NCBI GenBank assembly: GCA_902520495.1
Contig: CABYNW010000003.1
Location: 1 to 64,000, forward strand
Length of the DNA stretch: 64,000 nucleotides
From: an uncultured SAR86 cluster bacterium
Lineage (GTDB): Bacteria > Pseudomonadota > Gammaproteobacteria > Magnimaribacterales > D2472
Reading direction: 5' to 3'
In this document: one piece after another, positions 1 to 64,000 of the stretch
How positions within the stretch are numbered: position 1 is the stretch's first letter
Layout: each line of letters begins with the position of its first letter
Made by a program: the position numbers and the translations under genes
The notes under the pieces: model-generated
Seen by the model: only the letters and a program-made list of their open reading frames with translations
Database searches by the model: none
Told to the model about the DNA's origin: nothing

Positions 1-11
1 AGGAACAAAAT

Positions 12-1313
12 ATGAGTAATTTAAAGACAAGTTTTAATATAATGGGTATTGCATTGGCATTTTTATTAATGTCATCCAATGTTTATGCAAATGATTATGG
101 TATATCAGATCAAAAACTTAATGAGATAGAAGCTCGTGTAAATAACATGAGTATTGAGCAGCTTAGTGCAAGAAGAGGTGTCTTATTGTCTGAACAAGCA
201 AGTTTAAGTCAAGATGTTGATCAAGAAAATACTGTTAATACTTCAGGAAATAGCAGGCTCGCAGAAATAGCAGCTGAATTATCAACAATTCAAAAAGCTT
301 TAATTGCTGTAGCTGGTCTTGGTGCAGTTTCTGCATTTACCGATGAAGGTTATAACGATCAAACACCACCTATAATTACTATCGCAGGTGATAATCCAGC
401 TACGGTTGAGCTTGGAACAAGCTATACAGATGCTGGCGCAACTGCTAATGATGCTTTCCATGGTGATACACCTGTAACATCTTCAGGTTCTGTTGATACA
501 AATACTGTTGGATCTTATGTAATTTCATATTCAGCAACTGATAAAAGTGGAAATACTTCTACTGCGTCAAGAACTGTAAATGTTGTAGATACAACTGCAC
601 CTGTTGTAACTGTAACAGGCGATAATCCTGCTACTGTTGAACTTGGTACAAGCTATACTGATGCTGGTGCTACTGCAACAGATGCTTCAGGAACTGTTTC
701 AGTTGTTTCATCTGGCACAGTTGATACAAATACTGTTGGCTCATATGTTGTAACTTATACATCTACTGATGCTTCTGGTAATGCTGGAACAGCATCAAGA
801 ACTGTTAATGTTACTGATACCATAGTTCCTGTATTTACTTCATCATCAACATTTACAATTGACGAAAATCAAACGGCTGTTGGCACAGTTACAGCTACAG
901 ATCTTCAAACTGTAACATTTTCGATTGCCTCAGATGTATTACAAATTACTTCTGCAGGTGTTTTATCATTCATCACAGCACCTGACTTTGAAAGTCAATC
1001 AAGCTTTGAATATGACAATAGCACAATGGACTTCACTGCTACTGTTACTGCTACCGATGCAAGTGGTAATGCAGCAACTCAAGTAATCACCGTTAAGGTT
1101 AGAGATGTTGGCGGTATTGACGATAATACCAATACTGGAACTGGTACAGCTACTGGAACAGCTACAATAGCAACAGATACTGGAACCGCAGTTGAAGAAA
1201 TTGAGACTGTAGTTAGCACTGCTACGGGTACAGCTACTGGAACAGGTACAGGTACTGGAACAGGTACGGGTACAACTGGTACTGGTAGTGGCACTGGAAC
1301 AGGCGTTAATTAA
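12..1313 (+). CDS. Exported Ig-like (DUF5011-type) repeat protein with Thr-Gly tail
   Basis: A 433-residue exported protein. Residues 1-26 are a signal peptide ending VYA. A polar helical stretch (about 27-110) follows, then two bacterial Ig-like domains of the DUF5011/HYR kind (about 118-193 and 195-270) that both carry GDNPATVELGTSYTDAGATA. A cadherin-like beta domain (about 273-366) and a low-complexity Thr-Gly/Thr-Ala tail (about 373-433) complete it. The ATG lies seven bases after AGGA at the window edge. Proteins of this build are usually envelope or surface structural/adhesive proteins; no catalytic domain and no sorting signal are recognisable, so the specific role is unknown. Confidence 0.8.
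   Translation: MSNLKTSFNIMGIALAFLLMSSNVYANDYGISDQKLNEIEARVNNMSIEQLSARRGVLLSEQASLSQDVDQENTVNTSGNSRLAEIAAELSTIQKALIAVAGLGAVSAFTDEGYNDQTPPIITIAGDNPATVELGTSYTDAGATANDAFHGDTPVTSSGSVDTNTVGSYVISYSATDKSGNTSTASRTVNVVDTTAPVVTVTGDNPATVELGTSYTDAGATATDASGTVSVVSSGTVDTNTVGSYVVTYTSTDASGNAGTASRTVNVTDTIVPVFTSSSTFTIDENQTAVGTVTATDLQTVTFSIASDVLQITSAGVLSFITAPDFESQSSFEYDNSTMDFTATVTATDASGNAATQVITVKVRDVGGIDDNTNTGTGTATGTATIATDTGTAVEEIETVVSTATGTATGTGTGTGTGTGTTGTGSGTGTGVN
387..822 (+). repeat. Tandem in-frame repeat encoding two Ig-like domains
   Basis: Two adjacent units, starting near 387 and near 618, encode the two Ig-like domains of the first gene. The first 20 codons specify identical residues in both, and the end of each unit (GTVDTNTVGSYV-like, then ASRTVNV) also matches. 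The period is 77 codons. This is a recent-looking internal duplication within a coding region. Confidence 0.8.
1126..1310 (+). repeat. Low-complexity ACTGGAACAGGTAC-type repeat encoding a Thr-Gly tail
   Basis: Short imperfect repeats built on ACTGGAAC and GGTAC encode alternating Thr and Gly/Ala. The antisense reading gives a Pro-Val frame that is a by-product of the repeat. Such tracts are prone to slippage, so length variation between strains is likely (inference). Confidence 0.75.
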
Positions 1314-1325
1314 ACCTTATTAAAT

Positions 1326-1598
1326 TTGAGCCTCGGAAAGAAAGATATTGTTAACAATATTTATTCCGAGGCTTCTTTTTCAAAGTCCACAGCTAAAGAT
1401 CTTTTAGAAAGTTTTATTAATATAATAAAATCTAATAGTTCAAAAAATATTAAAATATCTAATTTTGGAACTTTTAGAATAAAAACAACACCTGAAAGGG
1501 TTGGTCGCAATCCTAAGACAAAAAAAGAATATATTATTTCAAAAAGAAAAAAATTAGTTTTCAAAGCATCTGCAGTTTTAAAAAATAACCTTAATTAG
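1326..1598 (+). CDS. IHF/HU-family DNA-bending protein
   Basis: A 90-residue histone-like protein of the HU/IHF superfamily. The N-terminal helices (KKDIV, then SKSTAKDLLESF) are followed by the SNFGTFRIK beta turn and the DNA-inserting arm with ERVGRNPKTKKE. The pattern is closer to IHF alpha than to HU, but I cannot settle this without alignment, so no symbol is given. The only start that gives the full N-terminal helix is TTG at 1326, without a recognisable ribosome binding site and next to a strong hairpin. IhfA normally sits behind pheT; here it stands alone between the Ig-repeat gene and a tRNA, so a divergent paralogue is possible. It is slightly shorter than typical IHF alpha (about 99). 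Confidence 0.85.
   Translation: MSLGKKDIVNNIYSEASFSKSTAKDLLESFINIIKSNSSKNIKISNFGTFRIKTTPERVGRNPKTKKEYIISKRKKLVFKASAVLKNNLN
1329..1373 (+). terminator. Strong hairpin plus T tract overlapping the start of the IHF/HU gene
   Basis: A 10-bp perfect stem (1329-1338 with 1364-1373, core GCCTCGG/CCGAGGC) encloses a 16-bp palindrome ATATTGTTAACAATAT (1345-1360). It is followed by TTCTTTTT. It has the form of an intrinsic terminator for the Ig-repeat gene, yet it lies inside the first 16 codons of the next reading frame. It may therefore also control translation or transcription of that gene. Confidence 0.65.
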
Positions 1599-1602
1599 TT
1601 TT

Positions 1603-1679
1603 TGGTCGGGATGGCCGGATTTGAACCGACGACCACTACACCCCCAGTGTAGTGCGCTACCAGACTGCGCTACATCCCG
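1603..1679 (-). tRNA. tRNA-Pro (anticodon GGG)
   Basis: Read on the minus strand this folds as a complete cloverleaf: acceptor CGGGATG/CATCCCG, D arm with TAGCGCAG and GGTAGCGC, anticodon stem CTACA/TGTAG around loop CTGGGGG, and T arm GTCGG/CCGGC with loop TTCGAAT. The anticodon GGG is at 1643-1645 (complement) and G37 is present, as expected for proline tRNA. CCA is encoded (TGG at 1603-1605). It lies antisense to its neighbours. Confidence 0.96.
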
Positions 1680-1733
1680 AAAATAATATATAATATCAGT
1701 CTATATCTATAATAACTTATAAAAAAAATAAAA

Positions 1734-3527
1734 TTGAAATCACAATATAATTTCTTATTATTAATCTTTTTAATAATTGCTTCACCGATTATTGCTGACT
1801 ATGAGATAGTTACAAAGTCAGGAATAGTTAATGGATTCAAGAAAAAAAATGTTTTATATTGGGATGATATTCCCTATGCTCAACCTCCTATAAATGAGTT
1901 AAGATGGAAAGCGCCAAGAAAAATTAATGAGCCTCAAAACATCATTTTACCTAAAGAAGATAACTTCTGCGTTCAAAGGCCATCTTCTCTTGGGGGTGCA
2001 GACGGTGATGGTTTTTTTACTGGTACTGAAGACTGTTTATATTTAGATGTAATTGCTCCATCTAAAGAATCAGGCATTCCCCTTCCAGTTATGTTTTGGA
2101 TTCATGGGGGTGGAAATACCTCTGGTCTAAAAGATTTGTATGATTACAGTAAGATGGCTAAAAGGCATGATGTAATTGTTGTAAGAATAAATTATAGATT
2201 GGGCCCATTTGGCTGGTTCACACATCCAGCAATTCAAGATTTTCAATTTGGAATTGATAAGTCTTCTAATTTTGGAACACTAGATATAATAGCTGCTTTA
2301 CAATGGGTACAGGAAAATATCGAACTTTTTGGTGGAGATCCAGATAATGTAACTATTTTTGGGGAATCTGCTGGAGGGCATAACGTATTTTCTCTTATTG
2401 TTTCCGAGAAATCAAAAGGGCTCTTTCATAAAGCTATTTCAATGTCAGGATATACAACATCAATAACGCCAATTAATGCTTATAAACCAAAAAAGCTATC
2501 ATCTACATCTAGTTATTCAAGTTCGAATATTGTTAATAACATTCTTAATGACCAAGAAAATTCTAGTACTAACAAGCAATACTCAAATCAAGAAATAAGA
2601 GATATTTTATTAAATCTTACTTCAGAAGAATTCTTTAATTATTATTCTGAAAGAGAAGCTTATGAAGAATTGCCTTTACTTACAGCTGATGGCATAGTTA
2701 TTCCAGAGATTGGATTAAGAAAAGCCCTCCATGATCCAAAATATATTAACAAAGTTCCAACAATTGCTGGATCTAATCGTGATGAGGTTAAATTATGGTT
2801 AGCCTCTGCAGAATATTTTGTAGAATTAGATAATTCAGCAGCAGGCACATTTTTAGGAATCCCCAAAGTCGTATTAAAAAATGAAGGTGCTTTCGAAGCT
2901 TTTAATTATTATAGAAGTTCTGCATGGAAAGTAAGAGGAGTGGATAAACCACTTGATGGCTTGTATAAAGCAGGAAATAAAAATCTTTACTCATACAGGT
3001 ACGACTGGGATGACCATAGAAGATTCTTTATAGCTGATTTTAGAAAGCTTATTGGAGCTGCACATGCAACTGAAATTCCTTTATTAGCTGGGAATTCTAA
3101 GTTAGTAGGCGGGTATCCTTTATCTGACTTAATATATCCTTCGGGCGTATCCAAGTTTTATTTATCAAGAAATATGATGAGATTCTGGACAAATTTTGCT
3201 AAAACTGGAGTTCCAGGAGATTCAACAAACTCTGTTGTTTGGCAATCTATTATTTCAAAAGGAAATAAAGATGCCTCATATATGATTTTAGATAATAGAA
3301 AAAATCTTAGAATACAATCTGACACTAATACCTTTAAATCCTTAAGTAATGAGCTTTTCTATGACAATAGAGTGAATAAACTTGAAAAATGCGTAATCTT
3401 ACTACAGATGTTTACTTTTGTTGGTGATGATTTATATGATAAAAATATTAAACATTATCCAGATAAATGCGAAAGATCTAGCGCGGAACAATTCTTAATG
3501 GATAACGCTAGTTTTATAGAATATTAG
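1734..3527 (+). CDS. Exported type B carboxylesterase
   Basis: A 597-residue alpha/beta hydrolase of the carboxylesterase/cholinesterase family that cleaves carboxylic esters; the natural substrate is unknown. An N-terminal signal peptide (about residues 1-20, ending IIA) suggests export to the periplasm. Family landmarks are in order: the oxyanion HGGGN, the nucleophile elbow GESAGG with Ser212, the acidic GSNRDE with Glu351, and HATE with His444. Length is normal for the family. No ATG fits; translation most likely starts at TTG 1734, with no clear ribosome binding site. The 3' end overlaps the convergent TerB-like gene by 14 bases. Confidence 0.88.
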   Translation: MKSQYNFLLLIFLIIASPIIADYEIVTKSGIVNGFKKKNVLYWDDIPYAQPPINELRWKAPRKINEPQNIILPKEDNFCVQRPSSLGGADGDGFFTGTEDCLYLDVIAPSKESGIPLPVMFWIHGGGNTSGLKDLYDYSKMAKRHDVIVVRINYRLGPFGWFTHPAIQDFQFGIDKSSNFGTLDIIAALQWVQENIELFGGDPDNVTIFGESAGGHNVFSLIVSEKSKGLFHKAISMSGYTTSITPINAYKPKKLSSTSSYSSSNIVNNILNDQENSSTNKQYSNQEIRDILLNLTSEEFFNYYSEREAYEELPLLTADGIVIPEIGLRKALHDPKYINKVPTIAGSNRDEVKLWLASAEYFVELDNSAAGTFLGIPKVVLKNEGAFEAFNYYRSSAWKVRGVDKPLDGLYKAGNKNLYSYRYDWDDHRRFFIADFRKLIGAAHATEIPLLAGNSKLVGGYPLSDLIYPSGVSKFYLSRNMMRFWTNFAKTGVPGDSTNSVVWQSIISKGNKDASYMILDNRKNLRIQSDTNTFKSLSNELFYDNRVNKLEKCVILLQMFTFVGDDLYDKNIKHYPDKCERSSAEQFLMDNASFIEY

Positions 3528-3954
3528 GTTTAAACAAGTCTTTAAGTTTTAGAACCTCGATATCTTTTATTTTTATTAAGTCAGCCATTCTTCTTATTAA
3601 TCTCTCTTCATCTACATCTAATTTATTGTCAGCATAAGCCATTTGCCACATAAATTTTAATAAATTTAGCTTTTCCTTTTTTGAATAACTTTTATTTATA
3701 TCTTCTACAAACTCATAAAATGAAACGCTATTATCGCTATATTTTTCAATTATTTTAAGTATTTCTTGTTTATCCTTTCCAACTTTTTCTGCAATGTTTT
3801 CAATTTCAGTTATTAGAACCGATAACTCGTCTTCCGTAATTTTACCATCTGATCTCGCAAGCTCGTAGGCTAGAACAGCAGCTGTGAGTTCAATCTCAAA
3901 ATTTGTTTGTATCATCTCAGGCTTTTCTATACTTTTCTTAAAAAACTTGAACAT
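3514..3954 (-). CDS. TerB-like helical protein
   Basis: A 146-residue all-helical protein matching the TerB/DjlA-like family: an acidic-hydrophobic pattern with ARSDGKITEDEL (about residue 38) and a second copy-like motif AYADNKLDVDEERLIRRMADL (split across about 108-128). The paired D-x-K/L-x-x-x-E motifs are typical of the TerB fold, which may bind metal. Despite the name, most single TerB proteins have no demonstrated role in tellurite resistance. It is divergent from the nucleotide-sugar dehydratase at 4047 and its end overlaps the esterase gene. No membrane segment is visible. Confidence 0.72.
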   Translation of the reverse strand: MFKFFKKSIEKPEMIQTNFEIELTAAVLAYELARSDGKITEDELSVLITEIENIAEKVGKDKQEILKIIEKYSDNSVSFYEFVEDINKSYSKKEKLNLLKFMWQMAYADNKLDVDEERLIRRMADLIKIKDIEVLKLKDLFKPNIL

Positions 3955-4046
3955 TTTTATCCTAAACTTATAGTTAATCTATCATTATAATCATGATCTA
4001 AAAATTAATAATATATATACATATTTATTTAAAGTAAAATTATCAT

Positions 4047-5957
4047 ATGGATGTCAATTTTCCAGTTTTAAAAAGTTTATCAAGAAAATATAAAATATTT
4101 ATATTGTCTTGTGTAGATTTAATTACTGCTTTCTCATGCTGGATAGTTTTTGGCCCTCCTTTTAGTGCTTTCATAGCATCTAACTTTGAAGTAAGTATGC
4201 TTCAGACGATTATTCAGAATTATCTTAATTTTTTAATTCCAATGTCTATTACATATATTTATTTCATTAATTCTGGATTTTATAGATCATCAATACGTTA
4301 CTCTGAATCAAGAGATTTGATTATTAGATCGTTAATAGGCTCATCTATATTTGGAATATCATGGGGCATAGTGTATGCAGCAGAATATGAGATTGTAAGA
4401 AATCAATTTTTGATTGCCACCATATTGAGATCGATATTTCTAGCATATGTTTTTTATGCATTTATACAAATTTCTCGTGACATCGCCAGAATTCTCATGA
4501 ATTCTCCAGAACTAAATAGTTTTGGAAAGCCTGTTCTAATCTATGGTGCTGGTTCAGCTGGGAATGAATTATATCAAGCCCTTAAGCACAACTCTAAATT
4601 TAATATCGTCGGTTTTTTCGATAATTCAAAAGCTTTGAGTGGCGGTGAAATTAATAGCATTAAAATATATGGTAAAGATAAGCAATTAAAAAGATTATCT
4701 CAGGAATATCCAAACTTAGAAATATATTTAGCTATACCAAGCCTAAGCATGTCTGAGAGAAGAGCGGTTATATCAAGCCTTGAGAAGCACAAGCTTGCAG
4801 TTAGAACCATTCCTTCACTTAAGGAGTTGGTAGCAAATCAAAAGAAATTAGTTGAAATGCAGGATTTAAATATTCATGATATTTTACCAAGAAATCCTGT
4901 AACAAGATCTTCGATATCTTTTTTTGGATTAAACATAATGATTACAGGAGCTGGGGGATCTATAGGTTCTGAAATAGTAAGACAGGCCTTATCAGGGAAT
5001 CCAAAAAAGATAGTATTGCTCGAACTATCTGAAACTAATTTATATACTATCCAAGAAGAAATAGAGTCGATTATTAAGTCCAGAAATATTCCTATTGAAG
5101 TTATATATGTTTTGGGAGATGTGAAAGATAAATTAAGATTAAAAGAAATTATTGGCAATCATAAAATTGATTATGTTTATCATGCTGCAGCATACAAGCA
5201 TGTTCCTATTGTTGAATATCATGAAAACATTTCTGAAGGACTAAAAAATAATATATTTGGAACAAAATCATTGTGTGAAGCTGCGGCAGAATGTGGCGTA
5301 AAAAAGGTTGTATTTATATCTACCGATAAAGCGGTGAGACCAGAAAACATTATGGGTGCTTCAAAAAGACTTGCTGAAATGGTTGTTCAATCAATAGATG
5401 CTGAGATAAAAGATACAAAATATTGTATTGTTCGTTTTGGTAATGTTATTAATTCTTCAGGTTCTGTAATTCCTCTATTTAGAAAACAAATTGCTCAAGG
5501 AGGACCAGTTACCATCACTCATAAAAAAGTAACAAGATATTTTATGACTATTTCTGAAGCATCAAGCCTTGTAATTCAGGCTGGTGAATTTGCAAACGGT
5601 GGCGATGTTTTTATTCTTGATATGGGAGATCAGGTAAAAATTTTAGACTTAGCTGAAAAATTAATTTACTTGTCTGGAAGAAACATCAGTCATGGCGAAG
5701 GTGGTGAGGGTATCAAAATTAAGGAAATCGGACTTAGACCTGGAGAAAAGCTATATGAAGAACTTTTAATTTCTGGTGAAAAATTAAAAACTGATAATAC
5801 CAAGATATTTAGATCAATTGAAAATTATCCTAAAAAAGAAGTTTTAGCAAAAGCGCTTCAAGATTTAAAAGATGCTATGACAACAAATGATATTATAGGA
5901 ATATTAAATATCTTAAAAAATCATGTAGAGGGATTTAAGGAGATAAAAAATGTATAA
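4047..5957 (+). CDS. Membrane nucleotide-sugar 4,6-dehydratase (WbpM/CapD/FlaA1 type)
   Basis: A 636-residue polysaccharide biosynthesis enzyme with four predicted N-terminal membrane helices (about residues 17-140), a first Rossmann domain (from about 162, GAGSAGNE) and a C-terminal SDR domain with TGAGGSIGSE at 300-309. The catalytic region STDKAVRPENIMGASKR has the Met436...Lys440 arrangement of WbpM-type enzymes, which use Met in place of the usual SDR Tyr. Members convert UDP-GlcNAc to the 4-keto-6-deoxy sugar for surface glycans. No glycan cluster surrounds it here. The exact sugar is unknown; CapD-like epimerase activity is the alternative. It overlaps the next gene by 8 bases. Confidence 0.88.
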   Translation: MDVNFPVLKSLSRKYKIFILSCVDLITAFSCWIVFGPPFSAFIASNFEVSMLQTIIQNYLNFLIPMSITYIYFINSGFYRSSIRYSESRDLIIRSLIGSSIFGISWGIVYAAEYEIVRNQFLIATILRSIFLAYVFYAFIQISRDIARILMNSPELNSFGKPVLIYGAGSAGNELYQALKHNSKFNIVGFFDNSKALSGGEINSIKIYGKDKQLKRLSQEYPNLEIYLAIPSLSMSERRAVISSLEKHKLAVRTIPSLKELVANQKKLVEMQDLNIHDILPRNPVTRSSISFFGLNIMITGAGGSIGSEIVRQALSGNPKKIVLLELSETNLYTIQEEIESIIKSRNIPIEVIYVLGDVKDKLRLKEIIGNHKIDYVYHAAAYKHVPIVEYHENISEGLKNNIFGTKSLCEAAAECGVKKVVFISTDKAVRPENIMGASKRLAEMVVQSIDAEIKDTKYCIVRFGNVINSSGSVIPLFRKQIAQGGPVTITHKKVTRYFMTISEASSLVIQAGEFANGGDVFILDMGDQVKILDLAEKLIYLSGRNISHGEGGEGIKIKEIGLRPGEKLYEELLISGEKLKTDNTKIFRSIENYPKKEVLAKALQDLKDAMTTNDIIGILNILKNHVEGFKEIKNV

Positions 5958-7071
5958 AAAAAGTGTTTTATTTTTTGCTTTAATTTTAATTATCTCATTA
6001 CCACTCAGTTCTAAGAGTATCCAAAATTTAAATATACCTGAAGGTTTTGAAATAAGCATATATGCTGATGATCTTGATTCTCCAAGACAAATTACTGAGA
6101 CTAAAAATGGCTTCGTAATAGTTGGCTCCAAGAATGGAGATAAGATATACGCCTTGCATGACAAAGATAAAGACGGCTTCGCTGAAGAGAGAATTTTAAT
6201 TCAATCTAATTTACAGAATCCTACAGGCGTAACCTACCATGATGGAGATTTATATTTTGCAGAAATTGAAGATGTATGGGTGATTAAAGAAATAGATTCC
6301 TGGCTACTATCTGGTAAAGTAAATCCTCCAAATGTTGAGCTATTTATGAGTGATCTTCCATCTGAAACCTGGCATGGTTTTAGATATATAAGATTTGGAC
6401 CGGATGATAAACTCTATATTCCAATCGGTGTTCCTTGTAATATTTGCCTTGAGCCTCAGACTAGAGATAAAAGATTTGCTGCAATTCATAAGTACGAAAA
6501 TGATAAACTGGTAATGGTTGCTGATGGAGTAAGAAATTCTGTGGGTATAGATTGGCATCCTGTTACTAAGAAATTATATTTTTCTGATAATGGAAGAGAT
6601 TGGCTCGGTGACAATTCACCATCTTGCGAATTGAACGTTGTAGATAATGAAGGTAGCTTTTTTGGTTATCCATATAAGCATGCAAAAGATGTTATTGATC
6701 CAGAATTTGGTAACCTTATTCCAACAGTTAACAAAGAATTTATTGACCCTATTGCAGAATTAGGACCGCATGTAGCTCCACTAGGTATTGCATTTTATGA
6801 TAAGGATAAATTCCCAGAAAAATATAAGAACAGTTTATTCATTGCACTACATGGTTCTTGGAATAAATATAATGGTAAATCAGGTTATAAAGTTATTTTT
6901 GTTAAACTAGATTCTGCTGGAAATTACCTATATCAAGAGGATTTCATTACTGGCTGGTTGCAAAATGAAAAAGATTGGGGAAGGCCAGTTTCACCATTTA
7001 TCATGAGAGATGGATCCATGCTTGTTTCTGATGATAAGTATGATGTAATTTATAAAATTCAATACAAATGA
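5950..7071 (+). CDS. Exported PQQ-type glucose/sorbosone dehydrogenase-like beta-propeller
   Basis: A 373-residue exported protein with a signal peptide (about 1-23) and a six-bladed propeller of the glucose/sorbosone dehydrogenase family. Visible landmarks are the WHGFRYIRFGPDDKLYIPIG blade, PCNIC, the FSDNGRDW segment and a late PLGIAFYD blade. Family members oxidise sugars or polyols with PQQ in the periplasm, but substrates of this subfamily are mostly untested. The ATG follows AAGGAGA and overlaps the dehydratase stop by 8 bases, so the two are probably co-translated. The downstream phosphatase-like gene starts 3 bases after its stop. Confidence 0.83.
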   Translation: MYKKSVLFFALILIISLPLSSKSIQNLNIPEGFEISIYADDLDSPRQITETKNGFVIVGSKNGDKIYALHDKDKDGFAEERILIQSNLQNPTGVTYHDGDLYFAEIEDVWVIKEIDSWLLSGKVNPPNVELFMSDLPSETWHGFRYIRFGPDDKLYIPIGVPCNICLEPQTRDKRFAAIHKYENDKLVMVADGVRNSVGIDWHPVTKKLYFSDNGRDWLGDNSPSCELNVVDNEGSFFGYPYKHAKDVIDPEFGNLIPTVNKEFIDPIAELGPHVAPLGIAFYDKDKFPEKYKNSLFIALHGSWNKYNGKSGYKVIFVKLDSAGNYLYQEDFITGWLQNEKDWGRPVSPFIMRDGSMLVSDDKYDVIYKIQYK

Positions 7072-7074
7072 TAG

Positions 7075-7815
7075 ATGAATTTAAATAATGAAATAAAAAC
7101 AGCTATCAAAGCAGCTGAGAGCTCAGGCAAATTATTACTGGAACGCAAGAGCGAATTAAATAAAGCAACACCAAGTAGCTCTAAAGATGTCAAACTAAAA
7201 GCTGACATTAGTTCTGAAAATTTAATAAAAGAAATAATAATATCAAATTCAGACTATCCAATTTTGGCTGAAGAAACTGGAAAGTCTAATGAAAATCTTG
7301 GTGAGATTTTTTGGGTAGTCGACCCATTAGACGGAACTGCAAATTATAATCGAGATATCCCAATGTGCTGCGTTTCTATTGGGCTGGTTCATAATATGAG
7401 ACCTATTGCAGGAATAATATATGATTTTAATAACGATGATTTATATGTTGGCAATAATGAAAATAAGACAGCAACTCATAATGATAAAGAAATTTGTGTC
7501 TCTAAAGTTGACCAAAAAACAGATGGAATATTAATTACAGGATTACCACATAATACAGATTATTCAGATGAAGCATTAAAAAAAATGTTAAATGATATGC
7601 AGACATGGAAGAAGGTAAGAATGATTGGGTCCGCAGCAATGGCATCATGTTATGTAGCATCTGGGAAGGGTGATTTATACCAAGAAAATGGAATATATTT
7701 TTGGGATATAGTCGCAGGAGCTGCAATTGTTGAAGCCGCTGGCGGATCTGCAAAAATATTAAATATGCAAGATAATTACCAAGTTGATGTAATTTTCTCA
7801 AATTCACAAATATAA
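7075..7815 (+). CDS. Inositol-monophosphatase-family phosphatase (SuhB/CysQ-like)
   Basis: A 246-residue metal-dependent phosphatase of the IMPase superfamily. The three metal/phosphate motifs are intact: EET at 66-68, DPLDGT at 83-88 and WDIVAG at 210-215. Possible substrates are inositol 1-phosphate or 3'-phosphoadenosine 5'-phosphate (CysQ role); sequence alone does not decide. The ATG is 3 bases after the preceding stop and the photolyase gene follows 5 bases later, so the four genes from 4047 to 9236 form a tight co-directional run. Confidence 0.88.
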   Translation: MNLNNEIKTAIKAAESSGKLLLERKSELNKATPSSSKDVKLKADISSENLIKEIIISNSDYPILAEETGKSNENLGEIFWVVDPLDGTANYNRDIPMCCVSIGLVHNMRPIAGIIYDFNNDDLYVGNNENKTATHNDKEICVSKVDQKTDGILITGLPHNTDYSDEALKKMLNDMQTWKKVRMIGSAAMASCYVASGKGDLYQENGIYFWDIVAGAAIVEAAGGSAKILNMQDNYQVDVIFSNSQI

Positions 7816-7820
7816 AAAAA

Positions 7821-9236
7821 ATGAAGAGTTTGGTTTGGTTTAGAAATGATCTGCGCGTGGATGACAATCCAGCATTAAGGGCTGCTTGTTCAAAATCAGA
7901 AGAGGTCCATGGAATTTATATATACTCAGAGAAGCAATTGAAATTTCATAACGAAGCTAATTGTAAGGTTGAATTTATTATTCAAAATCTAAAAAGCTTA
8001 GAACGAACACTAAACAAGTTAAACATTCCTCTAACAGTAATTAGCTCAGATGGATTCACCGAGGATGCTGAAAAAATTCTTAATCTAATCAATGAAAGAT
8101 CAATTAAAGAAATACATTGGAATAATCAATTTGGAACAGATGAAGAATCCAGAGATATAGAAGTTGAAAATATCTTAATAAATAACAATATAAATTTTTT
8201 TTCATATGATGCTCAAATACTTTTTCCTGCAGGGACATTTAAAACAGGAGAAGGCAAACCTTACTCAGTTTTTACACCTTTTAAAAAAAGATGGATAGAT
8301 AACTTTAATATTGATCTTTTAGATATTGAATATAACTACACACCCAAAGAAAAAACAAAAATATCCTCAAATATCAATGATTTTAAATTCCGTTTTGCAA
8401 AAGATCATTCAGTTGATATGTCTTTATGGCCAGTTGGTGAAGAAGAGGCTTTAAAAAGATTAGATAATTATTTAGATAAAAAAATATTTTATTATTCAAA
8501 GGATAGAAACGAACCAATTATCGATGGCACAAGTAGATTGTCAGCTTATTTAGCTTTAGGAATTATTTCTCCAAAAAGATGTATTTTAGAAGCATTAAAA
8601 AAGAATAATTTTGAATTAGATTCTGGTGAACAAGGAGTAACTAAATGGATTGATGAGCTTGTTTGGAGAGAATTCTATAAAAATATAATGTTTTCTTTCC
8701 CGAGAGTTAGCAAAGGTAGACCATTTCAAGAGTATACAAATAAAATTAAGTGGCGCTTTGATGAAGGTGAATTTAAAGCATGGAAAAGTGGTAATACTGG
8801 GTTTCCTTTAATAGATGCTGCTATGAGGCAGTTAAAAAATGAAGGCTGGATGCACAACAGATTAAGAATGGTTGTTGCAATGTTCTTTACTAAAAACATG
8901 CTTCATGACTGGCGTCTAGGAGAAGCATTCTTCATGCAAAATCTTATTGACGGAGATTTTTCTTCTAATAATGGTGGATGGCAGTGGAGTAGTTCAACTG
9001 GGACAGACGCAGCGCCATATTTCAGAATTTTTAATCCTCTTACTCAATCAAAGAATTTTGATGCTGATGGTTTATTTATAAAAAAATATGTAGATGAGTT
9101 AAAAAATATAGATAAAAAAGATATTCATGACCCATCAAATGAAATAAGATCTAATTGCAAATATCCAGCTAAAATATTAGATTTAAAAGAATCAAGATTG
9201 AGAGCAATCGATGCTTTTAATGAAGCTAAAAATTAG
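7821..9236 (+). CDS. phrB: Deoxyribodipyrimidine (CPD) photolyase
   Basis: A 471-residue class I photolyase, almost the same length as E. coli PhrB, that repairs cyclobutane pyrimidine dimers using blue light and FAD. The N-terminal Rossmann antenna domain begins LVWFRNDLRVDDNPAL. The C-terminal FAD domain has WIDELVWREFYKN, the MHNRLRMVVAMFFTK helix and the signature NNGGWQWSSSTGTDAAPY followed by FRIFNP, characteristic of DNA-repair photolyases rather than regulatory cryptochromes. The antenna chromophore cannot be decided from sequence. Photoreactivation fits a sunlit surface-water lifestyle. Confidence 0.95.
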   Translation: MKSLVWFRNDLRVDDNPALRAACSKSEEVHGIYIYSEKQLKFHNEANCKVEFIIQNLKSLERTLNKLNIPLTVISSDGFTEDAEKILNLINERSIKEIHWNNQFGTDEESRDIEVENILINNNINFFSYDAQILFPAGTFKTGEGKPYSVFTPFKKRWIDNFNIDLLDIEYNYTPKEKTKISSNINDFKFRFAKDHSVDMSLWPVGEEEALKRLDNYLDKKIFYYSKDRNEPIIDGTSRLSAYLALGIISPKRCILEALKKNNFELDSGEQGVTKWIDELVWREFYKNIMFSFPRVSKGRPFQEYTNKIKWRFDEGEFKAWKSGNTGFPLIDAAMRQLKNEGWMHNRLRMVVAMFFTKNMLHDWRLGEAFFMQNLIDGDFSSNNGGWQWSSSTGTDAAPYFRIFNPLTQSKNFDADGLFIKKYVDELKNIDKKDIHDPSNEIRSNCKYPAKILDLKESRLRAIDAFNEAKN

Positions 9237-9308
9237 TAAAATTTATCTAGTTTACCTATTATCACTTATGTATACTGAGATTTGATTTTAGGGGTATATG
9301 GAGGAAAC

Positions 9309-10988
9309 ATGGGAACATATCCAAGCGATCTAGAGATAGCAAATGCAGCACATAAAAAACCAATTGATGAAATTGCAGAATCAATTGGCATAGAAAAAAA
9401 AGACCTAATCAGATTTGGAGATGATAAAGCCAAGCTTTCTCATAAGCTTGTTAATTCATTATCAAAAAATGATGATGGAAAATTAATACTTGTTACTGCT
9501 ATTTCTCCTACTCCTGCTGGCGAGGGTAAAACAACCACTAGCGTTGGTTTAGTTGATGGATTATGCCATATTGGTAAAAAAGCAATGATATGTTTGAGAG
9601 AACCAAGCTTAGGTCCATGTTTTGGAATGAAAGGTGGTGCTGCAGGAGGTGGAAACGCACAAGTTATTCCAATGACAGATATCAATTTACATTTTACTGG
9701 TGACTTTCATGCAATCGGTGCTGCTCATAATTTACTATCAGCTCTCATAGATAATCATATTCATTGGGATAATGAGCTAAACATTGATCCGAGAAGAATA
9801 ACTTGGAAAAGAGTTGTCGATATGAATGATAGATCATTAAGAGATATTACTTGCGGTCTTGGTGGAACTGGAAATGGAATACCTCGTCAAAGTGGATATG
9901 ATATTACTGTTGCTTCAGAAATAATGGCTGTTTTTTGTTTAGCTTCTGATTTAGATGACCTCCAAATTAGAATTGGAAATATTGTAATAGGATATACAAA
10001 GACCAATGAACCCGTAAGGGCAAAACAATTAAATGCTGATGGTGCTATAACAGCTCTCTTGAAGGATGCATTTCAGCCCAACCTAGTTCAAACATTGGAA
10101 AATAATCCGGCATTCATGCATGGAGGTCCATTTGCAAATATAGCTCATGGATGTAATTCGGTAGTCTCAACAAAAACAGCATTAAAGTTAGCAGATTACG
10201 TAGTGACTGAAGCAGGATTTGGGGCTGATCTTGGTGCTGAAAAATTCTTTGATATTAAATGTAGGAAATCAGGACTCAAGCCAGATGTTGTAGTTTTGGT
10301 TGCCACAACTAAGGCATTAAAAATGCACGGGGGTGTTAAAAAAGATGAGCTTAGCTTAGAAAATGTTAATGCAGTTTTAAAAGGTTGTGAGAACTTAGGA
10401 AAACATATAGAAAATATTGGTAAATTTGGTATTCCCGTCGTTGTTGGAATTAATGATTATGTAACAGATACTGAAAATGAGCACGAGCAAATAATTAATT
10501 TTTGTAAAAATTTAGGCGTTCTTTGTAAAATTTCATCTCACTGGGAGAAAGGTGGAGAGGGGGCTGCAGACTTAGCAGAAGAGGTTGCAAAAATAGCTGA
10601 CTCAAATTCAGCTGAATTTAAAACCTTATACGATGATGAAATGACCTTATGGGATAAGACAGAGCACATCGCCAAAAATATTTATGGAGCTTCTGAAATT
10701 ATTGCTGATAAAAAAGTTCGAAATCAGTTCAAAAAACTTGAGGATGATGGCTTTGGAGAGTATCCAATTTGTATGGCAAAAACTCAATACAGTTTCTCTA
10801 CAGACCCTTTATTAATGGGTGCTCCTGTTGGACATGATGTTCCAATTAAAGAGGTTCGACTTTCAGCTGGTGCTGAATTTATTGTAGTTGTTTGTGGAGA
10901 TATTATGACTATGCCAGGATTGCCAAGAGTTCCAGCTGCTGAAGCTATTGGTCTAGACGAAGAAAAAGAAATAAAAGGATTATTCTAA
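9309..10988 (+). CDS. fhs: Formate--tetrahydrofolate ligase
   Basis: A 559-residue cytoplasmic enzyme that makes 10-formyl-THF from formate, THF and ATP. The P-loop-like TPAGEGKTT is at about 68-76, followed by [19 protein letters not shown] (potassium/formate site region), [17 protein letters not shown] and the TGLGxGIPR-like [13 protein letters not shown] frame-open extension to 9282 exists, but the ATG at 9309 has a strong GGAGGA five bases upstream and gives the family's usual length, so I chose it. It supplies one-carbon units for purine synthesis and may accept formate released by demethylation reactions; a DmdA-like gene lies 25 kb away. Confidence 0.96.
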
Positions 10989-11055
10989 AAACCCTTCTAG
11001 TTCATTTATAAGTATTTAGTTATAATTTTATATCTAAAATTTCATGGAGAATGAT

Positions 11056-12480
11056 ATGAGTAACGATTTAAATTTTTATATCAATGGTGAATGGGTAAAG
11101 TCAGATTCAAATGAATTAATTGATGTAATTAACCCAGCCAATGAAGAAGTTATTGGTCAAGTAACCGCTGGAAGAAGAGAAGATATTAATTCAGCAGTTG
11201 ATGCAGCCAGCGAAGCATTTATTTCATTTTCACAATCTTCTAAAGAGGAAAGAATTGATCTTCTCAAAAAAATTATTCAAGAGTATGAAAAAAGATACAA
11301 AGAATTTGCAGAAGTTATTACAAAAGAAATGGGTGCACCTAACTGGTTATCAGAAAGAGCACAGGCAAATACTGGTTTAAAAAATTTTAAAGAAACTCTA
11401 GAAGCTCTTGAAAAATATGAATTTGAAAAGGAAGAAGGGGGCTATATTTTAAGAAAAGAACCTATTGGTGTTATAGGTATGATTACTCCATGGAACTGGC
11501 CTATGAACCAGATAACAACTAAGGTATCTGCAGCTATTGCAGCAGGTTGTACTATGATTCTAAAGCCTAGTGAGATATCTCCATATTGCTCCATGTTGCT
11601 TGCAGAAGTCATGCATGATGCCGGCGTTCCAAAAGGAGTATTTAATCTAGTTAATGGATATGGGCCAATAGTTGGTGCTGCTTTATCAGAACACGAGAAA
11701 GTAGATATGATGTCATTTACTGGCTCAACTAGAGCAGGTATTGCTGTAGCTCAAGCATCAGCAATGACTGTTAAAAGAGTTCAACAAGAATTAGGAGGAA
11801 AATCTGCAAATATTATTTTAGATGATGTTGCAGATATAGAAAAATCAGTAAAAGGCGGTGCTGGACATTGCTTCTTAAATTCTGGTCAATCCTGCAATGC
11901 TCCAACAAAAATGTTAGTTTCTTCAAAAAACTATGATAAAGCAGTAGAAGTTGCTGTAGCTACTGCAAATAGTACAACAGTAGGGGATCCAAATGGTGAG
12001 TTTAGATTGGGACCAATCTCAAATAAAGCTCAGTACGAAAAAGTTATTAAGATGATAGAAATAGGAATTGAAGAAGGTGCAAGGCTTGTTGCTGGTGGAG
12101 TTGAAAAACCTGAAAGTTATGACAAGGGATACTATGTTAAACCAACAGTTTTTGCAGATGTTACCAATGATATGACTATTGCAAAAGAAGAAATCTTCGG
12201 ACCTGTTTTATGTATTATGAGATATGAAACTGAAGAAGAAGCCATTAAGATTGCAAACGATACTGAATATGGTCTTGCTGGATACGTTCAAGGTGAACTA
12301 TCTCATGCAATTGAGATTGGAAATCAAATACGTGCTGGACAGATAACTATTAATGGAGGAGCTGGAGGAAATGCAGCCCCATTTGGAGGTTACAAGTCTT
12401 CAGGTAATGGAAGAGAGCATGGAAAACATGGCATAGAAGAATGCCTTGAAACAAAAGCAATAATTATTCCAGCTAGTTAA
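11056..12480 (+). CDS. NAD(P)-dependent aldehyde dehydrogenase
   Basis: A 474-residue ALDH-superfamily enzyme oxidising an aldehyde to an acid. The cofactor/catalytic landmarks are MITPWNWPMNQ, LKPSE, FTGSTRAG, the general base Glu245 in QELGGKS and the nucleophile Cys280 in NSGQSCNAPT. Substrate cannot be assigned. Three in-phase or nearby ATGs occur; 11056 is preferred because GGAG lies six bases upstream, although 11044 would add four residues. A TATAAT at 11021-11026 may be its -10 box. Its stop overlaps the convergent class II aldolase gene by 4 bases. Confidence 0.92.
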   Translation: MSNDLNFYINGEWVKSDSNELIDVINPANEEVIGQVTAGRREDINSAVDAASEAFISFSQSSKEERIDLLKKIIQEYEKRYKEFAEVITKEMGAPNWLSERAQANTGLKNFKETLEALEKYEFEKEEGGYILRKEPIGVIGMITPWNWPMNQITTKVSAAIAAGCTMILKPSEISPYCSMLLAEVMHDAGVPKGVFNLVNGYGPIVGAALSEHEKVDMMSFTGSTRAGIAVAQASAMTVKRVQQELGGKSANIILDDVADIEKSVKGGAGHCFLNSGQSCNAPTKMLVSSKNYDKAVEVAVATANSTTVGDPNGEFRLGPISNKAQYEKVIKMIEIGIEEGARLVAGGVEKPESYDKGYYVKPTVFADVTNDMTIAKEEIFGPVLCIMRYETEEEAIKIANDTEYGLAGYVQGELSHAIEIGNQIRAGQITINGGAGGNAAPFGGYKSSGNGREHGKHGIEECLETKAIIIPAS

Positions 12481-13286
12481 TCTAAAAGCTCAGGCTGCAT
12501 TTTTATAATTTTATCAAATGCAGGCTGATAGCTTGCCCATGCAGCAATATCGTTGGCAATAAACTCTCTTGTTTTAATTGCAGTCTCATGTGGAATAATT
12601 TTTGGTTGACCTGCAGCTTCTGCCATGAGTTGTGCCTGACAACATCTTTCCATCGACATATAAAACCATAAAGCGATATCAACTGAGGGACCTGTTGTTA
12701 AAATTCCATGATTTTGTAGTATTGCAACTTTCTTATCACCTAAAGCCTTGGCAATTTCATCTCCTTCATCAACCTCCTCAACAACACCAGAGAAATCTTC
12801 ATAAATGCCTTGATTTTCATAAAAAGCACACGCATCTTGAGAAATTGGATCTAATAATTTTCCAAGAGTAGAAAATGTTCTTCCATAAATTGAATGAGAA
12901 TGAGCTGCAGCATTAACATCTGGCCTAGCTTTATGAAGTCTTGAATGTATTGCAAATGCAGCAATATTTACATCTTTATCTCCTTGAACCACTTTTCCAT
13001 CATGATTAACTAACAATAGATCTGATACAGAAATTTGAGAAAAGTGAACACCTAAGGGATTTACCCAAAAATGGTCCTTAAATTCAGGATCTCTATAGGT
13101 AATATGACCAGCAACTCCCTCATTAAATCCAAAGTAGTCAAATAGTCTAAAACCAGCAGCTAATTTTTCTAATTGATTTCGTCTTTCCTCAGCTGGGTTT
13201 GCAAATTCCTGAAAAACAAGTCCCTTTTCTTTAATAGGTAATTTACCATTGGTAATATCAATTTTTATTGGCGCAACATTTGACAT
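12477..13286 (-). CDS. Class II aldolase/adducin-family protein
   Basis: A 269-residue protein of the class II (zinc) aldolase/adducin head family, related to L-fuculose-phosphate aldolase. The zinc ligands are visible as AAHSHSIYGR and, later, LQNHGIL; the acidic residue in VVEEVDEGDE may be catalytic. The N-terminal part resembles members with unassigned substrates. The reading frame is open to 13331, but ATG 13286 has an AGGAG ten bases upstream and is the more natural start. It is divergent from fumC and convergent with the aldehyde dehydrogenase. Confidence 0.85.
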   Translation of the reverse strand: MSNVAPIKIDITNGKLPIKEKGLVFQEFANPAEERRNQLEKLAAGFRLFDYFGFNEGVAGHITYRDPEFKDHFWVNPLGVHFSQISVSDLLLVNHDGKVVQGDKDVNIAAFAIHSRLHKARPDVNAAAHSHSIYGRTFSTLGKLLDPISQDACAFYENQGIYEDFSGVVEEVDEGDEIAKALGDKKVAILQNHGILTTGPSVDIALWFYMSMERCCQAQLMAEAAGQPKIIPHETAIKTREFIANDIAAWASYQPAFDKIIKMQPELLD

Positions 13287-13345
13287 AGTTTTTATACTCC
13301 TAAGCTCAATAATGTTAAAATAGCTTATCAAATTAAGGACTAAAT

Positions 13346-14737
13346 ATGAAATTTAGAATTGAAAAAGACAGTATTGGTGAAGTTAAAGTGCCTGCAAAAG
13401 CATTATGGGGGGCTCAAACGCAACGAGCAGTAAATAATTTCCCTATAAGCGGCATAAAGATGGATTTTCCTTTTACTAAATCATTTGTATCTTCGTTAGG
13501 CCTTATTAAAGATGCTGCAGCTAAAGCTAATTTAAGACTAAAATTAATTTCTTCAAAAAAATCTAAAGCAATTTCGAAGGCCTCCAAAGAAATTTGGCAA
13601 GAAAAACATCATCATGAATTCCCTATTGATGTATTTCAAACCGGATCGGGAACAAGTTCAAACATGAATGCTAATGAGGTTATAGCTAACATAGCAGCTA
13701 AGTACGCAAAAGTTGAAATTAGCCCAAATGATGATGTAAATATGAGTCAAAGCAGCAATGATGTTATACCCACTGCAATTAAAATTAGCGCTCATATAGA
13801 TTTAACTAAAAAGCTTTTTCCGGCATTAGATGATTTAATTAAATCAATTGATGGTAAGGCTGAATCTTTTAAAGGAACCATTAAGACTGGTAGAACCCAT
13901 TTAATGGATGCGATGCCTATCGATTTTTCAGAGGAATTAAAAGCATGGTCTAGTCAATTAAAATCTTCAAAAGAGATGTTAAACATTTTAGAAAAGAAAC
14001 TTCTTGAACTTCCTCAGGGCGGAACTGCTGTTGGAAGTGGTATCAATGCTCATAAACAATTTTCAAAATATTTTGCTCAAGAAATGACAAAGTTGTTGGG
14101 TAACAACTCAAAATGTTCACCAGCTAAAAATTTTTATCATGAACTTAGTGCTCAAGATTGCTCGGTTCAATTATCAGGAGAATTAAAAAATCTAGCTATT
14201 ATATTAATGAAAGTTTCAAATGATCTCAGATGGATGAATAGTGGACCACTAGCTGGAGTATCTGATATTGAACTAAAAGCTTTACAACCTGGAAGCAGTA
14301 TTATGCCTGGTAAAGTAAATCCAGTGATTCCTGAAGCAGTTGCTATGACCTCAGCAGATGTTATTGGAAATGATGTAACAATAACTATTGCAGCTCAATC
14401 TGGAAGTTTTCAATTAAATGTTATGTTACCTGTAATAGCTTACAACCTTTTAAAAAGCATTAATCTTTTAAGTGGCTCTATGAATGCATTATCGAAGAAG
14501 GCTGTAAAGACATTTAAAGTTAATCATAAAAATTTAGAACTTTCATTATCCAAAAATCCAATATTAGTAACTGCATTAAATCCAATTATTGGATACGAAA
14601 AAGCAGCAGCAATTGCAAAAAAAGCATATAAAGAAAATAGGCCAATAATTGAGGTCGCAGCAGAAGAAACAGATCTAACAAAAGCAAAACTTAAAAAATT
14701 ACTTGATCCATCAAAGCTTGCTAAGGGCGGTATATAA
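13346..14737 (+). CDS. fumC: Class II fumarate hydratase
   Basis: A 463-residue iron-independent fumarase of the TCA cycle (fumarate to malate). Seen directly are TGSGTSSNMNANEV, TGRTH with the catalytic His185, QGGTAVGSGINAH and the superfamily signature GSSIMPGKVNP (316-326) with Ser318 on the mobile loop. Length matches E. coli FumC (467). Aspartase and argininosuccinate lyase share the signature, but the rest of the pattern is fumarase. The next gene (phhB) starts 2 bases after its stop. Confidence 0.95.
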   Translation: MKFRIEKDSIGEVKVPAKALWGAQTQRAVNNFPISGIKMDFPFTKSFVSSLGLIKDAAAKANLRLKLISSKKSKAISKASKEIWQEKHHHEFPIDVFQTGSGTSSNMNANEVIANIAAKYAKVEISPNDDVNMSQSSNDVIPTAIKISAHIDLTKKLFPALDDLIKSIDGKAESFKGTIKTGRTHLMDAMPIDFSEELKAWSSQLKSSKEMLNILEKKLLELPQGGTAVGSGINAHKQFSKYFAQEMTKLLGNNSKCSPAKNFYHELSAQDCSVQLSGELKNLAIILMKVSNDLRWMNSGPLAGVSDIELKALQPGSSIMPGKVNPVIPEAVAMTSADVIGNDVTITIAAQSGSFQLNVMLPVIAYNLLKSINLLSGSMNALSKKAVKTFKVNHKNLELSLSKNPILVTALNPIIGYEKAAAIAKKAYKENRPIIEVAAEETDLTKAKLKKLLDPSKLAKGGI

Positions 14738-14739
14738 AA

Positions 14740-15090
14740 TTGTCAAACGAACTTTCTCAAAGCAGCTGTGAGGCTTGCCGAGTAGATGCTCCTATGCTAA
14801 CTGATCAAGAAATCAAAGAGCTTGCTCCTCTGATACCTTCATGGATAGTGCATGAAGAGGAGGATATCAAAAGACTAATATGTTCTTTTGCTTTCTCTAG
14901 TTATGAGGATTCTGTTAGCTTTACAAATAAAGTAGCTCAACTAGCTGAAGAAGAGGATCACCATCCTGAGATTATCCTAGAATGGGGTAATGTAACTGTT
15001 TCTTGGTGGTCGCATAAAATAAAAGGCCTTCATAAAAATGATTTCATCTGTGCATCCAAAACAGATAATCTTTTTAAAGAATCAAAATAA
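14740..15090 (+). CDS. phhB: Pterin-4a-carbinolamine dehydratase
   Basis: A 116-residue enzyme that dehydrates 4a-hydroxytetrahydrobiopterin, recycling the cofactor of aromatic amino acid hydroxylases; it may also be a cofactor or folate accessory where no hydroxylase exists. The N-terminal CEACRVDAP and the core EEDHHPEIILEWGNVTVSWW, then SHKIKGLHKND, match Pseudomonas PhhB-type proteins, with both active-site His in DHHP. TTG at 14740 is the start that fits the family N-terminus. No phenylalanine hydroxylase gene lies in the window. Confidence 0.92.
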   Translation: MSNELSQSSCEACRVDAPMLTDQEIKELAPLIPSWIVHEEEDIKRLICSFAFSSYEDSVSFTNKVAQLAEEEDHHPEIILEWGNVTVSWWSHKIKGLHKNDFICASKTDNLFKESK

Positions 15091-15105
15091 ATAATAATTT
15101 AAAAA

Positions 15106-15333
15106 ATGAATCAAAATGAAAAGCCATATCAATTCCTAGCTTGGGCTGCAACAGCAATATTAATTCTTGCTGCTATCTTGGCTAGTTTTGTACCGGCTTT
15201 AGAATATCACCACTGGGCATTTATCATAGCCAATTCTTTATGGGTTATTGTTGGATTCTTGTGGAAAGAAACGACTCTAGTAGTTTTAAATGCCGGCCTA
15301 ACAATAATATATATCCTAGGCTTGATTTTATAA
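15106..15333 (+). CDS. Small membrane protein of unknown function
   Basis: A 75-residue protein with three closely packed hydrophobic segments (about 12-30, 36-53 and 56-75), short loops and a cytoplasmic-looking polar start (MNQNEKPYQ). No family is recognised. It follows phhB by 15 bases and its last codons overlap the convergent NCS2 permease gene by 6 bases. Its placement suggests co-transcription with fumC and phhB. Confidence 0.6.
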   Translation: MNQNEKPYQFLAWAATAILILAAILASFVPALEYHHWAFIIANSLWVIVGFLWKETTLVVLNAGLTIIYILGLIL

Positions 15334-16626
15334 AAATATAAATTTTGAAATAAAAATTATAGTTAAAAACCATGCAGCTGATGTTATGTTTTTTATTTCA
15401 CCGTTTGTAATTTTTAAAACTACATAGGATAAAAAGCCAAGACCAATTCCATCAGCAATTGAAAATGTTAAAGGTATCATTATCAAAATCACCAATGCAG
15501 GTAAAAGTTCAGTCGCATGAGACCAGTTAAGTTTTTCCATTCCGCCAAGCATTAAGATAGCTACATATACTAAAGCACCTGCAGTAGCATATGCTGGAAT
15601 AATAGAAGCTAATGGCGATAAAAACATTGCCAAAACAAATAAGAATCCTACAATCACAGCTGTGAGACCAGTTCTACCTCCAGCTTCAACACCTGCAGAA
15701 CTTTCAACATAACTTGTTACTGGAGAACATCCAAAAAATGTACCAAATATACTAGCTCCGCTATCTGCCTTAAGGGCCTTATCAAGATTTTCAGCCTCAC
15801 CATTTTCATCTAATAAATTAGCTCTTGTAGCTACGCCAACTAAAGTTCCTGTTGTATCAAATAAGTTAACAAATAGAAAAGACATAATTACTGTCAGCAT
15901 ACTTAGATTCAAAGCTCCAAGAATATCTAATTTCATAAAAGTTGGTGCGATATCAGGTGGAGATGAAATTATTCCATTAAATTGAATAAGATCAGCAAAA
16001 ATTGAAACAACAGTTATTATCAATATTCCTATAATAATAGCGCCTGGTATTTTCCTAATAGATAACGCTGAGATAATAAGAAAGCCGATTGCAGCAAGAA
16101 GTGTTTCAATTTTTGTAAAATCACCTAGTGCTAATAGCGTTGCATCATTAGTGATTATTATGCCGCCACTTTTAAGTCCAATTATTCCAATAAATAGCCC
16201 AACTCCAGCTCCCATCGCAATTCTCAGATTCATTGGTATGCTTGCAATCATCCAACTCCTTAGGTTTGTTACACTCATAACAAAAAATAAAATACCGGCT
16301 ATGAAAACTGCTCCTAGCGCAACCTCCCATGCATAACCCATTTCTCCGACCACTGTATATGTAAAAAAAGCATTTAAACCCATTCCAGGAGCCAGACCAA
16401 TTGGCCAATTAGCAAAAATTCCCATTACAAAACAAGCAATAGCAGCTGCTAGACAAGTCCCAACAAAAATAGCACCTTTATCCATTCCACTTGCTTCCAT
16501 TATTTGAGGATTGACAAAAATAATATATGCCATTGTCAAAAAGGTTGTAAAACCAGCAATAATTTCAGACTTAATATCAGTGTTGTTAAGATCTAGTTTA
16601 AAGAAATCGTTAAGAAAATTTTTCAT
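15328..16626 (-). CDS. NCS2-family purine permease (AzgA/GhxP type)
   Basis: A 432-residue inner-membrane transporter with about 12-14 hydrophobic segments. The family motifs NPQIMEASGMDKGAIFVGTC (near the N-terminus), GLAPGMGLNAFFTY and, in the re-entrant region, SPVTSYVESSAGVEAGGRTG place it in the AzgA-like branch of NCS2, whose members import guanine, hypoxanthine or adenine with protons. The purine role fits the nearby phosphoribosyltransferase, guaB, guaA and apt genes. It is transcribed away from the TonB receptor across a 159-base gap. Confidence 0.92.
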   Translation of the reverse strand: MKNFLNDFFKLDLNNTDIKSEIIAGFTTFLTMAYIIFVNPQIMEASGMDKGAIFVGTCLAAAIACFVMGIFANWPIGLAPGMGLNAFFTYTVVGEMGYAWEVALGAVFIAGILFFVMSVTNLRSWMIASIPMNLRIAMGAGVGLFIGIIGLKSGGIIITNDATLLALGDFTKIETLLAAIGFLIISALSIRKIPGAIIIGILIITVVSIFADLIQFNGIISSPPDIAPTFMKLDILGALNLSMLTVIMSFLFVNLFDTTGTLVGVATRANLLDENGEAENLDKALKADSGASIFGTFFGCSPVTSYVESSAGVEAGGRTGLTAVIVGFLFVLAMFLSPLASIIPAYATAGALVYVAILMLGGMEKLNWSHATELLPALVILIMIPLTFSIADGIGLGFLSYVVLKITNGEIKNITSAAWFLTIIFISKFIFL

Positions 16627-16667
16627 GCAAATAAGTATATTCTATCTAGTACAGATGTTAATGAAAG

Positions 16668-16680
16668 TGTTAATATAACA
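16668..16680. promoter_or_regulatory. Small palindrome upstream of the sigma-54-like promoter
   Basis: TGTTA-ATA-TAACA is a perfect 5-bp inverted repeat inside a larger pair TAATG (16659-16663) and CATTA (16679-16683). It sits about 50-60 bases upstream of the -24 element, a place where an activator could bind. AT-rich sequence makes chance palindromes common, so support is weak. Confidence 0.25.
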
Positions 16681-16725
16681 TTAGAATTTTTATTACTTGC
16701 AAAAACTTAAATTTATATATTTATT

Positions 16726-16741
16726 TGGCACTGAAGTTGCA
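16726..16741 (+). promoter_or_regulatory. Sigma-54 (RpoN) -24/-12 promoter
   Basis: TGGCAC-TGAAG-TTGCA matches the RpoN consensus (TGGCAC, five bases, TTGCA/T) at all 11 specified positions, with correct spacing between the GG and GC elements. Transcription would begin near 16752, about 34 bases before the ATG of the TonB receptor. It is in the right orientation and in the only sizeable gap of this region. Confidence 0.65.
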
Positions 16742-16785
16742 TATATTTATATAAATAATACATCTATAAAGAGGATACATTTATT

Positions 16786-19110
16786 ATGAAATTTACTATG
16801 TTATTAAGGGCATCGTTTGCTTCCATTCTATTATTTTCTATTACAAATAACATTTCAGCTCAAGAAGGAGAATTGGTATTTGAGGAAGTTATTGTTACTG
16901 CTGAAAAAAGAGATGAAAGCCTTCAGACTGTTTCACAAGCTGTTACTGCTATTACTGATTCAGAGATTGAAGCAAAAAATATTAATTCTTTTGTTGATTT
17001 ATCAAGCATTGTACCTGGTGTAACAGTTGCTAAAAACGAAGGATATAAAACAGTTATTTCTATCAGAGGTGTTGGTAATGAGACAAACCAAAATGCTATT
17101 GCAGCACCTTCTGTTGCATATCATATGGATGGCATCTTTATTGCCTCTCCGTTTTCATTGCAAACAGACTTTTTAGATGTTCAAAGAATTGAAGTATTAA
17201 GAGGTCCTCAAGGAACTCTCTTTGGTCAAAACTCAACTGGTGGAGCTATCAATGTTATTAGCAACAAGCCCTCTATGGATGAAAGTTTTTCCAAAGCAGA
17301 TGTTACTGTTGGTAATTATGGTTTACAAAAAGTTCGTGCAATAACAAATATTCCATTATCAGATAATGTTTCTACAAAATTTTCTTTTGTTATGACTGAA
17401 AGAGATGGTTTTTCAAAAAATATTTTCACAGGACAAGATTTGGATGATGCGTCAAACATTAGCATTAGAAGTGACTGGATGATTGAGCTAAATGATACAT
17501 CTTCATTGAGAATATTTGGGCAGTATTTTGATGTAGATAGAAACGGCGCAGCTATAAGAGGAATAGATGATCAGTCACCAGGAATGCGAAAATTGTCTCA
17601 AAATACAATTTCTAATCAAGAGCTTACTTCTTCTGTGATTGCAATGATTTTTGAATCAGATTTAGGATTTGCAAATCTAAAAATTTTAGCAAGCTCACAA
17701 GATGATGATATGTCAGTAACTAGAGATAATGACCGTCATAATTTTGGAGATCTCGTATTATCTATTCCAGGTTTAGGGTCAGGTTCTACTTATCAGCAGG
17801 CAGAATTCCGTCCTGAGACCTCAGTTGTTGAAACGAAAACTTTTGAAATTAACCTTATTTCAAATGAACCCTTGATGGATGGGAAGCTCGACTGGACTGT
17901 GGGAGCCTTTTATATGGAACATGAAATAGAAAATGTGATAAGAGGTTACAGAGATGATGATCTTGACGGAGTATTTAAATATGTCTGTGATGCATCTTTT
18001 GCTGATCCGAATTATTGTTATCAGCATGATTATGGTATACCAGGCAGATTTGATATTTTTGGTCCAGGTGCTGATGTTGACTTTTTTACAGATGCTTTTC
18101 CATATAGAGAATCTTTTTCAGTTTATGCTCAAACTACCTATAGTTTTAGTGATACTTTTAGGCTTGTTACTGGATTAAGATACTCCGAAGATACTTTTGG
18201 AACAGATGTTACAAACTTTCTAAATACTGAAAGCTTTCAAGCAGAAGGTACGACAGATGAAACTACCACAAGAATCACTGGTGAGTATGACTTAGCTGAA
18301 GCAACAATGGTTTATTTAACATTTGCTAGTGGGTTTAAACCTGGCGGAAGTAACTTAACCTTTGGTTTTGACAATGATAATGCTCCCCCAATGGTTTTTC
18401 CTACGTTTGAAGCAGAAACTGTTGATTCCGTTGAATTTGGATTAAAAACTGATTTACTTGATGGAAGAGCAAGAGCAAATATTGCTGCTTTTTCATATGA
18501 TTATGAGAACTTACAATTTCAAGCTACTGATCCAGACCCCTATAGAGGAGGCGTAGCAAATATACCTGATTCAGAAATGTCTGGTATTGAAATAGAATTT
18601 ACTGGATTAGTAACTGATTCATTTACGGTTGATATGAATTTCTCTTTCCTTGATTCAGAAGTTACATCAGATTATGACGTACTTGATAATGTTGATGCTT
18701 ATCAGTATTTCTTTGGTCAAGAAGATTTAAGATATGGACTTAGAGAAAATGTTAAAGGTAATAAACTTGCAAAGACTCCTGAATTTACAGCTGATGTAAA
18801 TTTCACATATGAAACAGATTTATCATCTGGAAACTTGCTAACGGCTGTTGTGCAATATGTTAAAAGGGGAGAACTTGAACAACGTGTTTCAAATAATCCT
18901 ATTGTAGATTCAATAGGGGCATATGCAGTTGTAAACCTTACCCTGGGAATTGATTTTACAAATGATATGGGATTAGACTTTATGATTCTTAATGCAACTG
19001 ATAAGGATGGCGTAAATTCGAGTATGACAGATGTCTTTGGTGTAGCTGCTACAGGCCTTGAGCTAATACCACCAAGACAATTTATGACAAGAATTAGTTA
19101 TAACTTCTGA
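16786..19110 (+). CDS. TonB-dependent outer-membrane receptor
   Basis: A 774-residue outer-membrane transporter. It has a signal peptide (about 1-25, ending ISA), a TonB box-like EEVIVTAEKR just after it, a plug domain with VYHMDGI-like AYHMDGIFIAS and LRGPQGTLFGQNSTGGAINV, and a 22-strand-type barrel ending in Phe (RISYNF), the usual insertion signal. Substrate is unknown; plugs of this type occur in many carbohydrate, siderophore and hydrophobic-compound receptors. Upstream lies a sigma-54-like promoter, suggesting control by an enhancer-binding protein and perhaps nutrient status. A GAGG at 16771-16774 is rather far from the ATG. Confidence 0.93.
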   Translation: MKFTMLLRASFASILLFSITNNISAQEGELVFEEVIVTAEKRDESLQTVSQAVTAITDSEIEAKNINSFVDLSSIVPGVTVAKNEGYKTVISIRGVGNETNQNAIAAPSVAYHMDGIFIASPFSLQTDFLDVQRIEVLRGPQGTLFGQNSTGGAINVISNKPSMDESFSKADVTVGNYGLQKVRAITNIPLSDNVSTKFSFVMTERDGFSKNIFTGQDLDDASNISIRSDWMIELNDTSSLRIFGQYFDVDRNGAAIRGIDDQSPGMRKLSQNTISNQELTSSVIAMIFESDLGFANLKILASSQDDDMSVTRDNDRHNFGDLVLSIPGLGSGSTYQQAEFRPETSVVETKTFEINLISNEPLMDGKLDWTVGAFYMEHEIENVIRGYRDDDLDGVFKYVCDASFADPNYCYQHDYGIPGRFDIFGPGADVDFFTDAFPYRESFSVYAQTTYSFSDTFRLVTGLRYSEDTFGTDVTNFLNTESFQAEGTTDETTTRITGEYDLAEATMVYLTFASGFKPGGSNLTFGFDNDNAPPMVFPTFEAETVDSVEFGLKTDLLDGRARANIAAFSYDYENLQFQATDPDPYRGGVANIPDSEMSGIEIEFTGLVTDSFTVDMNFSFLDSEVTSDYDVLDNVDAYQYFFGQEDLRYGLRENVKGNKLAKTPEFTADVNFTYETDLSSGNLLTAVVQYVKRGELEQRVSNNPIVDSIGAYAVVNLTLGIDFTNDMGLDFMILNATDKDGVNSSMTDVFGVAATGLELIPPRQFMTRISYNF

Positions 19111-19129
19111 TTTCTTTTATTCTTAAAGT

Positions 19130-19161
19130 TATAATTCACTCAAAGGGCCATATAGGCCCTT
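19130..19161 (+). promoter_or_regulatory. -10 box followed by a 5'-end hairpin ahead of the phosphoribosyltransferase gene
   Basis: TATAAT at 19130-19135 would start transcription near 19142. Exactly there lies a hairpin, AAGGGCC (19143-19149) paired with GGCCCTT (19155-19161) around a 5-base loop, ending nine bases before the ATG at 19171. There is no T tract, so it is not a standard terminator on the plus strand. It may be a 5' stabilising or attenuating stem. Confidence 0.4.
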
Positions 19162-19170
19162 AGAGAAAAT

Positions 19171-19734
19171 ATGAAAAAACTATTTATTCAATCGGAATGT
19201 TTACTAAAAGATTCATCTCAGCTTGCATGGAATGTTTATGAATCGGGATTTGAACCAAACTACATAATAGGTGTATGGAGAGGCGGTGCCCCAATTGGAA
19301 TCGCTGTTCAAGAGTTCTTAAGTTTTCTTGGCTTAAAGTCTGACCATGTTGCTGTTAGAACTTCCTATTATTCCGGTATGGATAGTAGAAAAGATAGCGT
19401 ACAAGTTTATGGATTAAACTATGTTATTAGACAGCTTGAATCTGAAGATAGGCTCTTAATTGTCGATGATGTGCATGATACTGGTAATTCAATTGCTCAA
19501 ATTATTAACGATATAACATTGGCTTGTAAAAAAAATACACCTGAAATCAAAGTTGCCACTCCATATTACAAACCAAATAAGAGTCAAACTGGAAGAAAGC
19601 CAGATTTTTATATTCATGAAACTGATCAGTGGCTTGTATTTCCTCATGAGCTTGAAGGACTTACTTTAGATGAAATAAAAGCTAATAAACCCCAATTGAC
19701 TGATTTAATTTCTAAGATAAAAGATAAAATTTAG
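19171..19734 (+). CDS. Purine phosphoribosyltransferase (hypoxanthine/xanthine type)
   Basis: A 187-residue type I phosphoribosyltransferase that joins a purine base to PRPP. The PRPP loop LLIVDDVHDTGNS carries the acidic pair Asp99-Asp100 and ends at Thr104-Gly105-Asn106; YIIGVWRGGAPIG is the pyrophosphate-binding loop. The fold resembles xanthine/hypoxanthine-guanine PRTases more than Apt, which is present separately at 26101. Its position just before guaB and guaA supports purine salvage. The exact base is not determinable here. Confidence 0.85.
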   Translation: MKKLFIQSECLLKDSSQLAWNVYESGFEPNYIIGVWRGGAPIGIAVQEFLSFLGLKSDHVAVRTSYYSGMDSRKDSVQVYGLNYVIRQLESEDRLLIVDDVHDTGNSIAQIINDITLACKKNTPEIKVATPYYKPNKSQTGRKPDFYIHETDQWLVFPHELEGLTLDEIKANKPQLTDLISKIKDKI

Positions 19735-19779
19735 ACATCAGATAAAATTCTCAGCCTTTTTTTTCTTTTTTCCTTTGGT

Positions 19780-19785
19780 TATAAT
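19780..19785 (+). promoter_or_regulatory. -10 box of guaB, placed for a leaderless transcript
   Basis: A perfect TATAAT ends five bases before the guaB ATG (19791). If used, transcription would start at or within a base or two of the start codon. No ribosome binding site precedes the ATG and no good -35 box is visible, since the region upstream is a pyrimidine tract (19757-19776). Confidence 0.4.
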
Positions 19786-19790
19786 CTGAC

Positions 19791-21254
19791 ATGGAAAAAT
19801 TAAAATATAAAGCACTAACTTTCGACGATGTGTTGCTTCTTCCAAAGTATAGCGATTTTCTCCCAAGCGAAGCTTGCATCGAATCTAAACTAACAAAAAA
19901 CATTACTCTTAAGACTCCGCTCTTATCTGCGGCAATGGATACTGTAACTGAATCGAAAATGGCTATCTCTCTAGCAGAAGCTGGTGGCATAGGCATAATT
20001 CATAAGAATAACTCAATTGAAGATCAGGCAGCCCAAGTTAAAGCTGTTAAAAAGTATGAAAGCGGTATTGTTAGAGACCCAGTAACTATAGCCTCTAATA
20101 AGTCTATAGGCGAACTGAGACAACTGACTAATGAGTTAAGTATTTCTGGAATGCCTGTAGTTGATGATGGAAAACTGCAAGGAATAGTCACAAGTAGAGA
20201 TTTTAGATATGCAGAAAATATGGATGCTAATGTTTCATCAATAATGACACCTTTTGAAAAATTAGTAACAGTTGAAGAGGGATTTTCTCAAGAAGATGTA
20301 ATGAAATTAATGTATAACAACAGAATTGAAAAGATATTAGTTCTTGATAGTGATAATAATTTATCTGGATTGGTGACTATGAAAGATATTGAGAAATCTG
20401 CACAGCATCCTAATGCTACAAAGGATTCTTCAGGAAGACTTCAGGTTGGAGCTGCTATTGGTACTGGAGAAGATACTCTTGATAGAGCAGAGGCTTTAGT
20501 TGAAGCTGGTGTTGACGTGTTTGTTATTGATAGTGCTCATGGCCATTCTTTAAATGTTATTAATACTATTAAAGCAATAAAAGATAAATTTAAAGATATT
20601 GATATTATTGGTGGAAATATTGCTACAGCAGAAGCAGCAACAGAGCTTGTAAAAGCAGGTGCTGATGCTGTAAAAGTTGGCATGGGTCCTGGCTCTATAT
20701 GTACTACAAGAATTATAGCTGGTATAGGAGTGCCTCAAATTAGTGCAATTTTAGAAATAAAGAAAGCTCTCGTTGGAGGAGATATTAATATTATTGCAGA
20801 TGGTGGAATTAGATTTTCAGGAGATATAGCTAAAGCTATTGCAGCGGGTGCTGATTCAGTAATGCTTGGCAGTCTTTTTGCAGGAACTGAAGAAGCTCCA
20901 GGAAAAGTAGAGCTTTTTCAAGGGAGAAGCTTTAAAACATACAGAGGAATGGGCTCTATTGGAGCTATGACAGAAAGAGATGATGCAAATAGATATTTAC
21001 AGGAAGATGTTGAGACAGATAAATTAGTACCTGAGGGAATAGAGGGAAGAGTTCCTTATAAAGGCTTGGTAATTAATGTTATTAATCAATTAGTTGGTGG
21101 AGTAAGGCAAAGTATGGGCTACATTGGCTGTAAAAATGTTAAAGATATGCAAAATAACAGTCAATTTGTGGAGATTACAAATGCTGGCATGGCTGAAAGT
21201 CATGTTCATGACGTAATGATTACAAAAGAAGCTCCAAATTATCAAAGAAGTTAA
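19791..21254 (+). CDS. guaB: IMP dehydrogenase
   Basis: A 487-residue enzyme that oxidises IMP to XMP with NAD, the committed step to GMP. The start [20 protein letters not shown] aligns with the usual IMPDH N-terminus. A CBS pair occupies about residues 93-205, the catalytic loop is GPGSICTTR with Cys304, and [10 protein letters not shown]... near the flap follows. Full length for the family. guaA begins 4 bases after its stop, so the two form the classical guaBA operon. The start has no Shine-Dalgarno sequence and a TATAAT immediately upstream. Confidence 0.97.
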
Positions 21255-21258
21255 TTCA

Positions 21259-22824
21259 ATGAGTAAGCTATCTATTAGCAATAAAAAAATTGATACTATT
21301 TTGGTATTAGATTTTGGTTCTCAATATACGCAATTAATTGCAAGAAGAATAAGAGAAAGTGACGTTTATTCTGAAATTTTGCCTTGGGACATAGATGAAT
21401 CAAGAATTACTAAACTTAACCCCAAAGGAATAATTCTCTCTGGAGGACCTAATTCAGTAACAGAAACCTTCACACCTAGAGTTCCTCAGTTTGTTTTTGA
21501 TTTAGGAATACCTATCCTTGGTATCTGTTATGGGATGCAAACTCTTGCAGAACAAATGGGTGGTCATGTTATATCTGCTGATCAAAAAGAATTTGGCCAC
21601 TCTGAATTAGAAGTTGTAAGCGATTCTGTAATATTTAAAAACTTAGGTAAAAAAATTAATGTTTGGATGAGTCATGGAGATCAAGTCCAAGATTTGCCAG
21701 ATGAATTCAACTTAATTGCATTAACTAATACAGCTCCCATTGCAGCAATGGAGCATAAAAGTCTAGCAATTTACGCTATACAATTTCATCCAGAAGTAAC
21801 TCATACAGAACATGGACAAAAAATTTTAGACAATTTTATTTTTGATATTTGCAATGCAAATACTGATTGGAAAATGGACGATTTAATTTCACAAAGAATA
21901 GAAGAAATTAAGGCTCAAGTTCAAGACAGCAAAGTCTTATTAGGTTTATCTGGGGGTGTGGATTCTTCAGTAACAGCTGCGCTTCTTCATAAAGCAATTG
22001 GTAAAAAATTAACATGTGTTTTTGTAGATAACGGTTTGCTTAGAAAGGGCGAAGCAGATCAAGTAATGCAAACCTTTAAAGAAAATATGAATCTAAATGT
22101 TATTAAATCCGATAGTGAGGAAGTTTTTTTAAGACATTTAAAAGATATAGACGATCCAGAACAAAAAAGAAAAGTTATCGGCAGAACCTTTATCGATGTT
22201 TTTGATGCTGAGGCAATTAAACTTAAAGATATCAATTTTTTAGCACAGGGAACAATATACCCAGATGTAATTGAATCATCTGGCTCAGAATCAGAAGAAG
22301 CAAGAGTAATAAAGTCTCATCACAACGTAGGAGGGCTTCCTGAAGAGATGAAATTAGATTTAGTTGAACCTATTAGAGATCTTTTTAAGGATGAAGTTAG
22401 AAGAATGGGTGTAGAGCTTGGAATATCTAAAGAAATGTTAGAAAGGCATCCATTTCCTGGCCCAGGTTTAGGCGTAAGAATTATTGGTGAAATTACAAAA
22501 GAAAAAACAAAAATTCTCCAAGAAGCAGATCATATCTTTATAGAAGAACTTATCAAAGCAGATTTATACGATAAAGTTAGCCAAGCATTTGCGGTTTTAC
22601 TTCCAGTTAAGTCAGTTGGTGTTGTTGGCGATGAAAGAAGATATGCAGAGGTTATTGCTCTTAGAGCTGTTGAAACAGTAGATTTTATGACAGCAAGATG
22701 GGCACATTTGCCATATGAATTTCTTGAACATGTTTCAAACCGTATTGTTAATGAAATAGAGCAAGTTAGTAGAGTTGTTTATGATATTTCAAGTAAACCA
22801 CCTGCAACTATTGAGTGGGAGTGA
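21259..22824 (+). CDS. guaA: GMP synthase (glutamine-hydrolysing)
   Basis: A 521-residue enzyme that aminates XMP to GMP. The class I glutamine amidotransferase domain (1-200) has the nucleophile Cys90 in GICYGMQ and the [11 protein letters not shown] His-Glu pair. The ATP-pyrophosphatase domain carries SGGVDSS at 231-237, and the dimerisation domain ends with KPPATIEWE, the normal terminus. It is the second gene of guaBA and is followed by an intrinsic terminator. Confidence 0.97.
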
Positions 22825-22836
22825 AAAATATCCCTG

Positions 22837-22865
22837 AAACCCTTATTCTTATAGGGTTTTCGTTT
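22837..22865 (+). terminator. Intrinsic terminator after guaA
   Basis: AAACCCT (22837-22843) pairs with AGGGTTT (22853-22859) around a nine-base loop that can itself add two or three A-T pairs. The T-rich tail TTTTCGTTT follows directly. It lies 12 bases after the guaA stop. Confidence 0.75.
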
Positions 22866-22882
22866 GACAAAGTTTGTCAAAC
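22862..22882. promoter_or_regulatory. Perfect 21-bp inverted repeat, operator-like
   Basis: GTTTGACAAA and TTTGTCAAAC are perfect 10-bp complementary arms around one central G. The site sits between the guaA terminator and the acyltransferase gene, about 100 bases before the latter's ATG. Dyads of this size with almost no spacer are typical of dimeric repressor sites. As RNA it could also form a 9-bp stem with a 3-base loop. Confidence 0.5.
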
Positions 22883-22978
22883 TTAACAAAAAGCACTACC
22901 TTTTTTAAAACTTTGACGAATTCCTGCAATTATTAGTTAAAAGATAATTATTTATGATGTTAAAGGTTACAATAATTA

Positions 22979-24862
22979 ATGGTTTACAGAGCAGAAATAG
23001 ATGGTTTAAGGGCATTAGCAGTTATACCAGTAATCTTATTTCATGCTGGGTTTGACTGGTATAGTGGTGGCTTTGTAGGTGTAGATGTTTTCTTTGTGAT
23101 CAGTGGTTATTTGATTACAACCATTATTATCTCTGAGATGGCTGAGGATAAATTTAGTATCGTAAATTTTTATGAACGTCGCGCCCGCAGGATTCTTCCA
23201 GCCCTATTTTTTGTAATGGCTGCTTGTTTGCCGTTTGCTTGGTTGTTGCTAGCACCAAGTGAACTAAAAGATTTTGGACAGAGTTTGGTTGCGGTATCGA
23301 CGTTTTCTTCCAATATTCTTTTTTGGACAGAAAGCGGTTATTTTAGTGCTAATTCTGAATTAAAACCATTAATTCATACTTGGAGTTTGGCTGTTGAAGA
23401 GCAGTACTACATAATTTTCCCTATTTTTCTTATGTTCACTTGGCGACTAGGCATCAAGTGGATCTTAATCCTACTATCGATATTCTTTTTTGTTAGTTTA
23501 GGAGTTGCTCAATGGGGCGCTTTTAATATGCCCGATGCTTCATTCTTTCTGCTACCAACAAGAGGTTGGGAATTACTTGTTGGCGTCTTTGCTGCCTTCT
23601 ATCTCAAGTACAACACACACCTAAAATCTCAGTCTTTAAATCAAGTATTAAGTCTGATTGGCTTTGGAATGATTGTTTATTCAATTATCGCTTTTGATAA
23701 AACAACTCCTTTCCCAAGCTTATATGCTTTGATTCCAACTATTGGAACAGGTTTGTTGATTTTGTGCGCTGTTCCAAAAACGTTTATTCATATGATACTC
23801 AGTCTAAAACCAATTGTTGGTGTAGGACTAATTTCCTACAGCGCTTATTTATGGCACCAACCTTTATTAGCATTTGCCAGGCATAGTGCTATGGGAGAGG
23901 TTTCTGATATTATTTTGATTTCTTTGTGTAGCGCCTCATTAATGTTGGCATGGTTTAGTTGGCGTTATGTTGAAAAGCCTTTTAGGAGTAAAGGCAAAGT
24001 CTCGTTTCGGCGTTTATTTACTTCTTGTGGCTTGACTTTGTCTCTCTTTATAGGACTAGGCTTATATATTCATGTCAAAGATGGTTTTAAAACTAGGATT
24101 AATTCAGATGTTGATTTGGCAACAATTATGCCCTCTCCATTACGTAATGAATGTCATACCAAAGACCTGCCTTGTAAGTATTTTAAAGAGAGGATTGAGT
24201 GGGCGACTTTTGGTGACTCTCATGTTGTAGAGCTTACATATGCGCTTGCCAATAATCTAAGTAAATATGATGTTGGAGTTGAGCACAACAGCTATACCGG
24301 CTGTCAGCCATCTATTTCCAATACTCTCTCTAAATGCCATATTTGGGAAAAACAAACATTGGAGAGATTGGTGGAATCACAAACGATTAAAAATATTGTT
24401 GTTTCATATAGACTGGCAAATTATCTGTTTGGAGAATCAGAAGGTGTATATCCCAGTTTGCCGTTCGAGGGCACAGATAAAGATAGAGAATCCATATGGA
24501 ATGACCTTATTACAATCTTTACAAAATTATCTGAAAGCGGAAAGAAGGTTTATTTTGTAGTTCAAGTACCTGAGTTGCCGGATAATGTAGAGAGTCTCGC
24601 TTTTCATAACAATCTTGAAACAAACATTAGACTTAAAGGTGTTACTAGGGCATGGTGGGATCAACGGAATATGTTTGTTTCTGAGCGGTTAGGGAACTTG
24701 CCTAAAAATGTCATAATCGTTGATACTACAGACCTATTTTGTGATCCTAATTGGTGCTATGCGAGCAATTCTGATGGCTTTCTATATATTGATGATCACC
24801 ATTTATCAGTTTATGGCGCGACCACAATTATAGAAGAGTTTTTGAGAGAAACAATTGACTAA
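22979..24862 (+). CDS. Acyltransferase-3 with SGNH domain (OafA/YrhL-type glycan O-acetylase)
   Basis: A 627-residue inner-membrane protein. Residues 1 to about 360 are an acyltransferase-3 domain with about ten membrane helices, opening with YRAEIDGLRALAVIPVILFH and containing GGFVGVDVFFVISGYLI and WSLAVEEQYY. A periplasmic SGNH hydrolase-like domain follows, with GDSH at 412-415 and a D605-x-x-H608 pair before LSVYGA. Such fusions O-acetylate surface polysaccharide or peptidoglycan. Codon use is unlike the neighbours: CGN arginine codons are frequent (several at 23176-23191), suggesting acquisition. No strong ribosome binding site is visible. Confidence 0.9.
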   Translation: MVYRAEIDGLRALAVIPVILFHAGFDWYSGGFVGVDVFFVISGYLITTIIISEMAEDKFSIVNFYERRARRILPALFFVMAACLPFAWLLLAPSELKDFGQSLVAVSTFSSNILFWTESGYFSANSELKPLIHTWSLAVEEQYYIIFPIFLMFTWRLGIKWILILLSIFFFVSLGVAQWGAFNMPDASFFLLPTRGWELLVGVFAAFYLKYNTHLKSQSLNQVLSLIGFGMIVYSIIAFDKTTPFPSLYALIPTIGTGLLILCAVPKTFIHMILSLKPIVGVGLISYSAYLWHQPLLAFARHSAMGEVSDIILISLCSASLMLAWFSWRYVEKPFRSKGKVSFRRLFTSCGLTLSLFIGLGLYIHVKDGFKTRINSDVDLATIMPSPLRNECHTKDLPCKYFKERIEWATFGDSHVVELTYALANNLSKYDVGVEHNSYTGCQPSISNTLSKCHIWEKQTLERLVESQTIKNIVVSYRLANYLFGESEGVYPSLPFEGTDKDRESIWNDLITIFTKLSESGKKVYFVVQVPELPDNVESLAFHNNLETNIRLKGVTRAWWDQRNMFVSERLGNLPKNVIIVDTTDLFCDPNWCYASNSDGFLYIDDHHLSVYGATTIIEEFLRETID

Positions 24863-25256
24863 AAAAAGTAAAACTGATTTAAAAGAAATATTAAAACATG
24901 TAAACACTATCGCTATTGTAGGAGCAAGCTCGAATCCTGAAAGAGATAGTTATAAGGTTATGAAGTTCTTGATAGATTATGGTTATAAAGTTTTCCCAGT
25001 TAATCCAAAAGAAAATGATATCTTAGGAAGAAAATGTTATTCAAACTTAAAGGCAATTGAAAAAAAGATTGATATGGTAGACATTTTTCGTGCCAATGAA
25101 TTTATATATGATCTTGCTAAAGAGGCAATAGAAATTAATGCAAATATTATTTGGACACAAGAGGGCATAGTCAATGAAAAAGCTGCATCTTTAGGAGAAA
25201 AAAATGGTCTTCAAGTCGTAATGGATGAATGCCCCAAGAAGATTTTAAACTCTTGA
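24855..25256 (+). CDS. CoA-binding-domain protein (YccU-like)
   Basis: A 133-residue single Rossmann-fold protein of the CoA_binding (YccU) family: IAIVGASSNPERDSYKVMKF at about 18-37, FPVNPKENDILGRKCY, then IWTQEGIVNEKA and a C-terminal MDECPKK. It lacks the other domains of succinyl-CoA synthetase or acyl-CoA ligases, and small family members have no settled function. TTG at 24855 is the probable start, overlapping the acyltransferase stop by 8 bases. Codon use returns to the AT-rich style of the rest of the window. Confidence 0.85.
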   Translation: MTKKSKTDLKEILKHVNTIAIVGASSNPERDSYKVMKFLIDYGYKVFPVNPKENDILGRKCYSNLKAIEKKIDMVDIFRANEFIYDLAKEAIEINANIIWTQEGIVNEKAASLGEKNGLQVVMDECPKKILNS

Positions 25257-25294
25257 AATTGGACTAATAATTATATTTATCATTTAATTAAGTT

Positions 25295-26104
25295 ATGAAA
25301 GATGATACAAAAAATATTCTTGACCAGGTAGTAGATGAGACAGGTATACTCAGACTCACACTAGATGATCAGAATAATAAAAATGCTTTGTCAGAATTTA
25401 TGATGCAGGAACTTATTAATGCAATCGATAATGCCTCTTTAGATAATTCAATCAAAGTGGTTGTAATTGCAGCAAAGGGAAATGTTTTTTGTTCTGGACA
25501 TAATCTTAAAGAAATTACAGATGCAAGAAGCAAAGATGATGAAGGGGCTTCGTATTTTATGAGTCTATTCAAATTATGTTCATCGTTGATGCAATTAATT
25601 GTAAATTGCCCAAAACCTGTTATTGCTGAAGTTAACGGAATTGCAACAGCAGCTGGCTGCCAGCTTGTTGCAAGCTGTGATTTGGCTATATCTTCTTCTG
25701 ATGCATCGTTTGCAACTCCAGGAGTTAATATTGGTCTTTTTTGCTCAACTCCTATGGTTGCTTTATCAAGAAATGTTAATAAAAAAGATGCAATGAAAAT
25801 GCTCTTAACTGGAGATATGGTAGATGCTCCTGAAGCGAAAAGAATTTCATTAATTAATGATCACGTTCCTTGTGATCAATTAACAGACTCTGTGATGAAG
25901 TTAGCTAAAAAAATTTCTAAAAAGTCACAAAAGACATTACAAACCGGTAAAGAAGGGTTCTATAAACAATATGAGATGAGTTTATCTGATGCATATGAAT
26001 ATACATCAAAAGTAATGACTGAAAACACTTTGCGAGATGATGCAAAGGAAGGTATTGATGCTTTTATAGAAAAAAGAGACCCAAATTGGAATAATGACCA
26101 ATGA
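25295..26104 (+). CDS. Enoyl-CoA hydratase/isomerase (ECHDC3-like)
   Basis: A 269-residue crotonase. The oxyanion-hole segments FCSGHNLKEI and GIATAAGCQLVASCDLAIS are present; the FCSGHNLKE form with a late Gly-Leu-Phe-Cys segment is typical of ECHDC3-like members rather than of the FadB-type hydratase, whose two catalytic Glu residues are not evident. Probable role in acyl-CoA metabolism; substrate unknown. Its stop overlaps the apt start (ATGA). Confidence 0.85.
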   Translation: MKDDTKNILDQVVDETGILRLTLDDQNNKNALSEFMMQELINAIDNASLDNSIKVVVIAAKGNVFCSGHNLKEITDARSKDDEGASYFMSLFKLCSSLMQLIVNCPKPVIAEVNGIATAAGCQLVASCDLAISSSDASFATPGVNIGLFCSTPMVALSRNVNKKDAMKMLLTGDMVDAPEAKRISLINDHVPCDQLTDSVMKLAKKISKKSQKTLQTGKEGFYKQYEMSLSDAYEYTSKVMTENTLRDDAKEGIDAFIEKRDPNWNNDQ

Positions 26105-26646
26105 GCAAAGATCCATTAGATCTTAAACAATATATTAGAACAGTAGATAATTTTCCTATAGAAGGAATTGAATTTAAAGACATTACAAGTCTTATAGAAA
26201 CACCAAATGCTTTTGTTAAAACATGTGATGAAATTACTAGAATTTCAAAAGATTTTGGTGCAGATATAGTGGCGAGTATAGAAAGCAGAGGATTTATTTT
26301 TGCCGGAACAATAGCTAGAGATTTGCATCTCCCATTTGTTTTAGCAAGAAAACCTGGAAAGCTTCCTAATGAAACTTTTCAAAAAAGTTTTGATCTTGAG
26401 TACGGGAGTACATCCATAGAGATTCAAAAAAATACTAAAGTAGAGGTGAACCAGAAAATTGTAATTGTTGATGATCTAGTTGCAACTGGCGGAACAGCAA
26501 TAGCATGCGCAGAATTATTTACTGAAAACTTTGGTGTTAAAAATTCAGATATATTGATTTTAGGTATTATCGATTTAACCGCACTAGGGGGAAGTAAATT
26601 AATTAGAGAAAGAGATTACAAAATACAAACCCTAATAGATTACTGA
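26101..26646 (+). CDS. apt: Adenine phosphoribosyltransferase
   Basis: A 181-residue enzyme that converts adenine and PRPP to AMP. The N-terminal YIRTVDNFPIEGIEFKDIT is diagnostic of Apt; ESRGFIFAG is the base/pyrophosphate loop, RKPGKLP the flexible loop, and VIVDDLVATGGTA (121-133) the PRPP site. Length is normal. It overlaps the preceding crotonase by 4 bases, so the two are translationally coupled. Its stop overlaps a convergent SDR gene by 7 bases. Confidence 0.95.
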   Translation: MSKDPLDLKQYIRTVDNFPIEGIEFKDITSLIETPNAFVKTCDEITRISKDFGADIVASIESRGFIFAGTIARDLHLPFVLARKPGKLPNETFQKSFDLEYGSTSIEIQKNTKVEVNQKIVIVDDLVATGGTAIACAELFTENFGVKNSDILILGIIDLTALGGSKLIRERDYKIQTLIDY

Positions 26647-27395
26647 TTTCTTTTTGTCATTGATTGCCAAATGTTTATTGCAGACTGAAATTTTAAAAAA
26701 GGTTTTGTAATCCTATAGACTATTCCAGGGATGATTTCTGTCTTCCCGCCTCTTGATGCTTTCTCGGTTTCTTTTACAACTGTTTCAGGAGTAACCCACA
26801 TCCATTTTGGTATTTTAGATTCTAAATGATCTAAACCAGCTCTTTTGTGAGCCTCTGTTCTTACATATCCTGGTAAACTTACTGTTACAGTAATCCCTTT
26901 ATGTTTTAATTCAGCAGAGATTGACTTTCCATATGCATAAACACCGGATTTAATACTTGAATATATAGAGGACTTAGGCATTGCTGTAATAGCACCGATA
27001 CTAGAAATAATTACGATTCTTCCAGAGCCTTTATCAATCATTTTGGGAACAAATCCTTCAATTAGGTCAATTACGCCACCACACATTAAGTAATATGCAT
27101 CATTCTTCTCTCTTTCATTTAGTTGTCCTATAGCTCCATTTATAGCTATACCTGCATTAGCGATAATCAAATCTGGAGTTTTAAAGTTAGCAACAATGTC
27201 AGCAATCGATTCTTTTTTTGATAAGTCAACATTATGGAACTCTGCATTTTGGTAATTTAGAATCAACTCAGACTTTTGAGATTTGTCTTTGTTTTTAGAT
27301 ACAAGATCTAATTTCCAACCTTCATTCATAAGATATTTTGAATAGGCAAAACCTATTCCAGATGAGGAACCAGTAACCAGAGCTCTTTTAGCCAT
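26640..27395 (-). CDS. Short-chain dehydrogenase/reductase
   Basis: A 251-residue classical SDR. It has the cofactor motif TGSSSGIG at about 8-15, NAG at IIANAGIA, the catalytic Ser in VIISSIGA and the YSSIK Tyr-Lys pair. The late SLPGYVRTEAHKRAG and a C-terminal hydrophobic/basic tail resemble DltE/YqjQ-like reductases acting on hydrophobic substrates. Substrate is unknown. It is divergent from nagZ. Confidence 0.9.
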   Translation of the reverse strand: MAKRALVTGSSSGIGFAYSKYLMNEGWKLDLVSKNKDKSQKSELILNYQNAEFHNVDLSKKESIADIVANFKTPDLIIANAGIAINGAIGQLNEREKNDAYYLMCGGVIDLIEGFVPKMIDKGSGRIVIISSIGAITAMPKSSIYSSIKSGVYAYGKSISAELKHKGITVTVSLPGYVRTEAHKRAGLDHLESKIPKWMWVTPETVVKETEKASRGGKTEIIPGIVYRITKPFLKFQSAINIWQSMTKRNQ

Positions 27396-27434
27396 AATTT
27401 ATCTTATATCACCAATATAATTTGTTTCAATATT

Positions 27435-27473
27435 ATTCAAGCATAACTTGAATCATATTTCTTTGATATGATT
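27435..27473. promoter_or_regulatory. Two overlapping inverted repeats between the SDR and nagZ genes
   Basis: ATTCAAG (27435-27441) and CTTGAAT (27447-27453) form a 7-bp dyad with a five-base spacer. AATCATAT (27451-27458) and ATATGATT (27466-27473) form an 8-bp dyad with a seven-base spacer, sharing three bases with the first. The second ends five bases before the nagZ ATG and leaves no room for a ribosome binding site. They could be operators for the divergent pair or alternative RNA stems. Confidence 0.4.
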
Positions 27474-27478
27474 AAAAT

Positions 27479-28516
27479 ATGACAAATGAATATGGCAGAC
27501 TCATGCTTGATATCGAAGGCAAGTCTCTGTCTGAAGAAGATAAAAATATAATTTCTAGCAGTCCAGTTGGAGGAATAATTTTCTTTTCCAAAAATTTTGA
27601 ATCTTTTGAACAAATTAAAAATTTAATTAATGAAATAAAAAATATAAAAGAGAATATTATTTTTGCTGTAGATCATGAGGGTGGAAGAGTTCAGAGATTT
27701 GATAGCGAATTTACTAAAATTCCATCAATGCAAGAAATCTCTAATTTTGCAAGAAATAATAATGATTCTTCAATATTTAAAGATATTGGTTGGCTGGCTT
27801 CCAGCGAATTGGTTGCTGTAGGAATTGATATTAATTTTGCACCAGTTCTTGATATTAATAAAAATAATTCAACTGTAATTGGAGATAGATCATTTTCCAA
27901 TAAAAAATTTGAAGTATTGGAATATGCTTCAAATTATATTGATGGAATGCATGAGGCTGGAATGAAATCAACAGGCAAGCATTTCCCAGGACATGGAGGA
28001 GTATTAGGAGACAGCCACATAGAATTACCAATTGATGATAGAAGCCTATATGAATTACATATGAACGACATGCTCCCTTATAGAGATTTAGGTAACAAAC
28101 TTCATGCTGTAATGTGTGCTCACATTGTTTATTCTAAAATTGATGACGAAATTCCAAGTTTTTCTGAACGATGGCTTAAAGATATTCTAAGAGATGATTT
28201 AGATTATAAAGGCCTAGTTTTTAGTGATGATTTAACTATGTCTGGAGCAGGGGATGATTTGTGTTGGAAAAAAGTAGAAAAATCCTTAAAAGCTGGATGT
28301 GATATGGCCTTAATTTGTAATGATAGAAAAGGAGCAAAAGAGTCAATAGATTACATGAATTATACTGGTGTTGAGGACAGTGAAGAAATATCAATCTTAA
28401 AAAGTAATAAAAAACTCGAGTGGCATGAAATAGAAATCAGCTCAAGAGCAAAAGAAATAAAAAGAACTATAAAAGAAATAGGAGATAAGAATGAGAAGAA
28501 TAGTAACAGGGCATAA
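27479..28516 (+). CDS. nagZ: Beta-N-acetylhexosaminidase of peptidoglycan recycling
   Basis: A 345-residue cytoplasmic GH3 enzyme that removes N-acetylglucosamine from anhydromuropeptides. FAVDHEGGRVQRF, KHFPGHG at 167-173 (with the acid/base His of NagZ enzymes two residues on in GHGGVLGDSH) and FSDDLTM with the nucleophile Asp250 are intact. Length matches NagZ of other gammaproteobacteria (about 340). No Shine-Dalgarno sequence precedes the ATG. The 3' end overlaps the cupin gene by 26 bases. Confidence 0.94.
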   Translation: MTNEYGRLMLDIEGKSLSEEDKNIISSSPVGGIIFFSKNFESFEQIKNLINEIKNIKENIIFAVDHEGGRVQRFDSEFTKIPSMQEISNFARNNNDSSIFKDIGWLASSELVAVGIDINFAPVLDINKNNSTVIGDRSFSNKKFEVLEYASNYIDGMHEAGMKSTGKHFPGHGGVLGDSHIELPIDDRSLYELHMNDMLPYRDLGNKLHAVMCAHIVYSKIDDEIPSFSERWLKDILRDDLDYKGLVFSDDLTMSGAGDDLCWKKVEKSLKAGCDMALICNDRKGAKESIDYMNYTGVEDSEEISILKSNKKLEWHEIEISSRAKEIKRTIKEIGDKNEKNSNRA

Positions 28517-29012
28517 CGCAGAGGGGAGATCAATAATAACCTTAGATGGACCTCCGGCACGATCTATTGGAGAAGATGTTGGAGGCCTTTTTGAGCTTTG
28601 GAATACTGATGGTAAAGATATTATTTCAACCGATGATTTAGATAGAGCAAACGATGAAATCATTCTTTCTCCTCCAGATGGAGGAACTAAGTTTAGATAT
28701 TTTCAGATCAATCCACTTCCAGAGGGGGTTCCTGATGAAATGATGCAAGAAATTGCAGCTGATGCTTTTGAAAAAATAGGCGCAGCTCATCACAGGGTTG
28801 ATACTTCAAAACACCCGGCAATGCATAAGACCGAAACTATTGATTACATTATTTTGCTTAAAGGCGATGTCACTTTAATTCTTGATGAAGAAGAAGTAGA
28901 TCTAAAGCCATTTGATGTTGTTGTTCAAAGAGGAACCAATCATGCCTGGGTTAATAATGGAAATGAGCCTGCATTGTTAATAGCAGTTTTAATAGACAGT
29001 AATATTAAATAG
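28491..29012 (+). CDS. Cupin-domain protein
   Basis: A 173-residue protein with a C-terminal cupin beta barrel: HKTETIDYIILLKGDVTLIL (about 118-137), then a polar loop and VVVQRGTNHAWVNNG. The two cupin motifs keep His and Glu candidates for a metal. Family relatives are annotated only as cupins; function unknown. The ATG at 28491 is preceded by AGGAG at the proper distance, so the 26-base overlap with nagZ is probably real and not a wrong start. The next gene is convergent. Confidence 0.8.
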   Translation: MRRIVTGHNAEGRSIITLDGPPARSIGEDVGGLFELWNTDGKDIISTDDLDRANDEIILSPPDGGTKFRYFQINPLPEGVPDEMMQEIAADAFEKIGAAHHRVDTSKHPAMHKTETIDYIILLKGDVTLILDEEEVDLKPFDVVVQRGTNHAWVNNGNEPALLIAVLIDSNIK

Positions 29013-29016
29013 CTTT

Positions 29017-30825
29017 TTAAAAACCAGCTTGACCTTCTTGAATAATATCGTAGTAGCTCTCATCTAGAAGAGAATATGTTTTTTCTCCAGGCTTTTTAAT
29101 AAAGATTTGATCTCCCTTAACCTTATCAAGGTGATATGCCTCTTCTCTTAAGTCATTCTTTTTTAATTTAAATGTTCCTGTTGTTTCAAGTTCTTCAATA
29201 ATCCTAATAAAGACGGGTTGAGCATAAGTTGGAAGTTTTTCAGATACGAACTCCGAGAATTTATCCCAATTAAAATTATTAAGATTGCAATTGAATGCAA
29301 CCATTCCAGCTCTTCCTTCACTTTGAGGGACTTTGACACCAAAAACATTAGCCATATTAACTTGATCAAAAGCGTTAAGTATTTCAGCAACTTCATTGGT
29401 AGAAACATTTTCAGATTTCCATCTAAAAGTATCTCCAACTCTATCCACAAATTGATAATGCTGTCTTCCCAAAGCAAAACCTACATCCATAGTTTTTAAA
29501 AGATCTCCGGTATCAAACCAACGATCTCCATCCTCAATAACATCTCTTATGATTTTCTTTTCACTTGCTTGCGCATCTGTATATCCATTGTAAATTGCAT
29601 TTGGACCAATTCTCATGAGAGCTAAACCCGGAGAGTGATCTTTAATCTCAATGTATTTACCATTTTCATCGACTTTTAACTTGTCTTCAGCAACATCATA
29701 TGCAAAAAGCTTAATATCGGTATTTGTCATGCCTATTGTTTGATCTTTATTTAAAAGATTCATAAACATACCATTTGCTTCACTGGCCCCATATATTTCG
29801 CATATACGTTCAACATCAAATCTATTTCTAAAAGTATCCCAAAGATCAGGCCTAAGACCATTTCCAACCATTTTTGAAATTGGATTATTTATCTCTTCAT
29901 CACAGGGAGGCTGGAAGCTCAAGTATCTGCATAGTTCGCCAACATATACAAATGCAGTTGTATTAAATTTTTGTGCTTCTCCCCAAAAAGATGAAGCAGA
30001 AAATTTCCTTTTAATGAAAGTAGATGCCCCAACTTGGATACAGGCACATAGACCAAGAATTAGACCTGTTGAGTGATATAAAGGAAGACAATTGTACATA
30101 CAGTCATCGCTCGTTAATCTGTATCCAGCAATTGTTATGTTAGTTGATCCTGCCACAATTTTTACATTAGGGAATAATGCAGCTTTTGGTACACCAGTTG
30201 TACCAGACGTATATATATAGAAAGCAGTATCGCCAGCTATAACCTCATCAGTCTTATCAAGATTTGAAGACTTGGATTGATCAAGGTTTTCTTTTATATT
30301 TGATGCCCATTGAGGACAGTTATCTGGATTATTATCTTCAACCCATAACAAATCAGATGAATTAGTAATGTTTATTTCTGATAAAACACCCTCTAAAGAT
30401 TTACTTAATTCATCCCCAAAAATACATTTTTTTGAATCAGATGTATTAATACAATGTATAAGAGGGTTACCAGTAAGACTAGTGTTAATTAATGCGCCTA
30501 TTGCTCCTATTTTATTTATAGCTAATAGTGAAATAACAAAATTTGGTCTATTTTCCATAAATAAAATCACTCTATCACCATGTTCTATACCTTCATTTAA
30601 AAGTTTATTTGCAAGAATATTTGCAGCTTCATTTGTTTGCGAATAGGTCCAAACCTCATCTTCAAAGTATAAAAAATCTTTTTCACCATGCTTTTGAACT
30701 GTATCTTGGAAAGAGTGGGCAAGTGACGAATTTGAATCCAATTCAGGCCATTTATATCTTAGAAGAGGAATGATGTATTTTAATTCCCCAATTACTCGGA
30801 AAAATTCTGAAATTTTTTTAAACAT
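29017..30825 (-). CDS. Long/very-long-chain acyl-CoA synthetase (FATP/FadD6 type)
   Basis: A 602-residue AMP-forming ligase that activates a fatty acid to acyl-CoA. The AMP-binding P-loop is YIYTSGTTGVPKAA, followed by EIYGASEANG and DRVGDTFRWKSENVSTNE, the form seen in FATP/FadD6-type synthetases. The short amphipathic N-terminus (FKKISEFFRVIGELKYIIPL) suggests membrane association. Substrate may be a long fatty acid or bile-acid/sterol-type acid; sequence alone does not tell. It is divergent from a reductase gene at 30895. Confidence 0.9.
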   Translation of the reverse strand: MFKKISEFFRVIGELKYIIPLLRYKWPELDSNSSLAHSFQDTVQKHGEKDFLYFEDEVWTYSQTNEAANILANKLLNEGIEHGDRVILFMENRPNFVISLLAINKIGAIGALINTSLTGNPLIHCINTSDSKKCIFGDELSKSLEGVLSEINITNSSDLLWVEDNNPDNCPQWASNIKENLDQSKSSNLDKTDEVIAGDTAFYIYTSGTTGVPKAALFPNVKIVAGSTNITIAGYRLTSDDCMYNCLPLYHSTGLILGLCACIQVGASTFIKRKFSASSFWGEAQKFNTTAFVYVGELCRYLSFQPPCDEEINNPISKMVGNGLRPDLWDTFRNRFDVERICEIYGASEANGMFMNLLNKDQTIGMTNTDIKLFAYDVAEDKLKVDENGKYIEIKDHSPGLALMRIGPNAIYNGYTDAQASEKKIIRDVIEDGDRWFDTGDLLKTMDVGFALGRQHYQFVDRVGDTFRWKSENVSTNEVAEILNAFDQVNMANVFGVKVPQSEGRAGMVAFNCNLNNFNWDKFSEFVSEKLPTYAQPVFIRIIEELETTGTFKLKKNDLREEAYHLDKVKGDQIFIKKPGEKTYSLLDESYYDIIQEGQAGF

Positions 30826-30855
30826 CTTATAAATTTAATATATATAATTTTATAT

Positions 30856-30861
30856 TATAAT
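30856..30861 (+). promoter_or_regulatory. -10 box for the reductase gene at 30895
   Basis: TATAAT at 30856-30861 lies 33 bases before the ATG, in an AT-rich divergent gap with no terminator. No convincing -35 box is visible. Confidence 0.35.
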
Positions 30862-30894
30862 CCCATCACACTTTTTTATATAGGACTTACCAAA

Positions 30895-32064
30895 ATGAAC
30901 AATCCAACTAATTTCGATTTTGTTGTTTATGGCGCAACTGGTTTTACGGGAAAGCTTGTTGTTGAATATGCTTTAAAACAGTATTCAAACGGCGATATTT
31001 CATGGGCTATTGCAGGAAGAAATATACAAAAGCTTGAAAATTTAAAAGAGAAACTTAATTTGCCTGAAAGAGTTGGGATTATTGAAGTTGATAGTGAGGA
31101 TCAAGCTTCTATTGATAGGCTTGTTGATCAAACAAAATGTGTTTTAACAACAGTTGGCCCATATCAATTATATGGTGATAAAGTGGTTAGATCATGTATC
31201 TCTTCTGGAACAGATTATGTTGATTTATGTGGTGAATCTGGATGGATGCATAAGATAATTGCAGAATGCTCTGATGAAGCAAAGGAATCTGGAGCAAGAG
31301 TAATATTTTCTTGCGGTTTTGACAGTATTCCATTTGATCTTGGTGTATTTTTTGTTCAAGAAGAAACAATGTCAAAACTTGGTAAATATGCACCTTCTGT
31401 GAGAGGAAGGGTTAGAGCTATGAATGGAGAATTCTCTGGAGGAACTGCTGCGTCTATGAAAGCTACAATGGCTTCTTTAAAATCAAATCCTGACTTACTT
31501 AATATCCTTATAAATCCTCATGCTCTATGCGAGGGTTTTCAGGGACCCCAACAAGCTGATGATTCAAAGCCAATTTACGATGAGGAATTAGAGACTTGGA
31601 TAGCGCCATTCTTTATGGCACCTATAAATACAAAAAATGTTCATCGTTCTAATGCATTAATGAATCACATATATGGAGAAGATTTCCAATATAACGAAAT
31701 GTGGATTTCTGGCCCCGGAGATGAAGGCAAAGCAGTTGCAGATATGATAGCTTCTGCTAATCCAATAGGTGGTGAAGATGCTCCAAAACCTGGGGAGGGA
31801 CCTTCAAGAGAGAAAAGAGAAAATGGTAATTATGATATTTTGTTTTGTGCTGATGTCGATAATCAAGTTATTAAAGGATCCGTTGCTGGAGATATGGATC
31901 CTGGATATGGTTCTACTTCAAAAATGATTACCGAAAGTGCGGTTTGTTTAGTGAAGGAAGCAAATGATTTGCTAGGAGGTATTTATACACCAGCTTCATC
32001 ATTGGGAACAAAGCTAATTAAGAGATTAGAAGATAATGCTGGATTAACTTTTAAGATTGAATAG
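30895..32064 (+). CDS. Saccharopine dehydrogenase-like/trans-acting enoyl reductase family protein
   Basis: A 389-residue NAD(P)-dependent oxidoreductase with an N-terminal Rossmann motif VYGATGFTGKLV (about 11-22) and the family segments TTVGPYQLYGDKVV, GTDYVDLCGESGW and SCGFDSIPFDLG. These define the group containing mycobacterial trans-acting enoyl reductase and eukaryotic SCCPDH, not true lysine-forming saccharopine dehydrogenase. A role in lipid reduction is plausible beside the divergent CoA ligase. Substrate is unknown. Confidence 0.85.
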   Translation: MNNPTNFDFVVYGATGFTGKLVVEYALKQYSNGDISWAIAGRNIQKLENLKEKLNLPERVGIIEVDSEDQASIDRLVDQTKCVLTTVGPYQLYGDKVVRSCISSGTDYVDLCGESGWMHKIIAECSDEAKESGARVIFSCGFDSIPFDLGVFFVQEETMSKLGKYAPSVRGRVRAMNGEFSGGTAASMKATMASLKSNPDLLNILINPHALCEGFQGPQQADDSKPIYDEELETWIAPFFMAPINTKNVHRSNALMNHIYGEDFQYNEMWISGPGDEGKAVADMIASANPIGGEDAPKPGEGPSREKRENGNYDILFCADVDNQVIKGSVAGDMDPGYGSTSKMITESAVCLVKEANDLLGGIYTPASSLGTKLIKRLEDNAGLTFKIE

Positions 32065-32066
32065 AT

Positions 32067-32456
32067 TTAGAGATCACCTTTTTTTCTAAGGTCAGCTCTT
32101 ATTTTTGTTGCACTTATAGAGGTAATTTCTTCATCAAATATCTCTTCTTCAAAAACATAACCCACACCTCTGCCATAAGAAATGTTTGTAATATTTGGTA
32201 CTAGCATTATTTCGTAATCTAACCCTCTTTCAAAACCGTCTAATTTTAGATTGGTTTCAATATCGATACAAACATCCTCCCAAGAAAATGGATTATCATC
32301 CTGTCCTTCACCACCGGACGAGCCTTCTACATCTCTAACTTGAATTATTACCTGACCAGTTTTCACAACACATCTTTTAAATAGCTCCTGATGTCCTTTA
32401 TGCCAAGGCTGCCATCTTCCTAGCATCTGAACAGTAGGCTTCTTCCAATCAAACAT
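32067..32456 (-). CDS. Nucleotidylyltransferase (cytidylyl/adenylyltransferase fold)
   Basis: A 129-residue HxGH-superfamily enzyme: QMLGRWQPWHKGHQELFKR carries the HKGH motif near residue 19, and SISATKIR is the second signature, ISxTxxR. The protein is short, like FMN/NMN or glycerol-3-phosphate transferase cores. It would transfer NMP to a phosphorylated substrate, releasing pyrophosphate; the substrate is unknown. It overlaps the kinase gene upstream by 8 bases and is last in a three-gene coupled operon. NMN adenylyltransferase (NadM/NadR-like) is the alternative. Confidence 0.8.
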   Translation of the reverse strand: MFDWKKPTVQMLGRWQPWHKGHQELFKRCVVKTGQVIIQVRDVEGSSGGEGQDDNPFSWEDVCIDIETNLKLDGFERGLDYEIMLVPNITNISYGRGVGYVFEEEIFDEEITSISATKIRADLRKKGDL

Positions 32457-32859
32457 TTTGTAAAATCTCTTTTGCTAATATTTTGTGATTTTCGTCATTC
32501 ATTTCTGTAATTCTATAGTCCGCATCTATAGGCTCCTCAAACATTTTATTAGTATCTTCATACCTTCCTGATTTAATTGTATTCATCCATACGGTAATAT
32601 CAGGATCAAAGTTTTTCTTAGTCTCTTTTGTAGGGCAAACAAAATCGCAAATAACAATTCTTCCATGTTTTTTTTCAAAATCAGCAAGGTTTTTCATTCT
32701 TAAACTTTGCCTAATTCTTCCCTGTGGTGAAAAATCCCAGTCGTTAGCCATTTCTCTTACAATATCTGCGTTATACCACGCAGCATTAAGAAGGGGCTGC
32801 ATTCTTTTTGCTAGATACGTCTTACCACTTCCAGGAAGACCCATTATTAATATTTTCAT
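32449..32859 (-). CDS. P-loop kinase resembling APS kinase
   Basis: A 136-residue kinase with the Walker A GLPGSGKT at about 7-14 and an APS-kinase-like order of motifs: WYNADIVREMANDWDFS, then RIRQSLRMKNLADF, IVICDFVCPTKETKKNF and VWMNTI. It is shorter than CysC (about 200) and lacks the C-terminal lid, so sulfate activation is doubtful; phosphorylation of another nucleotide-like or small alcohol substrate is more likely. The start codon shares its A with the upstream methyltransferase stop (TAATG), and its own end overlaps the nucleotidylyltransferase. Confidence 0.75.
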   Translation of the reverse strand: MKILIMGLPGSGKTYLAKRMQPLLNAAWYNADIVREMANDWDFSPQGRIRQSLRMKNLADFEKKHGRIVICDFVCPTKETKKNFDPDITVWMNTIKSGRYEDTNKMFEEPIDADYRITEMNDENHKILAKEILQNV

Positions 32860-33962
32860 TATCTTGTTTTCTTAATACTAAAAATTTCGTTTTTAAATTG
32901 AATTTCACCAACATTATCAATAGTTTTTTTAACCTTATTATGAAGTCTGGTATTTTTTTCAAGAGCTTGGATATCTCTATCTGGGATTTGTCCTACATAA
33001 ACAATGTTGGCCCATTTGGCATCAGTATTATGTCCGAATAATTCTGTAACAGTTTGATCAGGTGCCTTCTTAAAATTAAAAAAATAACTCAATGGCTTCG
33101 CATATGTATATTTATTGTTATCGCCTACTGGATTATTTTTTAAGTAATCAATGATATCTTTTGCAGTATTGGGAAAAGCTTCCTTATCTTTAAATGCCAT
33201 TTTAAGAATTTTCTGAATAGATTCACCTCCAGATGAATGCGTAATAAGAAGTTTTCCAGATTTATTTAGTAATCGCATTAAAGGACCTATTACATTTTTA
33301 ACCTTAACACTAACTGAAGACGCTGCTCTGTATGCTTGTGATGCAATAATAAGGTCATAATTGTTGTTTTTATAATCATTTTTTACAAACTGCTCAAAAT
33401 GTTTTTCATGATCTCCTCTATAAACCCTAATTATGCAGGGGTTTGAATAGGATGTTCTACTTTTGCTATCTATCTCTATGCCCCAATTTTTCTTAATAAA
33501 ATTTCCAAGCGCATTACCAGTAATTTGTGAATGAAAGTCAAATGAATTATCGCTCTTGAGAATTAAATTAAACTCTTTAACTTTTTTATTTTTTATTTTT
33601 TTTGAGGTCTCGATTACTCCTAATTCTGCAAATTTAACATTTGTCATGGTTACCATTAGATTAGGGTGCTCAACAAACCTGTCAGGCATTTTTTCTAAAG
33701 TATTTTTTAAGTCTTCGTAGCTTATTTCTTTTCCAGTTATAAGAAGCGATGTATATGGATGATATCGATGAAAACTTTTAATAACATTCGATTTTATTGT
33801 TCCATCTCCTGTTCCTGCATCAAGTATTCTTAGATAAGATTTATTTTGAGAAAGACCAGCAATATAAGGATAAAGCTTTTGTGAAATAGCTTTCTTCTCG
33901 CTAGTATTTTGAATGAAAGATAGATATTTTAACCTGTCATCAAAGAATCTTTTTTTCCCCAT
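32859..33962 (-). CDS. Class I SAM-dependent methyltransferase-like protein of unknown function
   Basis: A 367-residue protein. The SAM-binding motif I is RILDAGTGDGT at about 45-55; NYDLIIASQAYRAA (about 205) occupies the motif IV position and GKLLITHSSGG (about 240) the post-strand 5 region. Residues 60-200 hold an unusual insertion, and the C-terminal 100 residues match no domain I know. It is first in the minus-strand trio with the kinase and nucleotidylyltransferase. GGGGC lies just upstream of its ATG. It is divergent from the DmdA-like gene. A methyltransferase on a nucleotide-activated small molecule is my guess only. Confidence 0.65.
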   Translation of the reverse strand: MGKKRFFDDRLKYLSFIQNTSEKKAISQKLYPYIAGLSQNKSYLRILDAGTGDGTIKSNVIKSFHRYHPYTSLLITGKEISYEDLKNTLEKMPDRFVEHPNLMVTMTNVKFAELGVIETSKKIKNKKVKEFNLILKSDNSFDFHSQITGNALGNFIKKNWGIEIDSKSRTSYSNPCIIRVYRGDHEKHFEQFVKNDYKNNNYDLIIASQAYRAASSVSVKVKNVIGPLMRLLNKSGKLLITHSSGGESIQKILKMAFKDKEAFPNTAKDIIDYLKNNPVGDNNKYTYAKPLSYFFNFKKAPDQTVTELFGHNTDAKWANIVYVGQIPDRDIQALEKNTRLHNKVKKTIDNVGEIQFKNEIFSIKKTR

Positions 33963-34073
33963 TGTTGCCCCTAAAAAAACTTATGTAAATAATAATCTAA
34001 ATAACGAAATAATGCATTTACTCATTAGATATTTTCAGATTAAAATGGCATAAATTAAACTTAAGGAGAACAT

Positions 34074-35228
34074 ATGTCTGAATCAAAACTGCCTTTGATG
34101 ATTGGTATTGGTACGCGTATTAGAAAATCTCCTTACTATGAATCAGATTTGAAGTATGGTGTAACTGGTTTTACGGTTTATAACAAAATGTATTTACCAA
34201 CTGGTTTTTCAAGTCCAGAAAAAGAATATGAAAGTTTAATAAATGATGTAACTTTCGGTGATTTTGCTGCTGAAAGACAAATAGAGATTAATGGCCCTGA
34301 TGCTCATAAATTTGTTTGTTATGTGCAACCAAGAAATTTAGAAAAATGCGCAATAGGAGCATGTAAATATATTTTATTGACTGATATAAATGGCGGAATA
34401 GTAAATGACGCATGCTTATTAAGATTAGAAGAAAACAAATTCTGGATTTCACCTGGAGATGGCGATGTAATTTTATGGTTACAGGGCATCGCAATAAATT
34501 CCGGTATGGATGTGTCTATTCATGAACCTGATGTGTCTCCACTGCAAATCAGTGGACCTAAGTCAGGCAAGCTTATCCAAAAACTTTTTGATGGCGAGCA
34601 TGATGATTTAGGTTATTACAAAGCTAAACAAACATCCTTAAATGGTATTCCAATGGTAATAGCTAGAACTGGTTGGAGCGGTGAATTAAGTTATGAATTA
34701 TATTTACAAGATAGAAAGTTAGGGAACCAGCTTTTTGAATTAGTGAATGATGCAGCAGAAGAATTTAATGGAAGGGTAATAGCGCCAAATATAATAAGAA
34801 CCATCGAGGGTGGATTATTATCTTATGGTGGTGATTTTGGAAGAGAGCATAATCCTTATACGATCGGATTAGGCAGACTTGTTGATCTTGATCAGGAAGT
34901 TGACTTTATTGGCAAGAAAGCTCTTAAAGGTATTAAAGAAAAAGGACTAACAGAAAAGTTAGTAGGAATTGAGTTAGAAGGGGATCCGATTATAAAGGCT
35001 CCAGAAAATTTTTGGGAAGTTAATAATTTAGATAACAAAAAAATTGGTCGAGTTTCAAGAGCATTCTATTCACCTAGGCTTAAAAAGAATATTGGATTAG
35101 CGATTGTTGATATTAATTATGCTGATGAAGGAAAGAAATTTTCTGTTGCAACACCAAATGGAGATCTACAATCAGTGGTTGTTTCTATGCCGTGGTTTGA
35201 GGCTGATATAGACACCCATTTAGATTAA
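34074..35228 (+). CDS. GcvT-fold aminomethyltransferase, DmdA-like
   Basis: A 384-residue THF-dependent enzyme of the GcvT/DmdA family. The N-terminal TRIRKSPYYESDLKYGVTGF, FTVYNKMYLPTGF, ERQIEINGPDAHKFV and ENKFWISPGDGDVI segments follow the layout I recall for DMSP demethylase DmdA (SAR11), and LLSYGGDF...NPYTIGLGRLV also corresponds. It could demethylate DMSP to methylmercaptopropionate with transfer to THF, or act on another methylated compound such as a betaine. Several DmdA-like groups lack DMSP activity, so no symbol is given. Strong ribosome binding site TAAGGAGA. The CIA30 and tadA genes follow within 3 bases each. Confidence 0.78.
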   Translation: MSESKLPLMIGIGTRIRKSPYYESDLKYGVTGFTVYNKMYLPTGFSSPEKEYESLINDVTFGDFAAERQIEINGPDAHKFVCYVQPRNLEKCAIGACKYILLTDINGGIVNDACLLRLEENKFWISPGDGDVILWLQGIAINSGMDVSIHEPDVSPLQISGPKSGKLIQKLFDGEHDDLGYYKAKQTSLNGIPMVIARTGWSGELSYELYLQDRKLGNQLFELVNDAAEEFNGRVIAPNIIRTIEGGLLSYGGDFGREHNPYTIGLGRLVDLDQEVDFIGKKALKGIKEKGLTEKLVGIELEGDPIIKAPENFWEVNNLDNKKIGRVSRAFYSPRLKKNIGLAIVDINYADEGKKFSVATPNGDLQSVVVSMPWFEADIDTHLD

Positions 35229-35230
35229 AT

Positions 35231-35743
35231 ATGCATATTAAATACAATCTATTACTCTTATTTCTTACCATACCCATGATTTCATTTACCGATATTTCAA
35301 ACAATCCGTCAAACTGGTATGTTGTTACTGATCAAGTAATGGGTGGTAAATCAGAATTAGAAGTAAATGTTGATGATGGTATTTTTAGTTTAAGTGGTTA
35401 TGTAACCACAATAAATAATGGCGGCTTTGTAAGACTTGCACATAGGCCAAAAAATATCGATAAAGATATTAAGGGGATTCGTTTCATGGCGAAAGGTAAT
35501 GATGAAACATATGAAGTTCATGTAACCATGCAGGGTTTAAGAATGCCACCTTGGGCTTATCATAGTTCAACCTTTGATGTTAATAATGAATGGAAGACAT
35601 TTGAAATTAATTTTTCTGATTTTGAAAAAAAATCAGGAGTATCTGCAAAACTTCGTCCTAACAATATTAGAGATATTAGTTTTGCAGGATATGGAAGAGA
35701 CTTTGATGTAGATCTTCAAGTCAAAGAAATTAGCTTATATTAA
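35231..35743 (+). CDS. Exported CIA30-family protein
   Basis: A 170-residue protein with a signal peptide (about 1-20) and a CIA30 (complex I intermediate-associated protein 30) jelly-roll domain: WYVVTDQVMGGKSE, then GGFVRLAHRP, the KGIRFMAKG strand and the WKTFEINFSDFE segment. In bacteria these secreted or periplasmic forms have no established function; the mitochondrial assembly role should not be assumed. It starts 2 bases after the DmdA-like stop. Confidence 0.85.
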   Translation: MHIKYNLLLLFLTIPMISFTDISNNPSNWYVVTDQVMGGKSELEVNVDDGIFSLSGYVTTINNGGFVRLAHRPKNIDKDIKGIRFMAKGNDETYEVHVTMQGLRMPPWAYHSSTFDVNNEWKTFEINFSDFEKKSGVSAKLRPNNIRDISFAGYGRDFDVDLQVKEISLY

Positions 35744-35745
35744 AA

Positions 35746-36201
35746 ATGTTTTCATCCAAGGATAAGCTTTTCATGAGAAGAGCTATTGAATTAGCTAGAG
35801 AATCTTTTAATGAGGGAGAGGTTCCAGTGGGCGCTGTTATAGTTCAAGATGAAAAGATAATAGGTGAAGGAAAAAATAAAGTAATTTCTGACAATGACGT
35901 CACCTCGCATGCAGAAATAAATGCAATAAGAGAAGCATCAAAAAATATCAAAAACTACAGACTTAATGAATGCTATATGTATGTAACATTGGAGCCATGT
36001 CATATGTGCGCAAAGGCTGCAGTAGATGCAAGACTAAGTTCTATAATTTTTGCCGCATTAGAACCAAAAACTGGAAGCATAATATCAATTGACAATTTCT
36101 TTGATAAAAAAGAACTTAATCATAGTCCTTCATATCAATATGGCTTGTTAAAAGAGGAGAGCTCTAAGCTACTAAAAGATTTCTTTAGACTGAGGAGATA
36201 A
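35746..36201 (+). CDS. tadA: tRNA-specific adenosine deaminase
   Basis: A 151-residue zinc deaminase that converts A34 to inosine in tRNA-Arg(ACG). The zinc and catalytic residues are present: HAE at 55-57 and PCHMC with Cys85 and Cys88. EVPVGAVIV near residue 25 and the DNFFDKKELNHSP segment are typical of TadA. Length is close to E. coli TadA (167). The start is 2 bases after the CIA30 gene; the 3' end overlaps a convergent GNAT gene by 17 bases. Confidence 0.95.
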   Translation: MFSSKDKLFMRRAIELARESFNEGEVPVGAVIVQDEKIIGEGKNKVISDNDVTSHAEINAIREASKNIKNYRLNECYMYVTLEPCHMCAKAAVDARLSSIIFAALEPKTGSIISIDNFFDKKELNHSPSYQYGLLKEESSKLLKDFFRLRR

Positions 36202-36637
36202 TTATATTTTTTTTCATTGTGGTATGAGGAATACCAGTATCCGAACCATTGTATTTCTTTTCAGTTTTGTAGCCTAAGATTTTATAGAAACCTATAGCAT
36301 GATCTCTAGCATTTAGAATTATTCTTTTAGCATTATTTTCTTTGGCATTTTTTTCAAGCAAATCAAGAATTTGTTTTCCAATACCAGTACCCTGTAGATT
36401 TTCTGAAACAGCCATATATCTAATTTGAGCTTCATCTTTATTATTAAAATGAAGTCTCCCACAGGCAATAATTTCTTTATCCTTAATACCAATCAAATGA
36501 AATGCTGATTCCTCAAATTTATCTTTTAAGGAGGTTATATCTTTTCCGATGGGCTTTCTAAGAATCTCCCATCTAAATAAATCATATTCTTTATATTCTT
36601 TTTGGTTTGATGGAGTTTTAAATACAATCTTACTCAT
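36185..36637 (-). CDS. GNAT-family N-acetyltransferase (ElaA-like)
   Basis: A 150-residue acetyl-CoA-dependent acyltransferase. Motif A is seen as IRYMAVSENLQGTGIGKQIL with the Q-x-x-G-x-G pyrophosphate loop, followed by IILNARDHAIGFYKILGYK, as in ElaA/YjcF-type GNATs. The substrate is unknown. The start overlaps the xthA stop by 8 bases, so it is probably co-transcribed with xthA and prc. Confidence 0.87.
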   Translation of the reverse strand: MSKIVFKTPSNQKEYKEYDLFRWEILRKPIGKDITSLKDKFEESAFHLIGIKDKEIIACGRLHFNNKDEAQIRYMAVSENLQGTGIGKQILDLLEKNAKENNAKRIILNARDHAIGFYKILGYKTEKKYNGSDTGIPHTTMKKNIIISSV

Positions 36638-37442
36638 TCAGATCTAGCCATATAGGGCAGTGATCAGAAGGTTTTTCCATTGCGCGGGCATCATGATCAA
36701 TACCAACATCATTGATAGAATTTCTTAGGTTTTCTGACAACAGAATATGATCTATTCTTAATCCTCTTTTTGGATTTTGATCAAACATTCTTGATCTATA
36801 ATCAAACCAAGAATATGTTGTTGAATCATCTGGATATATAACCCTCCAAGTATCAACAAACCCTAGATCTTTTATGCTATTCCACATTTCTCTTTCTTGG
36901 GGTTGAAATGATGTTTTACCTTCTCTCAACCATCTTTTTGCGTTATTTTCACCAATACCAATATCAATATCTTCAGGAGAAACATTGAAATCTCCCATCA
37001 CAATGATATTAGAAGAATTTTGTTTAAGGTTAAGTATGTGTTCTTTAAGGTCTTGATAATATTTAACTTTTTTAGGAAATTTTGTTTCATGTTTTATATT
37101 TTCCCCTTGAGGAAAATAACCATTCATGACAATCAATTCATCATTACCGAATTTGTATGTTGATTGAATAAACCTTTTTTGATCTTCTTCAGTATCATTT
37201 ATAAAACCTTTTACTGTACTGAGAGGTTTTGATTTACTAAGAATTGCCACACCATAGTGACCCTTTTGGCCATGATATTCAACATGATAACCAATATCAT
37301 TAATCACCTCTATTGGGAAGTCTGGATCATTAACTTTAGTCTCTTGAAGCCCTATAACATCTGGATCAATAGTATCTCTTAAGTGCTCAATTTGATGAGG
37401 TCTTGCTCGAATACTATTTATATTGAAAGATACTATCTTCAT
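36630..37442 (-). CDS. xthA: Exodeoxyribonuclease III
   Basis: A 270-residue AP endonuclease/3'-5' exonuclease for base-excision repair. Visible are MKIVSFNINSIRARPHQIEH, the metal ligand Glu in LQETKV, GHYGVAILSK, the MGDFNVSPEDIDIG loop with catalytic Asp and Asn, and the terminal SDHCPIWLDL with the catalytic His. ATG 37442 matches the family start; a TTG two codons upstream is the alternative. It begins 2 bases after the prc stop. Confidence 0.95.
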   Translation of the reverse strand: MKIVSFNINSIRARPHQIEHLRDTIDPDVIGLQETKVNDPDFPIEVINDIGYHVEYHGQKGHYGVAILSKSKPLSTVKGFINDTEEDQKRFIQSTYKFGNDELIVMNGYFPQGENIKHETKFPKKVKYYQDLKEHILNLKQNSSNIIVMGDFNVSPEDIDIGIGENNAKRWLREGKTSFQPQEREMWNSIKDLGFVDTWRVIYPDDSTTYSWFDYRSRMFDQNPKRGLRIDHILLSENLRNSINDVGIDHDARAMEKPSDHCPIWLDLNE

Positions 37443-37444
37443 TT

Positions 37445-39472
37445 TCAATTAACAGAAGATAAGATAGTTTTATTTAAGTTTAAGAAATCATTCATAATAT
37501 TTGTTGATTCTATTAATTGATAGTCATTCTTGAGATTGATTGAATTATTATCTTCATTTTCTTGTTCATTATATTCTTCAAGCTCATCATAAGACAAAAA
37601 TATATCTAGATTTGATGCAAGCCTTCTTTCATTTTCAATCTTTAAAAGCCAATCTTTTCTTAGATTTTTTTGTAATTCTCTATCTTCAATATTTAGACTT
37701 AAGAATTTTTTATTCTTGTTTAGATCGTATCTGCTTCTAATCTTCTTAAGATAATTTAGATTTGGTTCATCACTCAATCTAAACTCAAACTGATTAACAA
37801 CTTTATTAATTAATTCATTATCCATTTTAAATTTTTTGTGCCTATAGGGTCTAATAACATCCCAAGATAATGCTGTTGGGTAAGAACTTTCACCCACAGT
37901 ATCAATATCCCATGTGCTAGGCAGCTCTATATCAGGAACCACTCCTTTATTTTGAGTACTCATTCCATTAACTCTATAGTATTTAGATTCTGTAATTTTA
38001 ATTTGCCCCTCAGAAAGGTTCTCTAAACTTTGAACCGTACCTTTTCCAAATGTTCTTTGCCCTACTACTATACCTCTTCGATAATCTTGTATGGCTCCAG
38101 CTACTATTTCTGATGCAGATGCAGAATATCTATTAACTAATACAATTATTGGTTTATTCCAAACCTGAACAGCTCTGCTGTCTCCATAAGGTTGAATAAA
38201 GCCTCTTTTTTGTTTTACTTGAACAGTAGGACCGGAAGAAACAAAAAGACCAATAATTTTATTAGCTTCAATTAATGCTCCACCTCCATTATTTCTTAGA
38301 TCAAGTATTACCGCGTCAACATCAGATGTATTAAAATTTTCAAGGATATTCTTAACATCCTTACTGCTGCTTCTGAAGTTTTTATTTCTTTTTTGATATT
38401 CATCAAAATCAATATAAAAGGAGGGCAGGTCTATTATTCCAATCTTATTATTGTCTATATCTATTATTTTAGATTTTGCAGCTCTATCTTCTAATTTAAC
38501 TTCTTCTCTTTCCAGGGTAATTAATTTTCTTGAATCAGTTTCAGAGTTAAATGAAATAAATTCTATTTCAACCTCAGAGCCAATATCACCTCTAATTAGA
38601 TCAACAACTTCATCTATTCTCCATCCTACAACATCTATAAACTCTTCCTCATCACCTTGTCTTATTTTTGCTATTCTATCCTCTGGTTTTATTTTTCCTG
38701 ATTTTTCTGCAGGACCACCAGGTACCAAGCTTATTATCTTTGTATAGTCATCTTCAACTCCAAGCAAAGCACCGATACCACTTAGCTTCAAGCTCATATT
38801 TAAATCGAAATCTTCAGCAGATCTTGGAGACAAATATGATGAATGTGGGTCAAATTGATTGCTTAAAGTATTTATAGCCAATGAAAAAATATCTTCTTCT
38901 TTTTGTTGACCTATTCTCCTTACTCTATTTTTATATCTTTTTATTAGATCTTCATTAGGTTTAGAGCTAGATGAATCTGAAGTTTTTGCAATTAATAGGT
39001 CATTCTTTGTCTCTAGTCTCCATATTTCTTTTAGAGCACTTTTTGTTAATACCCACTGATTATCTTCTGAAAAAATATCCAAGTATTCATCTTTATTAAA
39101 ATCAAAATTGTCATTTTCCACTAATTCAATTTGAAATTTAGAAAACTTAATAAGTTTTTCAAAGTATAGGTTTATTAATTCATATGCTAGCTCAATATCA
39201 AAATCTTTATCGCCTTGGAATTTTGATTGCTCTATAAATTTATTAATCTCTGTAATAGTGAAATAATTTTTATCTTTATCTAGCTTTTTAATAAGTGCTT
39301 GTATATATTTTTTATTGAAGTCAGTTTTATCTTTCTTTTTAAGGAAGTGATCTTTTTCTAATTTTGAATATATCTCTTTACTTAAATCTTTTTTATTTTG
39401 ACTCAATTCAATTGATTCATAAGCTGAAAGGCTAATTGTAAAAATGAAGGCTAAGAAATATAAAAATTTCAT
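37445..39472 (-). CDS. prc: Tail-specific (carboxy-terminal processing) protease
   Basis: A 675-residue periplasmic S41 protease, close to E. coli Prc/Tsp (682), that degrades proteins with apolar C-termini and trims cell-wall enzymes. Features in order: signal peptide (1-17, ending LSA), helical N-domain, PDZ domain around GIGALLGVEDD...ISLVPGGPAEKSGKIKPED, S41 core with LDLRNNGGGAL, the catalytic Ser in NRYSASASEIVAGA and the catalytic Lys in FGKGTVQSLENL, then the helical C-terminal domain of Prc. It sits 5 bases after an acyl-CoA dehydrogenase gene, so it could be read through from that operon. Confidence 0.94.
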   Translation of the reverse strand: MKFLYFLAFIFTISLSAYESIELSQNKKDLSKEIYSKLEKDHFLKKKDKTDFNKKYIQALIKKLDKDKNYFTITEINKFIEQSKFQGDKDFDIELAYELINLYFEKLIKFSKFQIELVENDNFDFNKDEYLDIFSEDNQWVLTKSALKEIWRLETKNDLLIAKTSDSSSSKPNEDLIKRYKNRVRRIGQQKEEDIFSLAINTLSNQFDPHSSYLSPRSAEDFDLNMSLKLSGIGALLGVEDDYTKIISLVPGGPAEKSGKIKPEDRIAKIRQGDEEEFIDVVGWRIDEVVDLIRGDIGSEVEIEFISFNSETDSRKLITLEREEVKLEDRAAKSKIIDIDNNKIGIIDLPSFYIDFDEYQKRNKNFRSSSKDVKNILENFNTSDVDAVILDLRNNGGGALIEANKIIGLFVSSGPTVQVKQKRGFIQPYGDSRAVQVWNKPIIVLVNRYSASASEIVAGAIQDYRRGIVVGQRTFGKGTVQSLENLSEGQIKITESKYYRVNGMSTQNKGVVPDIELPSTWDIDTVGESSYPTALSWDVIRPYRHKKFKMDNELINKVVNQFEFRLSDEPNLNYLKKIRSRYDLNKNKKFLSLNIEDRELQKNLRKDWLLKIENERRLASNLDIFLSYDELEEYNEQENEDNNSINLKNDYQLIESTNIMNDFLNLNKTILSSVN

Positions 39473-39477
39473 AAATT

Positions 39478-40566
39478 TTACAAACCTTGTGCTTTTGCAG
39501 CCTCTTCTCTGACTATTTCTGGAGATCCAAGGATATGTCTATTAAGACCAATTCTTTTGAACCAAAAATGAAGACCAAGCAAATCAGTAAAACCCATACC
39601 TCCATGAACTTCAGTAGCTTTTTTAGAAACCATTTTTGATACTTCTGAGATATGAGATTTTGCTAAACATGCCATTAGTTTTGAGTCTTTATTAGAATTA
39701 TCAAAACTATATGCTGCATGCCATACTAATGAATAACATGGTTCTAATTCAGCGGTCATCTCAGCACACATATGCTTAACTGCTTGGAAAGATCCAATTA
39801 CTCTATTAAATTGTTTTCTTTCCTTTGAATATTCTACTGCTTTATTAATCATTGCTTGAGATGCCCCTAATGAATCAGCAGCAGTGATAATTCTTCCTGC
39901 ATTCAGAGCCATCTCTATTGATAAAGAAGAAGATTTCGTATTATCTAAAATTTCGATAGGCGTATTTTCAAAACTCATTTCTTTATAAGTTCTTGTTTTA
40001 TCTACTGTAGTAAGATCTATTATTTTAATCCCTTCAGAATCTAAAGATACAAATCCAATCTGTCCTTTTTTATCACAAAGCATTACATGAGATGCATAAT
40101 CAGTATCAAGAACAAATAAAGTTCTTCCAGTTACTGTATTATTTGTAATCGATAGTCCGCTCGAATCTCTTGATCCAAAATATTCAGAAAAACCAATACC
40201 AAAACTAATCAAATTTTGAGACATTTCATTAAATAGTTTTTCCTTTTGTTCGTCACTCGCTCCGAATTTAATTGCTATTGGAGCAATAACATATGGTCCT
40301 AGAAAAGGGAAGGTTGCGACACCCTCACCAAGACTTTGACTTACTGCAGAAGCAAAAAGTAAGTCTAAACCCAATCCACCATTTTCTTCAGGAATTAAAA
40401 TATTGTTTATTCCCAAATTTATTAGTCCTTGATTTAATTCATTCTTTGTTGAGAGATCCTCACCTTCAGATATCTTTTTTATGATATCAAGGGGAGCTTG
40501 ATCTTCTAAAAACCTCTTTACATTATCTTGAAAGAATATTTGATCTTCTGACAATCCAAAATACAT
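39478..40566 (-). CDS. Acyl-CoA dehydrogenase (second of a tandem pair)
   Basis: A 362-residue flavoprotein of the acyl-CoA dehydrogenase family. It shows EENGGLGLDLL at the N-domain, SLGASQAMINKAVEYSKERK-like helix residues, RKQFNRVIGSFQAVKHMCAEM and VHGGMGFTDLLGLHFWFKR at the C-domain. It is shorter than the usual 380-400, with a reduced middle beta domain and no evident catalytic Glu in the standard place, a pattern of the subunits that pair with a larger partner in FadE26/27-type heteromers. The larger gene directly upstream is the likely partner. An AAGGAG ribosome site precedes the ATG. Confidence 0.85.
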   Translation of the reverse strand: MYFGLSEDQIFFQDNVKRFLEDQAPLDIIKKISEGEDLSTKNELNQGLINLGINNILIPEENGGLGLDLLFASAVSQSLGEGVATFPFLGPYVIAPIAIKFGASDEQKEKLFNEMSQNLISFGIGFSEYFGSRDSSGLSITNNTVTGRTLFVLDTDYASHVMLCDKKGQIGFVSLDSEGIKIIDLTTVDKTRTYKEMSFENTPIEILDNTKSSSLSIEMALNAGRIITAADSLGASQAMINKAVEYSKERKQFNRVIGSFQAVKHMCAEMTAELEPCYSLVWHAAYSFDNSNKDSKLMACLAKSHISEVSKMVSKKATEVHGGMGFTDLLGLHFWFKRIGLNRHILGSPEIVREEAAKAQGL

Positions 40567-40567
40567 A

Positions 40568-41812
40568 TTAAGCTCCTTGTTGAGTTTTTGGCTCTCTTGG
40601 CATACCCAATCCTCTTTCTGAAATTATATTTTTTTGTATTTGACTAGTGCCGCCTCCAATTATTAAGCCTAAATAATACATATAGGTAAATTGCCATGAG
40701 CCACCATCTCTAAGATTAGGACTACCATCATATAATGTTCCAAGCTCACCCATAACATCTATACCAAATCCTTCTAGCTCATGCCTTAATTCAGTACCAA
40801 TTAATTTTTGGATCATACCTGCCATTTTTACATTTTGTCCTTGATTCAATTTAGCTGATAAAACTCTTAATGAATTTGATTGAAATGCCATTACTTTGCC
40901 TTGAAGTTTAATTAACTTATCTCTATATGCTGGATTATTTATAACCTTTTCTCCATTAATAGTTTCTTGTTTCATTCTATCTATTAGCATATTTAATCTA
41001 TTCATTGTTGCATTTGGGTCTGTTAGAGAACCTCGTTCATGGCCTAGTGTTGCATTTGCAACAGCCCAACCTTCACCTCTTTTACCAATAATATTTGCTT
41101 CAGGTATAGTAACATCAGTAAAAAATACCTCATTAAAGCCAGCATTTAAGGTCATATCTACCAAGGGTCTAATTTCAATACCCGGAGTATCCATAGGTAT
41201 TAATAGATAACTTATTCCAGCATGTTTCGGTGCATCTGGCTCTGTTCTAACTAAACAAAACATCATTTGTGAGTATTGAGCCGTACTAGTCCAGATTTTT
41301 TGACCATTAATGACCCAATTTCCATCGATTAACTCGCCCTTGGTTTGAAGGCTTGCTAGATCACTTCCCGCATTAGGCTCAGAATAACCCTGGCACCAAA
41401 TCATTTCTCCATGCAAAGTTGGCTTGATATATTCTTGCTTTTGTTCTTCAGTACCAAGCTCTAAGAGGGTAGGCACTAACATATCTATACCTTGACCTCC
41501 CATTGGAGAAGGTATTCTATTTGATGCAAATTCGGCAGCAATGATTCGGTTCTTAATAATATCTATATCCCCACCATAACCGCCATATTCCTTTGGAATA
41601 GATCTAGCAAAATAACCATTCTTAATTAATATTTTTTGCCATTCAGTTCTTGTTACTTTCATTCCATCAGATTTATCTGAGCTAGCAACTGAACTCAAAG
41701 CAGTTAATGCCCCACCTTTTTTATTAGTAATAATTACCCCAGAAAACTTTTTACAAAATTTTTGTACATCTTTTGTAAAATCTTCATACTCAGTTCCATA
41801 ATTTAAATCCAT
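40568..41812 (-). CDS. Acyl-CoA dehydrogenase (first of a tandem pair)
   Basis: A 414-residue flavoprotein. It has the substrate/FAD segments WCQGYSEPNAGSDLASLQTK and WVINGQKIWTSTAQY, typical of FadE-type enzymes for bulky or branched acyl-CoAs (FadE17/26 and AtuD-like), and ends with QIQKNIISERGLGMPREPK. It would introduce the alpha-beta double bond. I place the start at ATG 41812 rather than TTG 41818. It follows the crotonase stop by 2 bases and is followed after one base by the smaller dehydrogenase. Confidence 0.88.
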   Translation of the reverse strand: MDLNYGTEYEDFTKDVQKFCKKFSGVIITNKKGGALTALSSVASSDKSDGMKVTRTEWQKILIKNGYFARSIPKEYGGYGGDIDIIKNRIIAAEFASNRIPSPMGGQGIDMLVPTLLELGTEEQKQEYIKPTLHGEMIWCQGYSEPNAGSDLASLQTKGELIDGNWVINGQKIWTSTAQYSQMMFCLVRTEPDAPKHAGISYLLIPMDTPGIEIRPLVDMTLNAGFNEVFFTDVTIPEANIIGKRGEGWAVANATLGHERGSLTDPNATMNRLNMLIDRMKQETINGEKVINNPAYRDKLIKLQGKVMAFQSNSLRVLSAKLNQGQNVKMAGMIQKLIGTELRHELEGFGIDVMGELGTLYDGSPNLRDGGSWQFTYMYYLGLIIGGGTSQIQKNIISERGLGMPREPKTQQGA

Positions 41813-41814
41813 AA

Positions 41815-42600
41815 TCAATCCCAGTTAGGTTTTCTTTTTTCTAAAAATGCTGCAATACCTTCTTTGGCATCTCTTCCTTCAAAACATTTTGCAATTTGTT
41901 CTTGCAAATATGGTAATGCCTCATTAAAACTTTTGCTATCTTGTTTTTCATATGCTTCTAGACCAAATCGCATAGTCTCAGGAGCTAAACTAGCCAGCTC
42001 TTCTGCTAAAGTATTTACAGTCCTGTCTATATCTTTTACATCAACTGATTTATTAATTAAACCCCAGCTCTTAGCTTTACTGGCACCTATTGGTTGCCCT
42101 CTCATAATAAAATCAAGTCCAGCTCTTTTTGGCATTACTCTAAATAGACCAGCCATAACCATAAATGGCCATAAACCTCTATGGATTTCAGGAGCTGAAA
42201 ATTTTGCATCTTTTACAGCTATTGCATGTGTTGCATTTGTTACTATGAGAAGGGCACCTGCAAGAACAGACCCCTGAATTTTACATATTACTGGTTTATA
42301 TAGATGCCTTAAAGATAGACTAATATCATCCTTGCCTTCTAGCTTAGGAACATTTGATTCTGATTTTGCCCTAGTAAGATCAGCGCCTGCACAAAAAATA
42401 TCTCCTTCAGCTGCAATAATCACTACTCTGATAGAATGCTCTTGTTTTGCATAGGCTAAGGCATAATTTAATTCATTCATCATGACATTATTTAATGCAT
42501 TCTTCTTTTCAGGCCTATTAAGGGTTATAGTCATAATGTTATTTTCTATATCTAGTTTAGTGGCTTGAAAATCTAAACCTTCTAAAGATAGTTTTTTCAT
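41815..42600 (-). CDS. Enoyl-CoA hydratase/isomerase family protein (AtuE/LiuC-like position)
   Basis: A 261-residue crotonase with LNRPEKKNALNNVMMNEL, the oxyanion loop FCAGADLTRAK and GSVLAGALLIVTNATHAIA. The Glu pair of classical hydratases is not evident (APEIHRGLWPFM carries one Glu). In the leucine and acyclic-terpene pathways the crotonase hydrates the carboxylated glutaconyl-CoA; its place between AtuA and the dehydrogenases fits that role, by inference. Length is standard. Confidence 0.85.
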   Translation of the reverse strand: MKKLSLEGLDFQATKLDIENNIMTITLNRPEKKNALNNVMMNELNYALAYAKQEHSIRVVIIAAEGDIFCAGADLTRAKSESNVPKLEGKDDISLSLRHLYKPVICKIQGSVLAGALLIVTNATHAIAVKDAKFSAPEIHRGLWPFMVMAGLFRVMPKRAGLDFIMRGQPIGASKAKSWGLINKSVDVKDIDRTVNTLAEELASLAPETMRFGLEAYEKQDSKSFNEALPYLQEQIAKCFEGRDAKEGIAAFLEKRKPNWD

Positions 42601-42602
42601 AA

Positions 42603-44375
42603 TTATTTACCCTCTAATATATTTTTAGGTACGTTAATCTTTTTCGCTCTCAAATATTCACCCAGAGATTTAGCTTGCCCATCTTTCCTATTATTAGAAG
42701 AGACACCGTCTTGCAAAATATCATGAATATAAAAATTAAGTGAATTTATATTCGCTAATTCATATCTATCAATATCAAAATCTTTTAGATCAGGTAAAAG
42801 CTCTTTTAGTTTATTAACTGATAAGTAATTTATTAAGAATGCAAAAGATTTAGAATTTTTTGCCCAAACACCTAGATTTGCACATCCGCCTTTATCTCCT
42901 GATCTGGTTCCATAGATATCTCCAAAGTAAATACTTTGTTCATCATTTTTCTCAATTTCTTGGATTTTAATTGGTTCTCTTTGGTAATATATTTCTTCAA
43001 AACCCATTTGACTGGTTGGGATAACTTCTATTTCCTGATCGCCAATATGAACTATTTCTTTTATATATTTACTATCCACCAAGGCCGGCCAATAAACAAT
43101 TACAGGACCACTTGATTTAACACCACCTTGTGCAAAAAAACCTGGAATATTTGATAAAGCTAGCTCAATAATTTTTGCACTAAATAATCTGCCTACTAAT
43201 TCAGCATCCATAGATTTTACTGAAATTACAAGAGATGCCATGGATTCCTCATTGCTATTAGGATTTTCTTTGTCAGTTCTATGTAATTGAATTGATACTT
43301 CATCAAATTGTTCTTCACCGCCAACTGAATTAAAGAGAGCATTTGAAAATACTTTTGCTTTTTCTTCTATATCAAGGCCTGTTAAAATTACTTCCATCCC
43401 ATTACGAAACCCTCCAGCAAGATTAATGCAGACTTTATGATCATTGGGAGGAGAGCTGCCCCTACATCCTGAAATATAAACTTTGTCTTTTTCGATATCT
43501 TCAATCTTAAGAGTATCAAAATGCGCTATTACATCTGGATTCATATATGCTGGTGTACTAATTTCATATAACAACTGAGCGGTAACAGTTCCTTTTGAAA
43601 CAAGACCACCTGTTCCAGGATGTTTTGTAACATAAAAACTTCCATCTTCAAGAATTTCAGCTATGGGATAACCAATATTATCGAAACTAGGGACTTCTTT
43701 AAAAAATGCGTAATTGCCTCCTGTAGCCTGACATCCACACTCAATAATATGACCTGCAGCTAATGCTCCTGCCAATGCATCATAATTATTTCTCTTCCAG
43801 TTAAATTTCCATGCAGCTGGGCCGATAACCACTGCGGCATCAGTTACTCGAGGACATACCACGATATCTGCTCCATTATCTAATGCTTCTTTAATTCCCC
43901 ATGCTCCTAAATATGCATTTGCAGTAAGAGTTATGCATCCAGAATCACTTAATGGAATTTTTTTATCAATATTTTGAAAGGATTCGCCTTCATTAGATAG
44001 TTCATTTATTCTTGGTAGCAAATTATCACCGTCAATATAAGCAACTTTCATATCAATGGATTGATCACTTAAAATTTTTTTAATTTCGCATGCCATTGAC
44101 TTAGGATTTAAACCACCAGCATTACTAATGATTTTAATATTTTTTTCTTTACAACTTTTAGCAACTTCTTTTATCTGTTTAAGAAAAGTTCCCACATAGC
44201 CTTTATCTTCTCCTCTTTGAAGTTTTTGATTATAAAGAATTGCCATGGTTAGTTCAGCAAGGTAATCACCAGTTAGAATGTCAATTGGACCTCCGTCAAC
44301 TAATTCTCTAGCAGCTGACAATTTGTCTCCGTAGAAACCACTACAATTCGCAATTTTAATTACATCTTTGCTCAT
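42603..44375 (-). CDS. atuA: Acyclic terpene utilisation AtuA-family protein
   Basis: A 590-residue protein of the DUF1446/AtuA family. It opens with KIANCSGFYGDKLSAARELV, has NAGGLNPKSMACEIKK and VVCPRVTDAAVVIGPAAW, and ends with the AtuA-type ferredoxin-fold segment GTRSGDKGGCANLGVWAK. AtuA is needed for growth on citronellol/geraniol in Pseudomonas, but its reaction is not established. An AAGGAA precedes the ATG, one base after the TetR stop. Its presence next to a biotin carboxylase pair is the best single indication of terpenoid-like catabolism. Confidence 0.92.
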   Translation of the reverse strand: MSKDVIKIANCSGFYGDKLSAARELVDGGPIDILTGDYLAELTMAILYNQKLQRGEDKGYVGTFLKQIKEVAKSCKEKNIKIISNAGGLNPKSMACEIKKILSDQSIDMKVAYIDGDNLLPRINELSNEGESFQNIDKKIPLSDSGCITLTANAYLGAWGIKEALDNGADIVVCPRVTDAAVVIGPAAWKFNWKRNNYDALAGALAAGHIIECGCQATGGNYAFFKEVPSFDNIGYPIAEILEDGSFYVTKHPGTGGLVSKGTVTAQLLYEISTPAYMNPDVIAHFDTLKIEDIEKDKVYISGCRGSSPPNDHKVCINLAGGFRNGMEVILTGLDIEEKAKVFSNALFNSVGGEEQFDEVSIQLHRTDKENPNSNEESMASLVISVKSMDAELVGRLFSAKIIELALSNIPGFFAQGGVKSSGPVIVYWPALVDSKYIKEIVHIGDQEIEVIPTSQMGFEEIYYQREPIKIQEIEKNDEQSIYFGDIYGTRSGDKGGCANLGVWAKNSKSFAFLINYLSVNKLKELLPDLKDFDIDRYELANINSLNFYIHDILQDGVSSNNRKDGQAKSLGEYLRAKKINVPKNILEGK

Positions 44376-44376
44376 C

Positions 44377-44988
44377 TTAGTTCCTTAATTTAATGCCATT
44401 TAAGATTATGCTGGTTATTGAATTTGCTGACTCTTCTGGAGATGATTCACTCAGTTTATTTTTTTCCTTTATAAATTCCCTTCCGATTCCACCAAGTAAA
44501 ATTGAGAACGCTTTTGAATCTATATCTTGTATTTCCTTAGCCTTGATGGATTGGTTTAAAAGCTCTTCCGTTAAGTTCGTAATAAAATCTGCATGATAAT
44601 CAACAACTGATTCCAACCTTTTTATTTTTTCGATATCTTTAAAAAACATATTAAATTTTGGGCCTACAACCTGATTGACCATATATAGGTATTTTTCTAA
44701 TTTTTCTAATGGCGACTTAACTTCAGATATCGACTCTAAAGCATATTTTCCATGTTTTCTTAAAATACTGTCAGTAATCATTATAATTAATTCCTCTTTA
44801 CTAGGAGCAATTTCATATAAAGTTCTTAAAGATATTTTCAGATTTGATGCTATTTGAGACATTGTTAGATCAGGAACCCCTTTCTCTAGCATTTTTTCTA
44901 AATCTTCAATAATTTCATGATGTCTTTTTGTGAAAGCTTCTTGCCTTTTAGGATTTAAATTTTTTATATAATTGAAATGCAACATCAT
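44377..44988 (-). CDS. TetR-family regulator inside the carboxylase operon
   Basis: A 203-residue regulator with an N-terminal TetR helix-turn-helix (TMSQIASNLKISLRTLYEIA at about 43-62) and a variable ligand-binding C-domain. The start overlaps the biotin-subunit stop (ATGATG), so it is made with the operon it sits in. The likely target is the perfect 28-bp inverted repeat at 48581-48608 ahead of the operon, giving autoregulation released by a pathway acyl-CoA. That assignment is inference. AtuR plays the same part in Pseudomonas. Confidence 0.88.
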   Translation of the reverse strand: MMLHFNYIKNLNPKRQEAFTKRHHEIIEDLEKMLEKGVPDLTMSQIASNLKISLRTLYEIAPSKEELIIMITDSILRKHGKYALESISEVKSPLEKLEKYLYMVNQVVGPKFNMFFKDIEKIKRLESVVDYHADFITNLTEELLNQSIKAKEIQDIDSKAFSILLGGIGREFIKEKNKLSESSPEESANSITSIILNGIKLRN

Positions 44989-46910
44989 TTATTTTTAATA
45001 ACCATTAAGAGGGCGCCATTTTCAACTTGATCATTATGTTTTATAAATAACTCATCAATAACTCCGTCCTCAATAGCTTTTACAGTATGTTCCATTTTCA
45101 TGGCCTCTAATACCACAAGAGTATCTCCTTTCTTAATTTTACTTCCGACTTTAACTTTGAGATCAATTACTTTTCCTGGCATGGGAGCAATCAGCCCACC
45201 ATCCTTAACTTCTTGCCCAATGGTCTTAAACCTAGGTAATATAGTTAACAAGATATCCCCCCATGGGCCATGAACTACAAGTTTTTCATCCTTCTTGGTA
45301 ATTTTAGAAAAAAATCTTCTTTCCTCTATTTCTATATCTATCCCAAACTTACTCCACTTAATGACTTTTACATTAATACTTGGATTTACAGTAAATGAAC
45401 CATCTCTATTAGATTTATATTCAACTGATATTTCATTTGAATTAAATTGAAAGCTAATTTTTTGTTGGGGTAATCTAGAATTTGTCCAACCTGATTGAAT
45501 TCCTTTTAATATAAGAGCATTATTTCTATTTTCTCCCTGAATCCATAGGGTTGCAGCAATTGCTGCTAGAGACTGTTCTTTATCAGTCAATTCTATTGAT
45601 CTTTTTGGTTTAGCTATATCTATAAAGTCAGAAGTTGTATTGCCTTTATGAAAATGCTTAGATCTTAAACATGCAATAAGGAAATCTCTATTAGTCGTAA
45701 TTCCTCCTATATGAAGCGATTGAAGGGCTAAAGCTAATTTATTGGCTGCATCAGTTCTATTTTTTCCTTTTGCGATTACTTTAGCTAGCATAGGGTCAAA
45801 ATCAGTACCTATTATTGACCCTTGTTTTACTCCTGTATCCCATCTAGCGTCTATGTTATCGTCAACCTCATAAGCAATGAGTGTTCCTGTAGCTGGCAAA
45901 AAATCTTTTGCAGGATCTTCTGCATATAATCTTGCTTCAATTGAGGATCCATTCCAAGTAATGTCATCCTGGCTATAACCTAAAGCCTCACCTCTTGCAA
46001 TTCTTAATTGTTCATATACTAAATCCTTATTTGTAATCTCTTCGGTAACAGGATGCTCTACTTGTAATCTAGTATTAACTTCTAAAAACCAAAATTCGCC
46101 TGTTTTATCATCGACTAAAAATTCTACTGTTCCAGCTGACTCATATTTAAGTTTTTTAGCCATTTTTATTGCGGCATTACCCATAGCCATTCGCATATTT
46201 TCATCGACTCTAGGGGATGGAGATTCTTCAATAATTTTTTGATGTCTTCTTTGAATAGAACATTCTCTTTCGCCTAAATGAACAATATTTCCATGCGAGT
46301 CACCAAGAATTTGAATTTCAATATGTCTTGAAGAGGCCACGTATCTTTCAATAAAGATTCTGTCATCACCAAATCCAGCTTTTGCCTCTCTCTTAGCACT
46401 TGTTATGGAGTCTTTTAGATCTTTCTTTGATTCAACAATTCGCATACCTTTACCACCACCACCAGCTGCAGCTTTAATAAGCAGAGGATAACCAACTTTA
46501 TTAGCTTTTGATGGTTCAGTTGTCATCGGCAGGGTAGGGACTCCAGCTTTATCAGCAATCTCTTTTGCTTTTAATTTATCACCCATCGAAGTTATAACTT
46601 TAGAGCTGGGACCAACCCAGATCAAACCTGCTTTAATAACATCTCTTGAGAATTTCGCATTTTCTGACAAAAACCCATATCCAGGATGGACTGCTTGAGC
46701 ACCTGTTTTAATCGCTGCTTCAATAATTTCTTTTCCATTAAGATAGGTATCAGTAAGTTTAATTGCTTCATCGGCGAATTTAACAAAAGGAGATTCAGAA
46801 TCTGCATCTGTGTATACTGCAACACAGGAAATACCCATTCCATGAGCAGTTTTCATTATCCTGCAAGCAATTTCGCCTCTATTTGCAATAAGCAATTTAT
46901 GATATGTCAT
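44985..46910 (-). CDS. Biotin-containing subunit of an acyl-CoA carboxylase (MCC/GCC/PCC type)
   Basis: A 641-residue alpha subunit: biotin carboxylase N-domain (KLLIANRGEIACRI, 1-115), ATP-grasp with KAAAGGGGKGMRIV, a carboxylation centre at LEVNTRLQVEHPVTE, and a C-terminal biotinyl domain with the acceptor Lys in EAMKMEH. Size and order match 3-methylcrotonyl-CoA and geranyl-CoA carboxylase alpha subunits (LiuD/AtuF). With the AtuA neighbour, geranyl-CoA-like substrates are possible, but the alpha subunit does not determine specificity. It overlaps the beta-subunit stop and the TetR start by 4 bases each. Confidence 0.92.
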   Translation of the reverse strand: MTYHKLLIANRGEIACRIMKTAHGMGISCVAVYTDADSESPFVKFADEAIKLTDTYLNGKEIIEAAIKTGAQAVHPGYGFLSENAKFSRDVIKAGLIWVGPSSKVITSMGDKLKAKEIADKAGVPTLPMTTEPSKANKVGYPLLIKAAAGGGGKGMRIVESKKDLKDSITSAKREAKAGFGDDRIFIERYVASSRHIEIQILGDSHGNIVHLGERECSIQRRHQKIIEESPSPRVDENMRMAMGNAAIKMAKKLKYESAGTVEFLVDDKTGEFWFLEVNTRLQVEHPVTEEITNKDLVYEQLRIARGEALGYSQDDITWNGSSIEARLYAEDPAKDFLPATGTLIAYEVDDNIDARWDTGVKQGSIIGTDFDPMLAKVIAKGKNRTDAANKLALALQSLHIGGITTNRDFLIACLRSKHFHKGNTTSDFIDIAKPKRSIELTDKEQSLAAIAATLWIQGENRNNALILKGIQSGWTNSRLPQQKISFQFNSNEISVEYKSNRDGSFTVNPSINVKVIKWSKFGIDIEIEERRFFSKITKKDEKLVVHGPWGDILLTILPRFKTIGQEVKDGGLIAPMPGKVIDLKVKVGSKIKKGDTLVVLEAMKMEHTVKAIEDGVIDELFIKHNDQVENGALLMVIKNK

Positions 46911-48562
46911 AGCCTATAGACTCCATAGCCTGGTGCACCCTCAATATTTCTTCCATTCACAAGCGATAAACAAATTCCTAATACTGTTCTAGTATCTCTA
47001 GGATCAATAATGCCATCATCACTTATTGCTCCAGTTGCTCTTAAAGCAAGGGATCCTTCCTCTTGCCATTTCTCTGCAAAAGCTACCATTTGAGCATCCT
47101 CTTTCTCATCAAATTTCTCTCCTTTTCTAGCAGCCCTTGCTCTTCTTACAATTGACATAACACCAGCAATTTGTTTTGGTCCCATGACTGCAATTTTCGC
47201 AGTTGGCCATAGGAAGGTAAATTTATTATCAAATGCTCTTCCTGACATCGCATATGTTCCAGCCCCGTAACTTGCTCCTAAGATTATTGTTATGTGAGGA
47301 ACTGTCGAATTTGATACTGAGTTTAAAAATTGAGCACCTTTTTTAATTTGACCATCTCTTTCATAATCCTTCCCAACTACAAAACCTGTTATATTCTGTA
47401 AGAAAATAATTGGAATATCTATTTGATTACAAAGTTGAACAAAATGAGCTCCTTTAGATGCAGTATCGGGAAATATAGGACCATTATTACCAATTATGCC
47501 AATTGTATAGCCATGAATAGAGGCAAAGCCACATACCATTGTTGGGCCGAATAAAGGTTTAAATTCTTCAAATCTAGAACCATCAGTTATTCTTCCAATG
47601 ACCTCTCTTACATCAAATGGCTTCTTAAGATCTGAATCAACTAAGCCCAATAAATCTTCTGAATCAAGAATTGGATTGTCTGGAGCTAGTTTTGGTTTTT
47701 TTCCTTCCTTTCTCCAATTTAAATGAGAAACGACTTCTCTCCCTATTCTCAGGGCATCCATCTCATCTTCAGCTAAATAGTCAGCTAGGCCAGAAACTTC
47801 TGCATGCATTTGACCGCCTCCCAAGCTTTCATCATCTGACTCTTCGCCAGTAGCCATTTTTACCAATGGTGGCCCACCCAAAAACACTTTTGACTGTTTT
47901 TTTATAAATATATTGTAATCTGACATGCCTGGTTGATAAGCTCCTCCGGCGGTAGATGATCCAAATACTAGAGATATTGTGGGTATTCTTAACTTAGATA
48001 ATTCAGTAACATCATAAAAAGTCCTTCCTGATTCAGCAAAATGTCCTGCTCCTAAGATTGAACCTCTTGCAGCATCTTTCCCCTTTCCTCCACCCATTCT
48101 AAGATCTCCGCCAGATGACTCCACAAATTGCACATATGGTATTTTGTTCACTCTTGCTATTTCCATGGCGCGTGTCCATTTTTTTGCAGAATAAGTGTGC
48201 ATTGCTCCAGCTAGAACTGTTGGATCGTTTCCAAAAATTACGCATTCTGTACCAGCAACAATACCAACACCTGCAACTGCTCCTCCTCCCACTGGATAAT
48301 CAGATCCATATGCGGCTAATGAACTTATTTCTAGAAAAGGTGAGTCAGGGTCTATAAAATTTGCAATCCTGCTTCTTATTGACATTTTACCTCTTGAGGC
48401 AAGTCTTTCATGATGATGCATTCCACCACCTAGTTCTGCAAAGTCGAGCAAGTCCTCTATCTCACTAAGTTTCTCAAGCATATCGTTTTTATTTTTTTGA
48501 TATTCTTTAGACTTCGTATTTATATTACTTTTAATTGTTTGCGCTATATTTCTTTGCTTCAT
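46907..48562 (-). CDS. Carboxyltransferase subunit of an acyl-CoA carboxylase (MCC/GCC type)
   Basis: A 551-residue beta subunit of the biotin-dependent carboxylase. It carries the two crotonase-like halves with FGSSTAGGAYQPGMSDYNIF, LGGPPLVKMATGEE and LGGGQMHAEVSG (acyl-CoA site) and ITGFVVGKDYERDGQIKKGA plus ASYGAGTYAMSGRAF (biotin site). The SSTAGGAYxPGxSDY form is, from memory, closer to AtuC than to LiuB, suggesting a longer branched substrate such as geranyl-CoA; this needs alignment. It is the first gene of the long minus-strand operon, with no Shine-Dalgarno sequence. Confidence 0.9.
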   Translation of the reverse strand: MKQRNIAQTIKSNINTKSKEYQKNKNDMLEKLSEIEDLLDFAELGGGMHHHERLASRGKMSIRSRIANFIDPDSPFLEISSLAAYGSDYPVGGGAVAGVGIVAGTECVIFGNDPTVLAGAMHTYSAKKWTRAMEIARVNKIPYVQFVESSGGDLRMGGGKGKDAARGSILGAGHFAESGRTFYDVTELSKLRIPTISLVFGSSTAGGAYQPGMSDYNIFIKKQSKVFLGGPPLVKMATGEESDDESLGGGQMHAEVSGLADYLAEDEMDALRIGREVVSHLNWRKEGKKPKLAPDNPILDSEDLLGLVDSDLKKPFDVREVIGRITDGSRFEEFKPLFGPTMVCGFASIHGYTIGIIGNNGPIFPDTASKGAHFVQLCNQIDIPIIFLQNITGFVVGKDYERDGQIKKGAQFLNSVSNSTVPHITIILGASYGAGTYAMSGRAFDNKFTFLWPTAKIAVMGPKQIAGVMSIVRRARAARKGEKFDEKEDAQMVAFAEKWQEEGSLALRATGAISDDGIIDPRDTRTVLGICLSLVNGRNIEGAPGYGVYRL

Positions 48563-48580
48563 AATAAAATTTATTTTTTA

Positions 48581-48608
48581 TGGTAATATTATACATCTAA
48601 TATTACCA
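48581..48608. promoter_or_regulatory. Perfect 28-bp inverted repeat: operator of the carboxylase operon
   Basis: TGGTAATATTA and TAATATTACCA are perfect 11-bp arms around TACATC. The site lies 19 bases upstream of the carboxyltransferase ATG. On the minus strand it covers a TATAAT (48593 to 48588), with a TTTATA -35-like box 17 bases further upstream (48616 to 48611). A bound repressor would block this promoter. TetR-family regulators typically bind such dyads. Confidence 0.72.
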
Positions 48609-48649
48609 ATTATAAAGATAATTAAAAATATAGAAAAATAATTTTTTTT

Positions 48650-50344
48650 CTAAGCCGTTTTCTGCTCCTTTAAGCCAAGTTCCTCAATACTAATTTCTCT
48701 CATCTTATATTTTTGAACTTTTCCAGTTACAGTCATTGGAAAATCATCTACAAATCTAATATATCTTGGCACTTTATAGTGAGCTATCTTGCCTTTACAA
48801 AATTCTTTTATATCTTCTTCAGAGGTATTTTTCCCTTCTTTTAAACTAATCCATGCAATTATTTCTTCGCCATATTTAGGATCAGGCACACCAGTTACTT
48901 GAACTGCTTCTATATCTTGATGAGTCATTAAATAGTCTTCTATTTCTACTGGATAAACATTTTCTCCTCCACGTACTATCATATCTTTAATACGTCCTAC
49001 AATATTTACATAGCCGTCCTCATCCATAACAGCACTATCTCCTGTATGCATCCAGCCATTTGAATCTATTGCATTGGCAGTACCTTCAGGATTTTCCCAA
49101 TAACCTAACATAACGGAATAGCCCCTTGTACATAATTCACCAGTTTCTCCAATAGGGCATGTTTTCCCAGATTCTGAATCAATAATTTTTACTTGTACAT
49201 GAGGATGAACACTCCCAACTGTGCTTACTCGTTTCTCCATTGGAGAATCAATTTTTGTTTGAAAACTTACAGGACTTGTTTCTGTCATTCCATATGCTAT
49301 TTCAACATCTTTCATATGCATTAATTCAACAACCTGTTTCATTGTTTCGATTGGACAGGGTGAGCCAGCCATCAGACCAGTTCTCAAAGTTTTCAGGTTA
49401 TATTCTTCAAAATTAGGCAATGCAAGTTCTGCAATGAACATTGTTGGGACACCATATAAAGCAGAAGCCTGTTCATCCTGAACTGCTTTTAATGCAGCAT
49501 CAGGTTCAAAGCCTTCACTAGGATAAATTGCACAAGCACCATGAGTAAGACATGCAAGATTAGCTAAGACCATTCCAAAACAATGATAAAGAGGTACGGG
49601 AACTACAAGCCTATCCTTTTCTGTAAAATTCATAGTTACTCCAGTAAAGTAACCATTATTAAGAATATTATGATGACTTAAAGTTGCTCCTTTTGGAAAT
49701 CCGGTTGTTCCACTTGTATATTGAATGTTAATTGCATCATCTATATCTTGATTATCTGTTCGGTCTTGTAATTTTTTATCATTAATTTCTTTCCCTAAAG
49801 TTATAAAATCTTTCCAATTATAAATACCCTTTATCTTAGATGAGGTCATTGAGATAATTGTTGTTAAATTCTTAAATTTACTTGATTGAATTTGACCTTG
49901 TATGGCATCTTTTATTTCAGGCATAATTTCACAAATCATTGATTCATAATCTGAAGTTTTAAATTGATTTTGGAAAACTAGACCTTTGCAGCCTGATTGA
50001 CCCAAAACATATTCTAATTCATGAGAGCGATATGCAGGGTTTATAGTGACTAAAATAACACCTGCCTTAGCTGCTGCATATTGTGTCAATAACCACTCTG
50101 CATTATTAGAAGACCAAATTCCGATTCGATCACCTTTTTTCAGACCAGCGCTTATTAAAGCTTTTGCCAATTCATTAACTTTTATAGCTAATTCAGCATA
50201 TGTAAATCTAATATTTTGATGAACAGAAATCAGCGCCTCTCTATCAGAGAACTTATTAGAAATATTATTAAATACTTGACCTATAGTATTTCCCAGTAAG
50301 GGCCTGTCAGATGCACCACTTGCATAACTTAATTTATTAGACAT
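48650..50344 (-). CDS. AMP-forming acyl-CoA synthetase
   Basis: A 564-residue ligase activating a carboxylic acid to its CoA thioester. The ATP loop is [13 protein letters not shown], then [29 protein letters not shown] and, in the lid, [14 protein letters not shown] with the catalytic Lys. The type (ACSF2/AtuH-like) often handles medium or branched acids. It overlaps the MFS transporter by 8 bases and ends the operon that begins with the oxocamphor-hydrolase-like gene, so it probably activates the acid made by ring or ester cleavage (inference). Confidence 0.9.
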
Positions 50345-51638
50345 TCTTCATTTCTCCAAAATAATTTATTCCCTTTAGCATAAAGAAGATTCCGATGGGA
50401 CCAATTAAAACAGATACTAAGGCTAAAGATTTAGCTATAGCAGTAGGATCTTGAAATATAAAATCTGTACTAGATGCTACTAAAAAAGGACCTAAAACCA
50501 ATCCAAAAACACTAGTTACAACTACATAAATACCAGTTATAACTCCTCTTATTCTGTTTGGAGAGACTATTACCATGGCGCTTGATGTTCCTGCTAATGG
50601 TAGAGTTACAAAAAAACTAGCAAGCGTCACAAATATTAAAGCAATATTAACATTTGGTTGAAAAGGTAACATAATCAAACTTAAAGATGCCATTGAAATA
50701 CCAAAAATTGCTAACTTAAAATGTGGCGCTCTAATTTTATTATTAGACATTAACCTTAATACAATAGGGCCTGACAAAACCCCTGCAGAGCCAGCCAACA
50801 TTGCTATTAATCCATATACCCGTCCTGATTGAATTAAATCCCATTCATACACTCTAAGCAACATAGTAGGGACCCATGATTGAAGTCCATAAAGCAGAAT
50901 TATTAAACATGAATTTCCTATAATAATTGCACCATAGACTTGCCAATTTTTTTGAATAAATTCAGCAATCTTTTTAAATGAGGGAACTTCTTTTGAATCT
51001 ATCTCTGGAATTTTACGCTTTGGCTCTTTAATTGTTAAAAATAAACAAACTACAAGAATTCCTGGTAAACCAACTGCAATAAATGTTAGTTGCCATGGAG
51101 CAACCTCTCCAATTAAAGGCAGAACTAAATTACTATCCATTTGAGAAGTCCAATCAAGCACTTGAGCTCCAAATATCATCGCAATTCCGGCTCCTAGGTA
51201 TGGACCTAAAAGATAAATACTCATAGGATATGCAATTTTATCTGAATCAAAATAATCACCTAAAATAGAAATTGAACCTGGATGTACGGTTGACTCACCT
51301 GCGCCAATACCCATTCTGGCAATAAACATACTGACATAATTCTTAGAAAATCCACATGCTATTGTTGCTACACTCCATACCAATAGACCAACAATCATTA
51401 CAGTAATCCTATGAGACTTATCTACTAGCCTTCCTATTGGAATACATAATCCTACATAAGTTAAAACAAAAGCTAATCCTTGCAATGCACTTATTTGGGT
51501 ATCTGTGATATTTAAATCATTTTGTATTGGAACAACTAATAAATTTAAAACTTGACGATCAATAAAAGAAAATGTGAAACCAATTAATAAAATAAAGGCT
51601 ACATACCAGCCGTAAATATTATATGTTTTGCTATGCAT
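50337..51638 (-). CDS. MFS transporter
   Basis: A 433-residue inner-membrane protein with 12 predicted helices. The N-half motif A-like [21 protein letters not shown] and [17 protein letters not shown] (about 110-126) belong to the MFS; the GAGES segment is common in Spinster-like and organic-acid carriers. It is probably the cytoplasmic-membrane importer matching the outer-membrane receptor at 53277, by gene context. It starts 11 bases after the upstream crotonase-like gene. Confidence 0.88.
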
Positions 51639-51649
51639 ATATAGACTGA

Positions 51650-52498
51650 TTATTTTTTAAGATCATCAAAAATCTCTGGAAGCTCTTGATCACCATGCCC
51701 ATGATTTTTTATATCACTTGTCATCATGGCATACATTTCACTTGTTACATGATGAGAAAAATCATCAGTAAAAATTCGTTTCCAGTATCTTCTGGCTACT
51801 GCTGCTGTTACTCTTCGAGTAACACGATCCACTTTCATCATATCGCCTGCAAGTTCCCATGCTCTATCAAGAAGTTTGTCTTTCGAATGTACTTCATTAA
51901 CAACACCCCATTCTAAAGCCTGCTTTGCATCAAATGATTCTGCAGTATACATAAACCAGTTAGCTCTTTTTAATCCAAGTAACTTTTGAAAAACTAAAAA
52001 TTGCCCATCTCCTGGTACCAACCCAACTTTAAGATGACCTTCAAAAAATTTTGTGGTGTCTGCACATAGGGTAATATCACATAAAAGTGGGAATTCAGTA
52101 TGAAATCCAGGACCATTTATAACTGAAATAATTGGAACGTCAATATTCCATAACAAGTTTTCACATAATTTATGAGCATCTAGATATTCCCAGTCATAGT
52201 TTTCTTTTCTAAATGTTTTATTATTTTTTTCTATCTCAGCCCAACTTTCTTTATCAAATTCTCTTAACCAGAAATCTCCTGTTCCGGTAAGAATTATCAC
52301 TTCATTTTTTCTATCTGCGCCTATGATAGGAAATATTTGAGGAAGAGCTCTATGTAATTCTTTACTCCATTTAGCTTCTTTGCCATCTGTATGCATTCTT
52401 ATTTCTAAAATACCTTTTTCACGCTTAAACGCAAAAAAGTCTTTAAAAAGTTCTTGATATTCCTCCAATTGCATATCGTTAACTGTATTTAAAGGCAT
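51650..52498 (-). CDS. Crotonase-fold protein resembling 6-oxocamphor hydrolase
   Basis: A 282-residue crotonase. Segments FAFKREKGILEIRMHTDGKE, NEVIILTGTGDFW, VPIISVINGPG, LKVGLVPGDGQ and the run ALEWGVVNEVHSKDKLLDRA closely follow the layout I recall for 6-oxocamphor hydrolase, which opens a bicyclic beta-diketone by retro-Claisen cleavage without CoA. The GLVPGDG Asp and the preceding EGH His sit where its catalytic Asp and His lie. A plain enoyl-CoA hydratase is the alternative. Strong GGAG ribosome site; first gene of its operon, under a TGAGA-N4-TCTCA operator. Confidence 0.75.
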   Translation of the reverse strand: MPLNTVNDMQLEEYQELFKDFFAFKREKGILEIRMHTDGKEAKWSKELHRALPQIFPIIGADRKNEVIILTGTGDFWLREFDKESWAEIEKNNKTFRKENYDWEYLDAHKLCENLLWNIDVPIISVINGPGFHTEFPLLCDITLCADTTKFFEGHLKVGLVPGDGQFLVFQKLLGLKRANWFMYTAESFDAKQALEWGVVNEVHSKDKLLDRAWELAGDMMKVDRVTRRVTAAVARRYWKRIFTDDFSHHVTSEMYAMMTSDIKNHGHGDQELPEIFDDLKK

Positions 52499-52525
52499 GT
52501 TATATCTCCAAAAAATTTTTATAAA

Positions 52526-52554
52526 CTGAGAACGGTCTCAAATCATACTATAAT
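52526..52554 (+). promoter_or_regulatory. Promoter of the TetR gene overlapped by its operator
   Basis: CTGAGA (52526-52531, four of six -35 matches) and TATAAT (52549-52554) are separated by 17 bases. The palindrome TGAGA-ACGG-TCTCA at 52527-52540 covers the -35 box. It lies between the divergent TetR gene and the crotonase-MFS-ligase operon, so one site could govern both. Confidence 0.62.
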
Positions 52555-52597
52555 TTCTAATTTTAAAAAACAATAATTAAAGATAATATATCCAAAT

Positions 52598-53212
52598 ATG
52601 AATAAAAACTCAGTCAAAATTGCAGTTAAAGATAAAACTAGAGAAGATATTATTAATTCTGCAATAAAGGTTATAGCAAAATCTGGAAGAGATGCTGCTT
52701 CAATTCTTGAGATTACAAAAGTTGCAAAGGTGGCTAATGGAACTTTTTATTATCATTTTAAGAATAAAGAAGAATTGCTAGATACGATAGGTGAAAAAAT
52801 TCTTATCGAAATAGTTGACTCATATGAAATAGATTGGTCTTCAGCAAAAGACAATCCAGCAGTATTGTTTGCTCATGCAACAAAAGTGAACTTAATTAAG
52901 TGCTCTCAAGACCCCTTATTATTAAAGGTAATAATTGATGCATTTCATATACGTGGTAAAGTTCCTGTGATTTTAAGGGGTTATAACAAGAGCTTGATTG
53001 CGCATATAGAATTTGGGATATCAAAGAAAAAATATGATATAAAAATTGATGATAACTTGCTTGCAAATATGCAATCAATCAATCGAAATGCTTTGATAAT
53101 GATATCTCAAGGAAAAAATATTGATAAAACAATACAGCAGGCTATCGAGGCTAAATTAAGAATATTAGGAATTTCATCTAAAGAGGCAAGAAAAATTTCT
53201 ATTGACTCATAA
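52598..53212 (+). CDS. TetR-family regulator of the crotonase/MFS/receptor module
   Basis: A 204-residue regulator. The helix-turn-helix spans about residues 37-57 (SILEITKVAKVANGTFYYHF), as in the TetR family, and the C-terminal ligand-binding domain is divergent. It is transcribed divergently from the catabolic operon at 52498, the usual TetR arrangement. The palindrome TGAGA-N4-TCTCA recurs here and in the 55.6-kb promoter region, pointing to a small regulon controlled by this protein. Its effector is unknown, perhaps the imported substrate or its CoA ester. Confidence 0.88.
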   Translation: MNKNSVKIAVKDKTREDIINSAIKVIAKSGRDAASILEITKVAKVANGTFYYHFKNKEELLDTIGEKILIEIVDSYEIDWSSAKDNPAVLFAHATKVNLIKCSQDPLLLKVIIDAFHIRGKVPVILRGYNKSLIAHIEFGISKKKYDIKIDDNLLANMQSINRNALIMISQGKNIDKTIQQAIEAKLRILGISSKEARKISIDS

Positions 53213-53214
53213 AA

Positions 53215-53239
53215 AAGGGCTATCATAAATATAGCCCTT
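53215..53239 (-). terminator. Intrinsic terminator for the TonB receptor, possibly bidirectional
   Basis: AAGGGCTAT (53215-53223) pairs with ATAGCCCTT (53231-53239) around a seven-base loop. On the minus strand the stem is followed by a T run (the A run at 53211-53216), the expected form for the TonB receptor ending at 53277. It also follows the TetR stop directly. Confidence 0.8.
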
Positions 53240-53276
53240 ATCATTTATAAACTTTGCAGTCTAGGGGATACGCAGT

Positions 53277-55562
53277 TTAAAAATCTTTACTAAATTGAAC
53301 AGCAATACTTCTGGTTCTATCAAGAATAGAGAATTGTCCAGTCTGATTTGTATAGTTTGTTTGCTGATTCCAATTACTTGTGTATTCGTCTGTTAAGTTT
53401 TTACCTAAGATAGAAATCTTCCAATCATCTTTAGAGAATTCAACACGAGCGTCAATTTTACTAAAACCATCCTCTTTACTATTTGGATCATAATCAGTGT
53501 TATGCCAGACATCATCTGTCCAGTAAATTGAAATGGATGATTTCCTCATCATTCCATTTGACATTTCGTTCTCAGATGTCAATGAAAATAGACCACTATT
53601 ATCAGCTGCATATAACAAAGGAAGGCCTGTATAATCACAGCTTGATGTTCCTGCAACTGGAGTTACACCAACAGCACAGGTACCACCAGTATAATCATCA
53701 TAAGTTGCGTCTAATTTTGTAAAAGATAGATCTGCAATAACTGAATCAGATAGAAGATAGCTAAGCTCTACTTCAAAACCTTTATTTGTGCTAGGTACAT
53801 TTGAGATTGTATTATATGGAGCTCCTCCATCTGGGGGATATATATATGAACTTAACTGATTGCCATCATATTTTGAATTAAAATAATTCATACTAGCTTT
53901 CATTTTTTCATTACTTGTTTTATATCCGATTTCATATGCATCTACTCCTTCAGATTCATAAGCACCATTATTTGCTAGAGCAGTTCCTAGTGCTTCATAA
54001 CCTCCGGCTTTAAAACCATCAGAGTAAGTAGCATAAAACATAGAATTCTCATCTTTAAAATATTGCAGCATTAATGATGGAGTTGTTGCACTTTCTGAGT
54101 ATGAATTTGCTTGAAGTGTTCCATCAGCAATTGATCCCTTATGAGTAAATTTAATATTAAAATCATCAAATGTATAACCAGTTCCATTTATACCCAATGT
54201 TGTAGTTGTTCTAATATAATCTTTTTCTACATCAGTGTGCCTCACACCTGCTGTAAGATGAAGTTTTTCTGATATGTAAAATGTTCTAGTTGCAAAAATC
54301 GACATTGTTGTGTCATCAATTTCCATTGGTCTTATTAAGGCTAGGTTTGCTGTACCAATTCCAAGGGAAGCACCCCATTCAGCAACGTAGTACCTTCCAA
54401 TATTCATAGTATTTGCTGTTTCAGTATTTTGATAGTAAAAACCTATCATCCATTGACCGTTATCAGTCGCCTCACTTGTTAATCTTAGTTCTTGTGAAAA
54501 CTGTTCTGATGTTTCGTCATGAAGCCAATGAAAGAAATCTCTAGAACTGTAATCAGATTCACCTGGTATTTCAGCATCAATTTTCTGATTTGAAGTAATT
54601 GATGTTAATTCACCCATTCCTATTGTTTTCTTAATTTCAAGTACAATAGAGTCTGAATCTAAGTGACCAAACGCGCCCTCTGAGCCACTATATCTATCAT
54701 CAAACAAACCTTCAAAATCAGGAGCACCTAAACCAAGTTTACATGTGCTAATTATGAAAGTGATATCAGCACCACTTCCATCTGCCAGACAATTAGTTTG
54801 CTGCCAACCCATTCCAGAGGAAGTATCCAATCTCCCAAGGTCAATTTTAAGCTTGGCCTCCATATCATCACTTGAATCCCAAACCAAAGTTGTTCTCATA
54901 TTAAAACCATCTTTATTAGGATAGTTATCTCCAGCAGGATTTGTGTTCTTTAACCATCCATCCATTTCATGATATTGAAATGCAAATCTTGCTTTTAAGC
55001 CATCAGAAACTCTTCCACTTCTAATTGCAGCAATAGTTTTTTCACCATGACTTCCAAAAGTAGCTGAAATACTAGACTCACTTTCATCTGTTGGAACTTT
55101 GGTTATAAAACTTAAAGCTCCACCAATAGCATTATTTCCAAAATAAGTTGTTTGTGGACCTTTTAATATTTCAACTCTCTCCATATCAAGTAAAACACCA
55201 GCAGTAGTCCAAGATCTTCCTTGATAGACACCATCTACAAATTGACCAACTGACTGGTCAAATGACTGATTTGGTCCAGCCCCAACACCACGCATATAGA
55301 CTTTGTTACTAAAAGTGCCTTTACTAATATTTATTCCAGGTGTTCTATCTGAAATATCAAACATCGTCATGATATTATTTTCAGCCATGATTTCACCTGT
55401 AAGAATATCAATTGAGATAGGTGTATCTAGTTCACTTTGTTCTTTTAAAGTTGCAGTAACCACAACTTCTTCAATAGATTGTTGAGCATTTATAGTTGTA
55501 AAACTAAACATTAACGCTAAAGACATTAATCCATTAAAGAAATAGCTTTTATTTATCTTCAT
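53277..55562 (-). CDS. TonB-dependent outer-membrane receptor of the catabolic module
   Basis: A 761-residue outer-membrane transporter with signal peptide (about 1-27, ending INA), TonB box-like IEEVVVTATLKEQ, a plug with VYMRGVGAGPNQSFDQSVGQ, ILKGPQTTYFGNNAIGGALS and a barrel ending in Phe (VQFSKDF). The start is ATG 55562 behind GGGGGG; an upstream TTG at 55574 is in frame but less likely. It is divergent from the esterase, and the TGAGA-N4-TCTCA operators lie in the shared promoter region. Substrate probably the compound degraded by the neighbouring enzymes. Confidence 0.92.
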   Translation of the reverse strand: MKINKSYFFNGLMSLALMFSFTTINAQQSIEEVVVTATLKEQSELDTPISIDILTGEIMAENNIMTMFDISDRTPGINISKGTFSNKVYMRGVGAGPNQSFDQSVGQFVDGVYQGRSWTTAGVLLDMERVEILKGPQTTYFGNNAIGGALSFITKVPTDESESSISATFGSHGEKTIAAIRSGRVSDGLKARFAFQYHEMDGWLKNTNPAGDNYPNKDGFNMRTTLVWDSSDDMEAKLKIDLGRLDTSSGMGWQQTNCLADGSGADITFIISTCKLGLGAPDFEGLFDDRYSGSEGAFGHLDSDSIVLEIKKTIGMGELTSITSNQKIDAEIPGESDYSSRDFFHWLHDETSEQFSQELRLTSEATDNGQWMIGFYYQNTETANTMNIGRYYVAEWGASLGIGTANLALIRPMEIDDTTMSIFATRTFYISEKLHLTAGVRHTDVEKDYIRTTTTLGINGTGYTFDDFNIKFTHKGSIADGTLQANSYSESATTPSLMLQYFKDENSMFYATYSDGFKAGGYEALGTALANNGAYESEGVDAYEIGYKTSNEKMKASMNYFNSKYDGNQLSSYIYPPDGGAPYNTISNVPSTNKGFEVELSYLLSDSVIADLSFTKLDATYDDYTGGTCAVGVTPVAGTSSCDYTGLPLLYAADNSGLFSLTSENEMSNGMMRKSSISIYWTDDVWHNTDYDPNSKEDGFSKIDARVEFSKDDWKISILGKNLTDEYTSNWNQQTNYTNQTGQFSILDRTRSIAVQFSKDF

Positions 55563-55616
55563 TTTTCCCCCCAAGAGAAATTTTTTATAATAATATATTT
55601 TTAATATTATTCTGAT

Positions 55617-55630
55617 TGAGACATAGCTTA
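55617..55630. promoter_or_regulatory. Degenerate third copy of the TGAGA operator
   Basis: TGAGACATA is repeated exactly 18 bases upstream of the perfect site, but the right arm is GCTTA instead of TCTCA. It may be a weak secondary operator facing the TonB-receptor promoter. Confidence 0.35.
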
Positions 55631-55634
55631 ACTC

Positions 55635-55664
55635 TGAGACATATCTCAGTTTTAAAGGTATACT
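55635..55664 (+). promoter_or_regulatory. Promoter and operator of the esterase gene
   Basis: The palindrome TGAGA-CATA-TCTCA (55635-55648, extended to six-base arms by flanking C and G) overlaps GAGACA (55636-55641), a four-of-six -35 box. TATACT (55659-55664) follows after 17 bases. The layout, operator over the -35 box, is the same as at 52526-52554. Confidence 0.62.
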
Positions 55665-55691
55665 TTCATGAACTTTATGTCAACAAAAAAC

Positions 55692-55705
55692 TGAGAAATG
55701 TCTCA
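55692..55705. promoter_or_regulatory. Operator copy straddling the esterase start codon
   Basis: TGAGA-AATG-TCTCA has perfect five-base arms and contains the ATG of the esterase (55698-55700). Its centre is 57 bases from that of the site at 55635-55648, which would allow two dimers, or one looped complex, to act together. Confidence 0.58.
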
Positions 55706-56735
55706 AATAATTAAATCTTATAAAAAGTTTCTTATTGGCAATTTTTTTAATATTCCTGTTTGGGTGCTAAGAATAATTTTTCCTCAAGTCAGGACTAAGA
55801 TAAGAGAATCTAAAATTGATTTTCAATCGTATGCTTTTATAAAGTTAAATCCAAAAAGCACTCTACATACAATTAAAGAAAAAGATTTACCAAAAATTAG
55901 AAAGGTAATAGAGCACAATAAGATAACTAGCAAGCTATCTGTAAAATCTAAAGACTTAGTTGAAACAAAAGATCACTCTATATTTATAAAACATAAAAAT
56001 GATCAAATGTTGCTAAGAGAATATATACCTAAGAATATAGGCTCAGACAAAATAATTTTATTTTTTCATGGCGGAGGCTGGACCATTGATTCGGTCAATA
56101 CTTATGATGATATGGTTAAATATTTCTCTGATTATTTAAATATAAAAATATTTTCATTTGAATACAGTCTATCTCCTGAGGAAAAGTTTCCAAATGCTTT
56201 AAAGGAGGCTGAAGAAATATATAAGTGGCTTATTAATAGTGGAACTCCATCAAACAAAATCAGCCTATCTGGTGACAGTGCTGGCGCTCATATGGTTGCA
56301 TCCTTATCTTATAAATTAGCTAAACAGGGTTCAGAAATGCCTAACAGCTTATTGATGATATATCCTCCTTGTGATCCACAATTTAAATCTGAGTCAATAA
56401 ACCTTTTTAAGGATGAATATTTTTTATTACATTCTGACTTATCTTGGTTTTGGAATAAATTTAGAAAAAATCAGACCGATGAAGATAACCCAATGTTTAA
56501 TCTTTTAAAATTTGACTTAACCATAGCATTTCCACCTACTATTTTAGTAACCGGAGGCTTTGATCCTATATGTGATGAAGGGACACAATACGCAAACCTA
56601 TTAAAAAAACAAGGAACAAATATTAAAATATTAAATTATCCTACTTTATTTCATAACTTTGCATTCATGACAAAGTTACATACTGCTAGAAAGGCTGTTA
56701 ATAATTTTTTAGATGAATATAAAAAGATAGTCTAA
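55698..56735 (+). CDS. HSL-family alpha/beta hydrolase (esterase)
   Basis: A 345-residue hormone-sensitive-lipase-type esterase. The oxyanion motif HGGGW is at 124-128, the nucleophile Ser194 in GDSAG, the acid Asp in GFDPICDEG and the His in LFHNFAF. The first 50 residues are basic and hydrophobic (FFNIPVWVLRIIF), suggesting membrane contact. Such enzymes cleave medium-chain, terpenoid or sterol esters. It is divergent from the TonB receptor and under the same palindromes, so it may free the acid or alcohol taken up. The ATG lies inside an operator copy. Confidence 0.88.
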   Translation: MSQIIKSYKKFLIGNFFNIPVWVLRIIFPQVRTKIRESKIDFQSYAFIKLNPKSTLHTIKEKDLPKIRKVIEHNKITSKLSVKSKDLVETKDHSIFIKHKNDQMLLREYIPKNIGSDKIILFFHGGGWTIDSVNTYDDMVKYFSDYLNIKIFSFEYSLSPEEKFPNALKEAEEIYKWLINSGTPSNKISLSGDSAGAHMVASLSYKLAKQGSEMPNSLLMIYPPCDPQFKSESINLFKDEYFLLHSDLSWFWNKFRKNQTDEDNPMFNLLKFDLTIAFPPTILVTGGFDPICDEGTQYANLLKKQGTNIKILNYPTLFHNFAFMTKLHTARKAVNNFLDEYKKIV

Positions 56736-56753
56736 AATAGTCATTAATTTAAT

Positions 56754-57374
56754 ATGATTAAAATATACGCAACTGAAAATTCTAGAGCTGTCCGGCCTAT
56801 ATGGACTGCTGAGGAAATGGGTTTGGAGTACGATTTAATTATGATGCCGTTTCCTCCAAGAGTTTTTATGAAAGAGTACTTAGATATAAATATTCTTGGG
56901 ACCATACCATTTATGATTGACGGGAATATTGAAATGACTGAGTCAGTTGCAATTTGTCAATATTTAGTTGAAAAATATGGACCAACTGATCTTCAAGTCA
57001 AGCCAAATGAAAAAGATTATCCAGTATATTTAAATTGGCTATTCCATTCTGATGCAACATTAACATTTCCACAAACAGTGGTCCTAAGATATAAGTTTCA
57101 GGAACCTGGTGTTGCAGATGCTGCAGTTGAAGGTTATAGCAAGTGGTTTGTTTCAAGGTTAAAGCTTTTAGAAAAATCTTTAGATGGTAAAGATTATTTA
57201 TGCTCAGATCGTTTTACATTAGCAGATATATGTGTAAGTTATGCAATAAATTTAGCTTCAGTTCTAGATATCAAGCAAGCCTTCAAACCAAATATTACTA
57301 GATGGAGTGAGAATTTATTTTCAAGACCAGCTTTTATTAAAAGTAAAGATTATAGATATGAGCCAAATGAATAG
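56754..57374 (+). CDS. Glutathione S-transferase
   Basis: A 206-residue GST: thioredoxin-fold N-domain (IYATENSRAVRPIWTAEEMG, with the catalytic Ser/Tyr/Cys region at residues 8-11, then GTIPFMIDGNIEMTESVAI carrying the cis-Pro and the glutathione-binding Glu-Ser) and a helical C-domain with FTLADICVSYA. The N-terminal pattern resembles beta/zeta-type GSTs. It probably belongs to the operon of the esterase 18 bases upstream and could handle an electrophilic pathway intermediate, by context only. Overlaps the next gene by 17 bases. Confidence 0.87.
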   Translation: MIKIYATENSRAVRPIWTAEEMGLEYDLIMMPFPPRVFMKEYLDINILGTIPFMIDGNIEMTESVAICQYLVEKYGPTDLQVKPNEKDYPVYLNWLFHSDATLTFPQTVVLRYKFQEPGVADAAVEGYSKWFVSRLKLLEKSLDGKDYLCSDRFTLADICVSYAINLASVLDIKQAFKPNITRWSENLFSRPAFIKSKDYRYEPNE

Positions 57375-58614
57375 ATTAATTGTAAATATTTTCATTATTT
57401 TTTTAGCTATTAATTTGCATGCTAATACAACAAATCATATACAAACCATATATTTAGGATCTGGATGCTTTTGGGGGGCTGAAAAAGGTTATGAAAGCTT
57501 GAAGGGGGTTATCGATGCAGAGTCTGGTTATGCAAATGGATATGGAGTTAAACCTAATTACAGGTCAATAATTCAATTTAAAAACAAATACAATGAAAAT
57601 AATTTTGCTGAGGTTGTGAAAGTTACATTCAATAGCAATGCAATAACTTTAGAAGAGATTTTGAAACATTTTTTTGAAAACCATGACCCAACTCAACACA
57701 ACAGACAAGGTAATGATGTTGGAACTCAATATAGATCAACAATTCTTTTTGAAAACAAATCTCAAAAAAATCTCGCAATCAAAATAATGGATATTTATCA
57801 AGATTTATTAAATGCTGCAGGATATGGAAAATTAAAAACAAAACTCGAACCGTTAGATAATTTTTATCTTGCAGAAGATTACCATCAAGATTATTTAAAA
57901 AAGAATCCAAATGGATATTGCCCAGATCTTTCTACAGGCATTGTTTTTAATCAATCAGAAAAAGATTTTCATGACAATACAAGCTTACTTTCTGGAAAAC
58001 ATATTTTAATTTTAGATTCACAAGACTATTGTCCTTACTGTGAGAAACTTAAAAATGATGTAACAGATAAATATAAGGGTAGTATTCCTCTAACATATCG
58101 ATCCTCAGATCAGCTTCATGGATTAAGTATTGAATCCCCAACCTGGGCAACACCTTCTCTAATTTTATTAGAAGATGGAAAAGAAATTTTTAGTTATCAG
58201 GGATATATTGAATCTAAAGATTTTTATAAAATTTTAGGTAGGTTTAAATTAGGCAATACTGAGGCATATGATGTTGCTTTTAATAAAGGAACTGATTCAA
58301 GATTTTGTAAAGAATATGAAATTTTTAAGAATACTCCCGAAGGAGTTTTTATAGACAAGTTAAGCGGAGAACCTTTATTTGATACTAAAGATAGATTTGT
58401 ATCTCGCTCAGGTTGGCTTTCTTTTACTAAACCAGTAGATGGCTCTGTATATGAATTGCCCGATAATAGTTTTGGAATGAGAAGAACGGAAATTAGATCT
58501 GTCTCATCAGATATTCACCTAGGTCATGTTTTTGATGATGGTCCAAATGGAATGCCAAGATACTGTATTAATGCAACAGTTTTAGAATTTAAAGCTAGAA
58601 AGCAAACTATTTAA
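57358..58614 (+). CDS. Exported MsrA-thioredoxin-MsrB methionine sulfoxide reductase fusion
   Basis: A 418-residue three-domain repair enzyme. After a signal peptide (about 1-22), MsrA (about 30-190) has the catalytic Cys37 in GCFWG. A thioredoxin-like domain (about 205-300) has CPYC at 225-228. MsrB (about 310-410) has HLGHVFDDGPNG and the catalytic Cys403 in RYCINATVLEF. Neisserial PilB has the order thioredoxin-MsrA-MsrB, so this order is unusual. MsrB lacks zinc cysteines and has Ser351 where PilB has the recycling Cys before GW. It reduces both oxidised methionine isomers in the periplasm (inferred). The ATG at 57358 or 57367 fits the signal peptide; the gene overlaps the GST. Confidence 0.88.
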   Translation: MSQMNRLIVNIFIIFLAINLHANTTNHIQTIYLGSGCFWGAEKGYESLKGVIDAESGYANGYGVKPNYRSIIQFKNKYNENNFAEVVKVTFNSNAITLEEILKHFFENHDPTQHNRQGNDVGTQYRSTILFENKSQKNLAIKIMDIYQDLLNAAGYGKLKTKLEPLDNFYLAEDYHQDYLKKNPNGYCPDLSTGIVFNQSEKDFHDNTSLLSGKHILILDSQDYCPYCEKLKNDVTDKYKGSIPLTYRSSDQLHGLSIESPTWATPSLILLEDGKEIFSYQGYIESKDFYKILGRFKLGNTEAYDVAFNKGTDSRFCKEYEIFKNTPEGVFIDKLSGEPLFDTKDRFVSRSGWLSFTKPVDGSVYELPDNSFGMRRTEIRSVSSDIHLGHVFDDGPNGMPRYCINATVLEFKARKQTI

Positions 58615-60551
58615 TAAGTAATTCCATACCCATATTCATAAGTTGGGTTAATAGAGTCGTCAGGCAAATCCTCTTTTTGATTTAGAACAGATTCCATTGA
58701 TAAAGGTATTTCAAAAGGAAGTTTCCCGGATGGATTAAATTCTCCAAAAATCCCTTCAAATATAATTTCATCTAAAACTCCAAAGGTACCAATAAGGGCA
58801 GATGAATGATTTTTAATATCTTCTAAGATTGCAGGTCTATTTAAATCTACAACGATAACCAAATCTTGAATTTGAGAATAGTTTTTAATTTTTGATTTTA
58901 TTTCATCATTAAAATTTAAATCTCCGTTTGGGAACAAAGTACTTAGAAAATTATCGAATAATCTATTTAAACCAGATTGCTGATTACCATTAAAGACAGT
59001 ATGAATATACATTATGATTACATCAGCATCAGCTGGACTATCAGTTACAGTGCCATATTTTCTAGCAATGTCCTTATTCAGTCCGTCTACAAATATTTTA
59101 GTATTTTTTTTAAGAGGTAAAAGTTCCTTATTTTCAAGCAAAACTATAGATTTTCTTTGTGCCTCAAGTCCTGCTTCAACATTTTCTTTAGTATTAACCC
59201 TAAATTTAACTTCATTTTCATTTACATAAGGGTTATCAAATAAACCTAATTCAAATTTATTTATTAAAATTCTTTTTACTGATCTATTAATTCTTTCTTC
59301 AGAAATCTTATTTTCTGAAACTAGCTTAATAAGATGAGAGGTATCTATTTCACCACCATATTGATCAATACCTGCATTGATAGATTTTTCATATCTTTCC
59401 TCAATCGACAGAGAATCTACTCCCCAATGTCTCCCAGTTATTATCCCCCAATCTGAACAAATAACACCTTTAAAGCCGAGTTCTTCTCTTAATAAGTCTG
59501 TAAGAATATATTTATTAAATGCCATAGCCACATCATCATTTGTTTGTGAAACAGGTATTCCATAATAAGGCATTATTACTTTAAGATTGTTTTCAATTGC
59601 GCTTATAAATGGAATCAAATGATAGTCAAAATTATTACCTGGATATATTTGATTTCTACCACTAAATAAATGTGGATCGAGCCCATTTTCCTGCGGACCG
59701 CCTCCTGGAAAGTGTTTTACCATCGTATGCACACTTTGATTATTAATTTCATTACCCTGAAATCCATTCATATAAGCTAATGTCATCTTATTTGACAAGT
59801 CTGCATTAGAACCAAAAGTTCCAAAGTTTCGAGCCCAGCGTGGCTCTGTTGCTAAATCAGACATTGGATGAAGAGCTGTTCTAATTCCTACTGCAAGATA
59901 TTCTTGTTTTGCAATTTCACCAAAATTTTTAACGATTGAAGGATTATTTGTTGCTGCAAATCCTAGTTGAGAAGGCCATTTTGAAAAACCATCAACTGAA
60001 AAAGAAGCAACTCCTCCTCCTTTTGGAACTTCATGAATAGGATCAGAGCTTATAGTTATTGGAATTCCCAATCTTGTTCTTGAGGCTATCCTTTGAAATT
60101 TATTTATTTTGATAGCTAGTTCCTCAGGACTAGGATTTCCGTAAAGATTAAAATGAGAGATGTTTTTAAAAAGAATTTGTGATTCGGGTAGCTTACGACC
60201 TCTTATTAATACCTCATAAATAAACATTGGTAAATCAGCATTAAGAGTGAAGGGTGGATGAAACATTTGACCAACCTTTTCTTCTAAATACATTTGGTTA
60301 ATAAGATCATCAGCTCTAATATTTGAATTAAGCCTATGATCCTCATATATGTCTAACTTATTATTTTTATTTAAATCACGAAAAATTTTCTCATCAATAT
60401 TTAACATATTAACTTCGTCATAAAGAGAGTTTTTTATTCTTATTTTCTCTGCAGGCTTAATAGTATTAAAAACAACCCATACCATACATACTATTAATAG
60501 AAATAAAAAAATTGCTAAAGATTTTTTTAAAAAGGTAGAGATGTTCAACAA
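58611..60551 (-). CDS. Membrane-anchored or exported GH3 glycoside hydrolase
   Basis: A 646-residue family 3 beta-glycosidase. A single hydrophobic N-terminal segment (about 8-30) looks like an anchor or uncleaved signal. Next comes the TIM barrel with VKHFPGGGPQENGLDPHLF and VICSDWG, in which the Asp is the nucleophile, and then the alpha/beta sandwich domain. The IYEDHRL insert before the barrel (NKNNKLDIYED) looks like a calcium-binding loop. Likely acts on beta-glucosides or oligosaccharides outside the cytoplasm. TTG 60551 is the probable start. It is convergent with the Msr fusion, overlapping by 4 bases. Confidence 0.87.
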   Translation of the reverse strand: MLNISTFLKKSLAIFLFLLIVCMVWVVFNTIKPAEKIRIKNSLYDEVNMLNIDEKIFRDLNKNNKLDIYEDHRLNSNIRADDLINQMYLEEKVGQMFHPPFTLNADLPMFIYEVLIRGRKLPESQILFKNISHFNLYGNPSPEELAIKINKFQRIASRTRLGIPITISSDPIHEVPKGGGVASFSVDGFSKWPSQLGFAATNNPSIVKNFGEIAKQEYLAVGIRTALHPMSDLATEPRWARNFGTFGSNADLSNKMTLAYMNGFQGNEINNQSVHTMVKHFPGGGPQENGLDPHLFSGRNQIYPGNNFDYHLIPFISAIENNLKVIMPYYGIPVSQTNDDVAMAFNKYILTDLLREELGFKGVICSDWGIITGRHWGVDSLSIEERYEKSINAGIDQYGGEIDTSHLIKLVSENKISEERINRSVKRILINKFELGLFDNPYVNENEVKFRVNTKENVEAGLEAQRKSIVLLENKELLPLKKNTKIFVDGLNKDIARKYGTVTDSPADADVIIMYIHTVFNGNQQSGLNRLFDNFLSTLFPNGDLNFNDEIKSKIKNYSQIQDLVIVVDLNRPAILEDIKNHSSALIGTFGVLDEIIFEGIFGEFNPSGKLPFEIPLSMESVLNQKEDLPDDSINPTYEYGYGITY

Positions 60552-60573
60552 TTGAATTTAATCCATTTTTTAA

Positions 60574-61728
60574 TTAATCATCAAAGAACCCGTTGATTCT
60601 TTCATATGATTCTATAAATTCTTCCTTAAATTTTTGGACTGTTTGACCTGCACTTATAGTTTCATCTACCAGTCCTATGCCTTGTCCAACCCAGTATGTT
60701 TCAAGCTGTTTTGCGCCTTCGTGACCAATAGCGGCTTGATCTGCTACCTTTTTAAGAGCAGGCTCACTAACCATTGTTTGCAGAGGCATTGGTAATGGCT
60801 CAGGGGCATCTTTATCCTCCCAAGCTTCTACCCATGGCGATGTAAGTTGTCTTGAGTGTTTGCCAGTTCTACTTTTTGATCTAACAGTATGGCTGGATGA
60901 GGCTGCAACTAGTTTCTCTTTTATATTGTCAGAAGTTTCTGCTTCTGTTGTTGGTAAGAAAACTGAAGCACACCATGCACCGTCTGCTCCCATAGCCATA
61001 ACCCCAGCCATTTGCTCACCAGTACAAATTCCACCAGCGGCTAAAATAGGTACATTGCCATAAGGCTTTAGAGCTCTTCTGACCTCGGGAACAAGAACCA
61101 TAGTGGACACACTTCCACAATGACCTCCACCTTCTGTTCCTGAGACAACAATAATATCTACTCCAGCTTCTGCTTGTTTAACTGCATGTTGTTTTGCTCC
61201 AACGAGTGCTGCAACTGGAACATTATTTTCCTTGCCCATATCTAACATCCATTTTGGTGGAACACCCAAAGCATTAGCAACAAGACTAATTGGATGCGAA
61301 AAAGCAACTTTTAAGACTTCCTTAGCACCATCAAGGCCTGCGCCCAAAACTTGATTTGAATTTTGTTCTGCTCTTACAGATTCTGAATCGCCCCTTAGAT
61401 CTGAGGAATCAATATCATGTTGCTCAAGAATATCTGCTCTAAACTCTCTATGCTCTTGAGGAATCATAGCTCTAAGGTCATCTGTAGTAAGGTTTTCACC
61501 TTTACCAACATAAGAATTAGGAACTAATACATCCACCCCATAAGGCATCCCATTTACATTTTCATCGATCCAAGATAATTCTATCTCAAGTTTTTCAGGA
61601 GTAAGACCTACCGCTCCAAGAACTCCCATTCCACCTGCCTTAGAGACTGCAGCAACAACATCCCTACAATGACTAAATGCAACCAAAGGAAATTCAATAT
61701 CTAATAATTCGCATATCTGTGATTTCAT
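60574..61728 (-). CDS. Nitronate monooxygenase-family flavoprotein
   Basis: A 384-residue FMN TIM-barrel enzyme of the 2-nitropropane dioxygenase/NMO family. It shows PLVAFSHCRDVVAAVSKAGG and MGVLGAVG at the N-terminus, VVSGTEGGGHCGSVSTMVLV for the phosphate and catalytic-His region, and ILAAGGICTGEQMAGVMAMG. Nitronate oxidation is the reference reaction, but many members act on other substrates, and the first 50 residues differ from typical class I NMOs. Divergent from rraA; no operon partners on the same strand besides the GH3 gene 22 bases downstream. Confidence 0.83.
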   Translation of the reverse strand: MKSQICELLDIEFPLVAFSHCRDVVAAVSKAGGMGVLGAVGLTPEKLEIELSWIDENVNGMPYGVDVLVPNSYVGKGENLTTDDLRAMIPQEHREFRADILEQHDIDSSDLRGDSESVRAEQNSNQVLGAGLDGAKEVLKVAFSHPISLVANALGVPPKWMLDMGKENNVPVAALVGAKQHAVKQAEAGVDIIVVSGTEGGGHCGSVSTMVLVPEVRRALKPYGNVPILAAGGICTGEQMAGVMAMGADGAWCASVFLPTTEAETSDNIKEKLVAASSSHTVRSKSRTGKHSRQLTSPWVEAWEDKDAPEPLPMPLQTMVSEPALKKVADQAAIGHEGAKQLETYWVGQGIGLVDETISAGQTVQKFKEEFIESYERINGFFDD

Positions 61729-61803
61729 AATTACCCCCTAGACTAAGTACCTTATAGTTTATATTACTTACTTTAAATTGAGAATGAATTAAAATAGGGC
61801 ACT

Positions 61804-62289
61804 ATGATAAATTTTACAGTTCCTGATATTTGTGATCAAAATGATGATATCCAAATTGGAGAATTATTTTTAAGTTCTTTCGGAGCGATAAATAAATTTT
61901 GTGGTGAAATTCATACTGCAAAATGCGAACATTCTAATAGTGTTGTAAAAGAATTAGTTCAAAATGATGGAGAAGGAAAAGTTTTATGCATAAATCATAC
62001 TGGATCAGAATTATGCTCAATGGTGGGAGATCAAATTGCACAAACAGCATTCGAAAATAATTGGAATGGCATTATCACTAATGGTTTTATAAGAGATATC
62101 GAAGTCATTCAAAATATTAATATAGGTTTGTATGCATTAGGTACTTATCCAAAAAAAACTGATAAATTAAAAGGAATTGGAGAAAAGGATGTACCTATAC
62201 AACTTGGTAATGTGGATATAAATCCAGGTTATTGGATTTATATAGATACTAATGGTTGGGTTGTTGCTTCAAAGAAATTAGAACTTTAA
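61804..62289 (+). CDS. rraA: RraA family: regulator of RNase E activity or aldolase homologue
   Basis: A 161-residue protein of the RraA fold, length matching E. coli RraA (161). It begins FTVPDICDQ and has the conserved ITNGFIRDIEVI, followed by LYALGTYPKK and a C-terminal YIDTNGWVVAS. In E. coli it inhibits RNase E; in other bacteria homologues are aldolases acting on 4-hydroxy-4-methyl-2-oxoglutarate. Length and N-terminus favour RraA. Its 3' end overlaps the PlsC-type gene by 12 bases (convergent). Confidence 0.9.
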   Translation: MINFTVPDICDQNDDIQIGELFLSSFGAINKFCGEIHTAKCEHSNSVVKELVQNDGEGKVLCINHTGSELCSMVGDQIAQTAFENNWNGIITNGFIRDIEVIQNINIGLYALGTYPKKTDKLKGIGEKDVPIQLGNVDINPGYWIYIDTNGWVVASKKLEL

Positions 62290-63165
62290 TTTTTCAATAT
62301 CAATATCTTTTTGAATCCAGATTGTTTCAATCCATTCCTTAAAATCCTCTCTATACTGTTTATCATTTGAATAATTTTTTCCTTTGAGTTTTTCAGGAAT
62401 ATCATATTTTTTTACCAAAATTTTGACATTTTTCATTTCACCGGTAAGAAAAGACCACCCATCTCTTTTATTGCTTTGGTAAACAACAGAATAATCTATC
62501 AAGGTATCAATATTTTGAATTGCAGATAATGCTGTAGCCATTCCACCTACCTTAGGAATTAGTAAATTTTTGTATGGTGAGCCTTGATCTTTATGTTTCT
62601 CTTTTGTGAATCTTGTTCCCTCAGCGTAACTAAAAATAGTGGATGGGCATCTAAGAAATCTTTTACATGACTTTATTGTATTATCGTAATCTTTTTTTAT
62701 AAGAGATGGATCTTTCTCAATCGCTCTTTTTGAATGTCTATTTACAAAAGGCATATTAAGCGTTTTATTCGCAAGAAATACATACGGAATCCACCATAAT
62801 TCTTTTTTCATAAAAAATTTTAGTAATGGTATTCTGTAATTTGCTGAAACTAAAAGTACAAAAATATCAGCCCAAGATTGATGATTTGACATAGCCATAT
62901 ACCATTTTGTTCTATCAAAATTTCTATCATCACTAATTATTTGTATGGTATTTCCATGCATCAATAACATAATAAGTTTTATACCATATACAGTTAGGTC
63001 TCCAATAAAATTAGAAAATTTAGCAAGAGAAATTTTAAAAGCTTTTATTGGGATGATAGCTCTAGGAATATTTACAATAGCCAAAGTACCAAAACCAATT
63101 GTTAGTTCAACAATAATTAAAATAAAAGTTATCAAGCCTATCAAGCTCGATTTAATAATATTCAT
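62278..63165 (-). CDS. PlsC-type acyltransferase (YihG-like)
   Basis: A 295-residue membrane acyltransferase. A hydrophobic N-terminus (about 5-38) precedes the HX4D motif NHQSWAD, the second block MPFVNRHSKRAI and the phosphate-binding EGTRF motif. The long insertion and YKNLLIPKVGG segment are typical of the YihG branch of lysophosphatidate acyltransferases. It would acylate the sn-2 position of lysophosphatidate or a related lipid. It starts 18 bases after the acyl-CoA dehydrogenase stop. Confidence 0.9.
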   Translation of the reverse strand: MNIIKSSLIGLITFILIIVELTIGFGTLAIVNIPRAIIPIKAFKISLAKFSNFIGDLTVYGIKLIMLLMHGNTIQIISDDRNFDRTKWYMAMSNHQSWADIFVLLVSANYRIPLLKFFMKKELWWIPYVFLANKTLNMPFVNRHSKRAIEKDPSLIKKDYDNTIKSCKRFLRCPSTIFSYAEGTRFTKEKHKDQGSPYKNLLIPKVGGMATALSAIQNIDTLIDYSVVYQSNKRDGWSFLTGEMKNVKILVKKYDIPEKLKGKNYSNDKQYREDFKEWIETIWIQKDIDIEKLKF

Positions 63166-63183
63166 TCTGCTATAAATGTTTTT

Positions 63184-64000
63184 CTAAAATCCACTAAGAT
63201 TTGCATATCTTTCAGTATGATATTTTGAGCTACCAAATATTTGTTCTGCAACTCTTGCCCTTTTAAGGAAGAAACCAATATCATACTCATCTGTTACACC
63301 AATACCTCCATGCATTTGAACAGCCTCATTAGAAACTAAATGCAGGGTTTCTCCAGCCACAGTTTTTGCTAAACTTGATAATCTCTGTAACTCGTTAGAT
63401 CCCTCATCTGCAGCTTTCATGGCACCCATAACTGAAGATTTTGTAAGTTCTATTTCACAAAACATTTCTGCAGCCCTGTGTTGAAGTGCTTGAAATGAAC
63501 CAATAAGCACTCCAAACTGTTTTCTTTGTTTTAAATAATCTAATGTCATCTCAAAGGCAGCCTCTGCATTTCCTAACATCTCTGAAGCCATAGCAATCCT
63601 TCCAATATCAAGAATATCTTCAACTGTTTCTCCTCCTGTTTCAAGATCACCTAAGATGTTAGAATCAGGAATTTCTACTTCACTAAAATTTATATTTGCA
63701 TAATTTCTTGAATCCGCCATGTCGAGCTTTATTTTATCTATTCCTTTAGAATCAGAATTAACTAAAAAAAGTGTTAGTCCTGCCATATCACCCTTATTTC
63801 CAGAAGTTCTTGCTAATAAAATTATTAAATCAGCACTCGCACCATCAATCACAAAAGTTTTCTTACCATTAACAATAAAGTTGGAACCTTCTTTTTTTGC
63901 AATAATTTCTGTATTAGCTGGATTATGATGACTTGATTCATCTATAGCTAGAGATGTAGTTAATTCTCCATTTACAATTTTTGGAAGGTACTTTTGCTTT
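63184..64000 (-). CDS. Acyl-CoA dehydrogenase, 5' end beyond the window
   Basis: The frame stays open to the window edge and reads KIVNGELTTSLAIDES... followed by NFIVNGKKTFVIDGASADL, standard acyl-CoA dehydrogenase middle-domain sequence. A GTG at 63852 is an internal codon, not the start. The C-domain has RKQFGVLIGSFQALQHRAAEM and MHGGIGVTDEYDIGFFLKR, characteristic of the FadE-type second subunit seen in paired dehydrogenases. About 272 residues are visible; perhaps 100 are missing. Substrate unknown. Confidence 0.9.
   Translation of the reverse strand, partial: KQKYLPKIVNGELTTSLAIDESSHHNPANTEIIAKKEGSNFIVNGKKTFVIDGASADLIILLARTSGNKGDMAGLTLFLVNSDSKGIDKIKLDMADSRNYANINFSEVEIPDSNILGDLETGGETVEDILDIGRIAMASEMLGNAEAAFEMTLDYLKQRKQFGVLIGSFQALQHRAAEMFCEIELTKSSVMGAMKAADEGSNELQRLSSLAKTVAGETLHLVSNEAVQMHGGIGVTDEYDIGFFLKRARVAEQIFGSSKYHTERYANLSGF

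Follow-up and report, generated by a model that had tools for sequence, protein, structure and literature searches.

The question raised by this locus is what three tightly packed genes of a SAR86 bacterium, a member of one of the most abundant bacterial groups in the ocean, serve to make, and whether all three belong to the same pathway. The window, by which is meant the whole stretch of 64,000 nucleotides that was analysed, comes from a genome of 1.09 Mb in 36 contigs, approximately 858 kb of which was read, in stretches. Within the genome collection, the named entries closest to it are single-cell genomes and MAGs of SAR86. The three ORFs lie on the minus strand: a methyltransferase of 367 amino acids (32859-33962), which is the upstream neighbour of an APS-kinase-like P-loop enzyme of 136 amino acids (32449-32859, below called the kinase), and a nucleotidyltransferase of 129 amino acids (32067-32456, NT). 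A sequence-only reading of this DNA had described overlaps of 1 and 8 bases between them, and both junctions are indeed seen. The methyltransferase and kinase genes join at TAATG, with 1 base in common, while the kinase stop and the NT start share the 8 bases ATGTTTGA (32449-32456, minus strand). The latter overlap recurs at the same offset in 62 of the 80 cellular loci and in 25 of the 80 viral ones and is, therefore, not considered a product of chance. Translational coupling of kinase and NT via these 8 bases is probable. No noteworthy promoter, terminator, repeat or RNA-family signal was found at the locus.

The same reading had proposed that the three enzymes could act on one small molecule, which would be phosphorylated, nucleotidylated and methylated. 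Such a pathway would agree with the single-base overlap between the methyltransferase and kinase genes and with their adjacency in 26 of the 29 genomes in which the methyltransferase occurs (G008 has a contig break at that point). However, these 29 are all members of one family, f1, among the 60 SAR86-order genomes compared, and the methyltransferase is missing from the other families, from G035 and from every viral locus with a kinase-NT pair. In two of the 29, G030 and G013, it has stayed beside a GCV_T-like gene while an apparently foreign kinase-NT pair is located elsewhere, either within a polysaccharide cluster or close to a gene with a PAPS-reductase domain. Because of this distribution and detachment, the pair rather than the trio is taken as the functional unit, and a three-enzyme pathway acting on one molecule is regarded as most improbable. 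The methyltransferase is probably a local, SAR86-family-specific neighbour whose link to the conserved unit is incidental. The expectation that the three genes would stay together in other genomes thus holds for kinase and NT but not for the methyltransferase. As noted before, the latter protein carries a clear SAM motif (ILDAGTGDG) and is otherwise unfamiliar, no family in Pfam, NCBIfam or PHROG being matched over its cut-off. The structure prediction proposed for it gave fold matches to class I SAM methyltransferases, albeit from a model of low confidence (pLDDT only 59). On its other side, the methyltransferase gene adjoins a gene for a GCV_T-domain protein (window 34074-35228) that resembles DmdA-type aminomethyltransferases.

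Kinase and NT are present in the identical 39 of the 60 SAR86-order genomes, and they were found together in 155 of 160 other loci, 80 cellular and 80 viral, from genome and viral collections. NT relatives are encoded in at least 592 viral stretches. The two genes are fused into one ORF in Stenotrophomonas phages and also in G430, a genome from the same phylum and another class (L246:8352-9170; 52.5 bits to PF01583). That products of this locus act together, as had been suggested, is supported for kinase and NT by their shared distribution and by these fusions; the confinement of the methyltransferase to one family speaks against its inclusion. In one genome, G036, kinase and NT are located on different contigs, and some viral loci have an additional ORF between the two. 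One phage protein of PHROG 10255, a family annotated just as "kinase", matches both genes over their full length, whereas in the window the two are separate and overlapping. In a tree of kinase and NT, the cellular clade is nested among viral copies, with mixed node support, and the pairs of G030 and G013 fall apart from the methyltransferase-linked f1 copies. This suggests horizontal transfer of the pair, those of G030 and G013 being apparently foreign. Two observations on gene neighbourhoods may be added here. The G430 fusion overlaps a gene for an AMP-binding enzyme and is located near a cluster for a 4-HFC-P synthase (MfnB-type) and an aldehyde dehydrogenase, and viral copies (L156, L167 and similar loci) often reside among genes for KDO synthesis, UDP-glucose dehydrogenase, epimerase and carbamoyltransferase-like proteins.

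The APS-kinase character of the kinase is confirmed by a score of 30.2 bits against the Pfam family APS_kinase (PF01583, cut-off 21.1) and by a profile of 36 kinase sequences, the best solved matches of which are APS kinases (2yvu, E 1e-11). It was also rightly called short for such an enzyme: the alignment ends after the first 91 of the 152 model positions, at the N-terminal side, the usual C-terminal/lid stretch being missing. The protein fails the full-length NCBIfam test for apsK (21.7 bits, cut-off 138.7), and its closest NCBIfam subfamily is PRK05541, with 34 bits as opposed to some 22 bits for apsK. NCBIfam APS-kinase models are matched by 35 of the 36 kinase relatives, every match being weak. 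Among the SAR86-order genomes, those without the kinase have zero PF01583 matches, and 38 of the 39 with a match have just one; the exception, G007, contains a second match, barely over the cut-off, in an ORF of 230 amino acids. The kinase is the sole convincing APS kinase of the SAR86-order genomes that carry it.

The HKGH and ISATKIR motifs attributed earlier to NT are present, the former as part of GRWQPWHKGH. An alignment of 49 diverse relatives revealed that GRWQPWH.GH, VRxV, DNPF, VPN, YGRGVGY and ISATxIR are invariant, as are H19 and H22 of the HxxH nucleotide-binding motif, which is common to the whole superfamily. No Pfam or NCBIfam family is matched over its cut-off. The AlphaFold2 model of NT (pLDDT 88) has its best solved matches among NMN adenylyltransferases of the HxGH superfamily (TM approximately 0.5), and its NCBIfam matches are NMN adenylyltransferases as well, below cut-off (26.1 versus 181.2 bits for the archaeal family TIGR01527 and 28 versus 127 for PRK01153). 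These matches could fit a NadR-like NAD salvage route in which the kinase would convert nicotinamide riboside into NMN and NT would adenylylate the latter. The assignment of NT as an NMN adenylyltransferase was at first a serious one because NadD (TIGR00482) is missing from SAR86 families f1 and f4. Both families, the genome of the window included, carry a CinA-NMNAT fusion, however. In the genome of the window it is encoded at C2, approximately 105.9-107.0 kb (L353:5870-6976), with PF01467 matched over its cut-off. Fusions of this kind were also seen elsewhere, at L250:3651-4757, L251:2290-3402 and L252:2459-3580. The combination of a CinA/PncC-like with an NMNAT-like part makes the protein a candidate deamidase-adenylyltransferase for NAD synthesis, and its motifs indicate that it may act as an NMNAT. 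Moreover, complete f4 genomes without NT exist, family f2 has NadD and NT together, the kinase is APS-kinase-like, and neither kinase nor NT tracks any NAD gene. NAD salvage by the pair is, on these grounds, very unlikely. The sequence-only reading had named in advance, as an outcome that would count against it, that NT might turn out to be the NMN adenylyltransferase of the cell; this role of NT is rejected on account of the fusion in the same genome, which is a separate NMNAT candidate, together with the distribution of NT. NT does share the fold and the GRxQPxHxGH, NPF and ISxTxIR motifs with archaeal NMN adenylyltransferase, NadM and NadR. It differs from these enzymes in lacking the rest of the domain, in having invariant VRxV and YGRGVGY motifs not shared with them, in scoring far below the family cut-offs and in the presence of another NMNAT in the genome.

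A different role for the pair is indicated by the company that it keeps. PAPS is the universal activated form of sulfate, its synthesis requires an ATP sulfurylase and an APS kinase, and sulfotransferases require PAPS, all of which is established biochemistry. Sulfotransferases were counted by PF13469 or PF00685. Of the 41 other genomes with a completeness of at least 80 %, 26 had both kinase and sulfotransferase, 15 had neither, and none had one alone. Over all 59 other genomes, both were present in 38 and neither in 16; none had only the kinase, and five, which are 60-77 % complete, had a sulfotransferase without the pair. The Fisher value over the 59 genomes is 2e-10, relatedness being ignored, and as the co-occurrence for the most part follows family lines, the number of independent events is small. 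The clearest of these is seen in G050, a member of family f4, in which the pair is clustered with a PF00685 sulfotransferase and a phosphatase of PF00459 (CysQ-type family), while its f4 relatives have neither pair nor sulfotransferase. The pair comes immediately after a PF13469 sulfotransferase in most genomes of f2; the kinase contig and the NT contig of G036 each have their own sulfotransferase nearby; and in one viral lineage (L159, L361-L363), a Sulfotransfer_2 gene overlaps the NT stop codon. The genome of the window encodes at least three sulfotransferases, those matching PF13469 including two TPR-sulfotransferases. Each of the latter follows a TonB-dependent-receptor-like gene (L318: 5772-8042 with 8102-9688 and 13247-15688 with 16579-18531), which suggests a pairing of receptors and sulfotransferases in SAR86, the receptor N-termini having been read by eye.

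The obvious gap in the route to their donor is the ATP sulfurylase. To our knowledge, only two kinds of ATP sulfurylase have been established, Sat/MET3 and CysDN. Of the 60 genomes, 59 lack the classical enzyme Sat (PF01747). The only one to have it is G036, in an ORF of 717 amino acids (L069:3451-5604) with an N-terminus that reads like pyruvate kinase. CysDN was judged from a search for CysN, which is not found over the cut-off in any of the 60 genomes, EF-Tu-like proteins scoring below it everywhere. The two grounds on which ATP sulfurylase activity is assigned to NT are this gap in the pathway and the linkage of an HxGH nucleotidyltransferase to an APS kinase. The earlier statement that no ATP sulfurylase is nearby is probably wrong in substance, NT being the best candidate for that activity. 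Against this, NT does not pass as an ATP sulfurylase by family score, and it retains GRxQPxH, a motif of the NMN adenylyltransferases. The NT of the window does not match PF01747 at E 1. Weak matches were obtained for 11 of the 49 relatives (best E 0.0063), reaching at most 15.5 bits among the matches listed, with a cut-off of 24.3. As 2 of 10 NadM control proteins also match, with up to 13.3 bits, this link was discounted as evidence.

Taken with the family assignments, the co-occurrence, the neighbourhoods and the absence of alternatives, from which we infer the substrate of each enzyme, the pair is proposed to be a minimal PAPS synthase with an ATP sulfurylase of a new type, a reading to which a probability of roughly three in four is given. 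Nucleotidylation would come before phosphorylation. NT, whose family is neither that of Sat/MET3 nor that of CysDN, would transfer AMP from ATP to sulfate, yielding APS and PPi; the kinase would then phosphorylate APS at its 3'-OH, and the resulting PAPS would be used by the sulfotransferases of the cell. Coupled translation, or fusion in the phages, could allow the second step to draw the unfavourable first one along, as happens in the animal PAPS synthases. The two predicted reactions are the same as those of the animal enzymes PAPSS1/2, which consist of an APS kinase and an ATP sulfurylase, and the fusions of the phages and G430 are likewise ordered kinase first, HxGH nucleotidyltransferase second. 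The histidines of the HxGH motif are essential in human PAPSS1 (PMC11697783). Unlike PAPSS1/2, which measure approximately 620 amino acids, the fused kinase-NT proteins have only about 240-270; moreover, NT falls outside PF01747, and the kinase is without the C-terminal third of its model. The 129-amino-acid NT is likely to represent a third, non-orthologous family of ATP sulfurylases. Combined with its partner, the truncated APS kinase, it would make up the smallest PAPS synthase known, one that has spread between bacteria and viruses of the ocean and provides the sulfotransferases of SAR86 with PAPS. A literature search that lay mostly outside subscription journals found no paper on SAR86 sulfotransferases, nor one that speaks of a novel, alternative or missing ATP sulfurylase.

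The main weakness of the PAPS synthase proposal lies with the viruses, as motif and phmmer scans recognised a sulfotransferase within approximately 8 kb in only 2 of the 80 viral loci. The annotation of phage Bhz60 lists none within the first 50 of its 56.6 kb, and no sulfotransferase was recognised in the 18 kb surrounding the G430 fusion. When viruses were searched in the reverse direction, starting with sulfotransferases, the pair turned up only alongside the close relatives of L159 and L193, the seven remote relatives having no pair in the flanks examined. The viral copies may serve remoter sulfotransferases, enzymes of the host, or another activated group. The main rival proposal is that the pair makes such a group, 3'-phosphorylated and nucleotide-activated, for cell-surface glycans, comparable to the O-methyl phosphoramidate of Campylobacter. 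It holds this position because the Campylobacter pathway shows an APS-kinase relative acting on a substrate other than APS: Cj1415-Cj1418 make CDP-phosphoramidate 3'-phosphate, and in C. jejuni Cj1415/Cj1416, as in SAR86, an APS-kinase-like kinase is combined with a nucleotidyltransferase, there acting on a phosphoramidate in place of sulfate and giving a 3'-phosphonucleotide donor (PMC11800397). The KDO, epimerase, UDP-glucose dehydrogenase and carbamoyltransferase genes around viral and some cellular copies would suit this proposal, as would the methyltransferase that adjoins the pair in family f1. The kinase, moreover, is nearer to PRK05541 than to apsK, and Cj1415-type proteins are presumably of the PRK05541 kind. 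Cj1416, in turn, is taken to belong to a nucleotidyltransferase family other than that of NT. In contrast to the C. jejuni system, the SAR86 pair is linked to sulfotransferases, and an unsystematic look at the neighbourhood revealed neither a glutamine-kinase nor an amide-hydrolase partner. The pair tracks the sulfotransferases genome by genome, and these enzymes would have no donor if it made something else. A phosphoramidate-type product is, on balance, unlikely.

Synthesis of PAPS by the pair is a directly testable prediction that concerns two very small proteins. If true, it would explain how the sulfotransferases of SAR86 can run without any recognised gene for sulfate activation. It would, furthermore, add sulfate activation to genomes that are now annotated as lacking such genes and provide a function for a gene pair that occurs in at least 592 viral stretches.
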